A stretch of 41,391 bases of DNA from the IMG/VR virus record IMGVR_UViG_3300027972_000026, positions 1 to 41,391 of that record; one strand, written 5' to 3'. Below the pieces are notes generated by a model, which saw only the letters and a list, made by a program, of their open reading frames with translations, did not search any database and was not told the DNA's origin. Position numbers and translations under genes: made by a program. Below are positions 1 through 41,391 of the stretch, in pieces. The stretch is from a virus. Each line of letters begins with the position of its first letter. The stretch's first letter is position 1.

Positions 1-75
1 CATAAAAATTTCCCCGGGGGGATATTTTAGGAGATCAATTCGGAAGATTTAATCAACTATTCCAAAGAGAGGAGC
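1..75. other. Left edge, no complete gene
   Basis: Two plus-strand frames run in from the edge and stop at 28-30 (TAG) and 50-52 (TAA). Either could be the tail of an upstream gene, but too little remains to choose. A CCCCGGGG palindrome lies at 12-19 in otherwise AT-rich DNA. No promoter motif of the kind seen at 37-39 kb is present. Confidence 0.3.
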
Positions 76-78
76 GTG

Positions 79-537
79 ATGTCTGTATTCAGAGTGAACT
101 TATCTATCGATTGGGTACGTCAAGTTGTGATTCTACAGGATCCTCCAAAGGGATCCATCCGCTGGGATATAAAAATTCCAGATATCCATCAATTTTCTAT
201 TCAAGGAGAAGGAAATATGGCCGTCACTTTAACGAATACACAAAAAGTTCTGGTTTCAGTTCATCCTGTCGATGCTAAGGGCTTCGATGCCCTCGTGGAA
301 GGTCTACCTTCTTGGGTAGTCGGCGACGAGTCAATTGCTCAATTCCTAGTTAATCCTGATGGAATGAGCGGAGAAGTTGTAGCGGGTCTTCCAGGTGTGA
401 CTCAGCTGACTTTCACATGCGATGCTGATCTTGGTGAGGGAGTTACCGAGATTATGGGTATTCTCGATATCACCGTCGTTTCTGGACAGGCGGTTTCTTT
501 GCGCATTGATGTCGGGGTTCCGACAGAGCAGGAGTAG
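79..537 (+). CDS. Bacterial Ig-like (BIG2-type) phage surface protein
   Basis: The protein is 152 residues from ATG 79 (a GTG at 76 is also possible). From about residue 47 it reads as one Ig-like beta-sandwich of the kind found in phage structural proteins: VDAKGFDA, then DADLGEGVTEI, then LDITVVSGQAVSL. Such domains usually decorate heads or tails and bind cell-surface or matrix sugars weakly. Start choice is uncertain. AGAGAGGAG precedes 79, but a second strong site, AAGGAGAAGG at 203-212, precedes an in-frame ATG at 217, and homologues as I recall them begin at a point matching that MAVTLTNTQKV. The first 46 residues may be an added beta-rich segment or a short fused gene. It lies upstream of a fibre gene, separated by a structured spacer. 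Confidence 0.7.
   Translation: MSVFRVNLSIDWVRQVVILQDPPKGSIRWDIKIPDIHQFSIQGEGNMAVTLTNTQKVLVSVHPVDAKGFDALVEGLPSWVVGDESIAQFLVNPDGMSGEVVAGLPGVTQLTFTCDADLGEGVTEIMGILDITVVSGQAVSLRIDVGVPTEQE
203..219 (+). promoter_or_regulatory. Internal ribosome binding site and ATG
   Basis: AAGGAGAAGG at 203-212 sits four bases before an in-frame ATG at 217. It would give a 106-residue protein holding just the Ig-like domain. Either it is the only real start or the gene makes two products. Confidence 0.45.
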
Positions 538-614
538 AATTTCTAAAGGTCGTAACAGCGGTAAGGGAATAGGTTCTGGTCTGATGCTGTGGCTAGTGAA
601 CTTTTCCACCTTTG

Positions 615-759
615 GAAAGTAATTTCAAGTGAAGCGTCGAAGGTCTGATCCATTTAATGGTTTATTCCATTTCTTTATCGGTTGCTATGGCTAGTACCCG
701 TCCTTTCTCCACCCATCCCCTCGTAGGCTACTTTCGACGCTTCATCTGAAATTACTTTC
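615..759 (+). repeat. Long intergenic inverted repeat (27-bp arms)
   Basis: Arms 615-641 and 733-759 are reverse complements at 25 of 27 positions, enclosing a 91-base loop. The spacer (538-780) has no gene. No T-run follows the right arm, so it is not a simple terminator. The ribosome binding site of the next gene (AAGGAG near 767) begins just outside the right arm. A second small hairpin (603-608 with 613-618) overlaps the base of the left arm, so the two folds compete there. Function is unknown; RNA processing, mRNA stabilisation or translational control are possible. Confidence 0.8.
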
Positions 760-780
760 TCAAACTAAGGAGAATGATTT

Positions 781-2844
781 ATGGCTATACAAGATTCAGA
801 TACTTTAAAATCTTATTTTAATCTAAGAAAAGTTATAACTCCATCTAACTACGATGATTTAATCGATACCATATTTGCACAAAGTAGTGCTGGAGAAATT
901 GCTGGTTTAACAATTAGTAGTAACCCTGGTGCCTCTGCTAGTATCTTAGCAACCAACCCGGAGGGTGCAGTATCTTTATTAAGAATTAATACTGATGTCA
1001 TTAGAGATCGAAGTGGCTCTAATTTAACTTTGTCTCCTAGTGGTGATATTGCTTTGAATCCAGGTGGAAATGATATCTACCCATTAACAAACCATGATCT
1101 TAATCTTGGTTTGATCAATAAGAAATTTTTAGCGATACACGCAGCGGAGCTTTGGGTAGAGACCTTGGTAGCTGCTTCTACTATCGGAACAATAGGCGGT
1201 AGGATTCTAGTAGGACCAACAACAGAATTGACATCGGATCTGTCTTCTGAAGATACGACCATTTTTGTAAAACATGATGAATTAGCAGTGAATGATACTG
1301 TATATTTAGAAGCGAATGGCCAGGTAGAGTTTATGCTAGTGATATCTACTCCAACTGGTACCGGTCCATATGGATACAACGTAACCAGAAATAGAGATGG
1401 TGGCGGGGCGCATCAATGGTACGCAGGCGACGCTGTATTTAATACGGGTAACGTTGGGGATGGATTTATTGACTTGTATTCCTACAGAGGAATAAAGTCC
1501 AGCTCCCAGTACGGTCCGAGCATAGTAGGAAATGTTCGCAATTCAGTATATTATAATGATTGGACTGAATATTGGGCCATAGGAAATCTAAATGGTATAT
1601 ATGGTTATGGAACTGATTTATACGGAGCAGCTTTTGGAAAATATGGTTCTGACCACATGACGATAGATTCTACAAATGGTATCCGTTTTCTGGACGTTGA
1701 TGATTTTGTTGTCGCTAAATGGGATACTACCTCTTTGCGCATTGGGCAGGAAGCAGTTAATCAGGGAAATGTCCTTATCGAGGATGGTTCCATCTCGTTA
1801 CGAATGAATATTACAGAACGTGTTAAGATTAATTCGGATGGAGATTTATTCATTGGCGAGGATATTTCCGCCGCTGCTACAACATTTATGTCGGTGTTCG
1901 TTAATGCTCAGACCTACAATGGTGAAGCAGTAAGTGCCGGAGACGTGCTACTAGGTGACAACAGTTCTTCCAAGGCGAATATTCTATGGGATAAATCTGT
2001 TGGGAAGCTTTTGTTTCGTGGTGGCACTACCACTCAGTTAGAGATAGACACAACTGGGGCATTAATTGCTGGTGATGGTGCTGTAGTTCTTGATGTAGAG
2101 GGGCTAAAGCTTGCGGCTACTTATGGGCCATATGGTAGTGGATCTATTAATTGGTGGAATGGAACCCAGCGTGAATTGTCAATTGGGCTTCTAACCAATT
2201 TAGGTAATCCTGTAGCTAGTTATTTTGACAGCCACTATGGTATGGAGTTCATCATTAATACAGCCGACGAAACGTTTTTAGTCTTCTTTGAATCTACTAG
2301 TACAACCAGTAGATTCCAAGTTTCAAATGGCGATGCTTGGATTGGCGAAGATGTACGTGTCGGGCGTGGACTCTATGTTGGAGACACCAGCCTTAACACA
2401 GATCCAGGGGATGGCAATATTGAGTATACAGGAGCATTGAAGTCATATAAGAATAGCACATTTTATACAGGCTATATCTTTGTTCCATTGTCTGCACCTC
2501 TCACATCAACTAGTTGGGATGGGGATGCCTACTCAACCACAGCAAAGACTGTGATAGACTTGAGTGCTGTATTTGGCGTACCAGCTGGTGTTAAGTCGGT
2601 ATTGGCTAAACTCATTGTGAGGGACACTGCCAGCGCTACGAATGAGTGCTGGATTATTCTTGGTCCCAGCAATACAGCCGGTCAAGGATTGACACAGCGA
2701 TGTGGAGGCAATGCGAATAATTTCTGGACCGCTGGGACACATGTAGTACCATGTGATGCCAATGGCGATATATACTATCAGATCCAGGCAAGCGGCTCCA
2801 ATACCTTTACTGTTTACTTGGAGATATGGGGCTACTGGATATAA
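781..2844 (+). CDS. Phage fibre / structural protein, 687 aa
   Basis: This is a large, beta-rich, Gly/Thr/Asn-rich protein without signal peptide or membrane segment, as expected for a trimeric virion fibre. The N-terminal 60 residues (MAIQDSDTLKSYFNLRK) probably anchor it. Residues 60-230 contain motifs seen in phage fibre-shaft proteins: GGNDIYPLTNHDLNLG, TIGTIGGRILVGPTT and HQWYAGDAVF. The middle repeats short strands resembling a triple-beta shaft (LFIGEDIS, AWIGEDVRVG). The last 120 residues (from YIFVPLSAPLTS) look like a terminal jelly-roll receptor-binding head. The repeated IGED segments suggest internal duplication. It sits between two structured spacers and is probably exchanged as a cassette. 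The receptor is unknown, and tail versus head attachment cannot be told. Confidence 0.75.
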   Translation: MAIQDSDTLKSYFNLRKVITPSNYDDLIDTIFAQSSAGEIAGLTISSNPGASASILATNPEGAVSLLRINTDVIRDRSGSNLTLSPSGDIALNPGGNDIYPLTNHDLNLGLINKKFLAIHAAELWVETLVAASTIGTIGGRILVGPTTELTSDLSSEDTTIFVKHDELAVNDTVYLEANGQVEFMLVISTPTGTGPYGYNVTRNRDGGGAHQWYAGDAVFNTGNVGDGFIDLYSYRGIKSSSQYGPSIVGNVRNSVYYNDWTEYWAIGNLNGIYGYGTDLYGAAFGKYGSDHMTIDSTNGIRFLDVDDFVVAKWDTTSLRIGQEAVNQGNVLIEDGSISLRMNITERVKINSDGDLFIGEDISAAATTFMSVFVNAQTYNGEAVSAGDVLLGDNSSSKANILWDKSVGKLLFRGGTTTQLEIDTTGALIAGDGAVVLDVEGLKLAATYGPYGSGSINWWNGTQRELSIGLLTNLGNPVASYFDSHYGMEFIINTADETFLVFFESTSTTSRFQVSNGDAWIGEDVRVGRGLYVGDTSLNTDPGDGNIEYTGALKSYKNSTFYTGYIFVPLSAPLTSTSWDGDAYSTTAKTVIDLSAVFGVPAGVKSVLAKLIVRDTASATNECWIILGPSNTAGQGLTQRCGGNANNFWTAGTHVVPCDANGDIYYQIQASGSNTFTVYLEIWGYWI

Positions 2845-2868
2845 GGTCTTTGATTGAAAGGAGAAACA

Positions 2869-3252
2869 ATGAAGGTTATAGATTTACTAACTGCGCAGCC
2901 CGTTTTACAAAATCTTGTTGGGCGTAAAATGCCAGCAAGATTGGCCTACGCGATAGCAAAGAATTTTCGTTTAATTGCACATGAATTAGAAGACTATGAT
3001 AAAACGAGAATAAAATTGTTATCTGACAATTGGAAATTAGATGAAAGGACCACCAACTTTGATATCCCAGATAAAGATCAGGCAAAATGGAAGTCGATGC
3101 ATGATGAACTTCTTCAAACAGAATCTGGATATCAACCTTATAAGATCGATCTAGCCTTTGCCGAACAGGTAGAATGGACTCCCGCTGAGCTTTTATCTCT
3201 ATGGTTTATTTTTGATGGCGATGGGTCAGTCGATCTGGCTCCAAAAAAGTAA
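2869..3252 (+). CDS. DUF1617-like phage protein
   Basis: The protein is 127 residues, start ATG 2869 chosen because AAAGGAG lies directly upstream. The pattern GRKMPARLAYAIAKNFRLI followed by a helical stretch resembles the DUF1617 family of small phage proteins, which are often encoded near tail or fibre genes and have no established role. The sequence is mostly alpha-helical with no membrane segment. It follows the fibre by 24 bases, so the two are probably cotranscribed. A fibre-assembly or chaperone function is only a guess. Confidence 0.6.
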   Translation: MKVIDLLTAQPVLQNLVGRKMPARLAYAIAKNFRLIAHELEDYDKTRIKLLSDNWKLDERTTNFDIPDKDQAKWKSMHDELLQTESGYQPYKIDLAFAEQVEWTPAELLSLWFIFDGDGSVDLAPKK

Positions 3253-3262
3253 TTTATAGATA

Positions 3263-3397
3263 ATGGATTCCAAGCACTTTCAGAAGAGATATCGAGGTTT
3301 GACAGAGAAGATGGTAATAGTTTTCTCCTTTCAAGAAGCTATCTTATTTGTTATCTAAAACTACTAGATATCTCTTCTAAAAGTGCTTGGAATCTAT
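3263..3397 (+). repeat. Long intergenic inverted repeat (28-31 bp arms)
   Basis: Arms 3266-3293 and 3367-3394 match as reverse complements at 27 of 28 positions. Three further pairs at the base (one G-U) extend the stem. The 73-base loop contains a smaller stem, AAGATGG with CTATCTT. No T-run follows. It has the same design as the repeat at 615-759 (nearly perfect arms, 70-90 base loop) but an unrelated sequence, which argues for a conserved structural role rather than a copied element. Confidence 0.85.
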
Positions 3398-3424
3398 AAA
3401 AAAACAAAGCGAGTCTATGGCCAC

Positions 3425-3462
3425 ATTCCACAAAAGTGGAGTAGATCTCCCACTTTATTTTT
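3425..3462 (+). terminator. Possible attenuator: competing hairpins then T-run
   Basis: A 7-bp hairpin (3425-3431 with 3436-3442, loop AAAA) shares its GTGG strand (3436-3439) with an alternative stem to CTCCCAC at 3447-3453, which is followed by TTTATTTTT. The first fold would prevent the second, terminator-like fold. It lies just before a 49-residue membrane gene. The terminator stem is short and imperfect, so this is tentative. Confidence 0.4.
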
Positions 3463-3483
3463 AATGAATCGAAGGAGAATATT

Positions 3484-3633
3484 ATGAGTACAGTATTCCT
3501 TATTATTGCTGTAATTTTGTTTGTTCTGCAAGGCCTCGGAGTTGGAGTAGGAAACATTAGTCCTGGCTGGATTGGTTTAGCTTTCTTTGCTGGTTCTTTT
3601 CTTGTTGGAAGATCTTGGAATTTGAATAAGTAG
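3484..3633 (+). CDS. Small membrane protein, 49 aa
   Basis: ATG 3484 follows AAGGAG at 3472-3477. The product has two hydrophobic helices, VFLIIAVILFVLQGL and WIGLAFFAGSFLVG, joined by a Gly/Asn turn and ending in a short polar tail (RSWNLNK). The size and helical hairpin resemble small phage holin-like or superinfection-related membrane proteins, but no family is recognised. It stands alone behind two structured elements, suggesting separate control from the fibre genes upstream. Confidence 0.6.
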   Translation: MSTVFLIIAVILFVLQGLGVGVGNISPGWIGLAFFAGSFLVGRSWNLNK

Positions 3634-3651
3634 ATTAGTTCTAAGAGATGA

Positions 3652-4014
3652 ATGACTATGAATGCGCCCAAGAAGAAAGACACTACCGAGCCAAAAAAAT
3701 CTCTTCCTCCTCCATCAAGAACGGTTGAGGGGCGTGAGAATCAACTTATACAAGCGGCTGTTGATTTGGCAGAAAAGCAACTTTCTAATGGCACCGCATC
3801 ATCACAGGTCATTACGCATTATCTAAAACTTGGTTCTACTAAAGAACGATTAGAGAAGGAAAAGCTTGCTAGAGAGAACGAACTTCTACGGGCAAAAACT
3901 GAGGCCCTTCAATCAGCAAAACGAATTGAAGATCTCTATGCCAATGCTTTAAATGCTATGCGGGCTTATGGTGGTACTAAGGAGGAGGATAGTGTCGATG
4001 ATGTTGAGGATTAG
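3652..4014 (+). CDS. Conserved phage helical protein, possibly small-terminase-like
   Basis: The 120-residue protein has a basic/proline-rich start (KKSLPPPSRTVEGRENQL), then a highly conserved-looking helical core: AAVDLAEKQL, GTASSQVITHYLKLGSTKER, then a charged coiled coil. It ends in an acidic tail. Proteins with this SQVITHYLK core often sit just before an HNH gene at the start of packaging modules in phages of Gram-positive hosts, which suggests a small-terminase or DNA-packaging role; this rests on context, not on a catalytic motif. The ribosome binding site is weak (AAGAGATGA). ATG 3658 is an alternative start. It overlaps the HNH gene by 17 bases. Confidence 0.6.
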   Translation: MTMNAPKKKDTTEPKKSLPPPSRTVEGRENQLIQAAVDLAEKQLSNGTASSQVITHYLKLGSTKERLEKEKLARENELLRAKTEALQSAKRIEDLYANALNAMRAYGGTKEEDSVDDVED

Positions 4015-4417
4015 ATCTTATAGAGAGTTGCGAAAATTATTAACATTTGAAGAACGTTTCAAATATCTTAGTTTAAAAGGCCATGTGGGAGAATCGATAT
4101 TTGGCTTTGATCGATATTTAAATCAAAATCTTTATAGATCTAGAGAATGGAAACAAACTAGATATAAGGTAATTGAAAGGGACCAAGCTTGTGATCTTGG
4201 GATAGCTGGTTATGAGATTGAAGTCGAGCTTCTTATTCATCATATGAATCCAATTAGTCTTGATGATATAGAATCAGGAAATGAAGACATTTTTGATCCT
4301 GAGTTTCTTATTTGTACGACTTATAACACTCATCGTGCCATTCATTTTGGTGATGAATCTCTACTTCCAAAACCGCCTATAGTTCGTCGTCCTAATGACA
4401 CTATTCCTTGGCGTTAA
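3998..4417 (+). CDS. HNH endonuclease of the packaging module
   Basis: The 139-residue protein has an HNH metal-dependent nuclease core: SREWKQTRYKVIERDQACDL, then a strand ending LLIHHMNPI (His-His with Asn), then YNTHRAIHFGDE (second Asn and His). The C-terminus RRPNDTIPWR is typical of a phage HNH family near terminase genes. In such phages the HNH protein helps the large terminase cut concatemers at cos or pac sites. ATG 3998 was chosen because GGAGGAGG lies nine bases upstream; the frame opens earlier only inside the preceding gene. Unusually, the large terminase lies more than 8 kb downstream. Confidence 0.8.
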   Translation: MMLRIRSYRELRKLLTFEERFKYLSLKGHVGESIFGFDRYLNQNLYRSREWKQTRYKVIERDQACDLGIAGYEIEVELLIHHMNPISLDDIESGNEDIFDPEFLICTTYNTHRAIHFGDESLLPKPPIVRRPNDTIPWR

Positions 4418-4437
4418 ATGTTAAAGGAGAATCATAT

Positions 4438-4842
4438 ATGAATAGTATATTAAATACTGTTAAACTAGCATTAGGTGTCGAGGCGGATTATAATGGTTTT
4501 GATACAAATATTCTTCTCGACATTAATAGTGCTATATTTAATTTAAATCAACTCGGTGTTGGTCCCGTCGGAGGGTTTATTGTAAAAGGTGAAGGCGAGA
4601 ATTGGGAAGATCTTTTAGGAGATACGCTTCAATTCGAATTAGCTAAAACTTATATTCTTGCCAAAATTCGTTTATCTTTTGATCCTCCAAGCAATTCTTT
4701 TTTAGTCGATGCAATACAGAAACAAATTGCAGAATACGAATGGCGGTTAATGGTTCAAGGAGAATCACCATCTCATGTTTCTGAGAGTATGGTATTTAGT
4801 CGTAGTCAGAGTACTGAATCAGAAGAAGAAATACCGAATTAG
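4438..4842 (+). CDS. Head-tail connector (gp6-like adaptor)
   Basis: The 134-residue protein starts with a helical segment (LNTVKLALGVEADYNGFDTNIL) followed by LLDINSAIFNLNQLGVGP, the layout of phage head-tail connectors that form a ring beneath the portal. The rest (AKTYILAKIRLSFDPP, then a charged helix) also fits. ATG 4438 is preceded by AAAGGAGA; an upstream TTG in frame would lie inside the HNH gene. Connector genes normally follow the capsid gene, so finding one ahead of the large terminase is unusual. Confidence 0.65.
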   Translation: MNSILNTVKLALGVEADYNGFDTNILLDINSAIFNLNQLGVGPVGGFIVKGEGENWEDLLGDTLQFELAKTYILAKIRLSFDPPSNSFLVDAIQKQIAEYEWRLMVQGESPSHVSESMVFSRSQSTESEEEIPN

Positions 4843-4877
4843 AAGAGAAACAATAATATTTTGGGAGGGAGTCTAAA

Positions 4878-5141
4878 ATGATAGACAAATTTTCTAGTTT
4901 TATAGTAGGATTAACTACTTCTGGGGTTGATGCATTTGCAATTACTCCAAGTAATAGTCATGATCTTAGTTATGCGACACGCGGAATTTATGTTGGTGTT
5001 TCTGGTAGTCTTAAGGTAGATATGGTTGGGGGTAGTACGATTATTTTTACTAATTTAGTAGCTGGAGTTATTCATCCTATTCGAGCTAAGAGAATATATG
5101 AGACTGGAACAACTGCGACTGGTATTATAGGAGTATCTTAA
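4878..5141 (+). CDS. Head spike-base protein (Rcc01079-like)
   Basis: The 87-residue beta protein contains the family pattern ITPSNSHDL-SYATRGIYVGVSG-LKVDMVGGSTIIFTNL-GVIHPIRAKRIYETGTTAT. This matches phage spike-base proteins resembling RCAP_Rcc01079 of the Rhodobacter gene transfer agent, small trimeric proteins that hold a spike on the capsid vertex. Its stop overlaps the next start (TAATG), so the spike-base and the LamG-phosphoesterase protein are translationally coupled. That supports the downstream protein being the spike it carries. Ribosome binding site GGGAGG is at 4863-4868. Confidence 0.75.
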   Translation: MIDKFSSFIVGLTTSGVDAFAITPSNSHDLSYATRGIYVGVSGSLKVDMVGGSTIIFTNLVAGVIHPIRAKRIYETGTTATGIIGVS

Positions 5142-6799
5142 TGTCTGGGATAGGAATAGGAATAGGAATAGGAATAGGTTCGATGGTGATGGGGGGAACA
5201 ACTATTCTTGAGAACGTGGAACTTAGTCATATTCGAACTGTTGAAACAAATGAGGAGTTTTCTCCCTGGTATCTTAGTGGGGGGATCCCTGCTGAGAATT
5301 GCATCGCAGCCTATGCAGCGGTTGGTGCAGCCAACCTGGAGGAAAGCTATGTGAACCTGGCCAATCCGGGAACATATAATCTCGTCAATGGTGTGGCTCC
5401 TACCTGGGCAGCGGAAACTGGCTGGACGTTTAATGGAACACAATACAAGGAAACCGGAATAACCCCCTCAAGCAATGGGGAGACAAATGGCTGGAGCATG
5501 TTTCTGCGGTTTTCCGGTTTCATCGGATCCACTGGCTATACGGGTATGTGTGCTTTAGATGGTACATATTTCTCTATTGCCCCAAACAGGGGAGAAACTA
5601 GACGGTACATCAATGGTACTGGGATACTTTCTAATCCTGGAGGAATGGAAGCCGGTGTTATTGGGATGGCAGGTGGGACACCTTATCTCAATGGCGTTTC
5701 GGATGGAGCAATAAATCTCGGAACGAATACCAAGAGCATGATATATATTGGATGTACTGGTCTAGGCCCCCAGCTTCCAGTAATTGGGAATATTCAGGCA
5801 TTGGTAATTTACGACTCAGTCTTGACAGAAGTACAAGCGCTAGCGATCTCCAACGCTATGGCGGCTCTCCCTTTTGATGTGACCATCCCGGCATATCCTG
5901 CTCCGATTGTTGGAGATGGTGAATTTACTGTTGTATTTATGACGGACTCGCACGTGGGTACATGGATGACGGAAAGTGACATCCAGACAACATTCGATTA
6001 CCTTAGAGACAAGCAGACCGGATTGAATTTACAAGCAGTGCTCTATGGGGGCGACTATGCGGACAGTGTTGATCACCCAGATGATCGGGCAGCTTTCGTG
6101 TCTGCAATTGGGAGTATCGAAGACATACCTCATCTAGTAGCGATTGGGAATCATGACTACGATTACAATAATGGCCCACGAAACTCTATAGTGCATAACG
6201 GTGTGTTTGGACAAAGTTACTTCACTGGAAAGAATTGGTGGTCTGGGGGTTTCTTCGAAACCGGACATTCAGAGAATTCCTATATGCTTCTGAGTATAGA
6301 TGGCATTGACTATATCTTTATTGCTCTGGAATTATTTCCTCGCCAAGCGGTGCTTGAATGGGCAAATGCCTTGCTAACCGCCCATGCAGCAAAAAAAGCG
6401 ATCATCATTACACACGCCTACGAGTACACCGATGGGACGCCATATTCTGAGGGCGATTCTTTCGGTCCAGATGGGGGGCAGGAAGGCATTACCGATGCCG
6501 ATTATCATTGGGGTAATGAAATGTGGGATGAGCTTATCAAACTGCACGATAATGTGATCCTTGTACATTCTGGCCACGTTAATCCTTGCGCTCGTCATGT
6601 AGCAAATTCAGACGGTGGACAATCTGTAAACCAAGTGCTTGCTAACTATCAAGGGGATTGGGGAGATCATTTCTTTAATACCCTAATCCGTTATTTGATC
6701 TTCAACCCGACGACTGAAACGATTAGAGTGGAATCGTTTTCGGCGGTTTACCGACAGTGGTATTCCTCCCCAGATCACAAGTTTACCTTGACGTATTAG
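5141..6799 (+). CDS. LamG-like + metallophosphoesterase virion spike protein
   Basis: The 552-residue, three-part protein is likely carried on the spike base encoded just upstream. Residues 3-13 are Gly-Ile repeats. Residues about 50-250 look like a LamG/concanavalin-like lectin fold (GWTFNGTQYKETGI, WSMFLRFSGF, ALVIYDSVLTEVQALAISNA). Residues about 260-540 form a calcineurin-like metallophosphoesterase with the motif series in order: D269-S-H271, G304-D305, G336-N337-H338-D339, H425 in ITHAYEY, and H476-S-G-H479. All metal ligands appear present, so it should be active. Likely substrates are phosphodiesters or phosphomonoesters of cell-surface polymers such as teichoic acid or phosphorylated polysaccharide; this is inference. 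The enzyme part is visibly richer in G and C than neighbouring genes, suggesting acquisition. Confidence 0.85.
   Translation: MSGIGIGIGIGIGSMVMGGTTILENVELSHIRTVETNEEFSPWYLSGGIPAENCIAAYAAVGAANLEESYVNLANPGTYNLVNGVAPTWAAETGWTFNGTQYKETGITPSSNGETNGWSMFLRFSGFIGSTGYTGMCALDGTYFSIAPNRGETRRYINGTGILSNPGGMEAGVIGMAGGTPYLNGVSDGAINLGTNTKSMIYIGCTGLGPQLPVIGNIQALVIYDSVLTEVQALAISNAMAALPFDVTIPAYPAPIVGDGEFTVVFMTDSHVGTWMTESDIQTTFDYLRDKQTGLNLQAVLYGGDYADSVDHPDDRAAFVSAIGSIEDIPHLVAIGNHDYDYNNGPRNSIVHNGVFGQSYFTGKNWWSGGFFETGHSENSYMLLSIDGIDYIFIALELFPRQAVLEWANALLTAHAAKKAIIITHAYEYTDGTPYSEGDSFGPDGGQEGITDADYHWGNEMWDELIKLHDNVILVHSGHVNPCARHVANSDGGQSVNQVLANYQGDWGDHFFNTLIRYLIFNPTTETIRVESFSAVYRQWYSSPDHKFTLTY
5147..5179 (+). repeat. 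In-frame hexanucleotide repeat coding Gly-Ile
   Basis: Five consecutive ATAGGA/ATAGGT units (5150-5179), preceded by GGG, encode alternating Ile-Gly at the N-terminus of the LamG-phosphoesterase protein. Copy-number change by slippage would lengthen or shorten the linker without changing frame. Confidence 0.9.
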
Positions 6800-6847
6800 G
6801 AAACTAACTGAGGAGGCTTGTTTAATAATATTTTGGAGGATGTCTGA

Positions 6848-8935
6848 ATGACTCAACTAATTTGGGATGATACCAGTACGCGTTTTTTTGAAACGGGTGT
6901 TGATAGATGTGTTTTGTATGTTATGGATCAAAATGGCGAGTATCCTGTTGGAATACCATGGAATGGTTTAACTGGTGTCACAGAAACCCCATCTGGTGCT
7001 GAGCCATCTCCATTATATGGCGATAACATGAAGTATCTAACACTCGTATCAGCTGAGGATTTTACTGCTACATTAGAAGCTTATACCTATCCAGAGGAAT
7101 TTGACGAATGTGATGGGTCTAATGAGATTATGGTTGATACAGGTGGCCGAGTTTCCCAACAACCTCGTAAGAAATTTGGTTTAGTGTACCGAACCAAATT
7201 AGGTAACGATGTTGCTGGCGATGCGCTTGGTTATAAATTGCATTTACTTTATGGGTGTTTAGCATCTCCATCTGAGAAAGCATATGCTACGATTAACGAT
7301 TCCCCAGAAGCTATCACGTTTAGTTGGGAGATTTCCACCACTCCAATAAATGTTACTGGTTTTCAACCAACTTCTTTAATTACAATTGACTCAACTAAAT
7401 GTATACCAGCAAATTTAACTGCTCTTGAGAATCAGTTATTTGGCGCTACTGGAATAACACCAAATCTTCCATTACCTGATGGAGTAAAAGCAACACTGGA
7501 AGTGGGCGGTGATTGGTATGTTGATAGCGAGAATGGGAATGACAATAATAGTGGCACAACACCCCTTAAATCCTTCGCTACCATCACTAAACTCTTGACT
7601 GTATGGTCAGCCGGTGAGACCATTGGTGTAGCCAAGGGAAGCACATTCTATGAGACGCTAACCTATCCTGGTAATGATAGTATAGCTATAGCCTATGGCA
7701 CAGGGGCAGACCCGATTATAGAGTGTCGGGATGTGGCTTCAGCATTATCGTTCTCTAAAACTGGTGGTCGCACATTCGTGTATGAAATAGCTCTATCTCC
7801 CGATCTTGGTCCATTCGGATCGTGGAATAGTATTTGGGAGGACGAGATTCGACTAGTACGCGTAACATCAGTGGCAAACTGTGATGCAACCCCAGGAAGT
7901 TATTTCCCGTCTAGCGATACTGTTGCTCCGATTACGATGTATGTTCATGCATCTGACGATAGCAATCCTGGCACTAATGGAAAAGTCTACAAGTATTCAA
8001 AACGACTATGTTCAGTAGAGGGTTATTTATACAGTCGTTGTGGGGCAAATGGTATTGTCGGTATTGGCAGTCTTAGTGAGAGCGGTCCATTCCGGACGGG
8101 TCCGTTTACGATTCTATACGGATGTAAAGCGATTTTCGGAAATAAACATAACTTTTATCATCGAAGAGGATCATGGCTTGAGAATTGCGAAGCTATCGAT
8201 GGCTATCACACTGGTGGATCGTGGACGCTCTTTGTTTATAACGATGATACTCCTTCCGGAGATGGTATTACTTATAAGAATTGTATCGCTCGTCACACAT
8301 CAGTCGCGCTGCCAATAGGATCTGCGGGATTTTATGGTCACCACAATATTAGTGGTAGCTTTGGTCTGGTCCACTTTGATCATTGCATTGTTGAAAAGTG
8401 TCAGACTGCTATCTCTGGGCAGGATGCAGAGATTCTTTGCGATTACTGCGAGGCGATCTCATGTGACTTTTCCTTCGCGGTCGTATCGACAGATATTCAC
8501 ACCTTTAACCATTGCAAGATGACCTCCTCGTCTTTTAGTGGACGATTTGTTAGCATGAACGTGGCCAATGCCACAGCTGTAATCAACTCGGCAGATGTTA
8601 GTCTCACTGGGAACGCGGCAATTGCGGTGGCCATACAAGCGAATAATCCTACGATTACTATTGATGGTTTCAAGTTTGTCGGACGATCAGTGGGTGGGTG
8701 GCAGGAATTTCTTTACTGCAACGGGTATACCGGAGGAACAGTCAATATCACGAATGGCGATTTTGACAGTCCCTATGCTTACCTTATCTATGATGTAGCT
8801 GGTCCCGTTATTACATCGGATTACAACAGATTCAGACAAAACGCGCAGGTGTTTAAGATAGCATCAGTCGATTATGGTACAGTAGCTGCTTACCAGTTAG
8901 CCACCGGACAGGATGCGCACAGTACTATCGGGTAG
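6848..8935 (+). CDS. Major-tail-protein domain fused to beta-helix (copy 1)
   Basis: Residues 1 to about 218 are a full actinophage-type major tail (tube) protein: IWDDTSTRFFETGVDR at the start, then SGAEPSPLYGDN, TYPEEFDECDG, QQPRKKFGLVYRTKLGND, and ASPSEKAYATINDSPEAITF. At exactly the point where the stand-alone tube protein (24915-25580) ends, a new domain begins with WYVDSENGNDNNSGT, the opening of right-handed parallel beta-helix (DUF1565-type) proteins. It runs to residue 695 as Asn/Gly/Cys-rich coils. The end, YQLATGQDAHSTIG, is the usual C-terminal beta-helix motif, truncated relative to copy 2. It probably assembles into tail-tube rings and displays the beta-helix as an adhesin or depolymerase. 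No catalytic residues can be assigned with confidence. Confidence 0.85.
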   Translation: MTQLIWDDTSTRFFETGVDRCVLYVMDQNGEYPVGIPWNGLTGVTETPSGAEPSPLYGDNMKYLTLVSAEDFTATLEAYTYPEEFDECDGSNEIMVDTGGRVSQQPRKKFGLVYRTKLGNDVAGDALGYKLHLLYGCLASPSEKAYATINDSPEAITFSWEISTTPINVTGFQPTSLITIDSTKCIPANLTALENQLFGATGITPNLPLPDGVKATLEVGGDWYVDSENGNDNNSGTTPLKSFATITKLLTVWSAGETIGVAKGSTFYETLTYPGNDSIAIAYGTGADPIIECRDVASALSFSKTGGRTFVYEIALSPDLGPFGSWNSIWEDEIRLVRVTSVANCDATPGSYFPSSDTVAPITMYVHASDDSNPGTNGKVYKYSKRLCSVEGYLYSRCGANGIVGIGSLSESGPFRTGPFTILYGCKAIFGNKHNFYHRRGSWLENCEAIDGYHTGGSWTLFVYNDDTPSGDGITYKNCIARHTSVALPIGSAGFYGHHNISGSFGLVHFDHCIVEKCQTAISGQDAEILCDYCEAISCDFSFAVVSTDIHTFNHCKMTSSSFSGRFVSMNVANATAVINSADVSLTGNAAIAVAIQANNPTITIDGFKFVGRSVGGWQEFLYCNGYTGGTVNITNGDFDSPYAYLIYDVAGPVITSDYNRFRQNAQVFKIASVDYGTVAAYQLATGQDAHSTIG

Positions 8936-8961
8936 ATTATGATATTTGGAGGGTCCATAGG

Positions 8962-11151
8962 ATGACTCAATTGGTTTGGGACGATACTGGTAAACGCTTT
9001 TATGAGACTGGTGTTGATAGATGTGTTTTATATTTAATGGAGGGTAATGGGGAGTATCCATTAGGAATACCCTGGAATGGTTTGGTTTCTCTTACAGAAA
9101 GTCCATCGGGTGCTGAGCCAACTCCATTATATGGAGACAATGTAAAATATTTAACACTTAGTTCAATAGAACAATTTGCGGCTACATTAGAAGCTTATAC
9201 CTATCCAGAGGAATTTGATGAATGTGATGGTTCTAAAGAAATTATGGTTGACACAGGTGGCCGAGTTTCTCAGCAACCTCGTAAGAAATTTGGACTTGTT
9301 TACAGGACTAAGTTAGGAAATGATGTTGCCGGACAAGATCTTGGTTATAAATTACATTTACTTTATGGGTGTCTAGCTTCTCCATCTGAGAAGGCATATG
9401 CTACGATTAATGATTCTCCGGAAGCTATCACGTTTAGTTGGGAGATTTCCACCACTCCAATAAATGTCACTGGTTTTCAACCAACTTCTTTAATCACAAT
9501 TGATTCGACTCAATGCTCGGTTCAAGGTCTTTCTCGACTTGAGGATCAATTATTTGGCTCTGCTGGAATAACAGCTAATCTCCCATTGCCAGATGCAGTA
9601 AAAACAATATTCGAAACGGCCCATAATTGGTATGTTGACAGTCTGGACGGAAATGACAACAAGGATGGGCGCTCTGAGGCTACTGCTTGGAAGACGTCGG
9701 CAAAGGTTAACGCATCTACATTCCTCCCAGAAGATTACATATTATTTAAGTGCGGGGGAAGGTTTAGGGGACAAGTATTGAGTGTGCCATCATCTGGCAC
9801 GGCTGGCAAGCCAATCACGTTCGCCACATATGGCATGGGAGCTAATCCCATCCTTGACCCGACAACTCGCTTTACCAATTTTGTTCTCCACGCCGGTGCT
9901 GTATGGAAGAGAACAGATGTTGGGAATGATCCTACACAGGTGTGGGAAGATGAAATCAGATTGATTTACAAAACATCCGTAGCTACTATGGTTTCCGGTA
10001 GTTGGTGTAAAACCGGCGGCGAGGTATATGTTCAGTGTACGGACGATGGCAATCCGAACACAGAGCACGTTGTTGAGTATGCGATCGGTGCAAATAGCAT
10101 AACCATCAGAATGAACGGGAAATCACATCTAGTATTTGACGGCATTGATGCTTATCGGTCAAATTACACGGCGTACAATACCGACCTTCCCGGTTCATCT
10201 GATATAGTTATTCGTAATAGTGTATCTTCCTGGACTGGCGGTAGATCATTTCTAGTTGGAGTATCAGTTATTGGCACTTCAGTCTATCCAAGTGACGTAA
10301 TCGTTAAGGATTGTGTAGCCCATGATGATCTAGACGAGTCTTACTGGATAGGTCATGGAACACGTCTTTTCATTGAGCACAATGAGGCCTATAATAGTGG
10401 TAAGGATACCTTTCCTAATGGAAAACAGTATCCAGAAGCAACGCATTTCCCAGGAGGCATACTAATCTCCGCTGAGGCAGTTGATTGTGTGGTTCGCAGG
10501 AACTATATTCATGATAACTACAAGTTGGCTGCTATCCTGGATGAAAGATCGCTCGGCCTAAAGGGGACACGAACAATCATAGAGCAAAACTTGGTGGATA
10601 CGTCGATTGGTGCTATGCCAGCTATTCAGATCGAAGGAATAAATACCACGGTACGCAATAACTTGATCAGATCGGGAAGTGGATCTCCCATATTATTGTC
10701 GAACGGACCGACCATACCAGAGATTTACAACAACACGCTTGTTAGTCCGAGTGGAGGACTCCATTCCATTGAGACAGGTGGCCAACCTGGCGCTCGCATC
10801 AAGAACAACATCCTTATCAGGGCTGGTGCTCTGAATAGATACATCAGTGTATCTGCCACGGCACAACCGGGAACGGTCATAAACCGCAACTTGTATTTCG
10901 GTGCGGCAACAGGCAGATGGTTCTGGGGGCCGAATGAATACACCAGTCTTGCCGCATGGCAAGCGGCATCCGGTCAGGACGCTAACAGCCTTAATAGCGA
11001 TCCAGTATTCGTTGTTCCCAATACTGACCTCCACCTACAAGTCACATCGCCCTGCATTGGGGCGGGTGAGGCCGGGCTGGTAACTGACGATTATGACGGG
11101 ATAAATAGGGGAGTGGCCATAGACATAGGAGCATATGAGTATGCTCCATAA
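8962..11151 (+). CDS. Major-tail-protein domain fused to beta-helix (copy 2)
   Basis: The architecture matches copy 1 with a different display domain. Residues 1 to about 218 are a tail-tube protein nearly identical to copy 1, including DNA-level identity near 9421-9492. From residue 220 (HNWYVDSLDGNDNKDG) a right-handed parallel beta-helix runs to the end, with regular coils such as DCVVRRNYIHDN, TTVRNNLIRSG and ARIKNNILIRAG. The C-terminus is complete: WQAASGQDANSLNSDPVF, then the closing DIGAYEY. This fold is common in phage tailspikes and polysaccharide lyases. Copies 1 and 2 share little sequence after residue 220, implying that display domains are swapped on a fixed tube anchor. Ribosome binding site GGAGGG lies at 8949-8954. 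Confidence 0.85.
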   Translation: MTQLVWDDTGKRFYETGVDRCVLYLMEGNGEYPLGIPWNGLVSLTESPSGAEPTPLYGDNVKYLTLSSIEQFAATLEAYTYPEEFDECDGSKEIMVDTGGRVSQQPRKKFGLVYRTKLGNDVAGQDLGYKLHLLYGCLASPSEKAYATINDSPEAITFSWEISTTPINVTGFQPTSLITIDSTQCSVQGLSRLEDQLFGSAGITANLPLPDAVKTIFETAHNWYVDSLDGNDNKDGRSEATAWKTSAKVNASTFLPEDYILFKCGGRFRGQVLSVPSSGTAGKPITFATYGMGANPILDPTTRFTNFVLHAGAVWKRTDVGNDPTQVWEDEIRLIYKTSVATMVSGSWCKTGGEVYVQCTDDGNPNTEHVVEYAIGANSITIRMNGKSHLVFDGIDAYRSNYTAYNTDLPGSSDIVIRNSVSSWTGGRSFLVGVSVIGTSVYPSDVIVKDCVAHDDLDESYWIGHGTRLFIEHNEAYNSGKDTFPNGKQYPEATHFPGGILISAEAVDCVVRRNYIHDNYKLAAILDERSLGLKGTRTIIEQNLVDTSIGAMPAIQIEGINTTVRNNLIRSGSGSPILLSNGPTIPEIYNNTLVSPSGGLHSIETGGQPGARIKNNILIRAGALNRYISVSATAQPGTVINRNLYFGAATGRWFWGPNEYTSLAAWQAASGQDANSLNSDPVFVVPNTDLHLQVTSPCIGAGEAGLVTDDYDGINRGVAIDIGAYEYAP

Positions 11152-11190
11152 CAAGCAGAGAACTTACTGAATACTATAAATATCAAGACA

Positions 11191-11243
11191 AAGATTCCCA
11201 TTCGACGATAGAAAGATATATAATAGTGTTGGATGGGAATCTT
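11191..11243 (+). repeat. Intergenic hairpin after the beta-helix genes
   Basis: Positions 11191-11201 pair perfectly with 11233-11243, and pairing continues inward to 11207/11227 with G-U pairs, giving about 17 bp. No T-run follows. A second pairing of GATAGAA (11207-11213) with TTCTATC (11242-11248) would overlap the first stem. It may protect the 3' end of the fibre transcript. Confidence 0.6.
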
Positions 11244-11336
11244 CTATCATCAAAATTTCAACAGTGATGGTGGCCCAATAGCCACTTCGCAGAATGGCAA
11301 CTGGCTGGATACGATACGAATTCTACGCATATCTAA
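11242..11336 (+). pseudogene. Frameshifted remnant of a beta-helix C-terminus
   Basis: In the gap after copy 2, one frame reads FYHQNFNSDGGPIAT (11242-11286). After a one-base backward shift, another reads FAEWQLAGYDTNSTHI followed by TAA (11286-11336). The second piece matches the C-terminal motif of the two neighbouring proteins (YQLATGQDAHSTIG and WQAASGQDANSLNSDP) and ends at the equivalent point to copy 1. It looks like what remains of a third or replaced beta-helix domain. The match is short, so it is an inference, but motif order and stop position agree. Confidence 0.55.
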
Positions 11337-11374
11337 AATAGAGACACTAACTAGTGTTGGAGATTGGAGGAATT

Positions 11375-11767
11375 ATGGAAAATAATAAATTGGAACATGT
11401 TGGCGTTCTCGGAATGAAATGGGGACGTCGACGTGGGGATAGTGATAGTGGTGGATCTAGAAAATCTGGTGGAAAGAATAAAACCACTATAAGAACAAGC
11501 GAAGATTTTAAAGCTGCTGCCAAGCTGAGAGAAAAGCGCATCGCTGAAATGAGTAATGAAGATATTTCCAAAGTGAACAAACGTATGGATCTTGAGAAAA
11601 GATATAAGGATCTTAATCCATCTAGAGTTGCTAAAGGTGCCAAAGCGGTTAAAAGTGTATTAGGCACCGTTGGTCAAGTAGCTGCTGGAGCTGGTGCTAT
11701 GCTTGCTCTTATTGGAATAGGTAACACTCTTATGAAAAAAATAGCTGCTTATGGCTTGAAGAAGTAA
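11375..11767 (+). CDS. GMKWG-motif phage protein 1
   Basis: The 130-residue protein has the N-terminal signature LEHVGVLGMKWGRRRG at residues 6-21. A low-complexity Ser/Gly/Lys linker follows, then a charged helical segment (MSNEDISKVNKRMDLEKRYKDLN) that recurs in phage proteins with this signature. A hydrophobic C-terminal helix (GQVAAGAGAMLALIGIG) comes last. GMKWG-type proteins are encoded in head/packaging modules of many phages; no function is established to my knowledge. Possibilities are targeting to the capsid interior or an ejected membrane-active protein. ATG 11375 follows TTGGAGG; the upstream in-frame TTG is disfavoured. It is the first of three such genes before the large terminase. 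Confidence 0.75.
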   Translation: MENNKLEHVGVLGMKWGRRRGDSDSGGSRKSGGKNKTTIRTSEDFKAAAKLREKRIAEMSNEDISKVNKRMDLEKRYKDLNPSRVAKGAKAVKSVLGTVGQVAAGAGAMLALIGIGNTLMKKIAAYGLKK

Positions 11768-11789
11768 ATTCGGCCAGATAGGATAATCC

Positions 11790-12305
11790 ATGCAAAATAA
11801 TTCTAATTCATTATCTCATGTTGGCGTTCTAGGAATGCGTTGGGGTCGTCGAAGTGGTCAATTATATCGTAAAAACACAATTACTACTGCTAAAGGTCAA
11901 AGAAATTTAGATAAAGAAGAACTTAATAAATTACAAAATAAAAAAGGTTTTCAAACTGGTCGTGGAAAGAAATTAGATGCAGAGAAAATTAAGATTTTGA
12001 AAGAAAGAGTATCTAGTGTAAAGGGCGAAAAACTCAGTTATTATGAACGAGATGCCCAAATGCGATCTCGCGTCAAAAAGATCAGTCTTGCTGTAACAGC
12101 ATTATGGATAACTGGTCCATTTCTTTATAGCGTAGCACAAGTTGTTCCTCATAATGCTAGAGTACTTGGAAATGCGTATAAAAGTCAAAGAAGATATGAG
12201 AAGTACGGGGGCTTCGATCCAAAGAAAGTAGTAAATGGTCGTTGGCGTGATGTGGCAAAATCTGATTATGTAGATGTTGGAAGAAAACTTTTAGGAGGTG
12301 GTTAA
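11790..12305 (+). CDS. GMKWG-motif phage protein 2
   Basis: The 171-residue protein has the signature LSHVGVLGMRWGRRSG at residues 8-23 (Lys to Arg variant). A very basic region rich in Lys and Asn follows, then one probable membrane helix (KISLAVTALWITGPFLYSVAQ) and a basic, Tyr-containing tail (SQRRYEKYGGFDPKKVV). Beyond the first 25 residues it shares no obvious sequence with its two neighbours, so only the tag is common. It follows protein 1 by 22 bases and its end contains the AGGAGG of protein 3, so translation is probably coupled. Expected net charge is strongly positive, compatible with DNA contact inside a head. Confidence 0.7.
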   Translation: MQNNSNSLSHVGVLGMRWGRRSGQLYRKNTITTAKGQRNLDKEELNKLQNKKGFQTGRGKKLDAEKIKILKERVSSVKGEKLSYYERDAQMRSRVKKISLAVTALWITGPFLYSVAQVVPHNARVLGNAYKSQRRYEKYGGFDPKKVVNGRWRDVAKSDYVDVGRKLLGGG

Positions 12306-12306
12306 A

Positions 12307-12702
12307 ATGAATAATGATCATTTGGAACATGTCGGCGTTATCGGAATGAAATGGGGTCGTCGTAAGGGATCTTCATCAACGTCTTCTAATAGATCTGGTG
12401 GTGGAGATCGTAGAAAACTAAGCTTTGCTAAAGATGCTGATGGTAGAAAAGTTAATAGATTATTCGGAAAAAGAAATAGAGCCAAGATATTTAAAACGCT
12501 TATTTATAATAAAGATTGGAATAAAGAATGGCAAAAGGACCCTCTTGTCAAACTCGGAAAATCCTCGGTAAAAAAAGCAGTAGCTAAGTTTGAGAAGAAA
12601 CAATATAAAGATGCCACTAAAGATATTCAAAGATTGATGAAAGATAAAAAATTTAAAGAGGCAAAAGATCTTCAAGCTGAACTAGATTATTTATATTCTT
12701 AA
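12307..12702 (+). CDS. GMKWG-motif phage protein 3
   Basis: The 131-residue protein has the signature LEHVGVIGMKWGRRKG at residues 6-21. A Ser-rich linker (SSSTSSNRSGGG) follows, then a Lys-rich helical body that ends in a repeated helix-turn pattern (KDATKDIQRLMKD, FKEAKDLQAELDYL). There is no membrane segment. ATG 12307 was chosen because TTAGGAGG lies eight bases upstream, inside the end of the preceding gene; an in-frame GTG at 12298 falls on that site. The gene ends 24 bases before the large terminase, and the four genes 11375-14472 look like one operon. Confidence 0.7.
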   Translation: MNNDHLEHVGVIGMKWGRRKGSSSTSSNRSGGGDRRKLSFAKDADGRKVNRLFGKRNRAKIFKTLIYNKDWNKEWQKDPLVKLGKSSVKKAVAKFEKKQYKDATKDIQRLMKDKKFKEAKDLQAELDYLYS

Positions 12703-12726
12703 AAATGCTATGGAGAACGTATAATT

Positions 12727-14472
12727 ATGTCCCTATCAAATACAGCAATTCCTATTTATTACGGAGAATTTCGTGACAGAGTAATACACGGAGAAATTCC
12801 CGTATGTAAAGAAATCTCTATGGAGATGAATAGGATAGATCAACTAATAGAGAATCCTGGGGTCTATTATGATGATCAAGCTGTAGAAGGTTTTGTTCGC
12901 TTTTGCGAATCTGAACTCACTTTAACTGATGGCGGCGATTTAACTCTTCTTGATACTTTTAAATTGTGGGCCGAACAAATTTTTGGTTGGTACTATTACG
13001 TTGAACGAAGTATTTATGTACCCGATGCCAATAATCGTGGTGGAAGATATGTGCGCAAACGAATTAAAAAACGTCTAGTTAATAAGCAGTATTTAATCGT
13101 TGCTCGTGGCGCCGCCAAATCAATGTACGCATCTTGTATACAAAATTATTTCATAAATGTTGAAACGGCAACAACACATCAGATCACTACAGCCCCAACA
13201 ATGAAGCAGGCAGAAGAAGTTATGTCCCCAATACGAACTTCAATCACTAGAGCGCGAGGTCCACTGTTTCAGTTCCTAACAGAAGGGTCTCTGCAAAATA
13301 CGACTGGCTCTCGAGCAACTCGTCAAAAGTTAGCATCTACAAAAAAGGGAATTGAAAACTTTCTTACTGGATCTTTACTTGAAGTGCGTCCAATGTCAAT
13401 TGATAAACTTCAAGGATTGAGACCAATGATTGCTACTATTGACGAATGGTTATCTGGTGACATCCGTGAGGATGTTGTAGGCGCAATTGAACAAGGTGCT
13501 TCTAAGTTAGATAACTACTTAATCGTAGCGATGAGTTCAGAAGGTACTATTCGTAATAGTAGTGGCGATACTATCAAAATGGAATTAAGTGACATACTTA
13601 AAGGCGATTACATTAATCCGCATGTCTCCATTTGGTATTATAAACTCGATGATGTTAATGAAGTGAACGATCCAAAAATGTGGTTGAAGGCTAATCCCAA
13701 TCTTGGAAAAACAGTTACATATGAAACATATCAGTTAGATGTTGAGCGGGCAGAAAAAGTGCCTTCTACAAGAAATGACATCCTTGCAAAACGATTTGGA
13801 ATTCCCATGGAAGGTTACACATATTTCTTTACCTATGAAGAAACATTACCGCATAGGCATAGAGATTTTTGGTCTTTACCATGTGCTTTGGGATTCGATC
13901 TTTCACAGGGAGACGATTTTTGTGCTTTTGTATTCCTATTTCCGTTACCAAATGGATCTTTTGGTGTTAAAACTCGTTGTTATATCACTTCCTTGACTTT
14001 AAAAAAGTTACCTGGTGCTATGAGATTAAAGTATGAGCAGTTCCTTGAAGAAACTAGTTTACAAGTTTTAGAATGCACTGTTCTAGACATGATGGAAGTC
14101 TATGAGGACTTAGATAATTTTATTAATGATTCTCAGTACGACGTTCGTTGTGTAGGTTTTGATCCCTATAATGCCAAGGAATTTATTGAAAGATGGGAAA
14201 GAGAGAATGGACCCTATGCTATAGAGAAAGTTATACAAGGAGCGAAGACGGAGTCAGTTCCACTTGGTGAGTTAAAAACTCTTTCGGAAGAAAGGATGCT
14301 TATTTTTGACCAAGAACTTATGACGTTCGCGATGGGCAATGCTATAACCCTCGAAGACACTAATGGTAATAGAAAACTTTTAAAAAAGCGCTACGAGCAA
14401 AAGATCGATCCTGTGGCTGCTATGATGGATGCTTATATTGCTTATAAAGCAAATAAAGATCAATTTGAATAG
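12727..14472 (+). CDS. terL: Terminase large subunit
   Basis: The 581-residue protein is the DNA-packaging motor: an ATPase that pumps DNA through the portal plus a nuclease that cuts the concatemer. The ATPase half has a Walker A variant R127-G-A-A-K131-S132, common in this terminase family in place of GKT, and Walker B ending D239-E240 (IATIDEW). The nuclease half has the acidic metal ligands of an RNase H-like fold: D391 in GFDLSQGDD, D479 in VGFDPYNAKEF, and D568 in DPVAAMMDAYIAY. Length is normal for the family. It is flanked on both sides by GMKWG-motif genes, and the next gene starts 12 bases after its stop. No intein or frameshift is seen. Confidence 0.95.
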   Translation: MSLSNTAIPIYYGEFRDRVIHGEIPVCKEISMEMNRIDQLIENPGVYYDDQAVEGFVRFCESELTLTDGGDLTLLDTFKLWAEQIFGWYYYVERSIYVPDANNRGGRYVRKRIKKRLVNKQYLIVARGAAKSMYASCIQNYFINVETATTHQITTAPTMKQAEEVMSPIRTSITRARGPLFQFLTEGSLQNTTGSRATRQKLASTKKGIENFLTGSLLEVRPMSIDKLQGLRPMIATIDEWLSGDIREDVVGAIEQGASKLDNYLIVAMSSEGTIRNSSGDTIKMELSDILKGDYINPHVSIWYYKLDDVNEVNDPKMWLKANPNLGKTVTYETYQLDVERAEKVPSTRNDILAKRFGIPMEGYTYFFTYEETLPHRHRDFWSLPCALGFDLSQGDDFCAFVFLFPLPNGSFGVKTRCYITSLTLKKLPGAMRLKYEQFLEETSLQVLECTVLDMMEVYEDLDNFINDSQYDVRCVGFDPYNAKEFIERWERENGPYAIEKVIQGAKTESVPLGELKTLSEERMLIFDQELMTFAMGNAITLEDTNGNRKLLKKRYEQKIDPVAAMMDAYIAYKANKDQFE

Positions 14473-14484
14473 GAGGACATTATA

Positions 14485-15186
14485 TTGATTAATGAACTAA
14501 AACATTATGGTGTTCTCGGAATGAAATGGGGTATCCGAAATAATAGAGAAAGTAGTGGTAAAGGATATTCTGTTGATAAAGATGGTCGGATATCAATTGA
14601 AAAAGGTTTTATTCTTCAACGGGTATATAATAAAAATAAGCAGGATAGTGGAGAGTCTGGAAGTAATTATTTTTCCTTTACTAAAAAGGATAATGGTACT
14701 TATTTAGCAATGTTGGGAGCAGGAGCTCATTCTAAGATTGGTTTTATTAAGAAACTTGCTTCTGAAACTATGCTTCGGTCGTCTGCAAAAGAACCTTTAA
14801 AATCTCCTAGTAGGGAAGAGGCTTTTAATATCTTAAATGAATCACTTAAAAATGCTGGTAAAAAAGGTTTTTCTGGAACTTTTAAAGATTCTAGAGCTCG
14901 AAACTGGTATGTAGAACAAAACGCCCGCATAGTTAAATCAAGAAAGAGTATTGAATTTCAAGAATATAGGAAGCTTTTACTTAAAAAAGGTTTTAATATT
15001 CTTCTAGATGAAGCAGATGCAGGATTTTTATCTGAAATGCCAATTCTTGTTTTAGATGGTGGACGGTCTCTCAAAAAAATAAGTATAAGTGATTTCTCAC
15101 CAGAAACTCTCAATGCCGCAAGAAAACGTTTATTAACGCAAGATATGAATAGAAGTATGGAAGAAATTTCAAAAGCTGGTTATTAA
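14485..15186 (+). CDS. GMKWG-motif phage protein 4, possible ART-like domain
   Basis: The 233-residue protein starts at TTG 14485, set by AGGAGGA seven bases upstream; the nearest ATG is out of frame. The signature LKHYGVLGMKWGIRNN (residues 5-20) has the common HYGVLGMKWG form. The following domain (KGFILQRVYN, then NYFSFTKK, then YRKLLLKKGFNILLDEADAGFLSEMPILVLD) resembles phage domains attached to this tag. Its Arg, aromatic-Ser-Phe and LDEADAG-PILVLD arrangement is faintly like ADP-ribosyltransferase folds. I cannot identify the catalytic Glu, so activity is not claimed. It differs from the other three tagged proteins in carrying a folded globular domain, and could be a virion-packaged effector. 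Confidence 0.7.
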   Translation: MINELKHYGVLGMKWGIRNNRESSGKGYSVDKDGRISIEKGFILQRVYNKNKQDSGESGSNYFSFTKKDNGTYLAMLGAGAHSKIGFIKKLASETMLRSSAKEPLKSPSREEAFNILNESLKNAGKKGFSGTFKDSRARNWYVEQNARIVKSRKSIEFQEYRKLLLKKGFNILLDEADAGFLSEMPILVLDGGRSLKKISISDFSPETLNAARKRLLTQDMNRSMEEISKAGY

Positions 15187-15213
15187 TTAAAAATTTTAAT
15201 AGGAGAATTAGAA

Positions 15214-15774
15214 ATGGAAGAAAATCGTATTAATGATGTGAATGTTGAAGCAGGACTAGTTGCCAATCCAGGTATGGCTATTGGTGAGAAACAGCTTAAG
15301 AATCGTTATAAGGTTGAGGCTTTTCGTGATGGTAAGCTTCTCTGGGTTGAGGAATTTGACAATCTAGTGGTTGATGTTGGTTTGAATGATTCGCTTGATA
15401 AACATCTAAAAGGAGCTGCCTATACTGCGGCTTGGTATGTTGGTGTGGTTGGTTCTTCGCCTACCTTTGCGGCGGCTGATACTATGAATGGCGCGCATGC
15501 GGGCTGGACCGAGCAGACCACCTATGACGAGGCTACTCGTCCTGTTCTGACTCTTGGTGCGGTGGCCGCTAAGAGCGTTGATAACACGGCTAGTAAAGCG
15601 GTGTTTACTATTAGTGGTACTGTAACTCTGGGTGGCGCTTTCACTGTTACTACGAGCAACAAGGGTGGCACAACTGGTATTCTCTATGGTGGTGGCGCCT
15701 TCTCGCAGAACCGCGCATTGGTCGACAATGACGTCTTGAACGTAACGATCACCTGCACAGCTGCGGCATCATAA
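15214..15774 (+). CDS. Phage structural protein (head/virion decoration)
   Basis: The 186-residue beta-rich protein has a short charged leader. The body pattern resembles a widespread phage virion family: YKVEAFRDGKLLWVEEFDNLVV, then DSLDKHLKGAAYTAAWYVGVV, GWTEQTTYDEATRP, SKAVFTISGTVTLGGAF, and a Gly-rich end. Codons become markedly G/C-ending from about 15400, as in other highly expressed structural genes here. Such proteins are probably capsid decoration or spike components; exact placement is unknown. AGGAGA precedes the ATG. Confidence 0.65.
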   Translation: MEENRINDVNVEAGLVANPGMAIGEKQLKNRYKVEAFRDGKLLWVEEFDNLVVDVGLNDSLDKHLKGAAYTAAWYVGVVGSSPTFAAADTMNGAHAGWTEQTTYDEATRPVLTLGAVAAKSVDNTASKAVFTISGTVTLGGAFTVTTSNKGGTTGILYGGGAFSQNRALVDNDVLNVTITCTAAAS

Positions 15775-15788
15775 TTTTGTTTTTTTAT

Positions 15789-15823
15789 TAGCCCTTTCTT
15801 CTGATGAAAGGGAGAAAGGGCTA
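15789..15823 (+). promoter_or_regulatory. 11-bp hairpin covering the next gene's ribosome binding site
   Basis: TAGCCCTTTCT (15789-15799) pairs perfectly with AGAAAGGGCTA (15813-15823). The 3' arm carries the only purine-rich candidate Shine-Dalgarno (GAAAGGG, 15814-15820) for the ATG at 15835. A T-run precedes rather than follows the stem, so this is not a normal terminator. It may lower or control translation of the next gene. Confidence 0.5.
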
Positions 15824-15834
15824 TAGAAAATATT

Positions 15835-16557
15835 ATGGCTACTAGATTATATTTACCAATATCTGGAACACCGCCATTAGCATCTTTAGCAGTTAATTCC
15901 AACTGGGAATTAAGTAACAATCTAGTTCGTTTACCTTGTTTTACAACTAAACAGAATACGGCGCTTACGAGTTATCAATATACCTGGCCCGCAGCACTAA
16001 CTCAACAGTGGGTTTGGCGTCAGTGGCAAACTGAGCGATTGACTACGGGTTACAGCTGGACAACTTCTGATACTGTCTCAATGGTTATTGGAAAATGTTA
16101 TGAAACAACCACTGCTGGTGATACTCATTTGGCCTATGTGATACGAGTAGTAAGTGATGATGGTTCAGTTATTCGTGGAGTAATTGGTTTATATCATGCT
16201 ACTAGTACTGAGTTTCCGTTAGTAGCAAGCGCTGCAACTAGAATTCATGCTGCAAGAGTTACTGGGGCCACAACCTTTTCCTCTCAAGCAGGAGATAGAA
16301 TAATTATTGAAATTGGTCTCCACGGTGTCACTCCGGGACTTCAATCAATTCAAATGAGATTCGGTGATCCTTCTGCCACCGCTGATTTTGCTCGTACAGC
16401 TGCTTTGACTACAGATTTATGTCCTTGGGTTGAATTATCTAGAACGGTCACATTTGGTTCTATAAATATTAATGAAGCTTCAACTTTAGCAGTTTCAAAT
16501 AAAATAATTACAGTATTGGAATCTAATGTTATAAATGAAACTTTATACAGACCGTGA
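15835..16557 (+). CDS. Phage structural protein with fibre-repeat tail
   Basis: The 240-residue beta-rich virion protein has a main domain (residues 1-205) with patterns seen in minor structural proteins of Gram-positive phages: QQWVWRQWQTERL, HLAYVIRVVSDDGSVIRG, GDRIIIEIGLHG. The last 35 residues (ININEASTLAVSNKIITVLE then NVINETL) resemble the 20-21 residue repeat that fills the long fibre encoded at 16966-20187. That suggests the two proteins co-assemble or that this gene is a shortened relative. Its ribosome binding site is weak and buried in a hairpin. Confidence 0.6.
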   Translation: MATRLYLPISGTPPLASLAVNSNWELSNNLVRLPCFTTKQNTALTSYQYTWPAALTQQWVWRQWQTERLTTGYSWTTSDTVSMVIGKCYETTTAGDTHLAYVIRVVSDDGSVIRGVIGLYHATSTEFPLVASAATRIHAARVTGATTFSSQAGDRIIIEIGLHGVTPGLQSIQMRFGDPSATADFARTAALTTDLCPWVELSRTVTFGSININEASTLAVSNKIITVLESNVINETLYRP

Positions 16558-16600
16558 TATATGATATTGTAAATGCAATGATCTAACAGCAGGAGGTATT

Positions 16601-16966
16601 ATGGCAGACCTTATTGATAGACTCACCCATGATAGTGAATATATGACACCGGCACGTCCAGGAATAGCTGTTCATGCTTTTGCGTCTGATTATATTATGT
16701 ATGCAGCAGGCACTCGCACAAATACAGAAATTATCCAGGCATATGACTTGCAGGGAGATGAATTAGCCCAAGCTATTTTGATAAAAACTGTACTAGATGG
16801 GAAAACAACAGCAATTAATAAGATGATCTACTCATTGAAAGTGCAGAGTGTGGCGCTTCTTCTTGGGGCTAAGCCTGACAGCAGCTATCCAAATCCGAAT
16901 GTCTACTTCGATATCAATGGTAACGTCAACAAAACACGTGTGGCAGCTGACCTAGAGATAACCTAA
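16601..16966 (+). CDS. Conserved phage protein, 121 aa, unknown role
   Basis: A start-proximal segment (DRLTHDSEYMTPARPGIAVH) is followed by a helical core (NTEIIQAYDLQGDELAQAIL, then KMIYSLKVQSVALLL) and a short beta end (VNKTRVAADLEI). The DLQGDE-Q motif and location beside fibre genes recall small proteins of actinophage-like structural modules whose function I do not know. AGGAGG is well placed. The stop overlaps the start of the long fibre gene (TAATG), so the two are coupled. It could be a fibre chaperone or a small baseplate component. Confidence 0.6.
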   Translation: MADLIDRLTHDSEYMTPARPGIAVHAFASDYIMYAAGTRTNTEIIQAYDLQGDELAQAILIKTVLDGKTTAINKMIYSLKVQSVALLLGAKPDSSYPNPNVYFDINGNVNKTRVAADLEIT

Positions 16967-19900
16967 TGGGCATAAAAGTATCTCGGACACGCTTTGCTGC
17001 AAGAACTACTACCGGCACACAAGATATTACTGCCAGTCTTGATGGGCTTACTCCTAAAGCAGCATTGTTTTTATATTCGTATGCCACAGCAGATGGTACG
17101 CCCGCGAATGGTCTTGCTAGATTCATTGGAGCGACTGATGGCAGTACCCATGCAGTGCGACGCTACGGTGATGCAGACAATCTTGATACCACATCAGTTG
17201 GTGCTGGTGCTGACAACACCATACCTATTATTTTGACAGATCCGTCAGGAAACCTATTAGCAGAAGGTGCTTTCTCTGCCTGGATCACAAACGGCATAAC
17301 AATAAGTTGGACTGTCACTACTGGTACAGCTATATTGATAGATGTTATCTTTTTTGCCGGAAGTGACTTGAGTGCAGACGTCTCTATCACGACACTGACA
17401 AATGCAGTAGACACAGTTCACGATGTAACAAGTGTTGGCTTTGAGCCCGACGACCTGATTGCTTTTGTGGCGGCAGGTACTGGAATGGCGTTAGGTTTCA
17501 CGCATAGTAATCGTGCTAGTACTTATACGCAGAATAGCTTGTATCAGAGAGGGCGTAATGGACAAGCTACTTCTCAGAATATGGCTATTCTACGTAGTAG
17601 TTATGGGTGTCTAGTACCAGCTGGATCTACGTCATCAGATGCAAGCTCTAAATTAGAATTTGGGAGTTTTGACTCTAGTGGTTTTTCAGTAACAACAAGG
17701 CTTTCTGCACCTGGCTCAGGATCAACCTTAGTGGTATTAGCACTTAGGTATGGGACGAGTCCAGTGGTGGAGTCTACTAATTATATATATTCAACACCTA
17801 CGGCAACAGGTAGCAACACGGATGCTAATGCGGGATTTACACCTCAGTTTGTTATGTATGCAGCATCAATTATGGAAGCTACCGATACGTTTTATACAGA
17901 CTCTTTAGCAGGCTCGCATGCAACCATAACTATAGATGCCAGTGGACAGTGTTGCACGGCATACACATCCGAGGACAACCAGGGTACGACAGACACCCAG
18001 TCTTTATCAGACGACCAAGCAGTAAACTTGCCATTAGATAGTGGGGCTGCCGGATTAGCGGCGACGTTTACTGAATTTACAAGTTCTGGTGTAACACTAA
18101 ATTGGTCAGACGTTGAGGCGAACGCTAAACTTTGGCTTGGATTTGCCATAGGTACAGATAGTGCCGCCCCGCAAAATATTGATGAAAGTGTAGTCCTTGC
18201 TAGAAATTGTGGGATTGCAATTGGATCTGATAGTAATCTTCTGGATTCGATATTATTAAGTAATTATTTAACTATAACCGCTGAAGGTAATAAAGTTGGT
18301 GGAGCAATTGAGGAATCAATCAATCTCGGATTAATCCTCCGAGTAACCCAACCAATGCCTCAAAATATAGAAGAAAGTGTCACATTAGTAATACATTCCG
18401 GAATTAGTAACGATAGTCAGATAATTGCCCTGAATGAAATTAGTTTGAATAAAGTAAATGCAGAAGGTAATGCTGATATTGCAAACGTGATTGATAGCAC
18501 ATTGCTTGGGAAATTCGAGAATATTAGTATAACGACGGATGTAAATGTTCTCGACATAACAACCCTAGCAAGATTTGATGATATTTCTTCTCTTGAAATA
18601 AGGGTTATTTCTGAATCATTTATTTTAGCACGCTTCGCAGCTCTAGCATCAGAGGGCGCTCGGCCAGAGATTGAAGAATCTGTGACACTAGCAAAATCTG
18701 CCGGACAAAGTAGTAGCGATTTAGTAAATATTTATGATTTTATAACTTTTACACATTTTATAAGTATTACTATAAGGGAAGTACCAACTATTACTGAGGT
18801 AATTACGCTTTTGCGGTTAGTCGCCCAAACTGGTGGAACTCAGACAAACGAGAATGATGTAGCAAGTCTAGTAAAATTTAGTGGATTTGCAGCATTCGAA
18901 GAGCGTGAAGGTCTTAATGAAGGTGTTAGTTTATCATATTCTCTTGGAATGGCCCTATTGCAAGAGGGTATCAGTCATGTAAGTGAAGATGTGAACGTTG
19001 GCCGATTACTTGGTATAGTGCCAAATGAACAGGGTCGAGTTAGTGATACTATATCCCTAAATCGATTGTCTAGTATAGTTTCAAATTCCCAAGAGCAAGT
19101 TCTTAATGCTATTTCTTTAAATCGACTGACTGGTATAACTTCGAATGATCAAGGTCAACTTGCCGATGCTATATCTTTAAATAGATTAACCAGTATAGCT
19201 GCAAGTGAATTACCCCTTTCAATCATTCAAAGTATTTCTTTAAATCGATTATTTGGTATAACTTCGAATGATCAAGGTCAAGTTAGTAATGCTATATCTT
19301 TAAATCGATTAGATAACGTAACCACAAGTGAATTACCTTTTTCAATCATTCAAAATGTTTCTTTAAATCGATTGGCGGGTATAAGTGGAATATCACTCTG
19401 CCAAGTTAATGATAATTTATCTTTGAGTAAGCTTATTAATATAATTATTATTGACGAAACAATTGGGCAGTATAGTGAGATTTTAACTTTAGGTCGTGGT
19501 CTTAGTATATCTGTTTTCCAAGAAGGAGTGAGCCATGTAGGGGAAACCATATCCTTAAATCGATTAAATGAAATAGCGATTAGCGAACAGAACAGGATTC
19601 ATAATAGTTTATTATTTGGTCGAACTAATGGAATAGGTCTTAATGATCAATACCAAATTCTTAGTAATTTGATATTTGCTCGATCAAGTGGGTTGGGTAT
19701 TAGTACACAGATTGCTATTGACGATGATGTTACTCTTAGTAAATTTAGTGTATTTAATACTTCTTCGCAATTGATATTGAACGAGTTACTATCATTATCA
19801 AAATTAGATAATTTGGCAATTCTTGATAGTCGATATCTGCTGGAAAATATTAATTTGCAATATAATAATGGATTGTCGTTAATTGATGGGTCAATAATTT

Positions 19901-20187
19901 TTGAAGAGATCGAACTTGGTAGAATAGACATTGTTACTCTTATAGCACTTTTATTTGCTAATAATGTTATTGGTCTTAATCAATTTAAATCTATTATAGC
20001 TGAACCACAATCTTTATATATCTATGACAACGGGGATCATGCTGTTGGAGTATTATTCCGAGACAAACGAGCCGAAGTATTATTTCGAGACAAACGAGCC
20101 GAAGTATTATTTCGAGACAAACGAGTTGAGGTATTATTCCATGATAAGCGTGCTTCCGTTTTATGGAGAGATAAAATAAGAAAATAA
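16966..20187 (+). CDS. Long repeat fibre protein, 1073 aa
   Basis: Residues 1 to about 400 hold beta-sandwich domains that look duplicated: LTPKAALFLYSYAT, GFEPDDLIAFVAAGTG and GFTPQFVMYAAS occupy equivalent places. Residues about 403-1018 are some 29 repeats of 20-21 residues with pattern I-(E/N)-(E/A)-(S/I)-(V/S)-L-(A/N)-R-(L/F)-x-x-(I), for example NAISLNRLTGITSNDQGQ. These predict an extended beta-structured shaft. Residues 1029-1073 are five short units based on VLFRDKRAE. The array is most alike at DNA level in the middle (19100-19380), a sign of recent duplication. It lacks signal peptide and membrane segments, so it is a virion fibre. Start is coupled to the previous gene. Confidence 0.75.
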   Translation: MGIKVSRTRFAARTTTGTQDITASLDGLTPKAALFLYSYATADGTPANGLARFIGATDGSTHAVRRYGDADNLDTTSVGAGADNTIPIILTDPSGNLLAEGAFSAWITNGITISWTVTTGTAILIDVIFFAGSDLSADVSITTLTNAVDTVHDVTSVGFEPDDLIAFVAAGTGMALGFTHSNRASTYTQNSLYQRGRNGQATSQNMAILRSSYGCLVPAGSTSSDASSKLEFGSFDSSGFSVTTRLSAPGSGSTLVVLALRYGTSPVVESTNYIYSTPTATGSNTDANAGFTPQFVMYAASIMEATDTFYTDSLAGSHATITIDASGQCCTAYTSEDNQGTTDTQSLSDDQAVNLPLDSGAAGLAATFTEFTSSGVTLNWSDVEANAKLWLGFAIGTDSAAPQNIDESVVLARNCGIAIGSDSNLLDSILLSNYLTITAEGNKVGGAIEESINLGLILRVTQPMPQNIEESVTLVIHSGISNDSQIIALNEISLNKVNAEGNADIANVIDSTLLGKFENISITTDVNVLDITTLARFDDISSLEIRVISESFILARFAALASEGARPEIEESVTLAKSAGQSSSDLVNIYDFITFTHFISITIREVPTITEVITLLRLVAQTGGTQTNENDVASLVKFSGFAAFEEREGLNEGVSLSYSLGMALLQEGISHVSEDVNVGRLLGIVPNEQGRVSDTISLNRLSSIVSNSQEQVLNAISLNRLTGITSNDQGQLADAISLNRLTSIAASELPLSIIQSISLNRLFGITSNDQGQVSNAISLNRLDNVTTSELPFSIIQNVSLNRLAGISGISLCQVNDNLSLSKLINIIIIDETIGQYSEILTLGRGLSISVFQEGVSHVGETISLNRLNEIAISEQNRIHNSLLFGRTNGIGLNDQYQILSNLIFARSSGLGISTQIAIDDDVTLSKFSVFNTSSQLILNELLSLSKLDNLAILDSRYLLENINLQYNNGLSLIDGSIIFEEIELGRIDIVTLIALLFANNVIGLNQFKSIIAEPQSLYIYDNGDHAVGVLFRDKRAEVLFRDKRAEVLFRDKRVEVLFHDKRASVLWRDKIRK
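19051..19380 (+). repeat. Tandem 60/63-base repeats inside the fibre gene
   Basis: Copies containing a (T)CTTTAAATCGA core recur with alternating 60- and 63-base spacing (near 19111, 19171, 19234, 19294, 19357), so the true unit is 123 bases or 41 residues. Degenerate copies extend on both sides, from about 18175 to 20020. They encode the fibre shaft. Confidence 0.85.
20050..20184 (+). repeat. Five 27-base tandem repeats at fibre C-terminus
   Basis: Units at 20050, 20077, 20104, 20131 and 20158 each encode a nine-residue VLFRDKRAE-type peptide. The first three are nearly identical and the last two diverged. They are adjacent without spacers, so this is not a CRISPR array. Confidence 0.9.
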
Positions 20188-20196
20188 GGAGGTTAG

Positions 20197-20550
20197 ATGC
20201 AGACAGTTTTACCAGATAAAGATCCTAATAATATTGAACCATATTTTGTTGTTTGGTGCGATAAAGAATCTGGTCTTAATGATGGTAGCAAACACGATCA
20301 TGGTGAATTACAAGGATCGACTATTTCTACTAGTGAATGGCTTTTTCCAGAGGGATCAGAATTAACTGAAAAATCCTCTAATCAAAATGCACTTACAATT
20401 GCTGGTGTTGAATATGATATTGATACCGTTTGTACTATTTGGTTAGAAGGTGGTGTGCATAATAAAGATTATCCGATAACTTGCCGAATTGTTACATATG
20501 ATGGTCGAACTTTAGATAAGACCATCCTAATTCCAGTAAGACAAAATTAA
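20197..20550 (+). CDS. Small beta-rich structural protein (fibre/Ig-like adaptor)
   Basis: The 117-residue protein reads as one beta-sandwich: PYFVVWCDKESGLNDGS, then ISTSEWLFPEG, then TVCTIWLEGGVHNKDYPITC, ending RTLDKTILIPVRQN. The W..S.W and V-x-x-WL-x-GG-x-x-x-x-Y signature with an RT-D-T end matches a small phage family found among neck, fibre-adaptor and decoration genes. It starts ten bases after the long fibre with a perfect AAGGAGG, so it probably works with it. Confidence 0.6.
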   Translation: MQTVLPDKDPNNIEPYFVVWCDKESGLNDGSKHDHGELQGSTISTSEWLFPEGSELTEKSSNQNALTIAGVEYDIDTVCTIWLEGGVHNKDYPITCRIVTYDGRTLDKTILIPVRQN

Positions 20551-20569
20551 AGACATAGGAGAAATTAAA

Positions 20570-21148
20570 ATGACTACGGACTTGACAAAAGAAGATCTCG
20601 CATATTTTTCAGCAGAAAAGGTTGCTTTTCACGAAAAGGCACGATTAGTTGGAGTATTTGGCACGCCTGTAAATGCGGTTAATGCTTCTGGGACTTTAAC
20701 CATTGGGGCTATCGGTACTGCCGGGGATACTTTTACTATCGGAAATAAAGTGTTCACTTGCGTGGCTAATGGGACGGCAAATGAAGATGGTGAAGTTAAT
20801 ATCGGAACTGATAAGGCGACATTCCAGACCGCCGTTAAAGCCGCTATTAATGGGACCGATGGATATAATGTTGCTCATACTCAAGTTGTTTGTGGAACGA
20901 TTTCGGGTGATAATTATCCCATTACAGCTATTGTGCCAGGAGTGGCGGCAAACACTATTCCCACAACTTCAGATTTTACTGCTGGTGGAAATCTGTTTGT
21001 TGCTGCCACTTTAGGTAGTGGGGTAGATGGAACCATTGGGGTTCATGGTCAGCCGATGGTAGATGCATCTTATTTGTATATTTGCATAGTTGATAATACC
21101 ATCGTTGACAAAAATTGGCGTCGTGTTTCTCTTGGTAGTGCCTTCTAA
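20570..21148 (+). CDS. Head fibre / decoration protein
   Basis: The 192-residue protein has a short helical leader, then a beta domain common in phage virion proteins (GTLTIGAIGTAGDTFTIGNK, then GEVNIGTDKATFQTAVKAAI, then PGVAANTIPTT). It ends GVHGQPMVDASYLYICIVDN-WRRVSLGSAF, the typical C-terminal strand pair of head-fibre and spike proteins. It lies directly before the portal, as capsid decoration genes often do. Codons are regular and the ribosome binding site (AGGAGA) is good. Confidence 0.65.
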   Translation: MTTDLTKEDLAYFSAEKVAFHEKARLVGVFGTPVNAVNASGTLTIGAIGTAGDTFTIGNKVFTCVANGTANEDGEVNIGTDKATFQTAVKAAINGTDGYNVAHTQVVCGTISGDNYPITAIVPGVAANTIPTTSDFTAGGNLFVAATLGSGVDGTIGVHGQPMVDASYLYICIVDNTIVDKNWRRVSLGSAF

Positions 21149-21212
21149 AGGAAGAATCCTGGCAAACTATGTATGCTTGTTAAAACTATTTTAATTAAGG
21201 AGGTGGTGTCTA

Positions 21213-22490
21213 GTGCCCAATATTTCATTTCGTAATCGTTTAAAACATGCATGGAATGCCATTAGATATGGAGAGTCTAATCTGGTATATGGTAGATCTT
21301 TTGGACCATCATATGGTGTGAGACAAGATTTGTATCGCTTACGTTCTGGGGTGGAAACTTCATTTATTGCTTCTATTTATACTAGAATTGGCATAGATGT
21401 AGCTTCAATTCCGATTCAACACGTTCGTCTTGACGAAAATGAGAGATATATCGAAACTATCAAATCTGGTCTTAATAATTGTCTCACATTAGAAGCGAAT
21501 ATAGACCAAACAGGTCGTGCCTTTATACAAGATATTGTAATGTCTATGTGTGATGAAGGCGTTGTAGCAGTAGTACCAGTCGATACAACAATGAATCCGG
21601 CACTTACTGGTTCATATGATATTATAACAATGCGAACAGCAAAAATTGTTAGTTGGTATCCAAAACATGTTCGAGTCAATATTTATAATGATGAAACTGG
21701 ACATAAACAAGATATCACTCTTCCCAAAACAATGGTTGCCATTGTTGAAAATCCGCTTTTTGCAGTGATGAATGGGCCAAATTCTACTTTACAGCGTCTT
21801 ATGACAAAATTAAATCTTTTAGATGTAATAGATCAGCAGTCAGGATCTGGAAAGTTAGATTTAATTATCCAATTGCCATATGTTGTTAAAACAGAAGCTC
21901 GAAGGCAGCAAGCTGAAACTAGAAGGAAGGATATTGAAAGTCAGTTGCAAGATTCGAAATATGGTATTGCTTATACCGATGGAACTGAAAAAGTTACTCA
22001 ATTGAATAGACCTGCAGAAAATAACCTGATGGGACAGATCGAATACCTGACGAGTATGCTTTATAGCCAGTTGGGATTAACGAAAGCTGTCTTTGATGGG
22101 ACTGCAAGTGAAACAGAGATGATAAATTATTATAATCGTTCAATTGAACCAATTTTGGCCGCGGTTGTAAATGGTATGAAACGAGTTTTTATAACTAAAA
22201 CTGGTAGAACTCAAGGACAGTCTATTGAAGCGCTTAGAGATCCATTTAAACTTGTTCCAATTAGCCAAATAGCTGATGTGGCCGACAAGTTTAGTAGAAA
22301 TGAAATTCTAAGTTCTAACGAGCTTCGTCAGATTGTTGGTCGAAAGCCAAGTAATCAGGACGGGGCAGATGAATTACGCAATAAGACCCTTAATAAGTCC
22401 AAGGTTCAATCCCAGGCAGAATCGGAACCCGTTTCATCTGAATCACCTACCTCTATTATAGATATGATTAAAGAAAATGAAGGAGTTTAA
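21213..22490 (+). CDS. Portal protein (HK97-like)
   Basis: The 425-residue protein forms the dodecameric vertex ring through which DNA enters. Features of the HK97-type portal family are visible: the start region SFRNRLKHAWNAIR, ASIYTRIGIDVASIPIQHV (conserved first helix), YDIITMRTAKIVSWYPKHVRV, a helical stem near residues 225-255 (TEARRQQAETRRKDIESQL), then GTEKVTQLNRPAENNLM and a Gln/Ser-rich tail. It starts with GTG 21213, nine bases after AAGGAGG. Its end carries the GAAGGAG used by the protease-capsid gene four bases later. The position between decoration and capsid genes is normal. Confidence 0.9.
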   Translation: MPNISFRNRLKHAWNAIRYGESNLVYGRSFGPSYGVRQDLYRLRSGVETSFIASIYTRIGIDVASIPIQHVRLDENERYIETIKSGLNNCLTLEANIDQTGRAFIQDIVMSMCDEGVVAVVPVDTTMNPALTGSYDIITMRTAKIVSWYPKHVRVNIYNDETGHKQDITLPKTMVAIVENPLFAVMNGPNSTLQRLMTKLNLLDVIDQQSGSGKLDLIIQLPYVVKTEARRQQAETRRKDIESQLQDSKYGIAYTDGTEKVTQLNRPAENNLMGQIEYLTSMLYSQLGLTKAVFDGTASETEMINYYNRSIEPILAAVVNGMKRVFITKTGRTQGQSIEALRDPFKLVPISQIADVADKFSRNEILSSNELRQIVGRKPSNQDGADELRNKTLNKSKVQSQAESEPVSSESPTSIIDMIKENEGV

Positions 22491-22493
22491 ATA

Positions 22494-24260
22494 ATGACTA
22501 AGTCAAAATACGATTTTGGTGGCTATGCTACTAAAAACGGACTTAAATGCACCGATGGAAGGATAATCCATCAAGATGCATTTAAGGACAACGATGGCCA
22601 AATTGTACCGCTAGTTTGGCAGCATCAGCATAATGAACCATCCAATGTTCTGGGCCACGCGTTGCTTGAAAATCGACCTGATGGAGTATATGCTTATTGT
22701 ACTTTTAATGGTACCGACTCAGGAAAGAACGCACGGATTCTTGTAGAACATGGGGATGTGTCATTCTTATCGATTTATGCGAATCAACTAGTTGAAAAAG
22801 CTAAGAATGTTATTCATGGGGTGATTCGTGAAGTTTCTCTTGTTATGGCTGGCGCAAATCCTGGTGCAGTAATTGATAATTTTGCTTTTGAACATGGTGA
22901 CGGTAGTTATAGTCCAGATGAAGAGGAAGCAATTATTTATACTGGTTTGGGAATCGAAAAGAAAGAAGAAGAGCCATCTAAACCAGTTAAACAACCAGCT
23001 AAACCGAGTATTAACGAGGTTGCTCATGCAGATGATGGCGCTTCCGCATCAAAAGATGATGAAACTGTTCAGGATGTTTTTGATACTCTTAGTGAAAAGC
23101 AAAAAACCGCTGTATATGCAATTGTAGGTGCGCTAGTTGATGACGGCGCCCAAGACGAAGAAGATATGGCTCAATCCGATGTAAATTCCAACGATGAAGG
23201 AGATAAAGGTACAATGAAAAGCAACGTTTTTGATGGAACTGCAGTTAACAATCGAGTTTATCTTTCGCATGATCAATTCGACGAGATCACGAAGGACGCA
23301 GCCCGCTTCGGCTCATTGAAGCAGGCGATTATGGAGCACGCTGGAACCTATGGTATTGATAATATTGATTATTTGTTCCCAGATGCACGCTTGGTAGAGA
23401 ACCAACCCGCTTTCCTTGCTCGTGAAACTACTTGGGTGGCTCCAGTCATGAGCGGAACTCGTCACACTCCATTTTCTCGTATTAAGAGTGTCTATGCTGA
23501 CATTACTGTTGACACTGCCCGCGCTATGGGCTATGTCACTGGTGCTATGAAAAAGGATGAGGTCTTTGGGTTGCTGAAACGGACCACCACCCCGACCACG
23601 ATTTACAAGAAGCAAAAATTGGATCGGAATGATATTCTTGACATTACCGATCTGGATATTGTTGCATGGCTGAAAGCCGAAATGCGCATGATGCTGGACG
23701 AGGAGATTGCTCGCGCAGTATTGGTTGGCGATGGTCGCTCGGGTGTTTCTGATGATAAGATTGACGAAACCTGTATTCGCCCAATTTGGACCGACAGCGA
23801 TCTGTATGCTCATCATCTCCAACTGCCTTCCACTGATAATTTGCCAGAAGAAGTTATCGACAAGATCACGGCTGGCCGCGTCAATTACAAGGGATCTGGG
23901 AGTCCGACTCTCTTTACTAGCCCCAGTTTTCTGAGCTCCATGCTGTTGATTAAGGATAGTCTTGGGTATCGGATCTACAAGACCGAAGCCGATCTCGCAG
24001 CTGTTCTTCGCGTTAAGAATATTGTCGAAGTTCCGATTATGGAATCTCTTCATCGAACCGATACTCTCGAATACGATTTGCTTGGTATTGTTGTTAATCT
24101 GTATGATTACACCATCGGCGCCGACAAGGGTGGTGCTGTGAGCATGTTTGATGACTTCGATATTGACTATAACCAGTACAAGTATTTGATCGAGACTCGT
24201 ATTTCTGGCGCTTTGACCCAGCCGAAGTCCGCTTTGGTCATTGAGCGCGCCCAAGCATAG
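22494..24260 (+). CDS. Prohead protease-major capsid fusion
   Basis: The 588-residue protein joins two head-assembly parts. Residues 1 to about 135 are an HK97-type prohead serine protease: LVWQHQHN with H44/H46, GDVSFLSIYAN with candidate nucleophile S90 or S93, and IREVSLVMAGANPGA. Residues about 140-240 are a charged, Lys/Pro/Asp-rich linker that could act as scaffold (delta) domain. Residues 241-588 are an HK97-fold major capsid protein. Translation can also start inside, at ATG 23214 (codon 241), preceded by AAGGAGA. Codons turn G/C-ending and regular after about 23250, as for a very highly expressed protein. So the gene probably makes a few fusions and many free capsid subunits. Confidence 0.9.
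   Translation: MTKSKYDFGGYATKNGLKCTDGRIIHQDAFKDNDGQIVPLVWQHQHNEPSNVLGHALLENRPDGVYAYCTFNGTDSGKNARILVEHGDVSFLSIYANQLVEKAKNVIHGVIREVSLVMAGANPGAVIDNFAFEHGDGSYSPDEEEAIIYTGLGIEKKEEEPSKPVKQPAKPSINEVAHADDGASASKDDETVQDVFDTLSEKQKTAVYAIVGALVDDGAQDEEDMAQSDVNSNDEGDKGTMKSNVFDGTAVNNRVYLSHDQFDEITKDAARFGSLKQAIMEHAGTYGIDNIDYLFPDARLVENQPAFLARETTWVAPVMSGTRHTPFSRIKSVYADITVDTARAMGYVTGAMKKDEVFGLLKRTTTPTTIYKKQKLDRNDILDITDLDIVAWLKAEMRMMLDEEIARAVLVGDGRSGVSDDKIDETCIRPIWTDSDLYAHHLQLPSTDNLPEEVIDKITAGRVNYKGSGSPTLFTSPSFLSSMLLIKDSLGYRIYKTEADLAAVLRVKNIVEVPIMESLHRTDTLEYDLLGIVVNLYDYTIGADKGGAVSMFDDFDIDYNQYKYLIETRISGALTQPKSALVIERAQA
23197..23216 (+). promoter_or_regulatory. Internal ribosome binding site for free capsid protein
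   Basis: AAGGAGA (23197-23203) is ten bases before an in-frame ATG at 23214, codon 241 of the fusion. Initiation here would yield a 348-residue major capsid protein beginning MKSNVFDGT. Confidence 0.65.
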
Positions 24261-24280
24261 TAGTCTAAAGGAGCTCTAAT

Positions 24281-24604
24281 ATGGCAAAGTTTCACGGATT
24301 TATTGGCTTTGTAACAGTTGAAGAAAAGGGAACTGCGCCAGGAGTCTATATTGAAGTTCTTACAGAGCGTCCTTGCAATGGAGACATTCTTCGTAATATT
24401 AGACGTTGGGAAGGTAGTCAAAAGGTTAATGAAGATTTAACCATTGATAATCGCTTTAGCATTCTTGCAGATGAGTATGCAATTAATCATATTCATGTAA
24501 TGCGTTATCTAAAAGTGAATGAGGTCTCTTGGAAAATATTGTCATTTGAAATCCAGAGACCTCGTATCATTTTAACAGTTGGAGGGGTGTATAATGGGAA
24601 CTAG
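24281..24604 (+). CDS. Head-completion protein (DUF7253-like)
   Basis: The 107-residue protein has strands reading FHGFIGFVTVEEKGTAPGVY, EVLTERPCNGDILRN, LTIDNRFSILADEYAINHIH and VNEVSWKILSFEIQRPRIIL. This is the pattern of a small neck protein family that seals the head between capsid and tail genes. It follows capsid by 20 bases with AAAGGAG, and its end overlaps the next gene by 11 bases. It is likely a head-closure (stopper) protein. Confidence 0.75.
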   Translation: MAKFHGFIGFVTVEEKGTAPGVYIEVLTERPCNGDILRNIRRWEGSQKVNEDLTIDNRFSILADEYAINHIHVMRYLKVNEVSWKILSFEIQRPRIILTVGGVYNGN

Positions 24605-24899
24605 AACAGCCCTGCAAACCCTTCTCGAAACTTTGTTAGGTTCTAGAAATGTATATTTCCAGCCCCCTCCAACCTTACAAATGAATTATCCATGTATTGT
24701 CTATAATTTGGATGATATAGATACCAAATTTGCGGATAATTATCCATATGCAATTGGGAAACGTTATTCGTTGACAGTTATAGATAAAGATCCGGATAGT
24801 TCAATTCTTGATAAAGTTATTATGCTACAGAAGTGTATATTTGATCGTCATTTTGTAGCTGATAATCTAAATCATAATATTTTTATACTTTATTTCTAA
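24594..24899 (+). CDS. Neck / tail-terminator-like protein
   Basis: The 101-residue protein begins at ATG 24594 behind GGAGGGG, overlapping the previous gene. It has an opening helix (TRTALQTLLETLLGS), then FQPPPTLQMNYPCIVYNLDD and KRYSLTVIDKDPDS, then a final helix. The P-x-x-x-M-x-YP-C-I-V-Y pattern followed by a beta-alpha fold matches tail-terminator and head-tail joining proteins encoded just before the major tail gene. Those proteins cap the tail tube and join it to the neck. Sequence conservation is weak in this group, so the call rests partly on position. Confidence 0.7.
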   Translation: MGTRTALQTLLETLLGSRNVYFQPPPTLQMNYPCIVYNLDDIDTKFADNYPYAIGKRYSLTVIDKDPDSSILDKVIMLQKCIFDRHFVADNLNHNIFILYF

Positions 24900-24914
24900 A
24901 AGGAAAAAAATAAG

Positions 24915-25580
24915 ATGACTCGACTAGTTTGGGATGATACTGGTAAACGCTTTTATGAGACTGGTGTCGATAGGGGCGTTTTGTATGTTATGGATGGTAC
25001 TGGTGCATACCCTTTGGGAGTTCCATGGAATGGCCTAACCGCCGTCACAGAGAGTCCATCGGGTGCTGAACCAACAGCCTTGTATGCTGATAACATTAAG
25101 TACTTGACTCTTTTGTCAGCTGAGGAATTTGCGGCTACATTGGAAGCCTATACTTATCCGGAAGCCTTTGCGGAGTGTGACGGCTCTAAAGAGATTGGGG
25201 CCGGGCTAGGTGGTTGGGTTGCTCAGCAACCTCGTAAGCAATTTGGTCTAGTTTATCGGACTAAGTTGGGTAATGATGTTTCTGGGGATGCACTTGGTTA
25301 TAAACTGCATTTGCTGTACGGATGCCAGGCTTCTCCGTCTGAGAAGGCATACGCGACGATTAATGATTCCCCAGAAGCTATTACATTTAGTTGGGAGATT
25401 TCTACTACTCCCACGAATGTTACTGGTTTTCAACCGACTTCTTTGCTAATCGTTGACTCAACGCAGGCAACAGTTGCTGGTCTTGCAGCTCTTGAAGATG
25501 AGTTGTTTGGTGATTCGGGAGTTGGTGTATCAAATCTTCCACTTCCGGATGCAGTGAAGACTCTATTGCAGACTGTATAA
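24915..25580 (+). CDS. Major tail protein (tube), stand-alone copy
   Basis: The 221-residue, actinophage-type major tail protein has LVWDDTGKRFYETGVDRGVL, SGAEPTALYADN, TYPEAFAECDG, QQPRKQFGLVYRTKLGND, ASPSEKAYATINDSPEAITF, and end LPLPDAVKTLLQTV. It stacks in hexameric rings to form the tail tube. The same domain starts the proteins at 6848 and 8962; their extra domains begin exactly where this protein ends. Two stretches differ from those copies (for example EIGAGLGGWVAQQ against EIMVDTGGRVSQQ). This is probably the bulk tube subunit. A terminator follows, consistent with separate high expression of the genes before it. Confidence 0.93.
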   Translation: MTRLVWDDTGKRFYETGVDRGVLYVMDGTGAYPLGVPWNGLTAVTESPSGAEPTALYADNIKYLTLLSAEEFAATLEAYTYPEAFAECDGSKEIGAGLGGWVAQQPRKQFGLVYRTKLGNDVSGDALGYKLHLLYGCQASPSEKAYATINDSPEAITFSWEISTTPTNVTGFQPTSLLIVDSTQATVAGLAALEDELFGDSGVGVSNLPLPDAVKTLLQTV

Positions 25581-25588
25581 TTCTAAAG

Positions 25589-25626
25589 TGGAGTCTTAGA
25601 GATTCTAGGACTCCATTAATTTTTTA
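25589..25626 (+). terminator. Rho-independent terminator after the major tail gene
   Basis: A 12-bp stem (25589-25600 with 25604-25615, one G-U pair, three-base loop GAT) is followed by TTAATTTTTT. It separates the head/tube genes from the tail-assembly genes and would set their relative expression. Confidence 0.9.
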
Positions 25627-25640
25627 TGAGGGAGAATGGG

Positions 25641-25946
25641 ATGAACCTATTTATCAGTCAGCCAATGAACGGAAAATCAGATAAAGAAATTCAAGAAATG
25701 AGGGAAAGGGCAATTGCTGAAGTAAAAGACATCTTTGGTGAAGACATCGAAATTATTGTTATTGACTCTTTCATAAAAGACGCTCCTACTGAGGCAAATG
25801 CTCTATGGTATCTTGGTAGTTCCATTCTCCTTATGTCAAAGGCCGATGTAGTTTATTTCGCTAATGGGTGGAGAGAAGCTCCAGGCTGTGTAATCGAAAA
25901 CGATATTGCAAATGTATATGGTTTATGTTGCGTCCAAACAGATTAA
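25641..25946 (+). CDS. DUF4406 / nucleoside 2-deoxyribosyltransferase-like protein
   Basis: The 101-residue protein matches the small phage DUF4406 pattern: FISQPMNGKSDKEIQEMRE at the start, a Ser/Asp strand, then LGSSILLMSKADVVYFANGW and APGCVIENDIANVYGL. The fold is that of nucleoside 2-deoxyribosyltransferases, in which the Glu of the final IEND helix would be the nucleophile. The in vivo substrate of the phage versions is not settled; nucleotide salvage or cleavage of nucleotide signals are both possible. It sits out of place, between the tube terminator and tail chaperones, like an inserted accessory gene (moron). ATG 25641 is used because GAGGGAGA precedes it. Confidence 0.8.
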   Translation: MNLFISQPMNGKSDKEIQEMRERAIAEVKDIFGEDIEIIVIDSFIKDAPTEANALWYLGSSILLMSKADVVYFANGWREAPGCVIENDIANVYGLCCVQTD

Positions 25947-25966
25947 AATATTGAAAGGAGACTATC

Positions 25967-26341
25967 ATGCTTAAAAAGACAATTAAATATACAGATTTTG
26001 ACGGAAATGAACGAGAAGAAACCTTTTATTTCAACCTTACTCAGGCTGAAGTTACCGAGTTGGAACTTTCGACCGAAGGTGGCCTCTCTGCAAAGATTCA
26101 AAAAATTATCGAAGCTAAGGACAATTCGACTATTATCGAAATGTTCAAGGATATTATTGGAAGATCATATGGAGAGAAATCTCCAGATGGAAAGTTGTTT
26201 GTGAAAAGTAAGGAAGTTCGTGACGCCTTTATGCAAACACAGGCTTATAGTGATTTGTTTATGGAATTAGCAACAAATCCTGATGCCGCTGCGGCTTTTG
26301 TGAGTGGCATTATACCTGCTAATCTTCCATCTAAATCATAG
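25967..26341 (+). CDS. Tail assembly chaperone 1 (gpG-like)
   Basis: The 124-residue protein has a beta start (KKTIKYTDFDGNEREETFYFNLTQAEVTEL) and a helical body ending FMELATNPDAAAAFVSGIIP. This is the classic layout of the first tail-assembly chaperone, which coats the tape measure protein during tail growth and is absent from the virion. It follows a good AAAGGAGA. In many phages this gene is joined to the next by a programmed -1 frameshift, but here a stop at 26339-26341 and a new ribosome binding site separate them and no convincing slippery site precedes the stop. Confidence 0.85.
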   Translation: MLKKTIKYTDFDGNEREETFYFNLTQAEVTELELSTEGGLSAKIQKIIEAKDNSTIIEMFKDIIGRSYGEKSPDGKLFVKSKEVRDAFMQTQAYSDLFMELATNPDAAAAFVSGIIPANLPSKS

Positions 26342-26363
26342 AGAATTATAAGGAGACTAAAGA

Positions 26364-26903
26364 ATGTTGCAAATAACCATTCCCGCTAGTGAATTGTGGA
26401 ATGAGAAAGCTGAAGAATTTGTTCAGAATAGAGAACAGATTTTGCAGTTGGAACATTCTTTAGTCTCATTATCAAAATGGGAGTCGAAATGGTGTAAGCC
26501 GTTTCTATCAAAAGCTCCAAAAACGTATGAAGAAACAATAGATTATGTTCGTTGTATGACGATCAGCCAAAACATTAATTTTGATATCTATAGTGGGATT
26601 ACTAATGATGTTGTTGAGCAAGTGACTCAATATATCAACGCTCCAATGACTGCTACAACATTCAGTAATGAGAAAAAAGTCATTAATAATGATGTAATCA
26701 CAGCAGAAATTATTTATTATTGGATGGTCACATTGAACATCCCTTTTGAATGTCAAAAGTGGCATCTTAATAGATTATTAACATTGATTAATGTTTGTAA
26801 TATTAAAAATCAGCCTAAGAAGAAAGCCTCGAAACGAGATACATATTCTCGTAATGCAGCTCTTAATGCGGCTCGCCGAGAGAAATTAAATACTGCGGGG
26901 TAA
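26364..26903 (+). CDS. Tail assembly chaperone 2
   Basis: The 179-residue protein has the strongly patterned core [68 protein letters not shown], and a basic end ([28 protein letters not shown]). This matches the second tail chaperone of many phages of Gram-positive hosts, encoded between the first chaperone and the tape measure. It has its own AAGGAGA and ATG 26364, so its ratio to chaperone 1 is set by initiation rather than by frameshift. Confidence 0.8.
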   Translation: [179 protein letters not shown]

Positions 26904-26904
26904 T

Positions 26905-27282
26905 ATGATTACCATTAAACAAACCGGGGATTTTCGCAATACGGAAAGATTTTTTAATAATGCTAAAAAATTAGAAATACGCCGCATTCTTGAAAGATAT
27001 GGACTAAAAGGTGTCAATGCTCTGGCTATGGCAACTCCAAAAGATACAGGAGTAACAGCTGCTTCGTGGAGTTATAAAATTGAAGTTGGTCGTAATAACT
27101 ATTTTATAGGTTGGTATAACTCACATGAAGAAAATGGCGTAAAACCAGCAATGCTTATTCAATACGGACATGGAACAAGAGGGGGTACTTATGTCCAGGG
27201 CATTGATTATATTAATCCTTCTATGGCCCCCATATTAGGCGAAATTTCGGATGCCATATGGATGGAGGTGAGCAAACTATGA
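26905..27282 (+). CDS. HK97 gp10-like tail completion protein
   Basis: The 125-residue protein has a helix (NTERFFNNAKKLEIRRILERYG) followed by MATPKDTGVTAASWSYKIEV, then GWYNSHEENGVKPAMLIQYGHGTRGG and a final DYINPSMAPI helix. The PKDTG-AASW and IQYGHGTRGG motifs define HK97-gp10-like proteins, which take part in head-tail joining or tail completion. Most phages place this gene before the tube gene; here it lies between chaperones and tape measure, an arrangement known in some related phages. The end overlaps the tape measure start (ATGA). Confidence 0.85.
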   Translation: MITIKQTGDFRNTERFFNNAKKLEIRRILERYGLKGVNALAMATPKDTGVTAASWSYKIEVGRNNYFIGWYNSHEENGVKPAMLIQYGHGTRGGTYVQGIDYINPSMAPILGEISDAIWMEVSKL

Positions 27283-30200
27283 GTAATACAGTTGATAATC
27301 GTGCAGTTCATCTAGGATTCGAAAACCAACAGTTTGAATCTGGTGTTAAAACAAGTGTGGCTTCATTAGACAAACTGAAAAAATCATTAGATCTTACTGA
27401 ACAAGCTAAGAGTTTGCAAAACCTTTCCAATGCTGGTAAAACAGTTAATTTAGGCGGAATTGCTGACGGTGTTCAAAATCTATCTAATAGATTTTCGGCT
27501 TTCGGTATCATTGGTATGACTATTCTTCAAAATCTCACTAATTCTGCTATTCAATTTGGACATAAATTATGGAACGCATTAGTTACGCCAGCAAAGCAGG
27601 GTTTTAGTGAGTATGAAATACAGATGAATGCCATACAAACCATCATGGCAAACACTGCGTCAAAAGGTACTACCTTACAGCAAGTTAATGATACGCTAGA
27701 TGAGCTAAATACCTATGCCGATAAGACAATTTATAATTTTGCGGAGATGGCTAAAAATATCGGTACATTTACTGCAGCAGGTGTTGACTTGGACGTATCA
27801 GCGGCAGCTATTAAAGGTATCGGAAATTTAGCTGCTTTATCTGGTTCAAATTCTCAGCAAGCATCAACTGCTATGTATCAGTTATCTCAAGCCCTAGCTT
27901 CTGGTACAGTAAAATTAATGGATTGGAACTCAGTTACCAATGCTGGCATGGGTGGCGAAGTATTTAAAAATGCTCTTATTGAAAGTGCTCGTGTTCATGG
28001 AATTGCTATTGATGACATAATTAAAAAAGAAGGTTCTTTTAGAGAATCCTTAACAACTGGTTGGTTATCTAGTTCAATATTAACCGAGACCCTAGCTAAG
28101 TTTACTGGTGATCTTACTGCCGAGCAGTTAAAATCTATCGGATATACTGAAGAGCAAATAGTTGAAATTGAAAAACTTGGTGTTATTGCGAATGACGCAG
28201 CAACTAAGGTTAAAACTTTTACCCAATTAAAGCAAACTCTTCAAGAAGGTCTTTCATCTGGATGGGCCCGAAGTTGGCAAATTATGTTTGGTGACTTTGA
28301 GGAGGCCAAGAGTTTCTTTACGTATTTAAGTGATACTTTTGGCGGGCTTGTCCAACGTTCTTCTGACGCTCGTAACGCTGTGTTGCAAGGCTGGAAAGAT
28401 TTTGGCGGAAGAAATTTAGCTGTTACTGCCATTAAAAATGCACTTGATTCCGTACTTAGTGTTATGAAGGCAGTTGGAGATGCCTGGGCTTCAATTTTTC
28501 CTAGTGGGCCAGCAGGGCGTACAATTTATAATATAACTAAAGCTATAAAAGAGTTTACTGAATATCTTAAGCCTACTAAAGTAACTCTTTTGAGATTGAG
28601 AGATATCTTTAGAGGATTATTTGCTATTTTAGATATCGGTAGACTGGCAATAGTAGCTCTACTTGATAGTTTTGGAAAGCTTGATGTAAGTGGATTAAAG
28701 CCATTACTGTCTGGCGTACTTCAATATTTACGTGTACTAGCTATTAGTATAGTCAATACTAGAGATTTAATAAAAACAAATGACACCTTTGGTAAAGCGT
28801 TAGAAAAAGTAAAAACCTATCTTTCAGATCTTAAGAATTCTGCTAGCGAATTTGGAAGTAAATTTAAAACTATATTTGACAGCATCAAAGTTTTAATAGA
28901 AGAGGTTAAGAATACATTTAAAGGATTTGTTGATAATTTCCAAGATGCTCTTAACTTTAATAAAATTGATACAGGTGGTGCTACTAGTTTTGTTGATAAT
29001 CTTAAGGTTCGTTTTGCTCCGCTTGAGATGCTGTTCAAAGGGACTACTTTTATCATAGGTGGTCTTATTAGTTTCCTTAAAAAAGCTGCCCCAATTCTTC
29101 TACAATTAGGAAGTTGGATGGGGAAAGTATTGGGACAACTTGGGACAGCTATTATGAATGCTGTTTCTACTGTTGATTTTAGTAATTTATTTGATACGCT
29201 TAACGCTGGTTTTCTTGGTGCTTTTATCCTGGCTATTACCAAATTTGTAAAGTCGGGCACTGGGGCTATGGATAGTCTTGGCGGGATGTTCAAAGGCGTA
29301 TCTGGCATTTTAGATGGGGTTAGAACGAGTCTTGAAGCTTGGCAGCAGAATTTAAAATCTAAGACACTATTAAATATTGCCATTGCCGTGGGTATCTTAG
29401 CGGCATCTTTATTGGTAATCTCTTTAATAGATTCGAAGAAACTTACTGCATCAATGCTAGCAATTACCGTTTTATTTGCAGATTTGGTACTATCGATGCA
29501 AGGGTTAAGTAGTGTTGGTGGTGGCGGACTAGGCGCAGCAGGAGTAGCTGCCACACTCATAGCCATGAGCGTATCACTTTTACTTATAAGTGCAGCTGTT
29601 AGTGTACTAGCAAAGCTAGATCCCGATGAGCTAGGAAATGCATTAGTATCACTTGGTCTAATAACTGCGGGTCTTGTTGGGTTTATGCGAATAGTCGGAA
29701 CTGGTGCCAAAAGCTTTGTTGGTGCGGCAGTTAGTCTTATTGTTCTAGCATTTGGACTTGAGATCATTGTAAATGTAGTTAAAAGATTAGGTTCACTTGA
29801 TCCTGTTACTATACAAAATGGTCTTATTTCTCTTGGTGTGGTCCTTGCCGAGTTAGCAGCTTTTACTCAATTGGTTGGCAAAGGTTCTAGTATTAGTGGG
29901 GGTCTCGGAATTATTGCTTTGGCTGCTGGGGTACTCCTAATAGCTGTAGCTGTTGAAAAATTTGGTAAAATGGATGTAGGAGTTTTAAAGCAGGGTTTAA
30001 TAACAATTGGAGCTGTTTTAGCTGAGGTAGCTCTTTTTACCAAATTAGTAGGAAGCGGATTAAATTTAACCGCAACTGCCATCGGAATGACCATTCTTGG
30101 CGCTGCCATGCTTATATTTATCGAGGCAATAACAAGGTTAGGCAAGCTTTCTTGGGAAGAAATAGGCAAAGGCATGGCTGGAATAGCTGGTGCATTATTG

Positions 30201-31853
30201 GCTATAGTTGTGGCAATGAAACTTATGCCAAAGAGTATGCTTATTAGCGCTGTTGGCCTTGTTATAATTGCTGGAGCGATTACTATTCTTGCCGATGCTT
30301 TAACTAAAATGTCAAAAATGAGTTGGGAAGAAATTGGCAAGGGATTAGTTTCGTTAGGTGGCGCTTTACTCATAATAGTTATCGCAATGACTGCTATGAC
30401 AGGAGCCATGGGTGGCGCTATAGCCTTACTAGTGGTTTCTGCCGCTTTAGCTGTGCTTGCCCCGGTTCTAAAGACGTTAGGTTCAATGAGTATTGGTGAA
30501 ATAGCTATAGCGTTGGGTGCACTTGCTGCTACATTTATTATTCTTGGAATTGCTGGTGCTCTTTTAACGCCGACTATTCCATCATTACTTGGTCTGGGTG
30601 TTGCTATTGCATTAATTGGCGCATCTGTAATGCTGATTGGCGCTGGTCTATTAATGTTCTCTATGGGCTTAGCAGCTTTGGGTGTGTCAGGAGTACTGGG
30701 AGCCACGGCTTTTGTTGCTGTTGTTGGAATTTTGTTAGGAATAATTCCAATGTTGATAGAAGCACTAGTAAATGGAATTATTTTGTTTGCCAATTTAATA
30801 ATTGAAGCCGCACCTGTAATTGGTAAAGCTTTAATAGTACTTATAGCAACATTATGTGGAGTTATTATTGCATCTGTTCCAGAACTAGTGAAAGCTTTAA
30901 CAGTATTACTAGATGGATTATGGACTCTAATTAAAGACCAAGTTCCAAAGGCAGTTGAGACTGTATTATTTGTAATTGGAGAAATGCTAGCAGCATTAGC
31001 AGAGAAAGTGCCGGAATTTGTACAATCTGGTTTCGATATATTAATAGGTTATCTACAAGGTATTCGTGATAATATCGGAGAAGTTGTTATAGTAGTAGCA
31101 GAAATAATCACAACTTTTCTTAATGCTGTGGCTAAGAAGATACCTGATATTATCCAATCAGGTGTTAATGTTTTAATAAGTTTCATTGAAGGTATCACGA
31201 GAGCGGTTAAAAGTTCCAGTAATAGAGCACGAATAAATGCTGCAGTAGCAGATTTAGCTAAAGCTATTATAAAAGGACTTACCGACGGTCTTCTTAGTGG
31301 AATTAAAACAATAACTGATGCTGTTGAGCGGATAAGTAGTGGTATTATCAAAGCACTTAAAACGTTATTAGGAATCGCCTCACCCTCAAAAGTAACAACC
31401 AAGATGGGTATGTATCTTTCTGAAGGTCTTGCAAAAGGGTTGCTGCTAAGAATCAAGCAGGTTGAGGATGCTGCTAAAGAAGTAGCTAAAAAAGCTGTAG
31501 ATGGTATGAACGAGGCAGTAGCTGGTGTCAATAATGGAGTTTATAATGAAATTGATATGAATCCTGTCATTCGCCCTGTTGTGGATTTAACAGATATCAT
31601 AAGTGGCGGAAAGAATATTGAAAGTTATCTTACTAGGAATGGTCTTCAACTACCTGCAGGCATGGATAATGTTGTACGTGCAGCAGTTGGGATGACTTAT
31701 CAAAATGGAAGTGCTGGAGTAGTAAATCCAGTAGGAAGCACTGTTAACTTCTATCAAACTAACACTTCGCCTAAGGCTTTATCCTCGTTCGAAATCTACA
31801 GAGAAACACGAAACCAACTACTAATGTTGAAAGGATTGGTTATAAGCCAATGA
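27279..31853 (+). CDS. Tape measure protein
   Basis: The 1524-residue protein sets tail length and is ejected ahead of DNA. The start (VHLGFENQQFESGVKTSVASLDKLKKSL) is the recognisable opening of tape measures in this phage group. Next come an alpha-helical TP901-like core region, then a very hydrophobic central section (about residues 690-1180). The latter contains six roughly 60-residue repeats around (L/M)S(W)EEIGKGL-x-x-LG-x-x-LL. The C-terminal part has GIASPSKVTTKMGMYLSEGLAKGL, a standard tape-measure signature. At about 1.5 angstrom per residue, a tail near 230 nm is expected. ATG 27279 overlaps the preceding stop and follows GGAGGTG; an upstream ATG at 27258 is less likely. Confidence 0.92.
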   Translation: MSNTVDNRAVHLGFENQQFESGVKTSVASLDKLKKSLDLTEQAKSLQNLSNAGKTVNLGGIADGVQNLSNRFSAFGIIGMTILQNLTNSAIQFGHKLWNALVTPAKQGFSEYEIQMNAIQTIMANTASKGTTLQQVNDTLDELNTYADKTIYNFAEMAKNIGTFTAAGVDLDVSAAAIKGIGNLAALSGSNSQQASTAMYQLSQALASGTVKLMDWNSVTNAGMGGEVFKNALIESARVHGIAIDDIIKKEGSFRESLTTGWLSSSILTETLAKFTGDLTAEQLKSIGYTEEQIVEIEKLGVIANDAATKVKTFTQLKQTLQEGLSSGWARSWQIMFGDFEEAKSFFTYLSDTFGGLVQRSSDARNAVLQGWKDFGGRNLAVTAIKNALDSVLSVMKAVGDAWASIFPSGPAGRTIYNITKAIKEFTEYLKPTKVTLLRLRDIFRGLFAILDIGRLAIVALLDSFGKLDVSGLKPLLSGVLQYLRVLAISIVNTRDLIKTNDTFGKALEKVKTYLSDLKNSASEFGSKFKTIFDSIKVLIEEVKNTFKGFVDNFQDALNFNKIDTGGATSFVDNLKVRFAPLEMLFKGTTFIIGGLISFLKKAAPILLQLGSWMGKVLGQLGTAIMNAVSTVDFSNLFDTLNAGFLGAFILAITKFVKSGTGAMDSLGGMFKGVSGILDGVRTSLEAWQQNLKSKTLLNIAIAVGILAASLLVISLIDSKKLTASMLAITVLFADLVLSMQGLSSVGGGGLGAAGVAATLIAMSVSLLLISAAVSVLAKLDPDELGNALVSLGLITAGLVGFMRIVGTGAKSFVGAAVSLIVLAFGLEIIVNVVKRLGSLDPVTIQNGLISLGVVLAELAAFTQLVGKGSSISGGLGIIALAAGVLLIAVAVEKFGKMDVGVLKQGLITIGAVLAEVALFTKLVGSGLNLTATAIGMTILGAAMLIFIEAITRLGKLSWEEIGKGMAGIAGALLAIVVAMKLMPKSMLISAVGLVIIAGAITILADALTKMSKMSWEEIGKGLVSLGGALLIIVIAMTAMTGAMGGAIALLVVSAALAVLAPVLKTLGSMSIGEIAIALGALAATFIILGIAGALLTPTIPSLLGLGVAIALIGASVMLIGAGLLMFSMGLAALGVSGVLGATAFVAVVGILLGIIPMLIEALVNGIILFANLIIEAAPVIGKALIVLIATLCGVIIASVPELVKALTVLLDGLWTLIKDQVPKAVETVLFVIGEMLAALAEKVPEFVQSGFDILIGYLQGIRDNIGEVVIVVAEIITTFLNAVAKKIPDIIQSGVNVLISFIEGITRAVKSSSNRARINAAVADLAKAIIKGLTDGLLSGIKTITDAVERISSGIIKALKTLLGIASPSKVTTKMGMYLSEGLAKGLLLRIKQVEDAAKEVAKKAVDGMNEAVAGVNNGVYNEIDMNPVIRPVVDLTDIISGGKNIESYLTRNGLQLPAGMDNVVRAAVGMTYQNGSAGVVNPVGSTVNFYQTNTSPKALSSFEIYRETRNQLLMLKGLVISQ

Positions 31854-32794
31854 TAAGATCAATAACTATTACCAATCACATTAACGAATCTATCACTTTA
31901 GAGATGACGAGCCCGGAGAAATCTGGGTTCGTCGTTCGTTTTATTGATGGACTCGGATCTCCCAAAGCAAATGTTGAAATGACAGAAATGTCCTTAATGG
32001 ACGGTGCTGTCTATAATTCAGCACGTGCACAATCGAGAAACATAGTATTCTCACTTATGTTTTTGTTTCCCAGTGCTGCGGCGGGAGATTCAGAAAACCA
32101 AGTTGAAAAACTCGAAATAACGCGTCAAAAAGCTTATAAATATTTTCCCATAAAGAAACGTGTCAAAATTACTATTGAGACAGATGAACGTTCTTGCGAA
32201 GTATATGGATATGTTGAATCCAATACTCCAGACATCTTTAGCAAGGAGGGAGGAACGGTCATATCAGTTCTCTGTCCAGATTCATACTTATTTTCGACCA
32301 GCATATACACTACTCCTTTCTCTTCTATTAATGATATGTTTGAATTTCCGTTTAGCAATGAGTCATTAACGCTTCCATTAATAGAATTCTCAGTTATTAG
32401 TGGCTATATGACAAGAATTATCAATTATGCTGGTGACGCTGAAATTGGTATGGTAATGAGCCTGCATGCTGTTGGAACTGTTGAAAATATTCAAATCTAT
32501 AAATTAGAACCTGAACCAGTTGAAATAATAGAAATAGATACTGATCGACTTCTTGCTATGACTGGAGAGGGACTTCATTTTGGTGATGATATTATCATAT
32601 CAACGGTTAAGGGGAATAAATATGCTATTTTAATAAGAGACGGTGTAACGACGAATATTCTCAACTGCCTTGCAAAATATCCGGATTGGATTCAATTAAG
32701 CCGCGGTGATAATATTTTTACTTGCGTAGCAGAAGTTGGAGTAGCAAATCTTCTATTTAAAATTGAAAATCAAATTGCCTATGAAGGGATTTAA
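31850..32794 (+). CDS. Distal tail protein (Dit-like)
   Basis: The 314-residue protein has an N-terminal beta domain (DGLGSPKANVEMTEMSLMDGAVYNSAR then RNIVFSLMFLF), the hallmark of Dit proteins. It continues with KAYKYFPIKKRVKITIETDERSCEVYGYVESNTPDIFSKEGGTVISVLCPDSYL. Dit forms the ring at the tip of the tail tube and carries the baseplate or fibre. The C-terminal half is a second beta domain. Its start overlaps the tape measure stop (ATGA), so translation is coupled. Confidence 0.85.
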   Translation: MIRSITITNHINESITLEMTSPEKSGFVVRFIDGLGSPKANVEMTEMSLMDGAVYNSARAQSRNIVFSLMFLFPSAAAGDSENQVEKLEITRQKAYKYFPIKKRVKITIETDERSCEVYGYVESNTPDIFSKEGGTVISVLCPDSYLFSTSIYTTPFSSINDMFEFPFSNESLTLPLIEFSVISGYMTRIINYAGDAEIGMVMSLHAVGTVENIQIYKLEPEPVEIIEIDTDRLLAMTGEGLHFGDDIIISTVKGNKYAILIRDGVTTNILNCLAKYPDWIQLSRGDNIFTCVAEVGVANLLFKIENQIAYEGI

Positions 32795-32796
32795 AT

Positions 32797-34047
32797 ATGG
32801 ATCTATTAATTCTAAACAATGCTTTTCAAAAAGTTGGAGTTATAGATGCTTTTGAATCTCTAATTTGGACTGATAGATATTTTGAGGCTGGAGATTTTGA
32901 ACTTGTAACGTCGCCAACTTCAAATATATTGTACATATTGTCTCAAGGTGTTTATGCGGCTATTGAAGACTCAGAACATCTTATGATAATTGAAGATACC
33001 CGTATTAAAACAGATCCTATTAATGGCAACAAGTTGATTGCAAAGGGCCGTTCTTTTGAATCAGTCCTTGATAGGCGGATTATATGGGATCCTGTTATTT
33101 TTGAAACAGAACCAATTCAGTATTCTATTTTTACTTTACTCAATGAAGCTGTGTTGGATCCTGTTAATCCCGCAAGAAAGATGAATAATCTAATATTCCA
33201 ATTTTCTACAGATCCAATAGTTCTTTCAATTCAAATATCTAACCAATATTGGGGACACAATTTGCTTAACGCTATAGTAGATCTATGTTTTTCTAATAAC
33301 ATTGGTTTGAAAATAGTTTTTGATGATGAAGGAACTGGCACAATTCAATTATATGCAGGGGTTGATAGATCTTATGATCAGGTTGAATATCCCTATGTAA
33401 TTTTTGGTCCAAATTTTGAAAATCTTAAAAATTCAGAATACATGTTGTCGACTAGACTATTTAAAACAACATCTTTAGTAGCCGGGGAAAAAGGAGTTGG
33501 TAACGCGCGAATATGTATTGAGGTCGACCCATCTCAAGGAACACGCCTAGATATTTCCAGACGAGAAATATTTGTAGATGCCCAAAATGTAACCTCGGTT
33601 GATCAAGATGGTTATCTAATAAGCGATGAAGAATACTTTGAGCATCTGTATCGAAGAGGACTTGAAGAGCTTTCTAAAAATATTGTTATTGAAACGTTTG
33701 CGAGCGAGGTTGATCCGAGTGGTCAATTTGTTTTTGGAAGGGATTTCTTTCTTGGAGATATCTTGCAAGTTGCCAACGAATATGGTTATGAAGGAAAATC
33801 TAGAGTTATAGAAGTTGTTCGTTGTCAAGATGGATCAGGGTTTAAAGTTTATCCTATATTTTGTATCGTGCCAGAGAGCAAAAATATTGATGAATTTGTT
33901 TTTCTTGATAAGGATTTAACAGTTTCATGTCCAAAGGATATTTATGAGAGTATTCTTTTAGGAAAGGAATTGGAGTATATTTACGGTGATTATGAAATTA
34001 TCGATTTCATCATATTTTCAGATTTATCAGCAAATGGCCGATTCTGA
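32797..34047 (+). CDS. Tail tip protein (ReqiPepy6 Gp37-like)
   Basis: The 416-residue protein opens with a beta region (VIDAFESLIWTDRYFEAGDFELVTSPT), then KLIAKGRSFESVLDRRIIWDP and the middle LLNAIVDLCFSNNIGLKIVFDDEGTGTIQLYAGVDRSY. This is the sequence pattern of siphovirus ReqiPepy6 Gp37-like proteins, which form the tail-tip hub and replace the larger Tal proteins of other phages. It begins two bases after Dit. No peptidase or lysozyme domain is appended, so cell-wall cutting must come from another protein if it occurs. Confidence 0.85.
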   Translation: MDLLILNNAFQKVGVIDAFESLIWTDRYFEAGDFELVTSPTSNILYILSQGVYAAIEDSEHLMIIEDTRIKTDPINGNKLIAKGRSFESVLDRRIIWDPVIFETEPIQYSIFTLLNEAVLDPVNPARKMNNLIFQFSTDPIVLSIQISNQYWGHNLLNAIVDLCFSNNIGLKIVFDDEGTGTIQLYAGVDRSYDQVEYPYVIFGPNFENLKNSEYMLSTRLFKTTSLVAGEKGVGNARICIEVDPSQGTRLDISRREIFVDAQNVTSVDQDGYLISDEEYFEHLYRRGLEELSKNIVIETFASEVDPSGQFVFGRDFFLGDILQVANEYGYEGKSRVIEVVRCQDGSGFKVYPIFCIVPESKNIDEFVFLDKDLTVSCPKDIYESILLGKELEYIYGDYEIIDFIIFSDLSANGRF

Positions 34048-34062
34048 AAGGGAGAGTAGTAG

Positions 34063-35289
34063 ATGACTGTAACATACGGATTTTACGATTCACTAAATGG
34101 CGATAGGGTTTATAATGCCATGCAATTTTCAAGTATGCTTGACGCAATTATTAGAGATGGTGTATTTCTCTCTATTGGTCAAGCATTTGCCGTTAGTCCC
34201 GGGACCGGGTTGCACGTGCAAGTAGGAACTGGAAGAGCCTGGTTTAATCATACCTGGACGTATAACGATTATGTTGTTATCCTCGATATAGATACGCCCC
34301 ATGCTCTACTGGATAGAATCGACACTGTGGTTTTGGAGACGAACTCAGAGCAAGCCACGAGAGCAAACAGTATTAAAGTTATTGTTGGCACACCTGCCTC
34401 GTCTCCAGTAGCACCAACTTTGACGCACACAGGAAGTGTTAATCAATATCCATTAGCTGATATTTTTGTAACTCATGCTGTTACAGGATTTGTCCCAGCG
34501 GATGTTACCAATCGGGTTGGCACCTCAGATTGTCCGTTTGTAACCGGCATTCTTGAGACTATAGATATTGATTTTATCTTTGCCCAATGGCAAGATGATT
34601 TTGAAACCTGGTTTACCTTCTTGCAAGATGAATTAGATTCTGGCCAAGCTGCGAATTTGCAGGCTCAAATCCTCGAGCATGATCATTCCGACCCTTTGCA
34701 AACCTTGATCCCAACTGGTGGTTTGATGGATGGAGCGGTGTCATTATTGAAACTTGCAGCTACATTACGGTTTCAAAAACTGTTTGAGTTTGCAGGAGAC
34801 GGAGTTAATCACCTAGATTGGTCATCAATTCCTGCGGATTTTACTCATTTATTATTAATATATAACGGACTTAGTTCGCGCATTACTTCGGGTTGGGATG
34901 ATTTTTGGCTACGAATAAATAATGACTCAGCTGCTAATTATTATACTGCCTGGTATCTAAATCAGGGTAATGTTCCAGCTATAACACAGTGGCAATGGGG
35001 TATTACTAACCCGCATGCAATGGGATTACATGGCGGAATACTGCCAGCTCAAAATGCGGAGTATCTTCCAAGTGGTTCTGGTATGGTATTATTTCCAAAT
35101 TATAAAGGGACAACACTATATAAAACCGCAATCCATTTTTCATCTTGGTTTGGAACTTACACGTATGGTTTTGGAATAGCTAATAGTTACTGGGCTAATA
35201 CTGCTGCTATTAATCGTCTTACTAGCAATATGTCTTCGACATATAAGCCGCGTACTGGGAGTTTATTTAGCCTTTATGGGTTTAATTAG
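34063..35289 (+). CDS. Baseplate/receptor-binding protein
   Basis: The 408-residue protein has an N-terminal half (YGFYDSLNGDRVYNAMQFSSMLDAIIRDGVF, GRAWFNHTWTYND, DRIDTVVLETNSEQATR) that matches the baseplate-upper-protein family following Gp37-like genes. A short coiled linker contains FIFAQWQDDFETWFTFLQDEL. Residues about 225-408 form a beta-rich head (FEFAGDGVNHLDWSSIPADFTHLLLIYNGL to the end FSLYGFN). That head is the best candidate in the tail for host recognition. AAAGGGAGAG precedes the ATG. Confidence 0.8.
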   Translation: MTVTYGFYDSLNGDRVYNAMQFSSMLDAIIRDGVFLSIGQAFAVSPGTGLHVQVGTGRAWFNHTWTYNDYVVILDIDTPHALLDRIDTVVLETNSEQATRANSIKVIVGTPASSPVAPTLTHTGSVNQYPLADIFVTHAVTGFVPADVTNRVGTSDCPFVTGILETIDIDFIFAQWQDDFETWFTFLQDELDSGQAANLQAQILEHDHSDPLQTLIPTGGLMDGAVSLLKLAATLRFQKLFEFAGDGVNHLDWSSIPADFTHLLLIYNGLSSRITSGWDDFWLRINNDSAANYYTAWYLNQGNVPAITQWQWGITNPHAMGLHGGILPAQNAEYLPSGSGMVLFPNYKGTTLYKTAIHFSSWFGTYTYGFGIANSYWANTAAINRLTSNMSSTYKPRTGSLFSLYGFN

Positions 35290-35298
35290 GAGATAATT

Positions 35299-35613
35299 AT
35301 GTTCCCAGTTATCTATATCCCATTATGGTTTAATATTGTCCTATTTATATTGGGACTTATAGTAATAAGTGTTAGTTTCTATCTTTTAGTTTCTAAGGAC
35401 TATCCTTGGTTTGTTACCTTACCCATTTTTGTTTACGGATTACATTTTTCAACGTTCTATGGTTTCGTGACCTTTTCCCAACTAACAAACCACGTATTAA
35501 ATAGTGAATACATGACGCTTTGGAGTGCGGTACTTAGATTTCAAGGCATAACAACGTTCCTGGCAATGCTATTTATCGTATACTTTACTTGTGGGAAGAA
35601 GGCTAATGAGTGA
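35299..35613 (+). CDS. Integral membrane protein, 104 aa
   Basis: Three or four hydrophobic helices are evident: IPLWFNIVLFILGLIVISVSF, WFVTLPIFVYGLHF, and FQGITTFLAMLFIVYFT, with little polar sequence. It follows the receptor-binding gene by nine bases (AGGAGATAA) and overlaps the next gene by eight bases. Location after the tail genes and the all-membrane build fit a lysis-cassette or holin-associated protein, but no family is recognised. Confidence 0.65.
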   Translation: MFPVIYIPLWFNIVLFILGLIVISVSFYLLVSKDYPWFVTLPIFVYGLHFSTFYGFVTFSQLTNHVLNSEYMTLWSAVLRFQGITTFLAMLFIVYFTCGKKANE

Positions 35614-36001
35614 TGCAAATTTTAATCCTATAGAAGTTTTATTGATAATTATTGTTCCTTCACTTATCGCGGGAGTTCCAGCTATAATTTCTTCGGTGGG
35701 GGCATGGAAGGACAAGCGCAAAAGAACGGCTGAAGCGCTCGCTGATGAATCAACAGCTGCCGAAAAGGTATCAAACGCCTGGGAAAAAATCGCTGAAGAT
35801 TTGCAAAAAAGACTTGATAAAGTGGACGAAAGACAAAATAGATCAGATGAAGAACAAAAAAAGTTGAATGCTAGATTAACTCGTCAAAGAAGGCGTATTA
35901 CCTATCTCGAAGATGGAGTTCAGATTTTAATTAGGCAACTTAGGGGCTTGGGGGTTGAACCTAATTTTATTCTAAAGGAAGAACCTGATGAGGGGGAATG
36001 A
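35606..36001 (+). CDS. Membrane-anchored coiled-coil protein, 131 aa
   Basis: ATG 35606 lies inside the end of the preceding gene. One N-terminal membrane helix (VLLIIIVPSLIAGVPAIISSV) is followed by a long charged coiled coil (residues about 35-110) with a Glu-rich end. The topology resembles small phage membrane proteins near holins (holin-accessory or hemolysin XhlA-like). The next gene has the same topology with different sequence, so the two may pair. No enzymatic motif is present. Confidence 0.65.
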   Translation: MSDANFNPIEVLLIIIVPSLIAGVPAIISSVGAWKDKRKRTAEALADESTAAEKVSNAWEKIAEDLQKRLDKVDERQNRSDEEQKKLNARLTRQRRRITYLEDGVQILIRQLRGLGVEPNFILKEEPDEGE

Positions 36002-36004
36002 GAG

Positions 36005-36577
36005 ATGGAAACCGTTTTTGAAGAACCCACTGTCATTATTGCTCTATTCGTTCTAATTAGTGCGGTTGTATCAGTTGTATCACCTCTAATCTTAAGTAAG
36101 ATGCAAGCAAGTCAGCGACACGATGAGAAAGAAGAAGACTGGAAGCGACAAGATCAAGTTGCAGAAAAGGCAGCTGAAGCGGCAGCTCTTTTAAAAGAGT
36201 TCAATGAAAATGCCATTACAGCAAGTAAAAAGACTGACGAATCAAATGGACTTATTCACAGTCAATTAACGGTAATCCATGCCTTGGTTAACTCCTCTCT
36301 CACTGCCCAGATACAGGCAACCTTAGACTCGACAAAAAGAGAACTTATTCTCATGCAAGAAGTTGTAGATATGAAGGAGGGTTCTGGAAAACAAGTTTTA
36401 GGGGTTGCCAGGCGTGCAATGGAACTTACTGAGTTGAAAATTTCAGAATTAGAAGGTCAATTAAAAGCTCGCTTAGCTCAGGTTAATAGTGTTTCAAATA
36501 GTCAGCCCATTCCGGAACCCACGAAGGAGCAAATAAAAAGCGAAAAAGATAGCATGCAAAAGTTGACTGATAAATAA
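36005..36577 (+). CDS. Membrane-anchored coiled-coil protein, 190 aa
   Basis: An N-terminal membrane helix (VIIALFVLISAVVSVVSPLIL) is followed by an Ala/Glu/Lys-rich coiled coil (EEDWKRQDQVAEKAAEAAALL) and a second helical stretch (MKEGSGKQVLGVARRAMELTELK), with a Pro/Lys-rich tail. It parallels the gene before it, starting four bases after its stop. Similar anchors with coiled coils are frequent beside phage holins; role unknown. Confidence 0.65.
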   Translation: METVFEEPTVIIALFVLISAVVSVVSPLILSKMQASQRHDEKEEDWKRQDQVAEKAAEAAALLKEFNENAITASKKTDESNGLIHSQLTVIHALVNSSLTAQIQATLDSTKRELILMQEVVDMKEGSGKQVLGVARRAMELTELKISELEGQLKARLAQVNSVSNSQPIPEPTKEQIKSEKDSMQKLTDK

Positions 36578-36619
36578 GATATATTCCTAACTATTGAAAA
36601 CTGATAAGGAGAATAAGAA

Positions 36620-37099
36620 ATGTTGTCAGATAAGGTTTATAATGTTCTAAAAATTGTAGCTCAGTACGTACTTCCTGCTACGGCGTCCTTATATTTTGGT
36701 TTGTCCAAGATTTGGAATTTGCCCTATCCAGAACAAGTTGTAGGTAGCATTATGGCAGTTGATACCTTTCTGGGCGCCATTTTGGGCATAAGTCTTGTTC
36801 AATATAATAAACTAACCCAAGCTAATTCCTATTCCCAGCAGTCTATGCCTGGCTTAGAAGTGTCCAAACCAAGAACTATATTTAGTATGTCCTCAACTAC
36901 TTACGATGTCTTCTACTGGATTTCCCAGGTAGTACTTCCTGCCACTGCGACTTTATATTTTGCATTGGCTCTATTCTGGCAGTTGCCATATCCAGAAGAA
37001 ATTGTGGCTACTATCGCTGTGGTTAATACTTTCGTGGGCGTATTTCTTGGCATTAGCACGAATCAATATAATAAGCTTACAGAGGAAACTGCAGCCTAA
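36620..37099 (+). CDS. Tandemly duplicated r1t-type holin
   Basis: The 159-residue protein has residues 1-67 and 90-156 as two copies of one holin unit. Copy 1: VYNVLKIVAQYVLPATASLY, LPYPEQVVGSIMAVDTFLG, and GISLVQYNKL. Copy 2: TYDVFYWISQVVLPATATLY, LPYPEEIVATIAVVNTFVG, and GISTNQYNKL. Each has two membrane helices, so the chain would have four. The r1t/phage-holin family is usually a single unit of about 65-80 residues. Holins permeabilise the cytoplasmic membrane at a set time to start lysis. A tail of coil linker (SYSQQSMPGLEVSKPRT) joins the copies. No endolysin is found beside it. Confidence 0.85.
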   Translation: MLSDKVYNVLKIVAQYVLPATASLYFGLSKIWNLPYPEQVVGSIMAVDTFLGAILGISLVQYNKLTQANSYSQQSMPGLEVSKPRTIFSMSSTTYDVFYWISQVVLPATATLYFALALFWQLPYPEEIVATIAVVNTFVGVFLGISTNQYNKLTEETAA

Positions 37100-37108
37100 T
37101 ACTCCTTT

Positions 37109-37134
37109 CTCGCAGAGAAAACATGCTCTATAAT
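37109..37134 (+). promoter_or_regulatory. Phage promoter motif P1
   Basis: CTCGCA at 37109, ACATG at 37121 and TATAAT at 37129 have the same spacing as four other copies. The -10 ends 30 bases before the next ATG. No TTGACA-like -35 is present. Confidence 0.8.
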
Positions 37135-37164
37135 GAAGAAAAAAACTCTTGAAAGGAGATTAAA

Positions 37165-37470
37165 ATGGACGAAAGATTAGAGGAACTAATCAGTGGCGTT
37201 TATGAGTTTATGAAGGAACATAAGCCCGATACCGATGAGTACGCGAAAAGCTTACGCAATTTGAAAGAACTTTATGGATTGAGGAAAGTTGAAACTGAGC
37301 CAGTTGAAGAAGAAGGCAAAGTTAGGATGGATCCTCAAATTATAAACATTCTTGGAATAATTGTGCCAGCGGTGACAAGTATTCTGGGTATTGGAATGAT
37401 TATCCATCATGAACAATTGAACGTGATTACGACGAAAGCACTAGGATTCGTCACGAGAGGTCGCCTGTAG
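37165..37470 (+). CDS. Single-helix membrane protein, 101 aa
   Basis: A charged helical N-terminal half (LEELISGVYEFMKEHKPDTD, then LKELYGLRK) and a Glu-rich linker lead to one hydrophobic helix (IINILGIIVPAVTSILGIGMII) and a short basic end. It has its own promoter (P1), AAAGGAGA and terminator, so it is a free-standing unit. Small proteins of this build are common after phage holins, but no function is known. Confidence 0.7.
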   Translation: MDERLEELISGVYEFMKEHKPDTDEYAKSLRNLKELYGLRKVETEPVEEEGKVRMDPQIINILGIIVPAVTSILGIGMIIHHEQLNVITTKALGFVTRGRL

Positions 37471-37479
37471 AGGTTTTTT

Positions 37480-37520
37480 AAAAAGGTGGGAGTCCAAAAC
37501 ATGGATTCCCCCTTTTTCTC
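37480..37520 (+). terminator. Rho-independent terminator T1
   Basis: Arms 37481-37495 and 37503-37517 pair over 15 positions with one mismatch and one G-U, then TTTTT continues to TCTCCTTT. Confidence 0.85.
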
Positions 37521-37530
37521 CTTTAAAAAT

Positions 37531-37556
37531 CTCGTAATAATTACATGGGCTATTAT
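37531..37556 (+). promoter_or_regulatory. Phage promoter motif P2
   Basis: CTCGTA at 37531, ACATG at 37543 and TATTAT at 37551 match the shared spacing. It is the weakest copy at the -10. The next ATG starts 33 bases after the -10. Confidence 0.7.
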
Positions 37557-37588
37557 AGAATAAACCATATTCAGACAAGGAGATTAAA

Positions 37589-37777
37589 ATGTTTAATAAA
37601 CTGTTTTGGGCACTTGCTAGAAGAAGGGCTAAGCGTATCGCTGTTGCGTTGATGATTGATAATAATTATCAATGCACTAGGGAGGACGTAAAGTCGATCA
37701 TCGGTGCATGCTACATAACACGTTGGACAGACGAGAAAATCAAGGAGATGGTTTTGAATGTTGGAGGAGCCTCATAG
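37589..37777 (+). CDS. Small basic protein, 62 aa
   Basis: A basic, helical N-terminus (ALARRRAKRIAVALMIDNNYQCT) is followed by EDVKSIIGACYITRWTDEKIKEMV. It has no clear membrane helix and no recognised family. Its spacing of Cys, Arg/Trp and helices could suit nucleic-acid or protein binding; this is speculative. P2 and GGAGA precede it and its last codons lie inside terminator T2. Confidence 0.65.
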   Translation: MFNKLFWALARRRAKRIAVALMIDNNYQCTREDVKSIIGACYITRWTDEKIKEMVLNVGGAS

Positions 37778-37792
37778 GCTCCTTCTTTTTTT
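37765..37792 (+). terminator. Rho-independent terminator T2
   Basis: AGGAGCCT (37765-37772) pairs with AGGCTCCT (37776-37783), three-base loop, followed by TCTTTTTTTT. It overlaps the stop codon of the gene at 37589. Confidence 0.9.
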
Positions 37793-37795
37793 CTC

Positions 37796-37821
37796 CTCGC
37801 ATAAATTACATATGTTATAAT
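37796..37821 (+). promoter_or_regulatory. Phage promoter motif P3
   Basis: CTCGCA at 37796, ACATATG at 37808 and TATAAT at 37816 match the shared spacing. The next ATG starts 32 bases after the -10. Confidence 0.85.
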
Positions 37822-37852
37822 GAGATATTAAATTTCAAAAAGGAGAACTGAG

Positions 37853-38107
37853 ATGAAATACCAATCGATGTACACAAACACCGGAAACGCTAGAGCAGTT
37901 GCTGGGCTTATTGTTGTTACGTTTGTCACGACTGCTGTCATGATCTATACTCCCCAAATTTGCGAGGGAATTGTAAAACTTGCAAAGATGGGGAAAGAGA
38001 AGGCAGACGTCCTGATAAATGGACAGAAAAAAGTTCCAGTAGTTGAGCATGTGGTGGATGGTTACGTATACACTGACGGGAAGCGATATTGGTTCGGAAA
38101 GAAATAA
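37853..38107 (+). CDS. Single-helix membrane protein, 84 aa
   Basis: One hydrophobic helix (AVAGLIVVTFVTTAVMIYTP) is followed by a polar domain ending HVVDGYVYTDGKRYWFGKK. No family is recognised. P3, AAAAGGAGA and terminator T3 make it a self-contained unit. Orientation probably puts the C-terminal part outside or in the cytoplasm; it cannot be told from sequence. Confidence 0.7.
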   Translation: MKYQSMYTNTGNARAVAGLIVVTFVTTAVMIYTPQICEGIVKLAKMGKEKADVLINGQKKVPVVEHVVDGYVYTDGKRYWFGKK

Positions 38108-38114
38108 CTCAAAA

Positions 38115-38143
38115 GGAGGAAGCCGCAAGGCTTCTTCTTTTTC
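38115..38143 (+). terminator. Rho-independent terminator T3
   Basis: GAAGCC (38119-38124) pairs with GGCTTC (38129-38134) around a GCAA tetraloop, extended outward by several more pairs, then a T-rich run. Confidence 0.9.
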
Positions 38144-38196
38144 CTTTTCAAAAAATACCCCGAGGGACAATTCGACAAAACTAAAGGAGAACGACT

Positions 38197-38403
38197 ATGA
38201 TATTCGCTTGGATATTTCTTATAGCAATGATAGTGATAAACTTAGCCAGTAATTGGCTAGCATGGGGCGATCAAGCCATGCAAGGTTTTTTCCAATTCTT
38301 CAGTCTGCTGGCCGTTGCCTTGGTCTCATTTGGGCTGGGAATGGGCTATAGGGCTGAGAAAGAAGAGGATTATCATCGTCCGCCAACAATTAGACGCAAA
38401 TAA
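38197..38403 (+). CDS. Two-helix membrane protein, 68 aa
   Basis: Helices IFAWIFLIAMIVINLAS and FFQFFSLLAVALVSFGLGMG are joined by a short polar loop, with a basic tail (HRPPTIRRK). AAAGGAGA precedes the ATG. Unlike its neighbours it has no copy of the shared promoter, so it probably depends on read-through of T3 or on a promoter I cannot see. Confidence 0.65.
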   Translation: MIFAWIFLIAMIVINLASNWLAWGDQAMQGFFQFFSLLAVALVSFGLGMGYRAEKEEDYHRPPTIRRK

Positions 38404-38413
38404 GTTCCCGGTT

Positions 38414-38439
38414 CTCGCAGAATAAACATGTGTTATAAT
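38414..38439 (+). promoter_or_regulatory. Phage promoter motif P4
   Basis: CTCGCA at 38414, ACATG at 38426 and TATAAT at 38434 match the shared spacing. Its leader to the ATG at 38503 is longer (63 bases) and contains an 11-base direct repeat (38441-38451 and 38460-38470). Confidence 0.85.
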
Positions 38440-38502
38440 AGAATACTATGTGTATGTTTGAATACTATGTATTATATTTTTTCAATTCTTGAAAGGAGAA
38501 AA

Positions 38503-39276
38503 ATGTCAGTTCAAACGATTCTTAAGACGATAGTGCGCGGTTTGGAGAAAGAAAGTCCAGCCATATTAACTGGGCTTGGGATTACTGGGATTGCGACGAC
38601 CGTCATATTAGCGGTTAAAGCAACCCCAAAAGCTTTGTATATTCTTCAGGAGGAAGAATCAGCAAGATATGCAGACGAGTCGAGACGAGAACCAATAAGC
38701 AAGTTAGATATACTTAAGCTCACTTGGAGATGCTATATTCCAGCTGCTCTAGTGGGCATTGGGACTGCTGGGTGTTTTGTTGGTGCCCATTCTATTAATT
38801 TAAGGCGTAATGCTGTGTTAGCGGGTCTATATACCGTGTCCACAGAAGCCTTAAAGGAGTATCAGGAAAAAATCATCGAGACAATCGGGCAGAATAAAGA
38901 AAATAAAATTCGTGAAGCGATTGCTGAGGATCACTTAAAAGAGAATCCAATTTCGAAAAATCAAGTCCTTGTAACTGGGAGAGGAAAGGTTCTTTTTTAC
39001 GATTCATGGAGTGGAAGATATTTTGAATCGGATATGGAAACGGTTAGAAAGATCCAAAATGACCTAAATCACGAACTCTTATCGGGTCAAGAAGCTTATT
39101 TTCCATTAAATTCCTTCTATCAGGATTTAGGAATTCCAGGAATAAAATCTGGCGAAGATATTGGTTGGTCATTCGACGAAGGGATGCTTGATCTTAAATT
39201 CACAACCAAAATCGCGGACAATGGGATTCCATGTATCGTTATAGAATATAAGATTCAACCCAAATTTTTCAAATAA
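38503..39276 (+). CDS. DUF6353 family phage membrane protein
   Basis: The 257-residue protein starts at ATG 38503, taken because AAAGGAG precedes it; an in-frame ATG at 38428 lies inside the promoter. The sequence follows the DUF6353 pattern: KESPAILTGLGITGIATTVILAVKATPKAL (membrane helix 1), KLDILKLTWRCYIPAALVGIGTAGC (helix 2), INLRRNAVLAGLYTVSTEALKEYQEK, PISKNQVLVTGRGKVLFYDSWSGRYFESD, and a C-terminal domain ending FTTKIADNGIPCIVIEYKI. The family is found in phages of Firmicutes and relatives; function is unknown. The soluble domain presumably lies in the cytoplasm. Confidence 0.85.
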   Translation: MSVQTILKTIVRGLEKESPAILTGLGITGIATTVILAVKATPKALYILQEEESARYADESRREPISKLDILKLTWRCYIPAALVGIGTAGCFVGAHSINLRRNAVLAGLYTVSTEALKEYQEKIIETIGQNKENKIREAIAEDHLKENPISKNQVLVTGRGKVLFYDSWSGRYFESDMETVRKIQNDLNHELLSGQEAYFPLNSFYQDLGIPGIKSGEDIGWSFDEGMLDLKFTTKIADNGIPCIVIEYKIQPKFFK

Positions 39277-39279
39277 GTG

Positions 39280-39305
39280 CTCGCATAAATTACATGCCTT
39301 ATAAT
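39280..39305 (+). promoter_or_regulatory. Phage promoter motif P5
   Basis: CTCGCA at 39280, ACATG at 39292 and TATAAT at 39300 match the shared spacing. It begins four bases after the DUF6353 stop; the next ATG starts 31 bases after the -10. Confidence 0.85.
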
Positions 39306-39335
39306 GAGGTAAAATTCGAAAAAAGGAGAAATGAC

Positions 39336-39524
39336 ATGTTGAACAAATTTGCAAGTCAGATGAGCCCTCAGGCGATTCGCAATGTAAAGATTGCGGCCGT
39401 TGTTGTAGGGGCCGTTGCCGGCGTAATGGTAGTCGGCGTGGTCCTCTATAAGGCAGGCGTAATCGGTACCAATCCGGAACTGCTTGAGGAGATCGTCGAG
39501 ACAGCAGCTGCGTCAGCTGCATAG
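39336..39524 (+). CDS. Single-helix membrane protein, 62 aa
   Basis: A short amphipathic start (FASQMSPQAIRNVK) is followed by one helix (IAAVVVGAVAGVMVVGVVLY), then an acidic/Ala-rich tail (LLEEIVETAAASAA). ATG 39336 was chosen over an upstream in-frame ATG that falls in the promoter. P5 and a terminator flank it. Codons are more G/C-rich than in neighbouring genes. No family is recognised. Confidence 0.7.
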   Translation: MLNKFASQMSPQAIRNVKIAAVVVGAVAGVMVVGVVLYKAGVIGTNPELLEEIVETAAASAA

Positions 39525-39543
39525 ATCTCGGAAATTACCGGCT

Positions 39544-39583
39544 GAATAAGCATCATGGAAACATGGTGCTTATTCTTTTCTTT
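39544..39583 (+). terminator. Rho-independent terminator T4
   Basis: A 14-bp stem (39544-39557 with 39562-39575, one non-Watson-Crick pair) closes a GAAA tetraloop and is followed by TTTTCTTT. Confidence 0.9.
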
Positions 39584-39607
39584 ATTAACTTCACTAAGGC
39601 GGGAATT

Positions 39608-39751
39608 ATGAAGACCGATTTCAAAAGAGGTTTTGGTTGGATAATTTTACAGGTGTTCTTTATCGCTGGTTTGGTGGTATCTTGTCTATTTTTGAATGGA
39701 TTTTTCTCATCGCCAGCCTGGTCCTCTATACAATCATCATTGCTCCATTGA
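39608..39751 (+). CDS. Small membrane protein, 47 aa
   Basis: A short basic start (MKTDFKRGFG) is followed by one hydrophobic helix (WIILQVFFIAGLVVSCLFLNGFF) and a polar tail. AAGGCGGG precedes the ATG at a workable distance. It lies after T4, so an unseen promoter or read-through is needed. It is short, so the call is moderate. Confidence 0.5.
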   Translation: MKTDFKRGFGWIILQVFFIAGLVVSCLFLNGFFSSPAWSSIQSSLLH

Positions 39752-39804
39752 TATTTTTGGATTGGGTACTGGAATGAACAAGGTTAAGGAGGATAAGATA
39801 ATCT

Positions 39805-40008
39805 ATGACCCATCTCTACCGTATCTCGTACGAGGCGTCTAGCGCAGGTAATCGATCTGTTCGCTCTAAGAACCAGCTGGGCGATGATCTCTATCAGGCG
39901 ATTGATCGCATTACTAAACAAATCAAGCGCGTAAACCCTCATGCCACAATCTATATTAAAAGATCTCAAGTATTCAATCGTAACACCCAGGAATGGGATA
40001 GGATATAA
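39805..40008 (+). CDS. Small hypothetical protein, 67 aa
   Basis: AAGGAGG precedes the ATG. The sequence alternates a beta start (HLYRISYEA), a helix (DDLYQAIDRITKQIKRV) and a beta end (ATIYIKRSQVFN), consistent with a small alpha/beta protein. No family recognised. It ends four bases before the next gene and may be cotranscribed with it. Confidence 0.6.
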   Translation: MTHLYRISYEASSAGNRSVRSKNQLGDDLYQAIDRITKQIKRVNPHATIYIKRSQVFNRNTQEWDRI

Positions 40009-40012
40009 CTTT

Positions 40013-40330
40013 ATGGCATCAAAGGTAACAAACTACGACGTGGGCGAGTTTCTCAAGTCTGAGGGCTTTGGGGTGGCTTCTAGGCCGTTTGAACAGGCAG
40101 TCCAAGGAAATACAGTATTGATCTTGGCTCCTACAGCCGCTGCTGCCGATGCGTGCCAGAGAAGCTATTACAAGAAATTGGGTGATACTCAGATCGGCTT
40201 CAAAGCCAAAAAATGGAGAATCGATTTCGACAGTGGAGGTCGATTAGAAATCTTTACCCCATCTGTTAATATTAATATTTTTAACAGATTGGATAGAGAG
40301 AAAACGTTCTACTATCTGTATAGGGAGTAA
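40013..40330 (+). CDS. Hypothetical protein, 105 aa
   Basis: ATG 40013 was chosen since it follows the preceding stop and has an AGGATA-like site; the open frame also extends upstream to 39941 over the previous gene. Segments EFLKSEGFGVASRPFEQAV, LILAPTAAAADACQRSYYKK and KWRIDFDSGGRLEIFTP suggest a compact alpha/beta fold without membrane segments. No function is recognised. Confidence 0.55.
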   Translation: MASKVTNYDVGEFLKSEGFGVASRPFEQAVQGNTVLILAPTAAAADACQRSYYKKLGDTQIGFKAKKWRIDFDSGGRLEIFTPSVNINIFNRLDREKTFYYLYRE

Positions 40331-40338
40331 GGAGAAAA

Positions 40339-40521
40339 ATGTTTATCTTGGGGTATTTTGTACCAACTATTGTTCTATGGATTGTCATAGGGATTCTCGC
40401 GATTCCGAACATAATCTTTTTATCGGGGTTATTTTCCAGGAGAGTGACAATTAAGAAAGTTCCGCTAGTCCTAACCTCCAGAACGAAAAGCGGAAAGATT
40501 TACCAAACACGACAAAGATAA
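40339..40521 (+). CDS. Membrane protein, 60 aa
   Basis: A long hydrophobic N-terminal half (FVPTIVLWIVIGILAIPNII then FLSGLF) is followed by a basic tail (SRRVTIKKVP, RTKSGKIYQTRQR). One or two membrane passes are likely, with the basic tail inside. AAGGAGA precedes it. No family recognised. Confidence 0.6.
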   Translation: MFILGYFVPTIVLWIVIGILAIPNIIFLSGLFSRRVTIKKVPLVLTSRTKSGKIYQTRQR

Positions 40522-40530
40522 AGGAGGACG

Positions 40531-40686
40531 ATGGCCACTAAACGAGATTCTATTTTTGTTGTACTGGTCGCTTTCTTTATGTTTCTAATAGGTATTAGAA
40601 TATTAAAGAAAGCTATAAGCTTTGGAACTACTATGTTTCTGATTTTGGTAGTCTTCCTGATGATATTCTTGCTCGGACGTATGTGA
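40531..40686 (+). CDS. Small membrane protein, 51 aa
   Basis: A perfect AAGGAGG precedes ATG 40531. Two hydrophobic helices (IFVVLVAFFMFLIGI and MFLILVVFLMIFLLG) are joined by a short basic loop (RILKKAISFGTT). The size and form recall the 49-residue protein at 3484, without sequence similarity. No function is recognised. Confidence 0.6.
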   Translation: MATKRDSIFVVLVAFFMFLIGIRILKKAISFGTTMFLILVVFLMIFLLGRM

Positions 40687-40700
40687 AAGGAAAACGCTAT

Positions 40701-40928
40701 ATGGACGAACTTAAACTGAACATTGCCGATATCGAGGATAAAGAAACGTTTTTGGATCAACTTCGAGAGTTTCTATCCAGAACAGGAGCCACGACCAACG
40801 GGATCTTCCGGAAAGATGTGAACCCGGAAAATGGCAAGGACGAAGGAACAGTCCAGATTATTAATAACGTACCAGTTAGCCAGGGTAGGGGAGTAAAATA
40901 TAATGGGAGCAACAACTTGGGAGCCTAG
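40701..40928 (+). CDS. Small hypothetical protein, 75 aa
   Basis: ATG 40701 follows GAAAGGAAAA. An acidic helix (LKLNIADIEDKETFLDQLREFL) leads to a polar Asn/Gly-rich end (VNPENGKDEGTVQIINN). It has no membrane segment and no recognised family. It overlaps the next gene by 26 bases. Confidence 0.5.
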   Translation: MDELKLNIADIEDKETFLDQLREFLSRTGATTNGIFRKDVNPENGKDEGTVQIINNVPVSQGRGVKYNGSNNLGA

Positions 40929-41292
40929 TTTGACAAAATCGAAACGATCAAACCATGGAGGGGGGTTGATATTGGTATTGATCATGGCGCTGATCATGAT
41001 ATTTGCGCTTGGCGTGGTTACGACGGATCACGCCCTAAAGCATGACGAGGCGCAATCGATCCGGGACTGTTTGGATCGAAATGGGCCTTATATGGTGATG
41101 AAGCATACTCATGATTCAACCTGGTACCTGCTGTGCCAGATTGATAAAACTCACTGGGGTGTCCAGGCAGTGAGTAAAGACGGATTCGAGAAGACGGCGT
41201 TCAGCAAGGGGGATGGCAGCTATCGGGCGCTGATGGAATATATGAACCGAATCGCTACGCGCTTCAAAGGGACGCTGCCTTGGATGCATTAA
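40903..41292 (+). CDS. Membrane-anchored protein, 129 aa
   Basis: A short basic start precedes one membrane helix (GLILVLIMALIMIFALGVV). A soluble domain follows with IRDCLDRNGPYMVMKHTH, STWYLLCQIDKTHWGVQAV and KDGFEKTAFSKGDGS, ending RFKGTLPWMH. Paired Cys and the alternation of strands suggest a small alpha/beta domain displayed on the membrane. I do not recognise a named family. AGGGGAG precedes it. Confidence 0.65.
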   Translation: MGATTWEPSLTKSKRSNHGGGLILVLIMALIMIFALGVVTTDHALKHDEAQSIRDCLDRNGPYMVMKHTHDSTWYLLCQIDKTHWGVQAVSKDGFEKTAFSKGDGSYRALMEYMNRIATRFKGTLPWMH

Positions 41293-41305
41293 AGAAAGGA
41301 GAAAA

Positions 41306-41391
41306 ATGACTAAAAAACAATCGAATATTGGATCGAGCAATGCCAAACCGCTAGTAAATGGCGTTCCAACGTCTAAAGAGACAGAGATCGC
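41306..41391 (+). CDS. Partial gene running off the right edge
   Basis: AAAGGAG precedes ATG 41306. Only the first 28 residues are visible (MTKKQSNIGSSNAKPLVNG onward), polar and probably disordered. No function can be inferred. Confidence 0.55.
   Translation, partial: MTKKQSNIGSSNAKPLVNGVPTSKETEI

Follow-up and report, generated by a model that had tools for sequence, protein, structure and literature searches.

The locus analyzed here raises the question of what a phage does with two additional major tail proteins (MTPs) that each continue into a large C-terminal extension. The window, by which we mean the whole stretch of DNA analyzed, is an IMG/VR virus record of 41.4 kb (41,391 nucleotides) with a siphovirus-type late region, whose gene names come from family matches or from synteny to phages with annotation (Table 1). 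The stand-alone MTP gene (P0003) lies in the standard MTP place, after a tail-terminator-like gene, and finds exactly three places when used as a DNA query against the whole record. As a preliminary description had proposed, three genes share one MTP domain, and all of them match phrog_2645 (E 6e-93 to 3e-95).

Table 1. Positions of the accessory cassette, the two fusion genes and the late genes in the window
Feature	Position	Strand	Evidence
Accessory cassette holding both fusions	4843..11353	+	missing in relative L247 (synteny)
Small tail fiber protein, in cassette	4878..5141	+	phrog_12296, 9.5e-26
Cassette protein with calcineurin-like phosphoesterase domain	5141..6799	+	Pfam Metallophos, 1e-7
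Fusion 1 (P0001)	6848-8935	+	intact ORF, 695 aa
MTP anchor, P0001 residues 1-219	6848..7504	+	phrog_2645, 5.8e-93
P0001 C-terminal beta-helix-like region, residues 220-695	7505..8935	+	phrog_16653, 3e-8
Fusion 2 (P0002)	8962-11151	+	intact ORF, 729 aa
MTP anchor, P0002 residues 1-219	8962..9618	+	phrog_2645, 3.4e-95
P0002 C-terminal predicted right-handed beta-helix, residues 220-729	9619..11151	+	Pfam Beta_helix, 3.3e-10
Terminase	12727		family match or synteny
Portal	21213		family match or synteny
Protease-capsid fusion	22494		family match or synteny
Stand-alone MTP (P0003)	24915..25580	+	phrog_2645, 3e-95; 221 aa
Terminator-like hairpin directly 3' of MTP gene	25581..25625	+	14-bp stem, then T run, -19.6 kcal/mol
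Tape measure	27258		family match or synteny
Dit	31850		family match or synteny
Tal-like	32797		family match or synteny

The MTP anchors and their origin

The N-terminal domains of P0001 and P0002 match the phrog_2645 'major tail protein' profile over its full length. The MTP-like part stops at residue 218-219 in both proteins, and 476 (P0001) and 510 (P0002) residues lie beyond it. The junction thus falls where the stand-alone protein of 221 residues ends, as had been claimed, with the WYVDS helix signature starting at residue 223 rather than at 220. A good ribosome-binding site precedes each fusion gene. Chance is excluded for the joining of MTP and cargo, and the fusion is confirmed as real.

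The P0001 anchor shares 75% (165/219) and the P0002 anchor 78% (172/220) of residues with the stand-alone MTP, and the two anchors are 84% identical to each other. To call them almost identical, as in the preliminary description, was an overstatement, since synonymous divergence from the MTP is near saturation (dS 1.4-1.6). The corresponding dN/dS values (Nei-Gojobori) are 0.11 for P0001 and 0.085 for P0002, with 0.18 between the two fusion anchors. Both anchors are under strong purifying selection, and pseudogene status was rejected on the basis of these ratios.

We further defined 52 invariant positions from 37 stand-alone MTPs, leaving the fusions out. P0001 retains 51 of these and P0002 retains 50, while second MTP copies of other phages (n = 20) keep 29-45. 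Retention of the invariant residues, together with purifying selection, suggests that the anchors are tube-competent, and the fusions look functional. The model of the P0001 anchor resembles tail tube proteins of HFTV1, SPR, phiCD508, YSD1 and others (probability ~1.0, E 1e-3 to 1e-1; Z 8-11). Moreover, C-terminal domains of 65-110 aa are common in MTPs of the same family and are attached at the same residue as the cargo of the fusions, which indicates that the tube tolerates extensions at this point.

In a maximum-likelihood tree, the P0001 and P0002 anchors pair with a support of 100/99 inside a ten-row clade (100/100) that also holds the phage's own MTP and its nearest relatives, and the anchors of two extended MTPs from cultured phages, StarLord gp18 and Camille gp19, fall on a separate clade. 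This placement shows a lineage-specific duplication, independent of those in StarLord and Camille: the MTP gene was duplicated in this phage's own lineage. An origin of the anchors from StarLord-like phages was rejected because the tree sets those in another clade. An origin by frameshift was likewise rejected, given that the fusions are separate in-frame genes and that the terminator-like hairpin, and then a gene unrelated to the cargo, come directly after mtp.

The beta-helix cargo and its cassette

The cargo of P0002 is clearly predicted to be a right-handed beta-helix. It matches the Pfam family Beta_helix (PF13229), and residues 340-664 of its model (mean pLDDT 50) align with right-handed beta-helices at Z 16-18, among them the PfbA adhesin, the HK620 tailspike, a Klebsiella phage depolymerase and others. 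Over only the first ~80 residues, the P0002 helix also matches structures of GH136 lacto-N-biosidase (7v6m/6kqs, 5.7e-11, phmmer).

For P0001 the same assignment, which the preliminary description had made for both proteins, is weaker. No Pfam family scores above the cut-off, with DUF1565 below it at E 0.093, and the model (mean pLDDT 45) aligns with the P22 and 9NA tailspikes and with a pectate lyase at Z 9-10.5. By tblastn, the P0001 cargo matches the tail spike of phage OC and BL94 gp048c; the latter, encoded among head genes, is a weak helix match to another kind of protein, and a further such match, GOATification gp5, is an esterase. The helices of P0001 and P0002 share 30% identity over 169 residues at the helix start (E 1e-9); they are related, but diverged. 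Structure prediction, which had been proposed as a check, returned a tube-like anchor for P0001 and cargo models that align with beta-helix structures, more weakly for P0001; as the confidence of these models is low, they are used to claim a fold class and not atomic detail. When each model was searched whole with Foldseek, neither reached a PDB structure at E <= 0.001, and no Pfam carbohydrate-binding module was matched in either extension. The tailspikes and depolymerases of HK620, P22 and Kp32gp38, the PfbA adhesin and GH136 lacto-N-biosidase all have a right-handed beta-helix as in the cargo, but on other anchors. Beta-helix domains of this sort frequently bind sugars or cut them.

Third-position G+C (GC3) is 0.23-0.24 across the anchors and jumps to 0.40-0.45 where the helices begin, and this step at the junction is the mark of a mosaic join. 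Both fusions lie before the terminase gene, in a segment whose flanking genes abut in the relative L247 (terminase 93% identical): the counterparts of 4408-4842 and 11354-11767 are found there at 5398-5835 and 5837-6454, which identifies the intervening segment as an accessory cassette. It is a putative adhesin cassette, and also encodes the small tail fiber protein and the phosphoesterase-domain protein of Table 1.

A probable role in tail-side display, and the alternatives

P0001 and P0002 are probably minor tail-tube subunits that display large beta-helices on the side of the tail. The MTP gene was duplicated in this lineage, and the copies carry beta-helix modules joined at codon ~219. During tail assembly, some fusion subunits would replace ordinary MTP in the hexameric rings, with their C-termini directed outward so that the helices would stand out from the side of the tail, where they may attach to glycans of the host surface and possibly cut them; final host contact would be made by tail-tip proteins. 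The fusions would accordingly be virion components present at a low ratio in the tube, with putative adhesin or depolymerase activity against a glycan target. Tail-side display from a tube anchor, put forward in the preliminary description, is the best reading of the locus and is backed by anchor conservation, by the C-terminal domains that many family members carry from this same residue onward, by the cassette context and by codon usage.

With respect to codon usage, a raised GC3 tends to be common to MTP1 and the capsid gene in this phage and its relatives; the long or second copies of the MTP look more like low-copy genes, and GC3 is not raised in the anchors of P0001 and P0002. At positions encoding the same amino acid, MTP1 exceeds the paralog in G/C-ending codons in 10/10 other phages (12 comparisons, P < 0.003 each). 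The same test in this phage gives 37 vs 21 and 41 vs 24 for MTP1 over the fusions (P ~0.05). This indirect signal would fit a lower expression of the fusions, and codon history after duplication could also explain it.

Tailspikes with a beta-helix usually form trimers and are mounted on the tail tip or the baseplate, though monomeric beta-helices exist. That a hexameric ring would not obviously offer a trimeric arrangement counts against tail-side display, as do the weakness of the P0001 helix by sequence and the low pLDDT of the models.

Display from the tube has a precedent in 936-group lactococcal phages. PhiC0139 virions contain both MTP and an MTP-TpeX of ~56 kDa, and the tail is decorated in immunogold (PMC4759559), while TpeX of Phi2R06A bound host strains but not the non-host strains tested (PMC6669499); the coexistence of both forms in virions and the binding of TpeX to host cells lend support to a similar arrangement here. 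MTP-TpeX of these phages comprises ~470-530 residues, arises by programmed frameshift and carries a carbohydrate-binding module (PMC6669499, PMC4759559). As proposed for P0001 and P0002, a tube subunit with a large C-terminal extension is mixed with plain MTP in the tail. The +1 frameshift, however, draws on one mtp gene, in contrast to the separate paralogous genes in our phage, and the cargo is a BppA-like carbohydrate-binding module rather than a beta-helix. P0001 and P0002 may work like TpeX, but they are not TpeX, having neither the frameshift nor a BppA-like module. SPP1 mixes two MTP forms 3:1, the long form being dispensable (PMC8718954). SPP1 gp17.1/gp17.1* and lambda gpV are likewise tube subunits with outward C-terminal domains; they differ in that these are small Ig or FN3 domains, supplied either from one gene with a frameshift or on every subunit (PMC8718954). 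Specialized ('evolved') type VI Hcp proteins also join a functional C-terminal extension to a tube protein of related fold and likewise form no clade apart from core Hcp, but they deliver effectors rather than serve display on a phage tail (PMC8262886).

We consider it unlikely that the fusions, instead of being scattered along the tube, are confined to a single dedicated ring at the tail tip or beside the head, as a hexameric beta-helix collar. Many phages of the family encode second MTPs with a diverged core, as expected for a ring with a special place, and with two distinct fusions there could be one for each of two rings. The anchors of P0001 and P0002, however, have not diverged in this way, keeping nearly all of the invariants that other second copies have partly lost, and they branch with ordinary MTPs. 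It is very improbable that the fusions are relics of MTP/tailspike recombination, unused in the virion: the mosaic composition at the junction and the missing cassette in L247 would suit such relics, but two intact ORFs of ~2 kb with good ribosome-binding sites, low anchor dN/dS throughout (0.085-0.18) and the retained invariant residues would not. Just as improbable is a role outside the tube, with the MTP domain as a docking or solubility module of a protein that binds or depolymerises glycans in free form, or that acts as a decoy for host sensors of tail tube proteins. Such proteins are known to trigger host defence, and DSR2-tube complexes are among the fold matches, yet such a role would not need the full set of MTP-invariant residues to be kept, and the mixed-tube precedent has been shown experimentally (PMC4759559). 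Least probable of all is an assembly artefact, for although the record is an uncultivated metagenomic contig with a composition shift at the junction, ~25% of bases are different between the anchors and the MTP gene and ~19% between the two anchors, which is too distant for assembler confusion, the two separate joins are in frame with the same spacing, and cultured phages also carry MTP fusions of a similar kind.

Extended tube-protein paralogs in other phages

MTP paralogy is ordinary, as indicated by tblastn, which locates 480 MTP places among 243 records of cultured phages; the presence of 'two major tail proteins' has been noted for genomes of Gordonia cluster DJ (PMC10652937). StarLord gp18 (679 aa), from a phage of Arthrobacter globiformis, consists of an MTP domain and ~470 further residues that form a minor-tail-protein module (phrog_14138, 2e-73), and in 14 records the long form spans most of the query. 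Camille gp19 (410 aa), from a phage of Microbacterium foliorum, has an MTP domain and ~200 further residues. A profile search with the clade of these two proteins found five further IMG/VR loci, encoding extended MTPs of 814 aa (L258, with CBM_4_9 at 2.6e-9), 784 aa (L254), 584 aa (L303), 400 aa (L255) and 397 aa (L259); every one of these loci also holds two further copies of the MTP. Across the StarLord, Camille and IMG/VR proteins the extensions span 190-606 aa. All resemble P0001 and P0002 in placing an extended extra MTP paralog beside a plain MTP, but their genes adjoin MTP1, whereas P0001 and P0002 are encoded in a distal cassette, and their cargo is minor-tail-protein or CBM-like rather than a beta-helix.

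Among the loci nearest to the phage's own MTP, extensions of more than ~130 aa occur in this phage alone, and no MTP in 45 GTDB genome loci has more than ~70 extra residues. No relatives were found by 8-mer searches, which can miss distant cases, either with helix-only queries against IMG/VR or with the cassette phosphoesterase gene. The DNA pattern 'MTP motif, then beta-helix start' returned only this phage's two genes from IMG/VR, as an exact pattern that can also miss distant cases. Large-cargo MTP paralogs thus recur across phages, and in these searches the beta-helix type is seen only here. In the open-access literature, of which coverage is incomplete, we found neither MTP paralogs with large cargo nor a tube subunit with a beta-helix described. 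The preliminary description had regarded the whole design as undescribed; its novelty is lower than that, given the published MTP-TpeX, through which tube display is known, and the extended paralogs elsewhere. What is new is beta-helix cargo on an MTP, encoded as lineage-duplicated genes.

More tentatively, these cases could belong to a widespread and undescribed strategy, with at least two independent origins, in which a tail-tube gene is duplicated and the copy becomes a swappable low-copy platform for host-binding or glycan-cutting functions on the tail shaft. In some lineages the cargo would be a carbohydrate-binding or minor-tail module, and here a beta-helix adhesin or depolymerase. This suggests the phage tail tube as an evolvable scaffold onto which receptor-binding and depolymerase modules may be grafted as paralogous genes, besides by frameshift. 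If so, host range and the degradation of surface polymers would be encoded partly along the tail shaft, and co-assembly with the plain subunit would provide low-copy display by natural means. The idea can already be tested, since phages of this layout are in culture on non-pathogenic hosts. Extended paralogs of this kind are annotated as 'minor' or 'major tail protein', names that would then hide adhesins.

Tail tube gene copies at other loci

Rhodococcus phage ReqiPepy6 carries two copies of the major tail protein (MTP) gene (4924-5811 and 6416-7219 of locus L243), both labelled 'head protein' after gp13 of Lactococcus phage 1706. Judged by their membership of the MTP family, the products of this pair are tail tube proteins. 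A tandem MTP duplication is also present at loci L050 (9140-10651) and L083 (9138-10663), where a copy with an extension of about 67 aa lies directly upstream of the plain copy; this is apparently a further independent event.

Third-position G+C is markedly higher in the plain MTP gene (MTP1) and the capsid gene than in the other late genes and the MTP paralogs, a contrast drawn from phages that carry two or three MTPs, among them L084 (Arthrobacter phage StarLord), L085, L086 and L239. The raised value is a possible indicator of copy number that can be read from sequence alone.

Proteins of the terminase and head region

Four window proteins that flank the terminase open with the motif H(V/Y)GV(L/I)GMKWG (DUF7211), and the products of StarLord genes 10-11, close to the portal, begin likewise. 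This shared start is possibly a common targeting tag. The large repeat protein encoded among the head genes differs in length among its relatives (L246, L247).

Additional features of the window
Feature	Position	Description
DUF7211 protein	11354-11767	N-terminal motif
DUF7211 protein	11790-12305	N-terminal motif
DUF7211 protein	12298-12702	N-terminal motif
DUF7211 protein	14485-15186	N-terminal motif
Repeat protein	16966-20187	1073 aa; numerous diverged SLNRL-type repeats, VLFRDKRAE repeat at end
Hairpin	within 11152-11353	17-bp stem
Simple repeat	5141-5190	short, in-frame; encodes GIGIGIGIG

Cassette edge and phosphoesterase gene

The hairpin separates the end of the accessory cassette from the next gene and is perhaps a terminator or the trace of an insertion. 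The simple repeat adjoins the start codon of the phosphoesterase gene and could vary in length.
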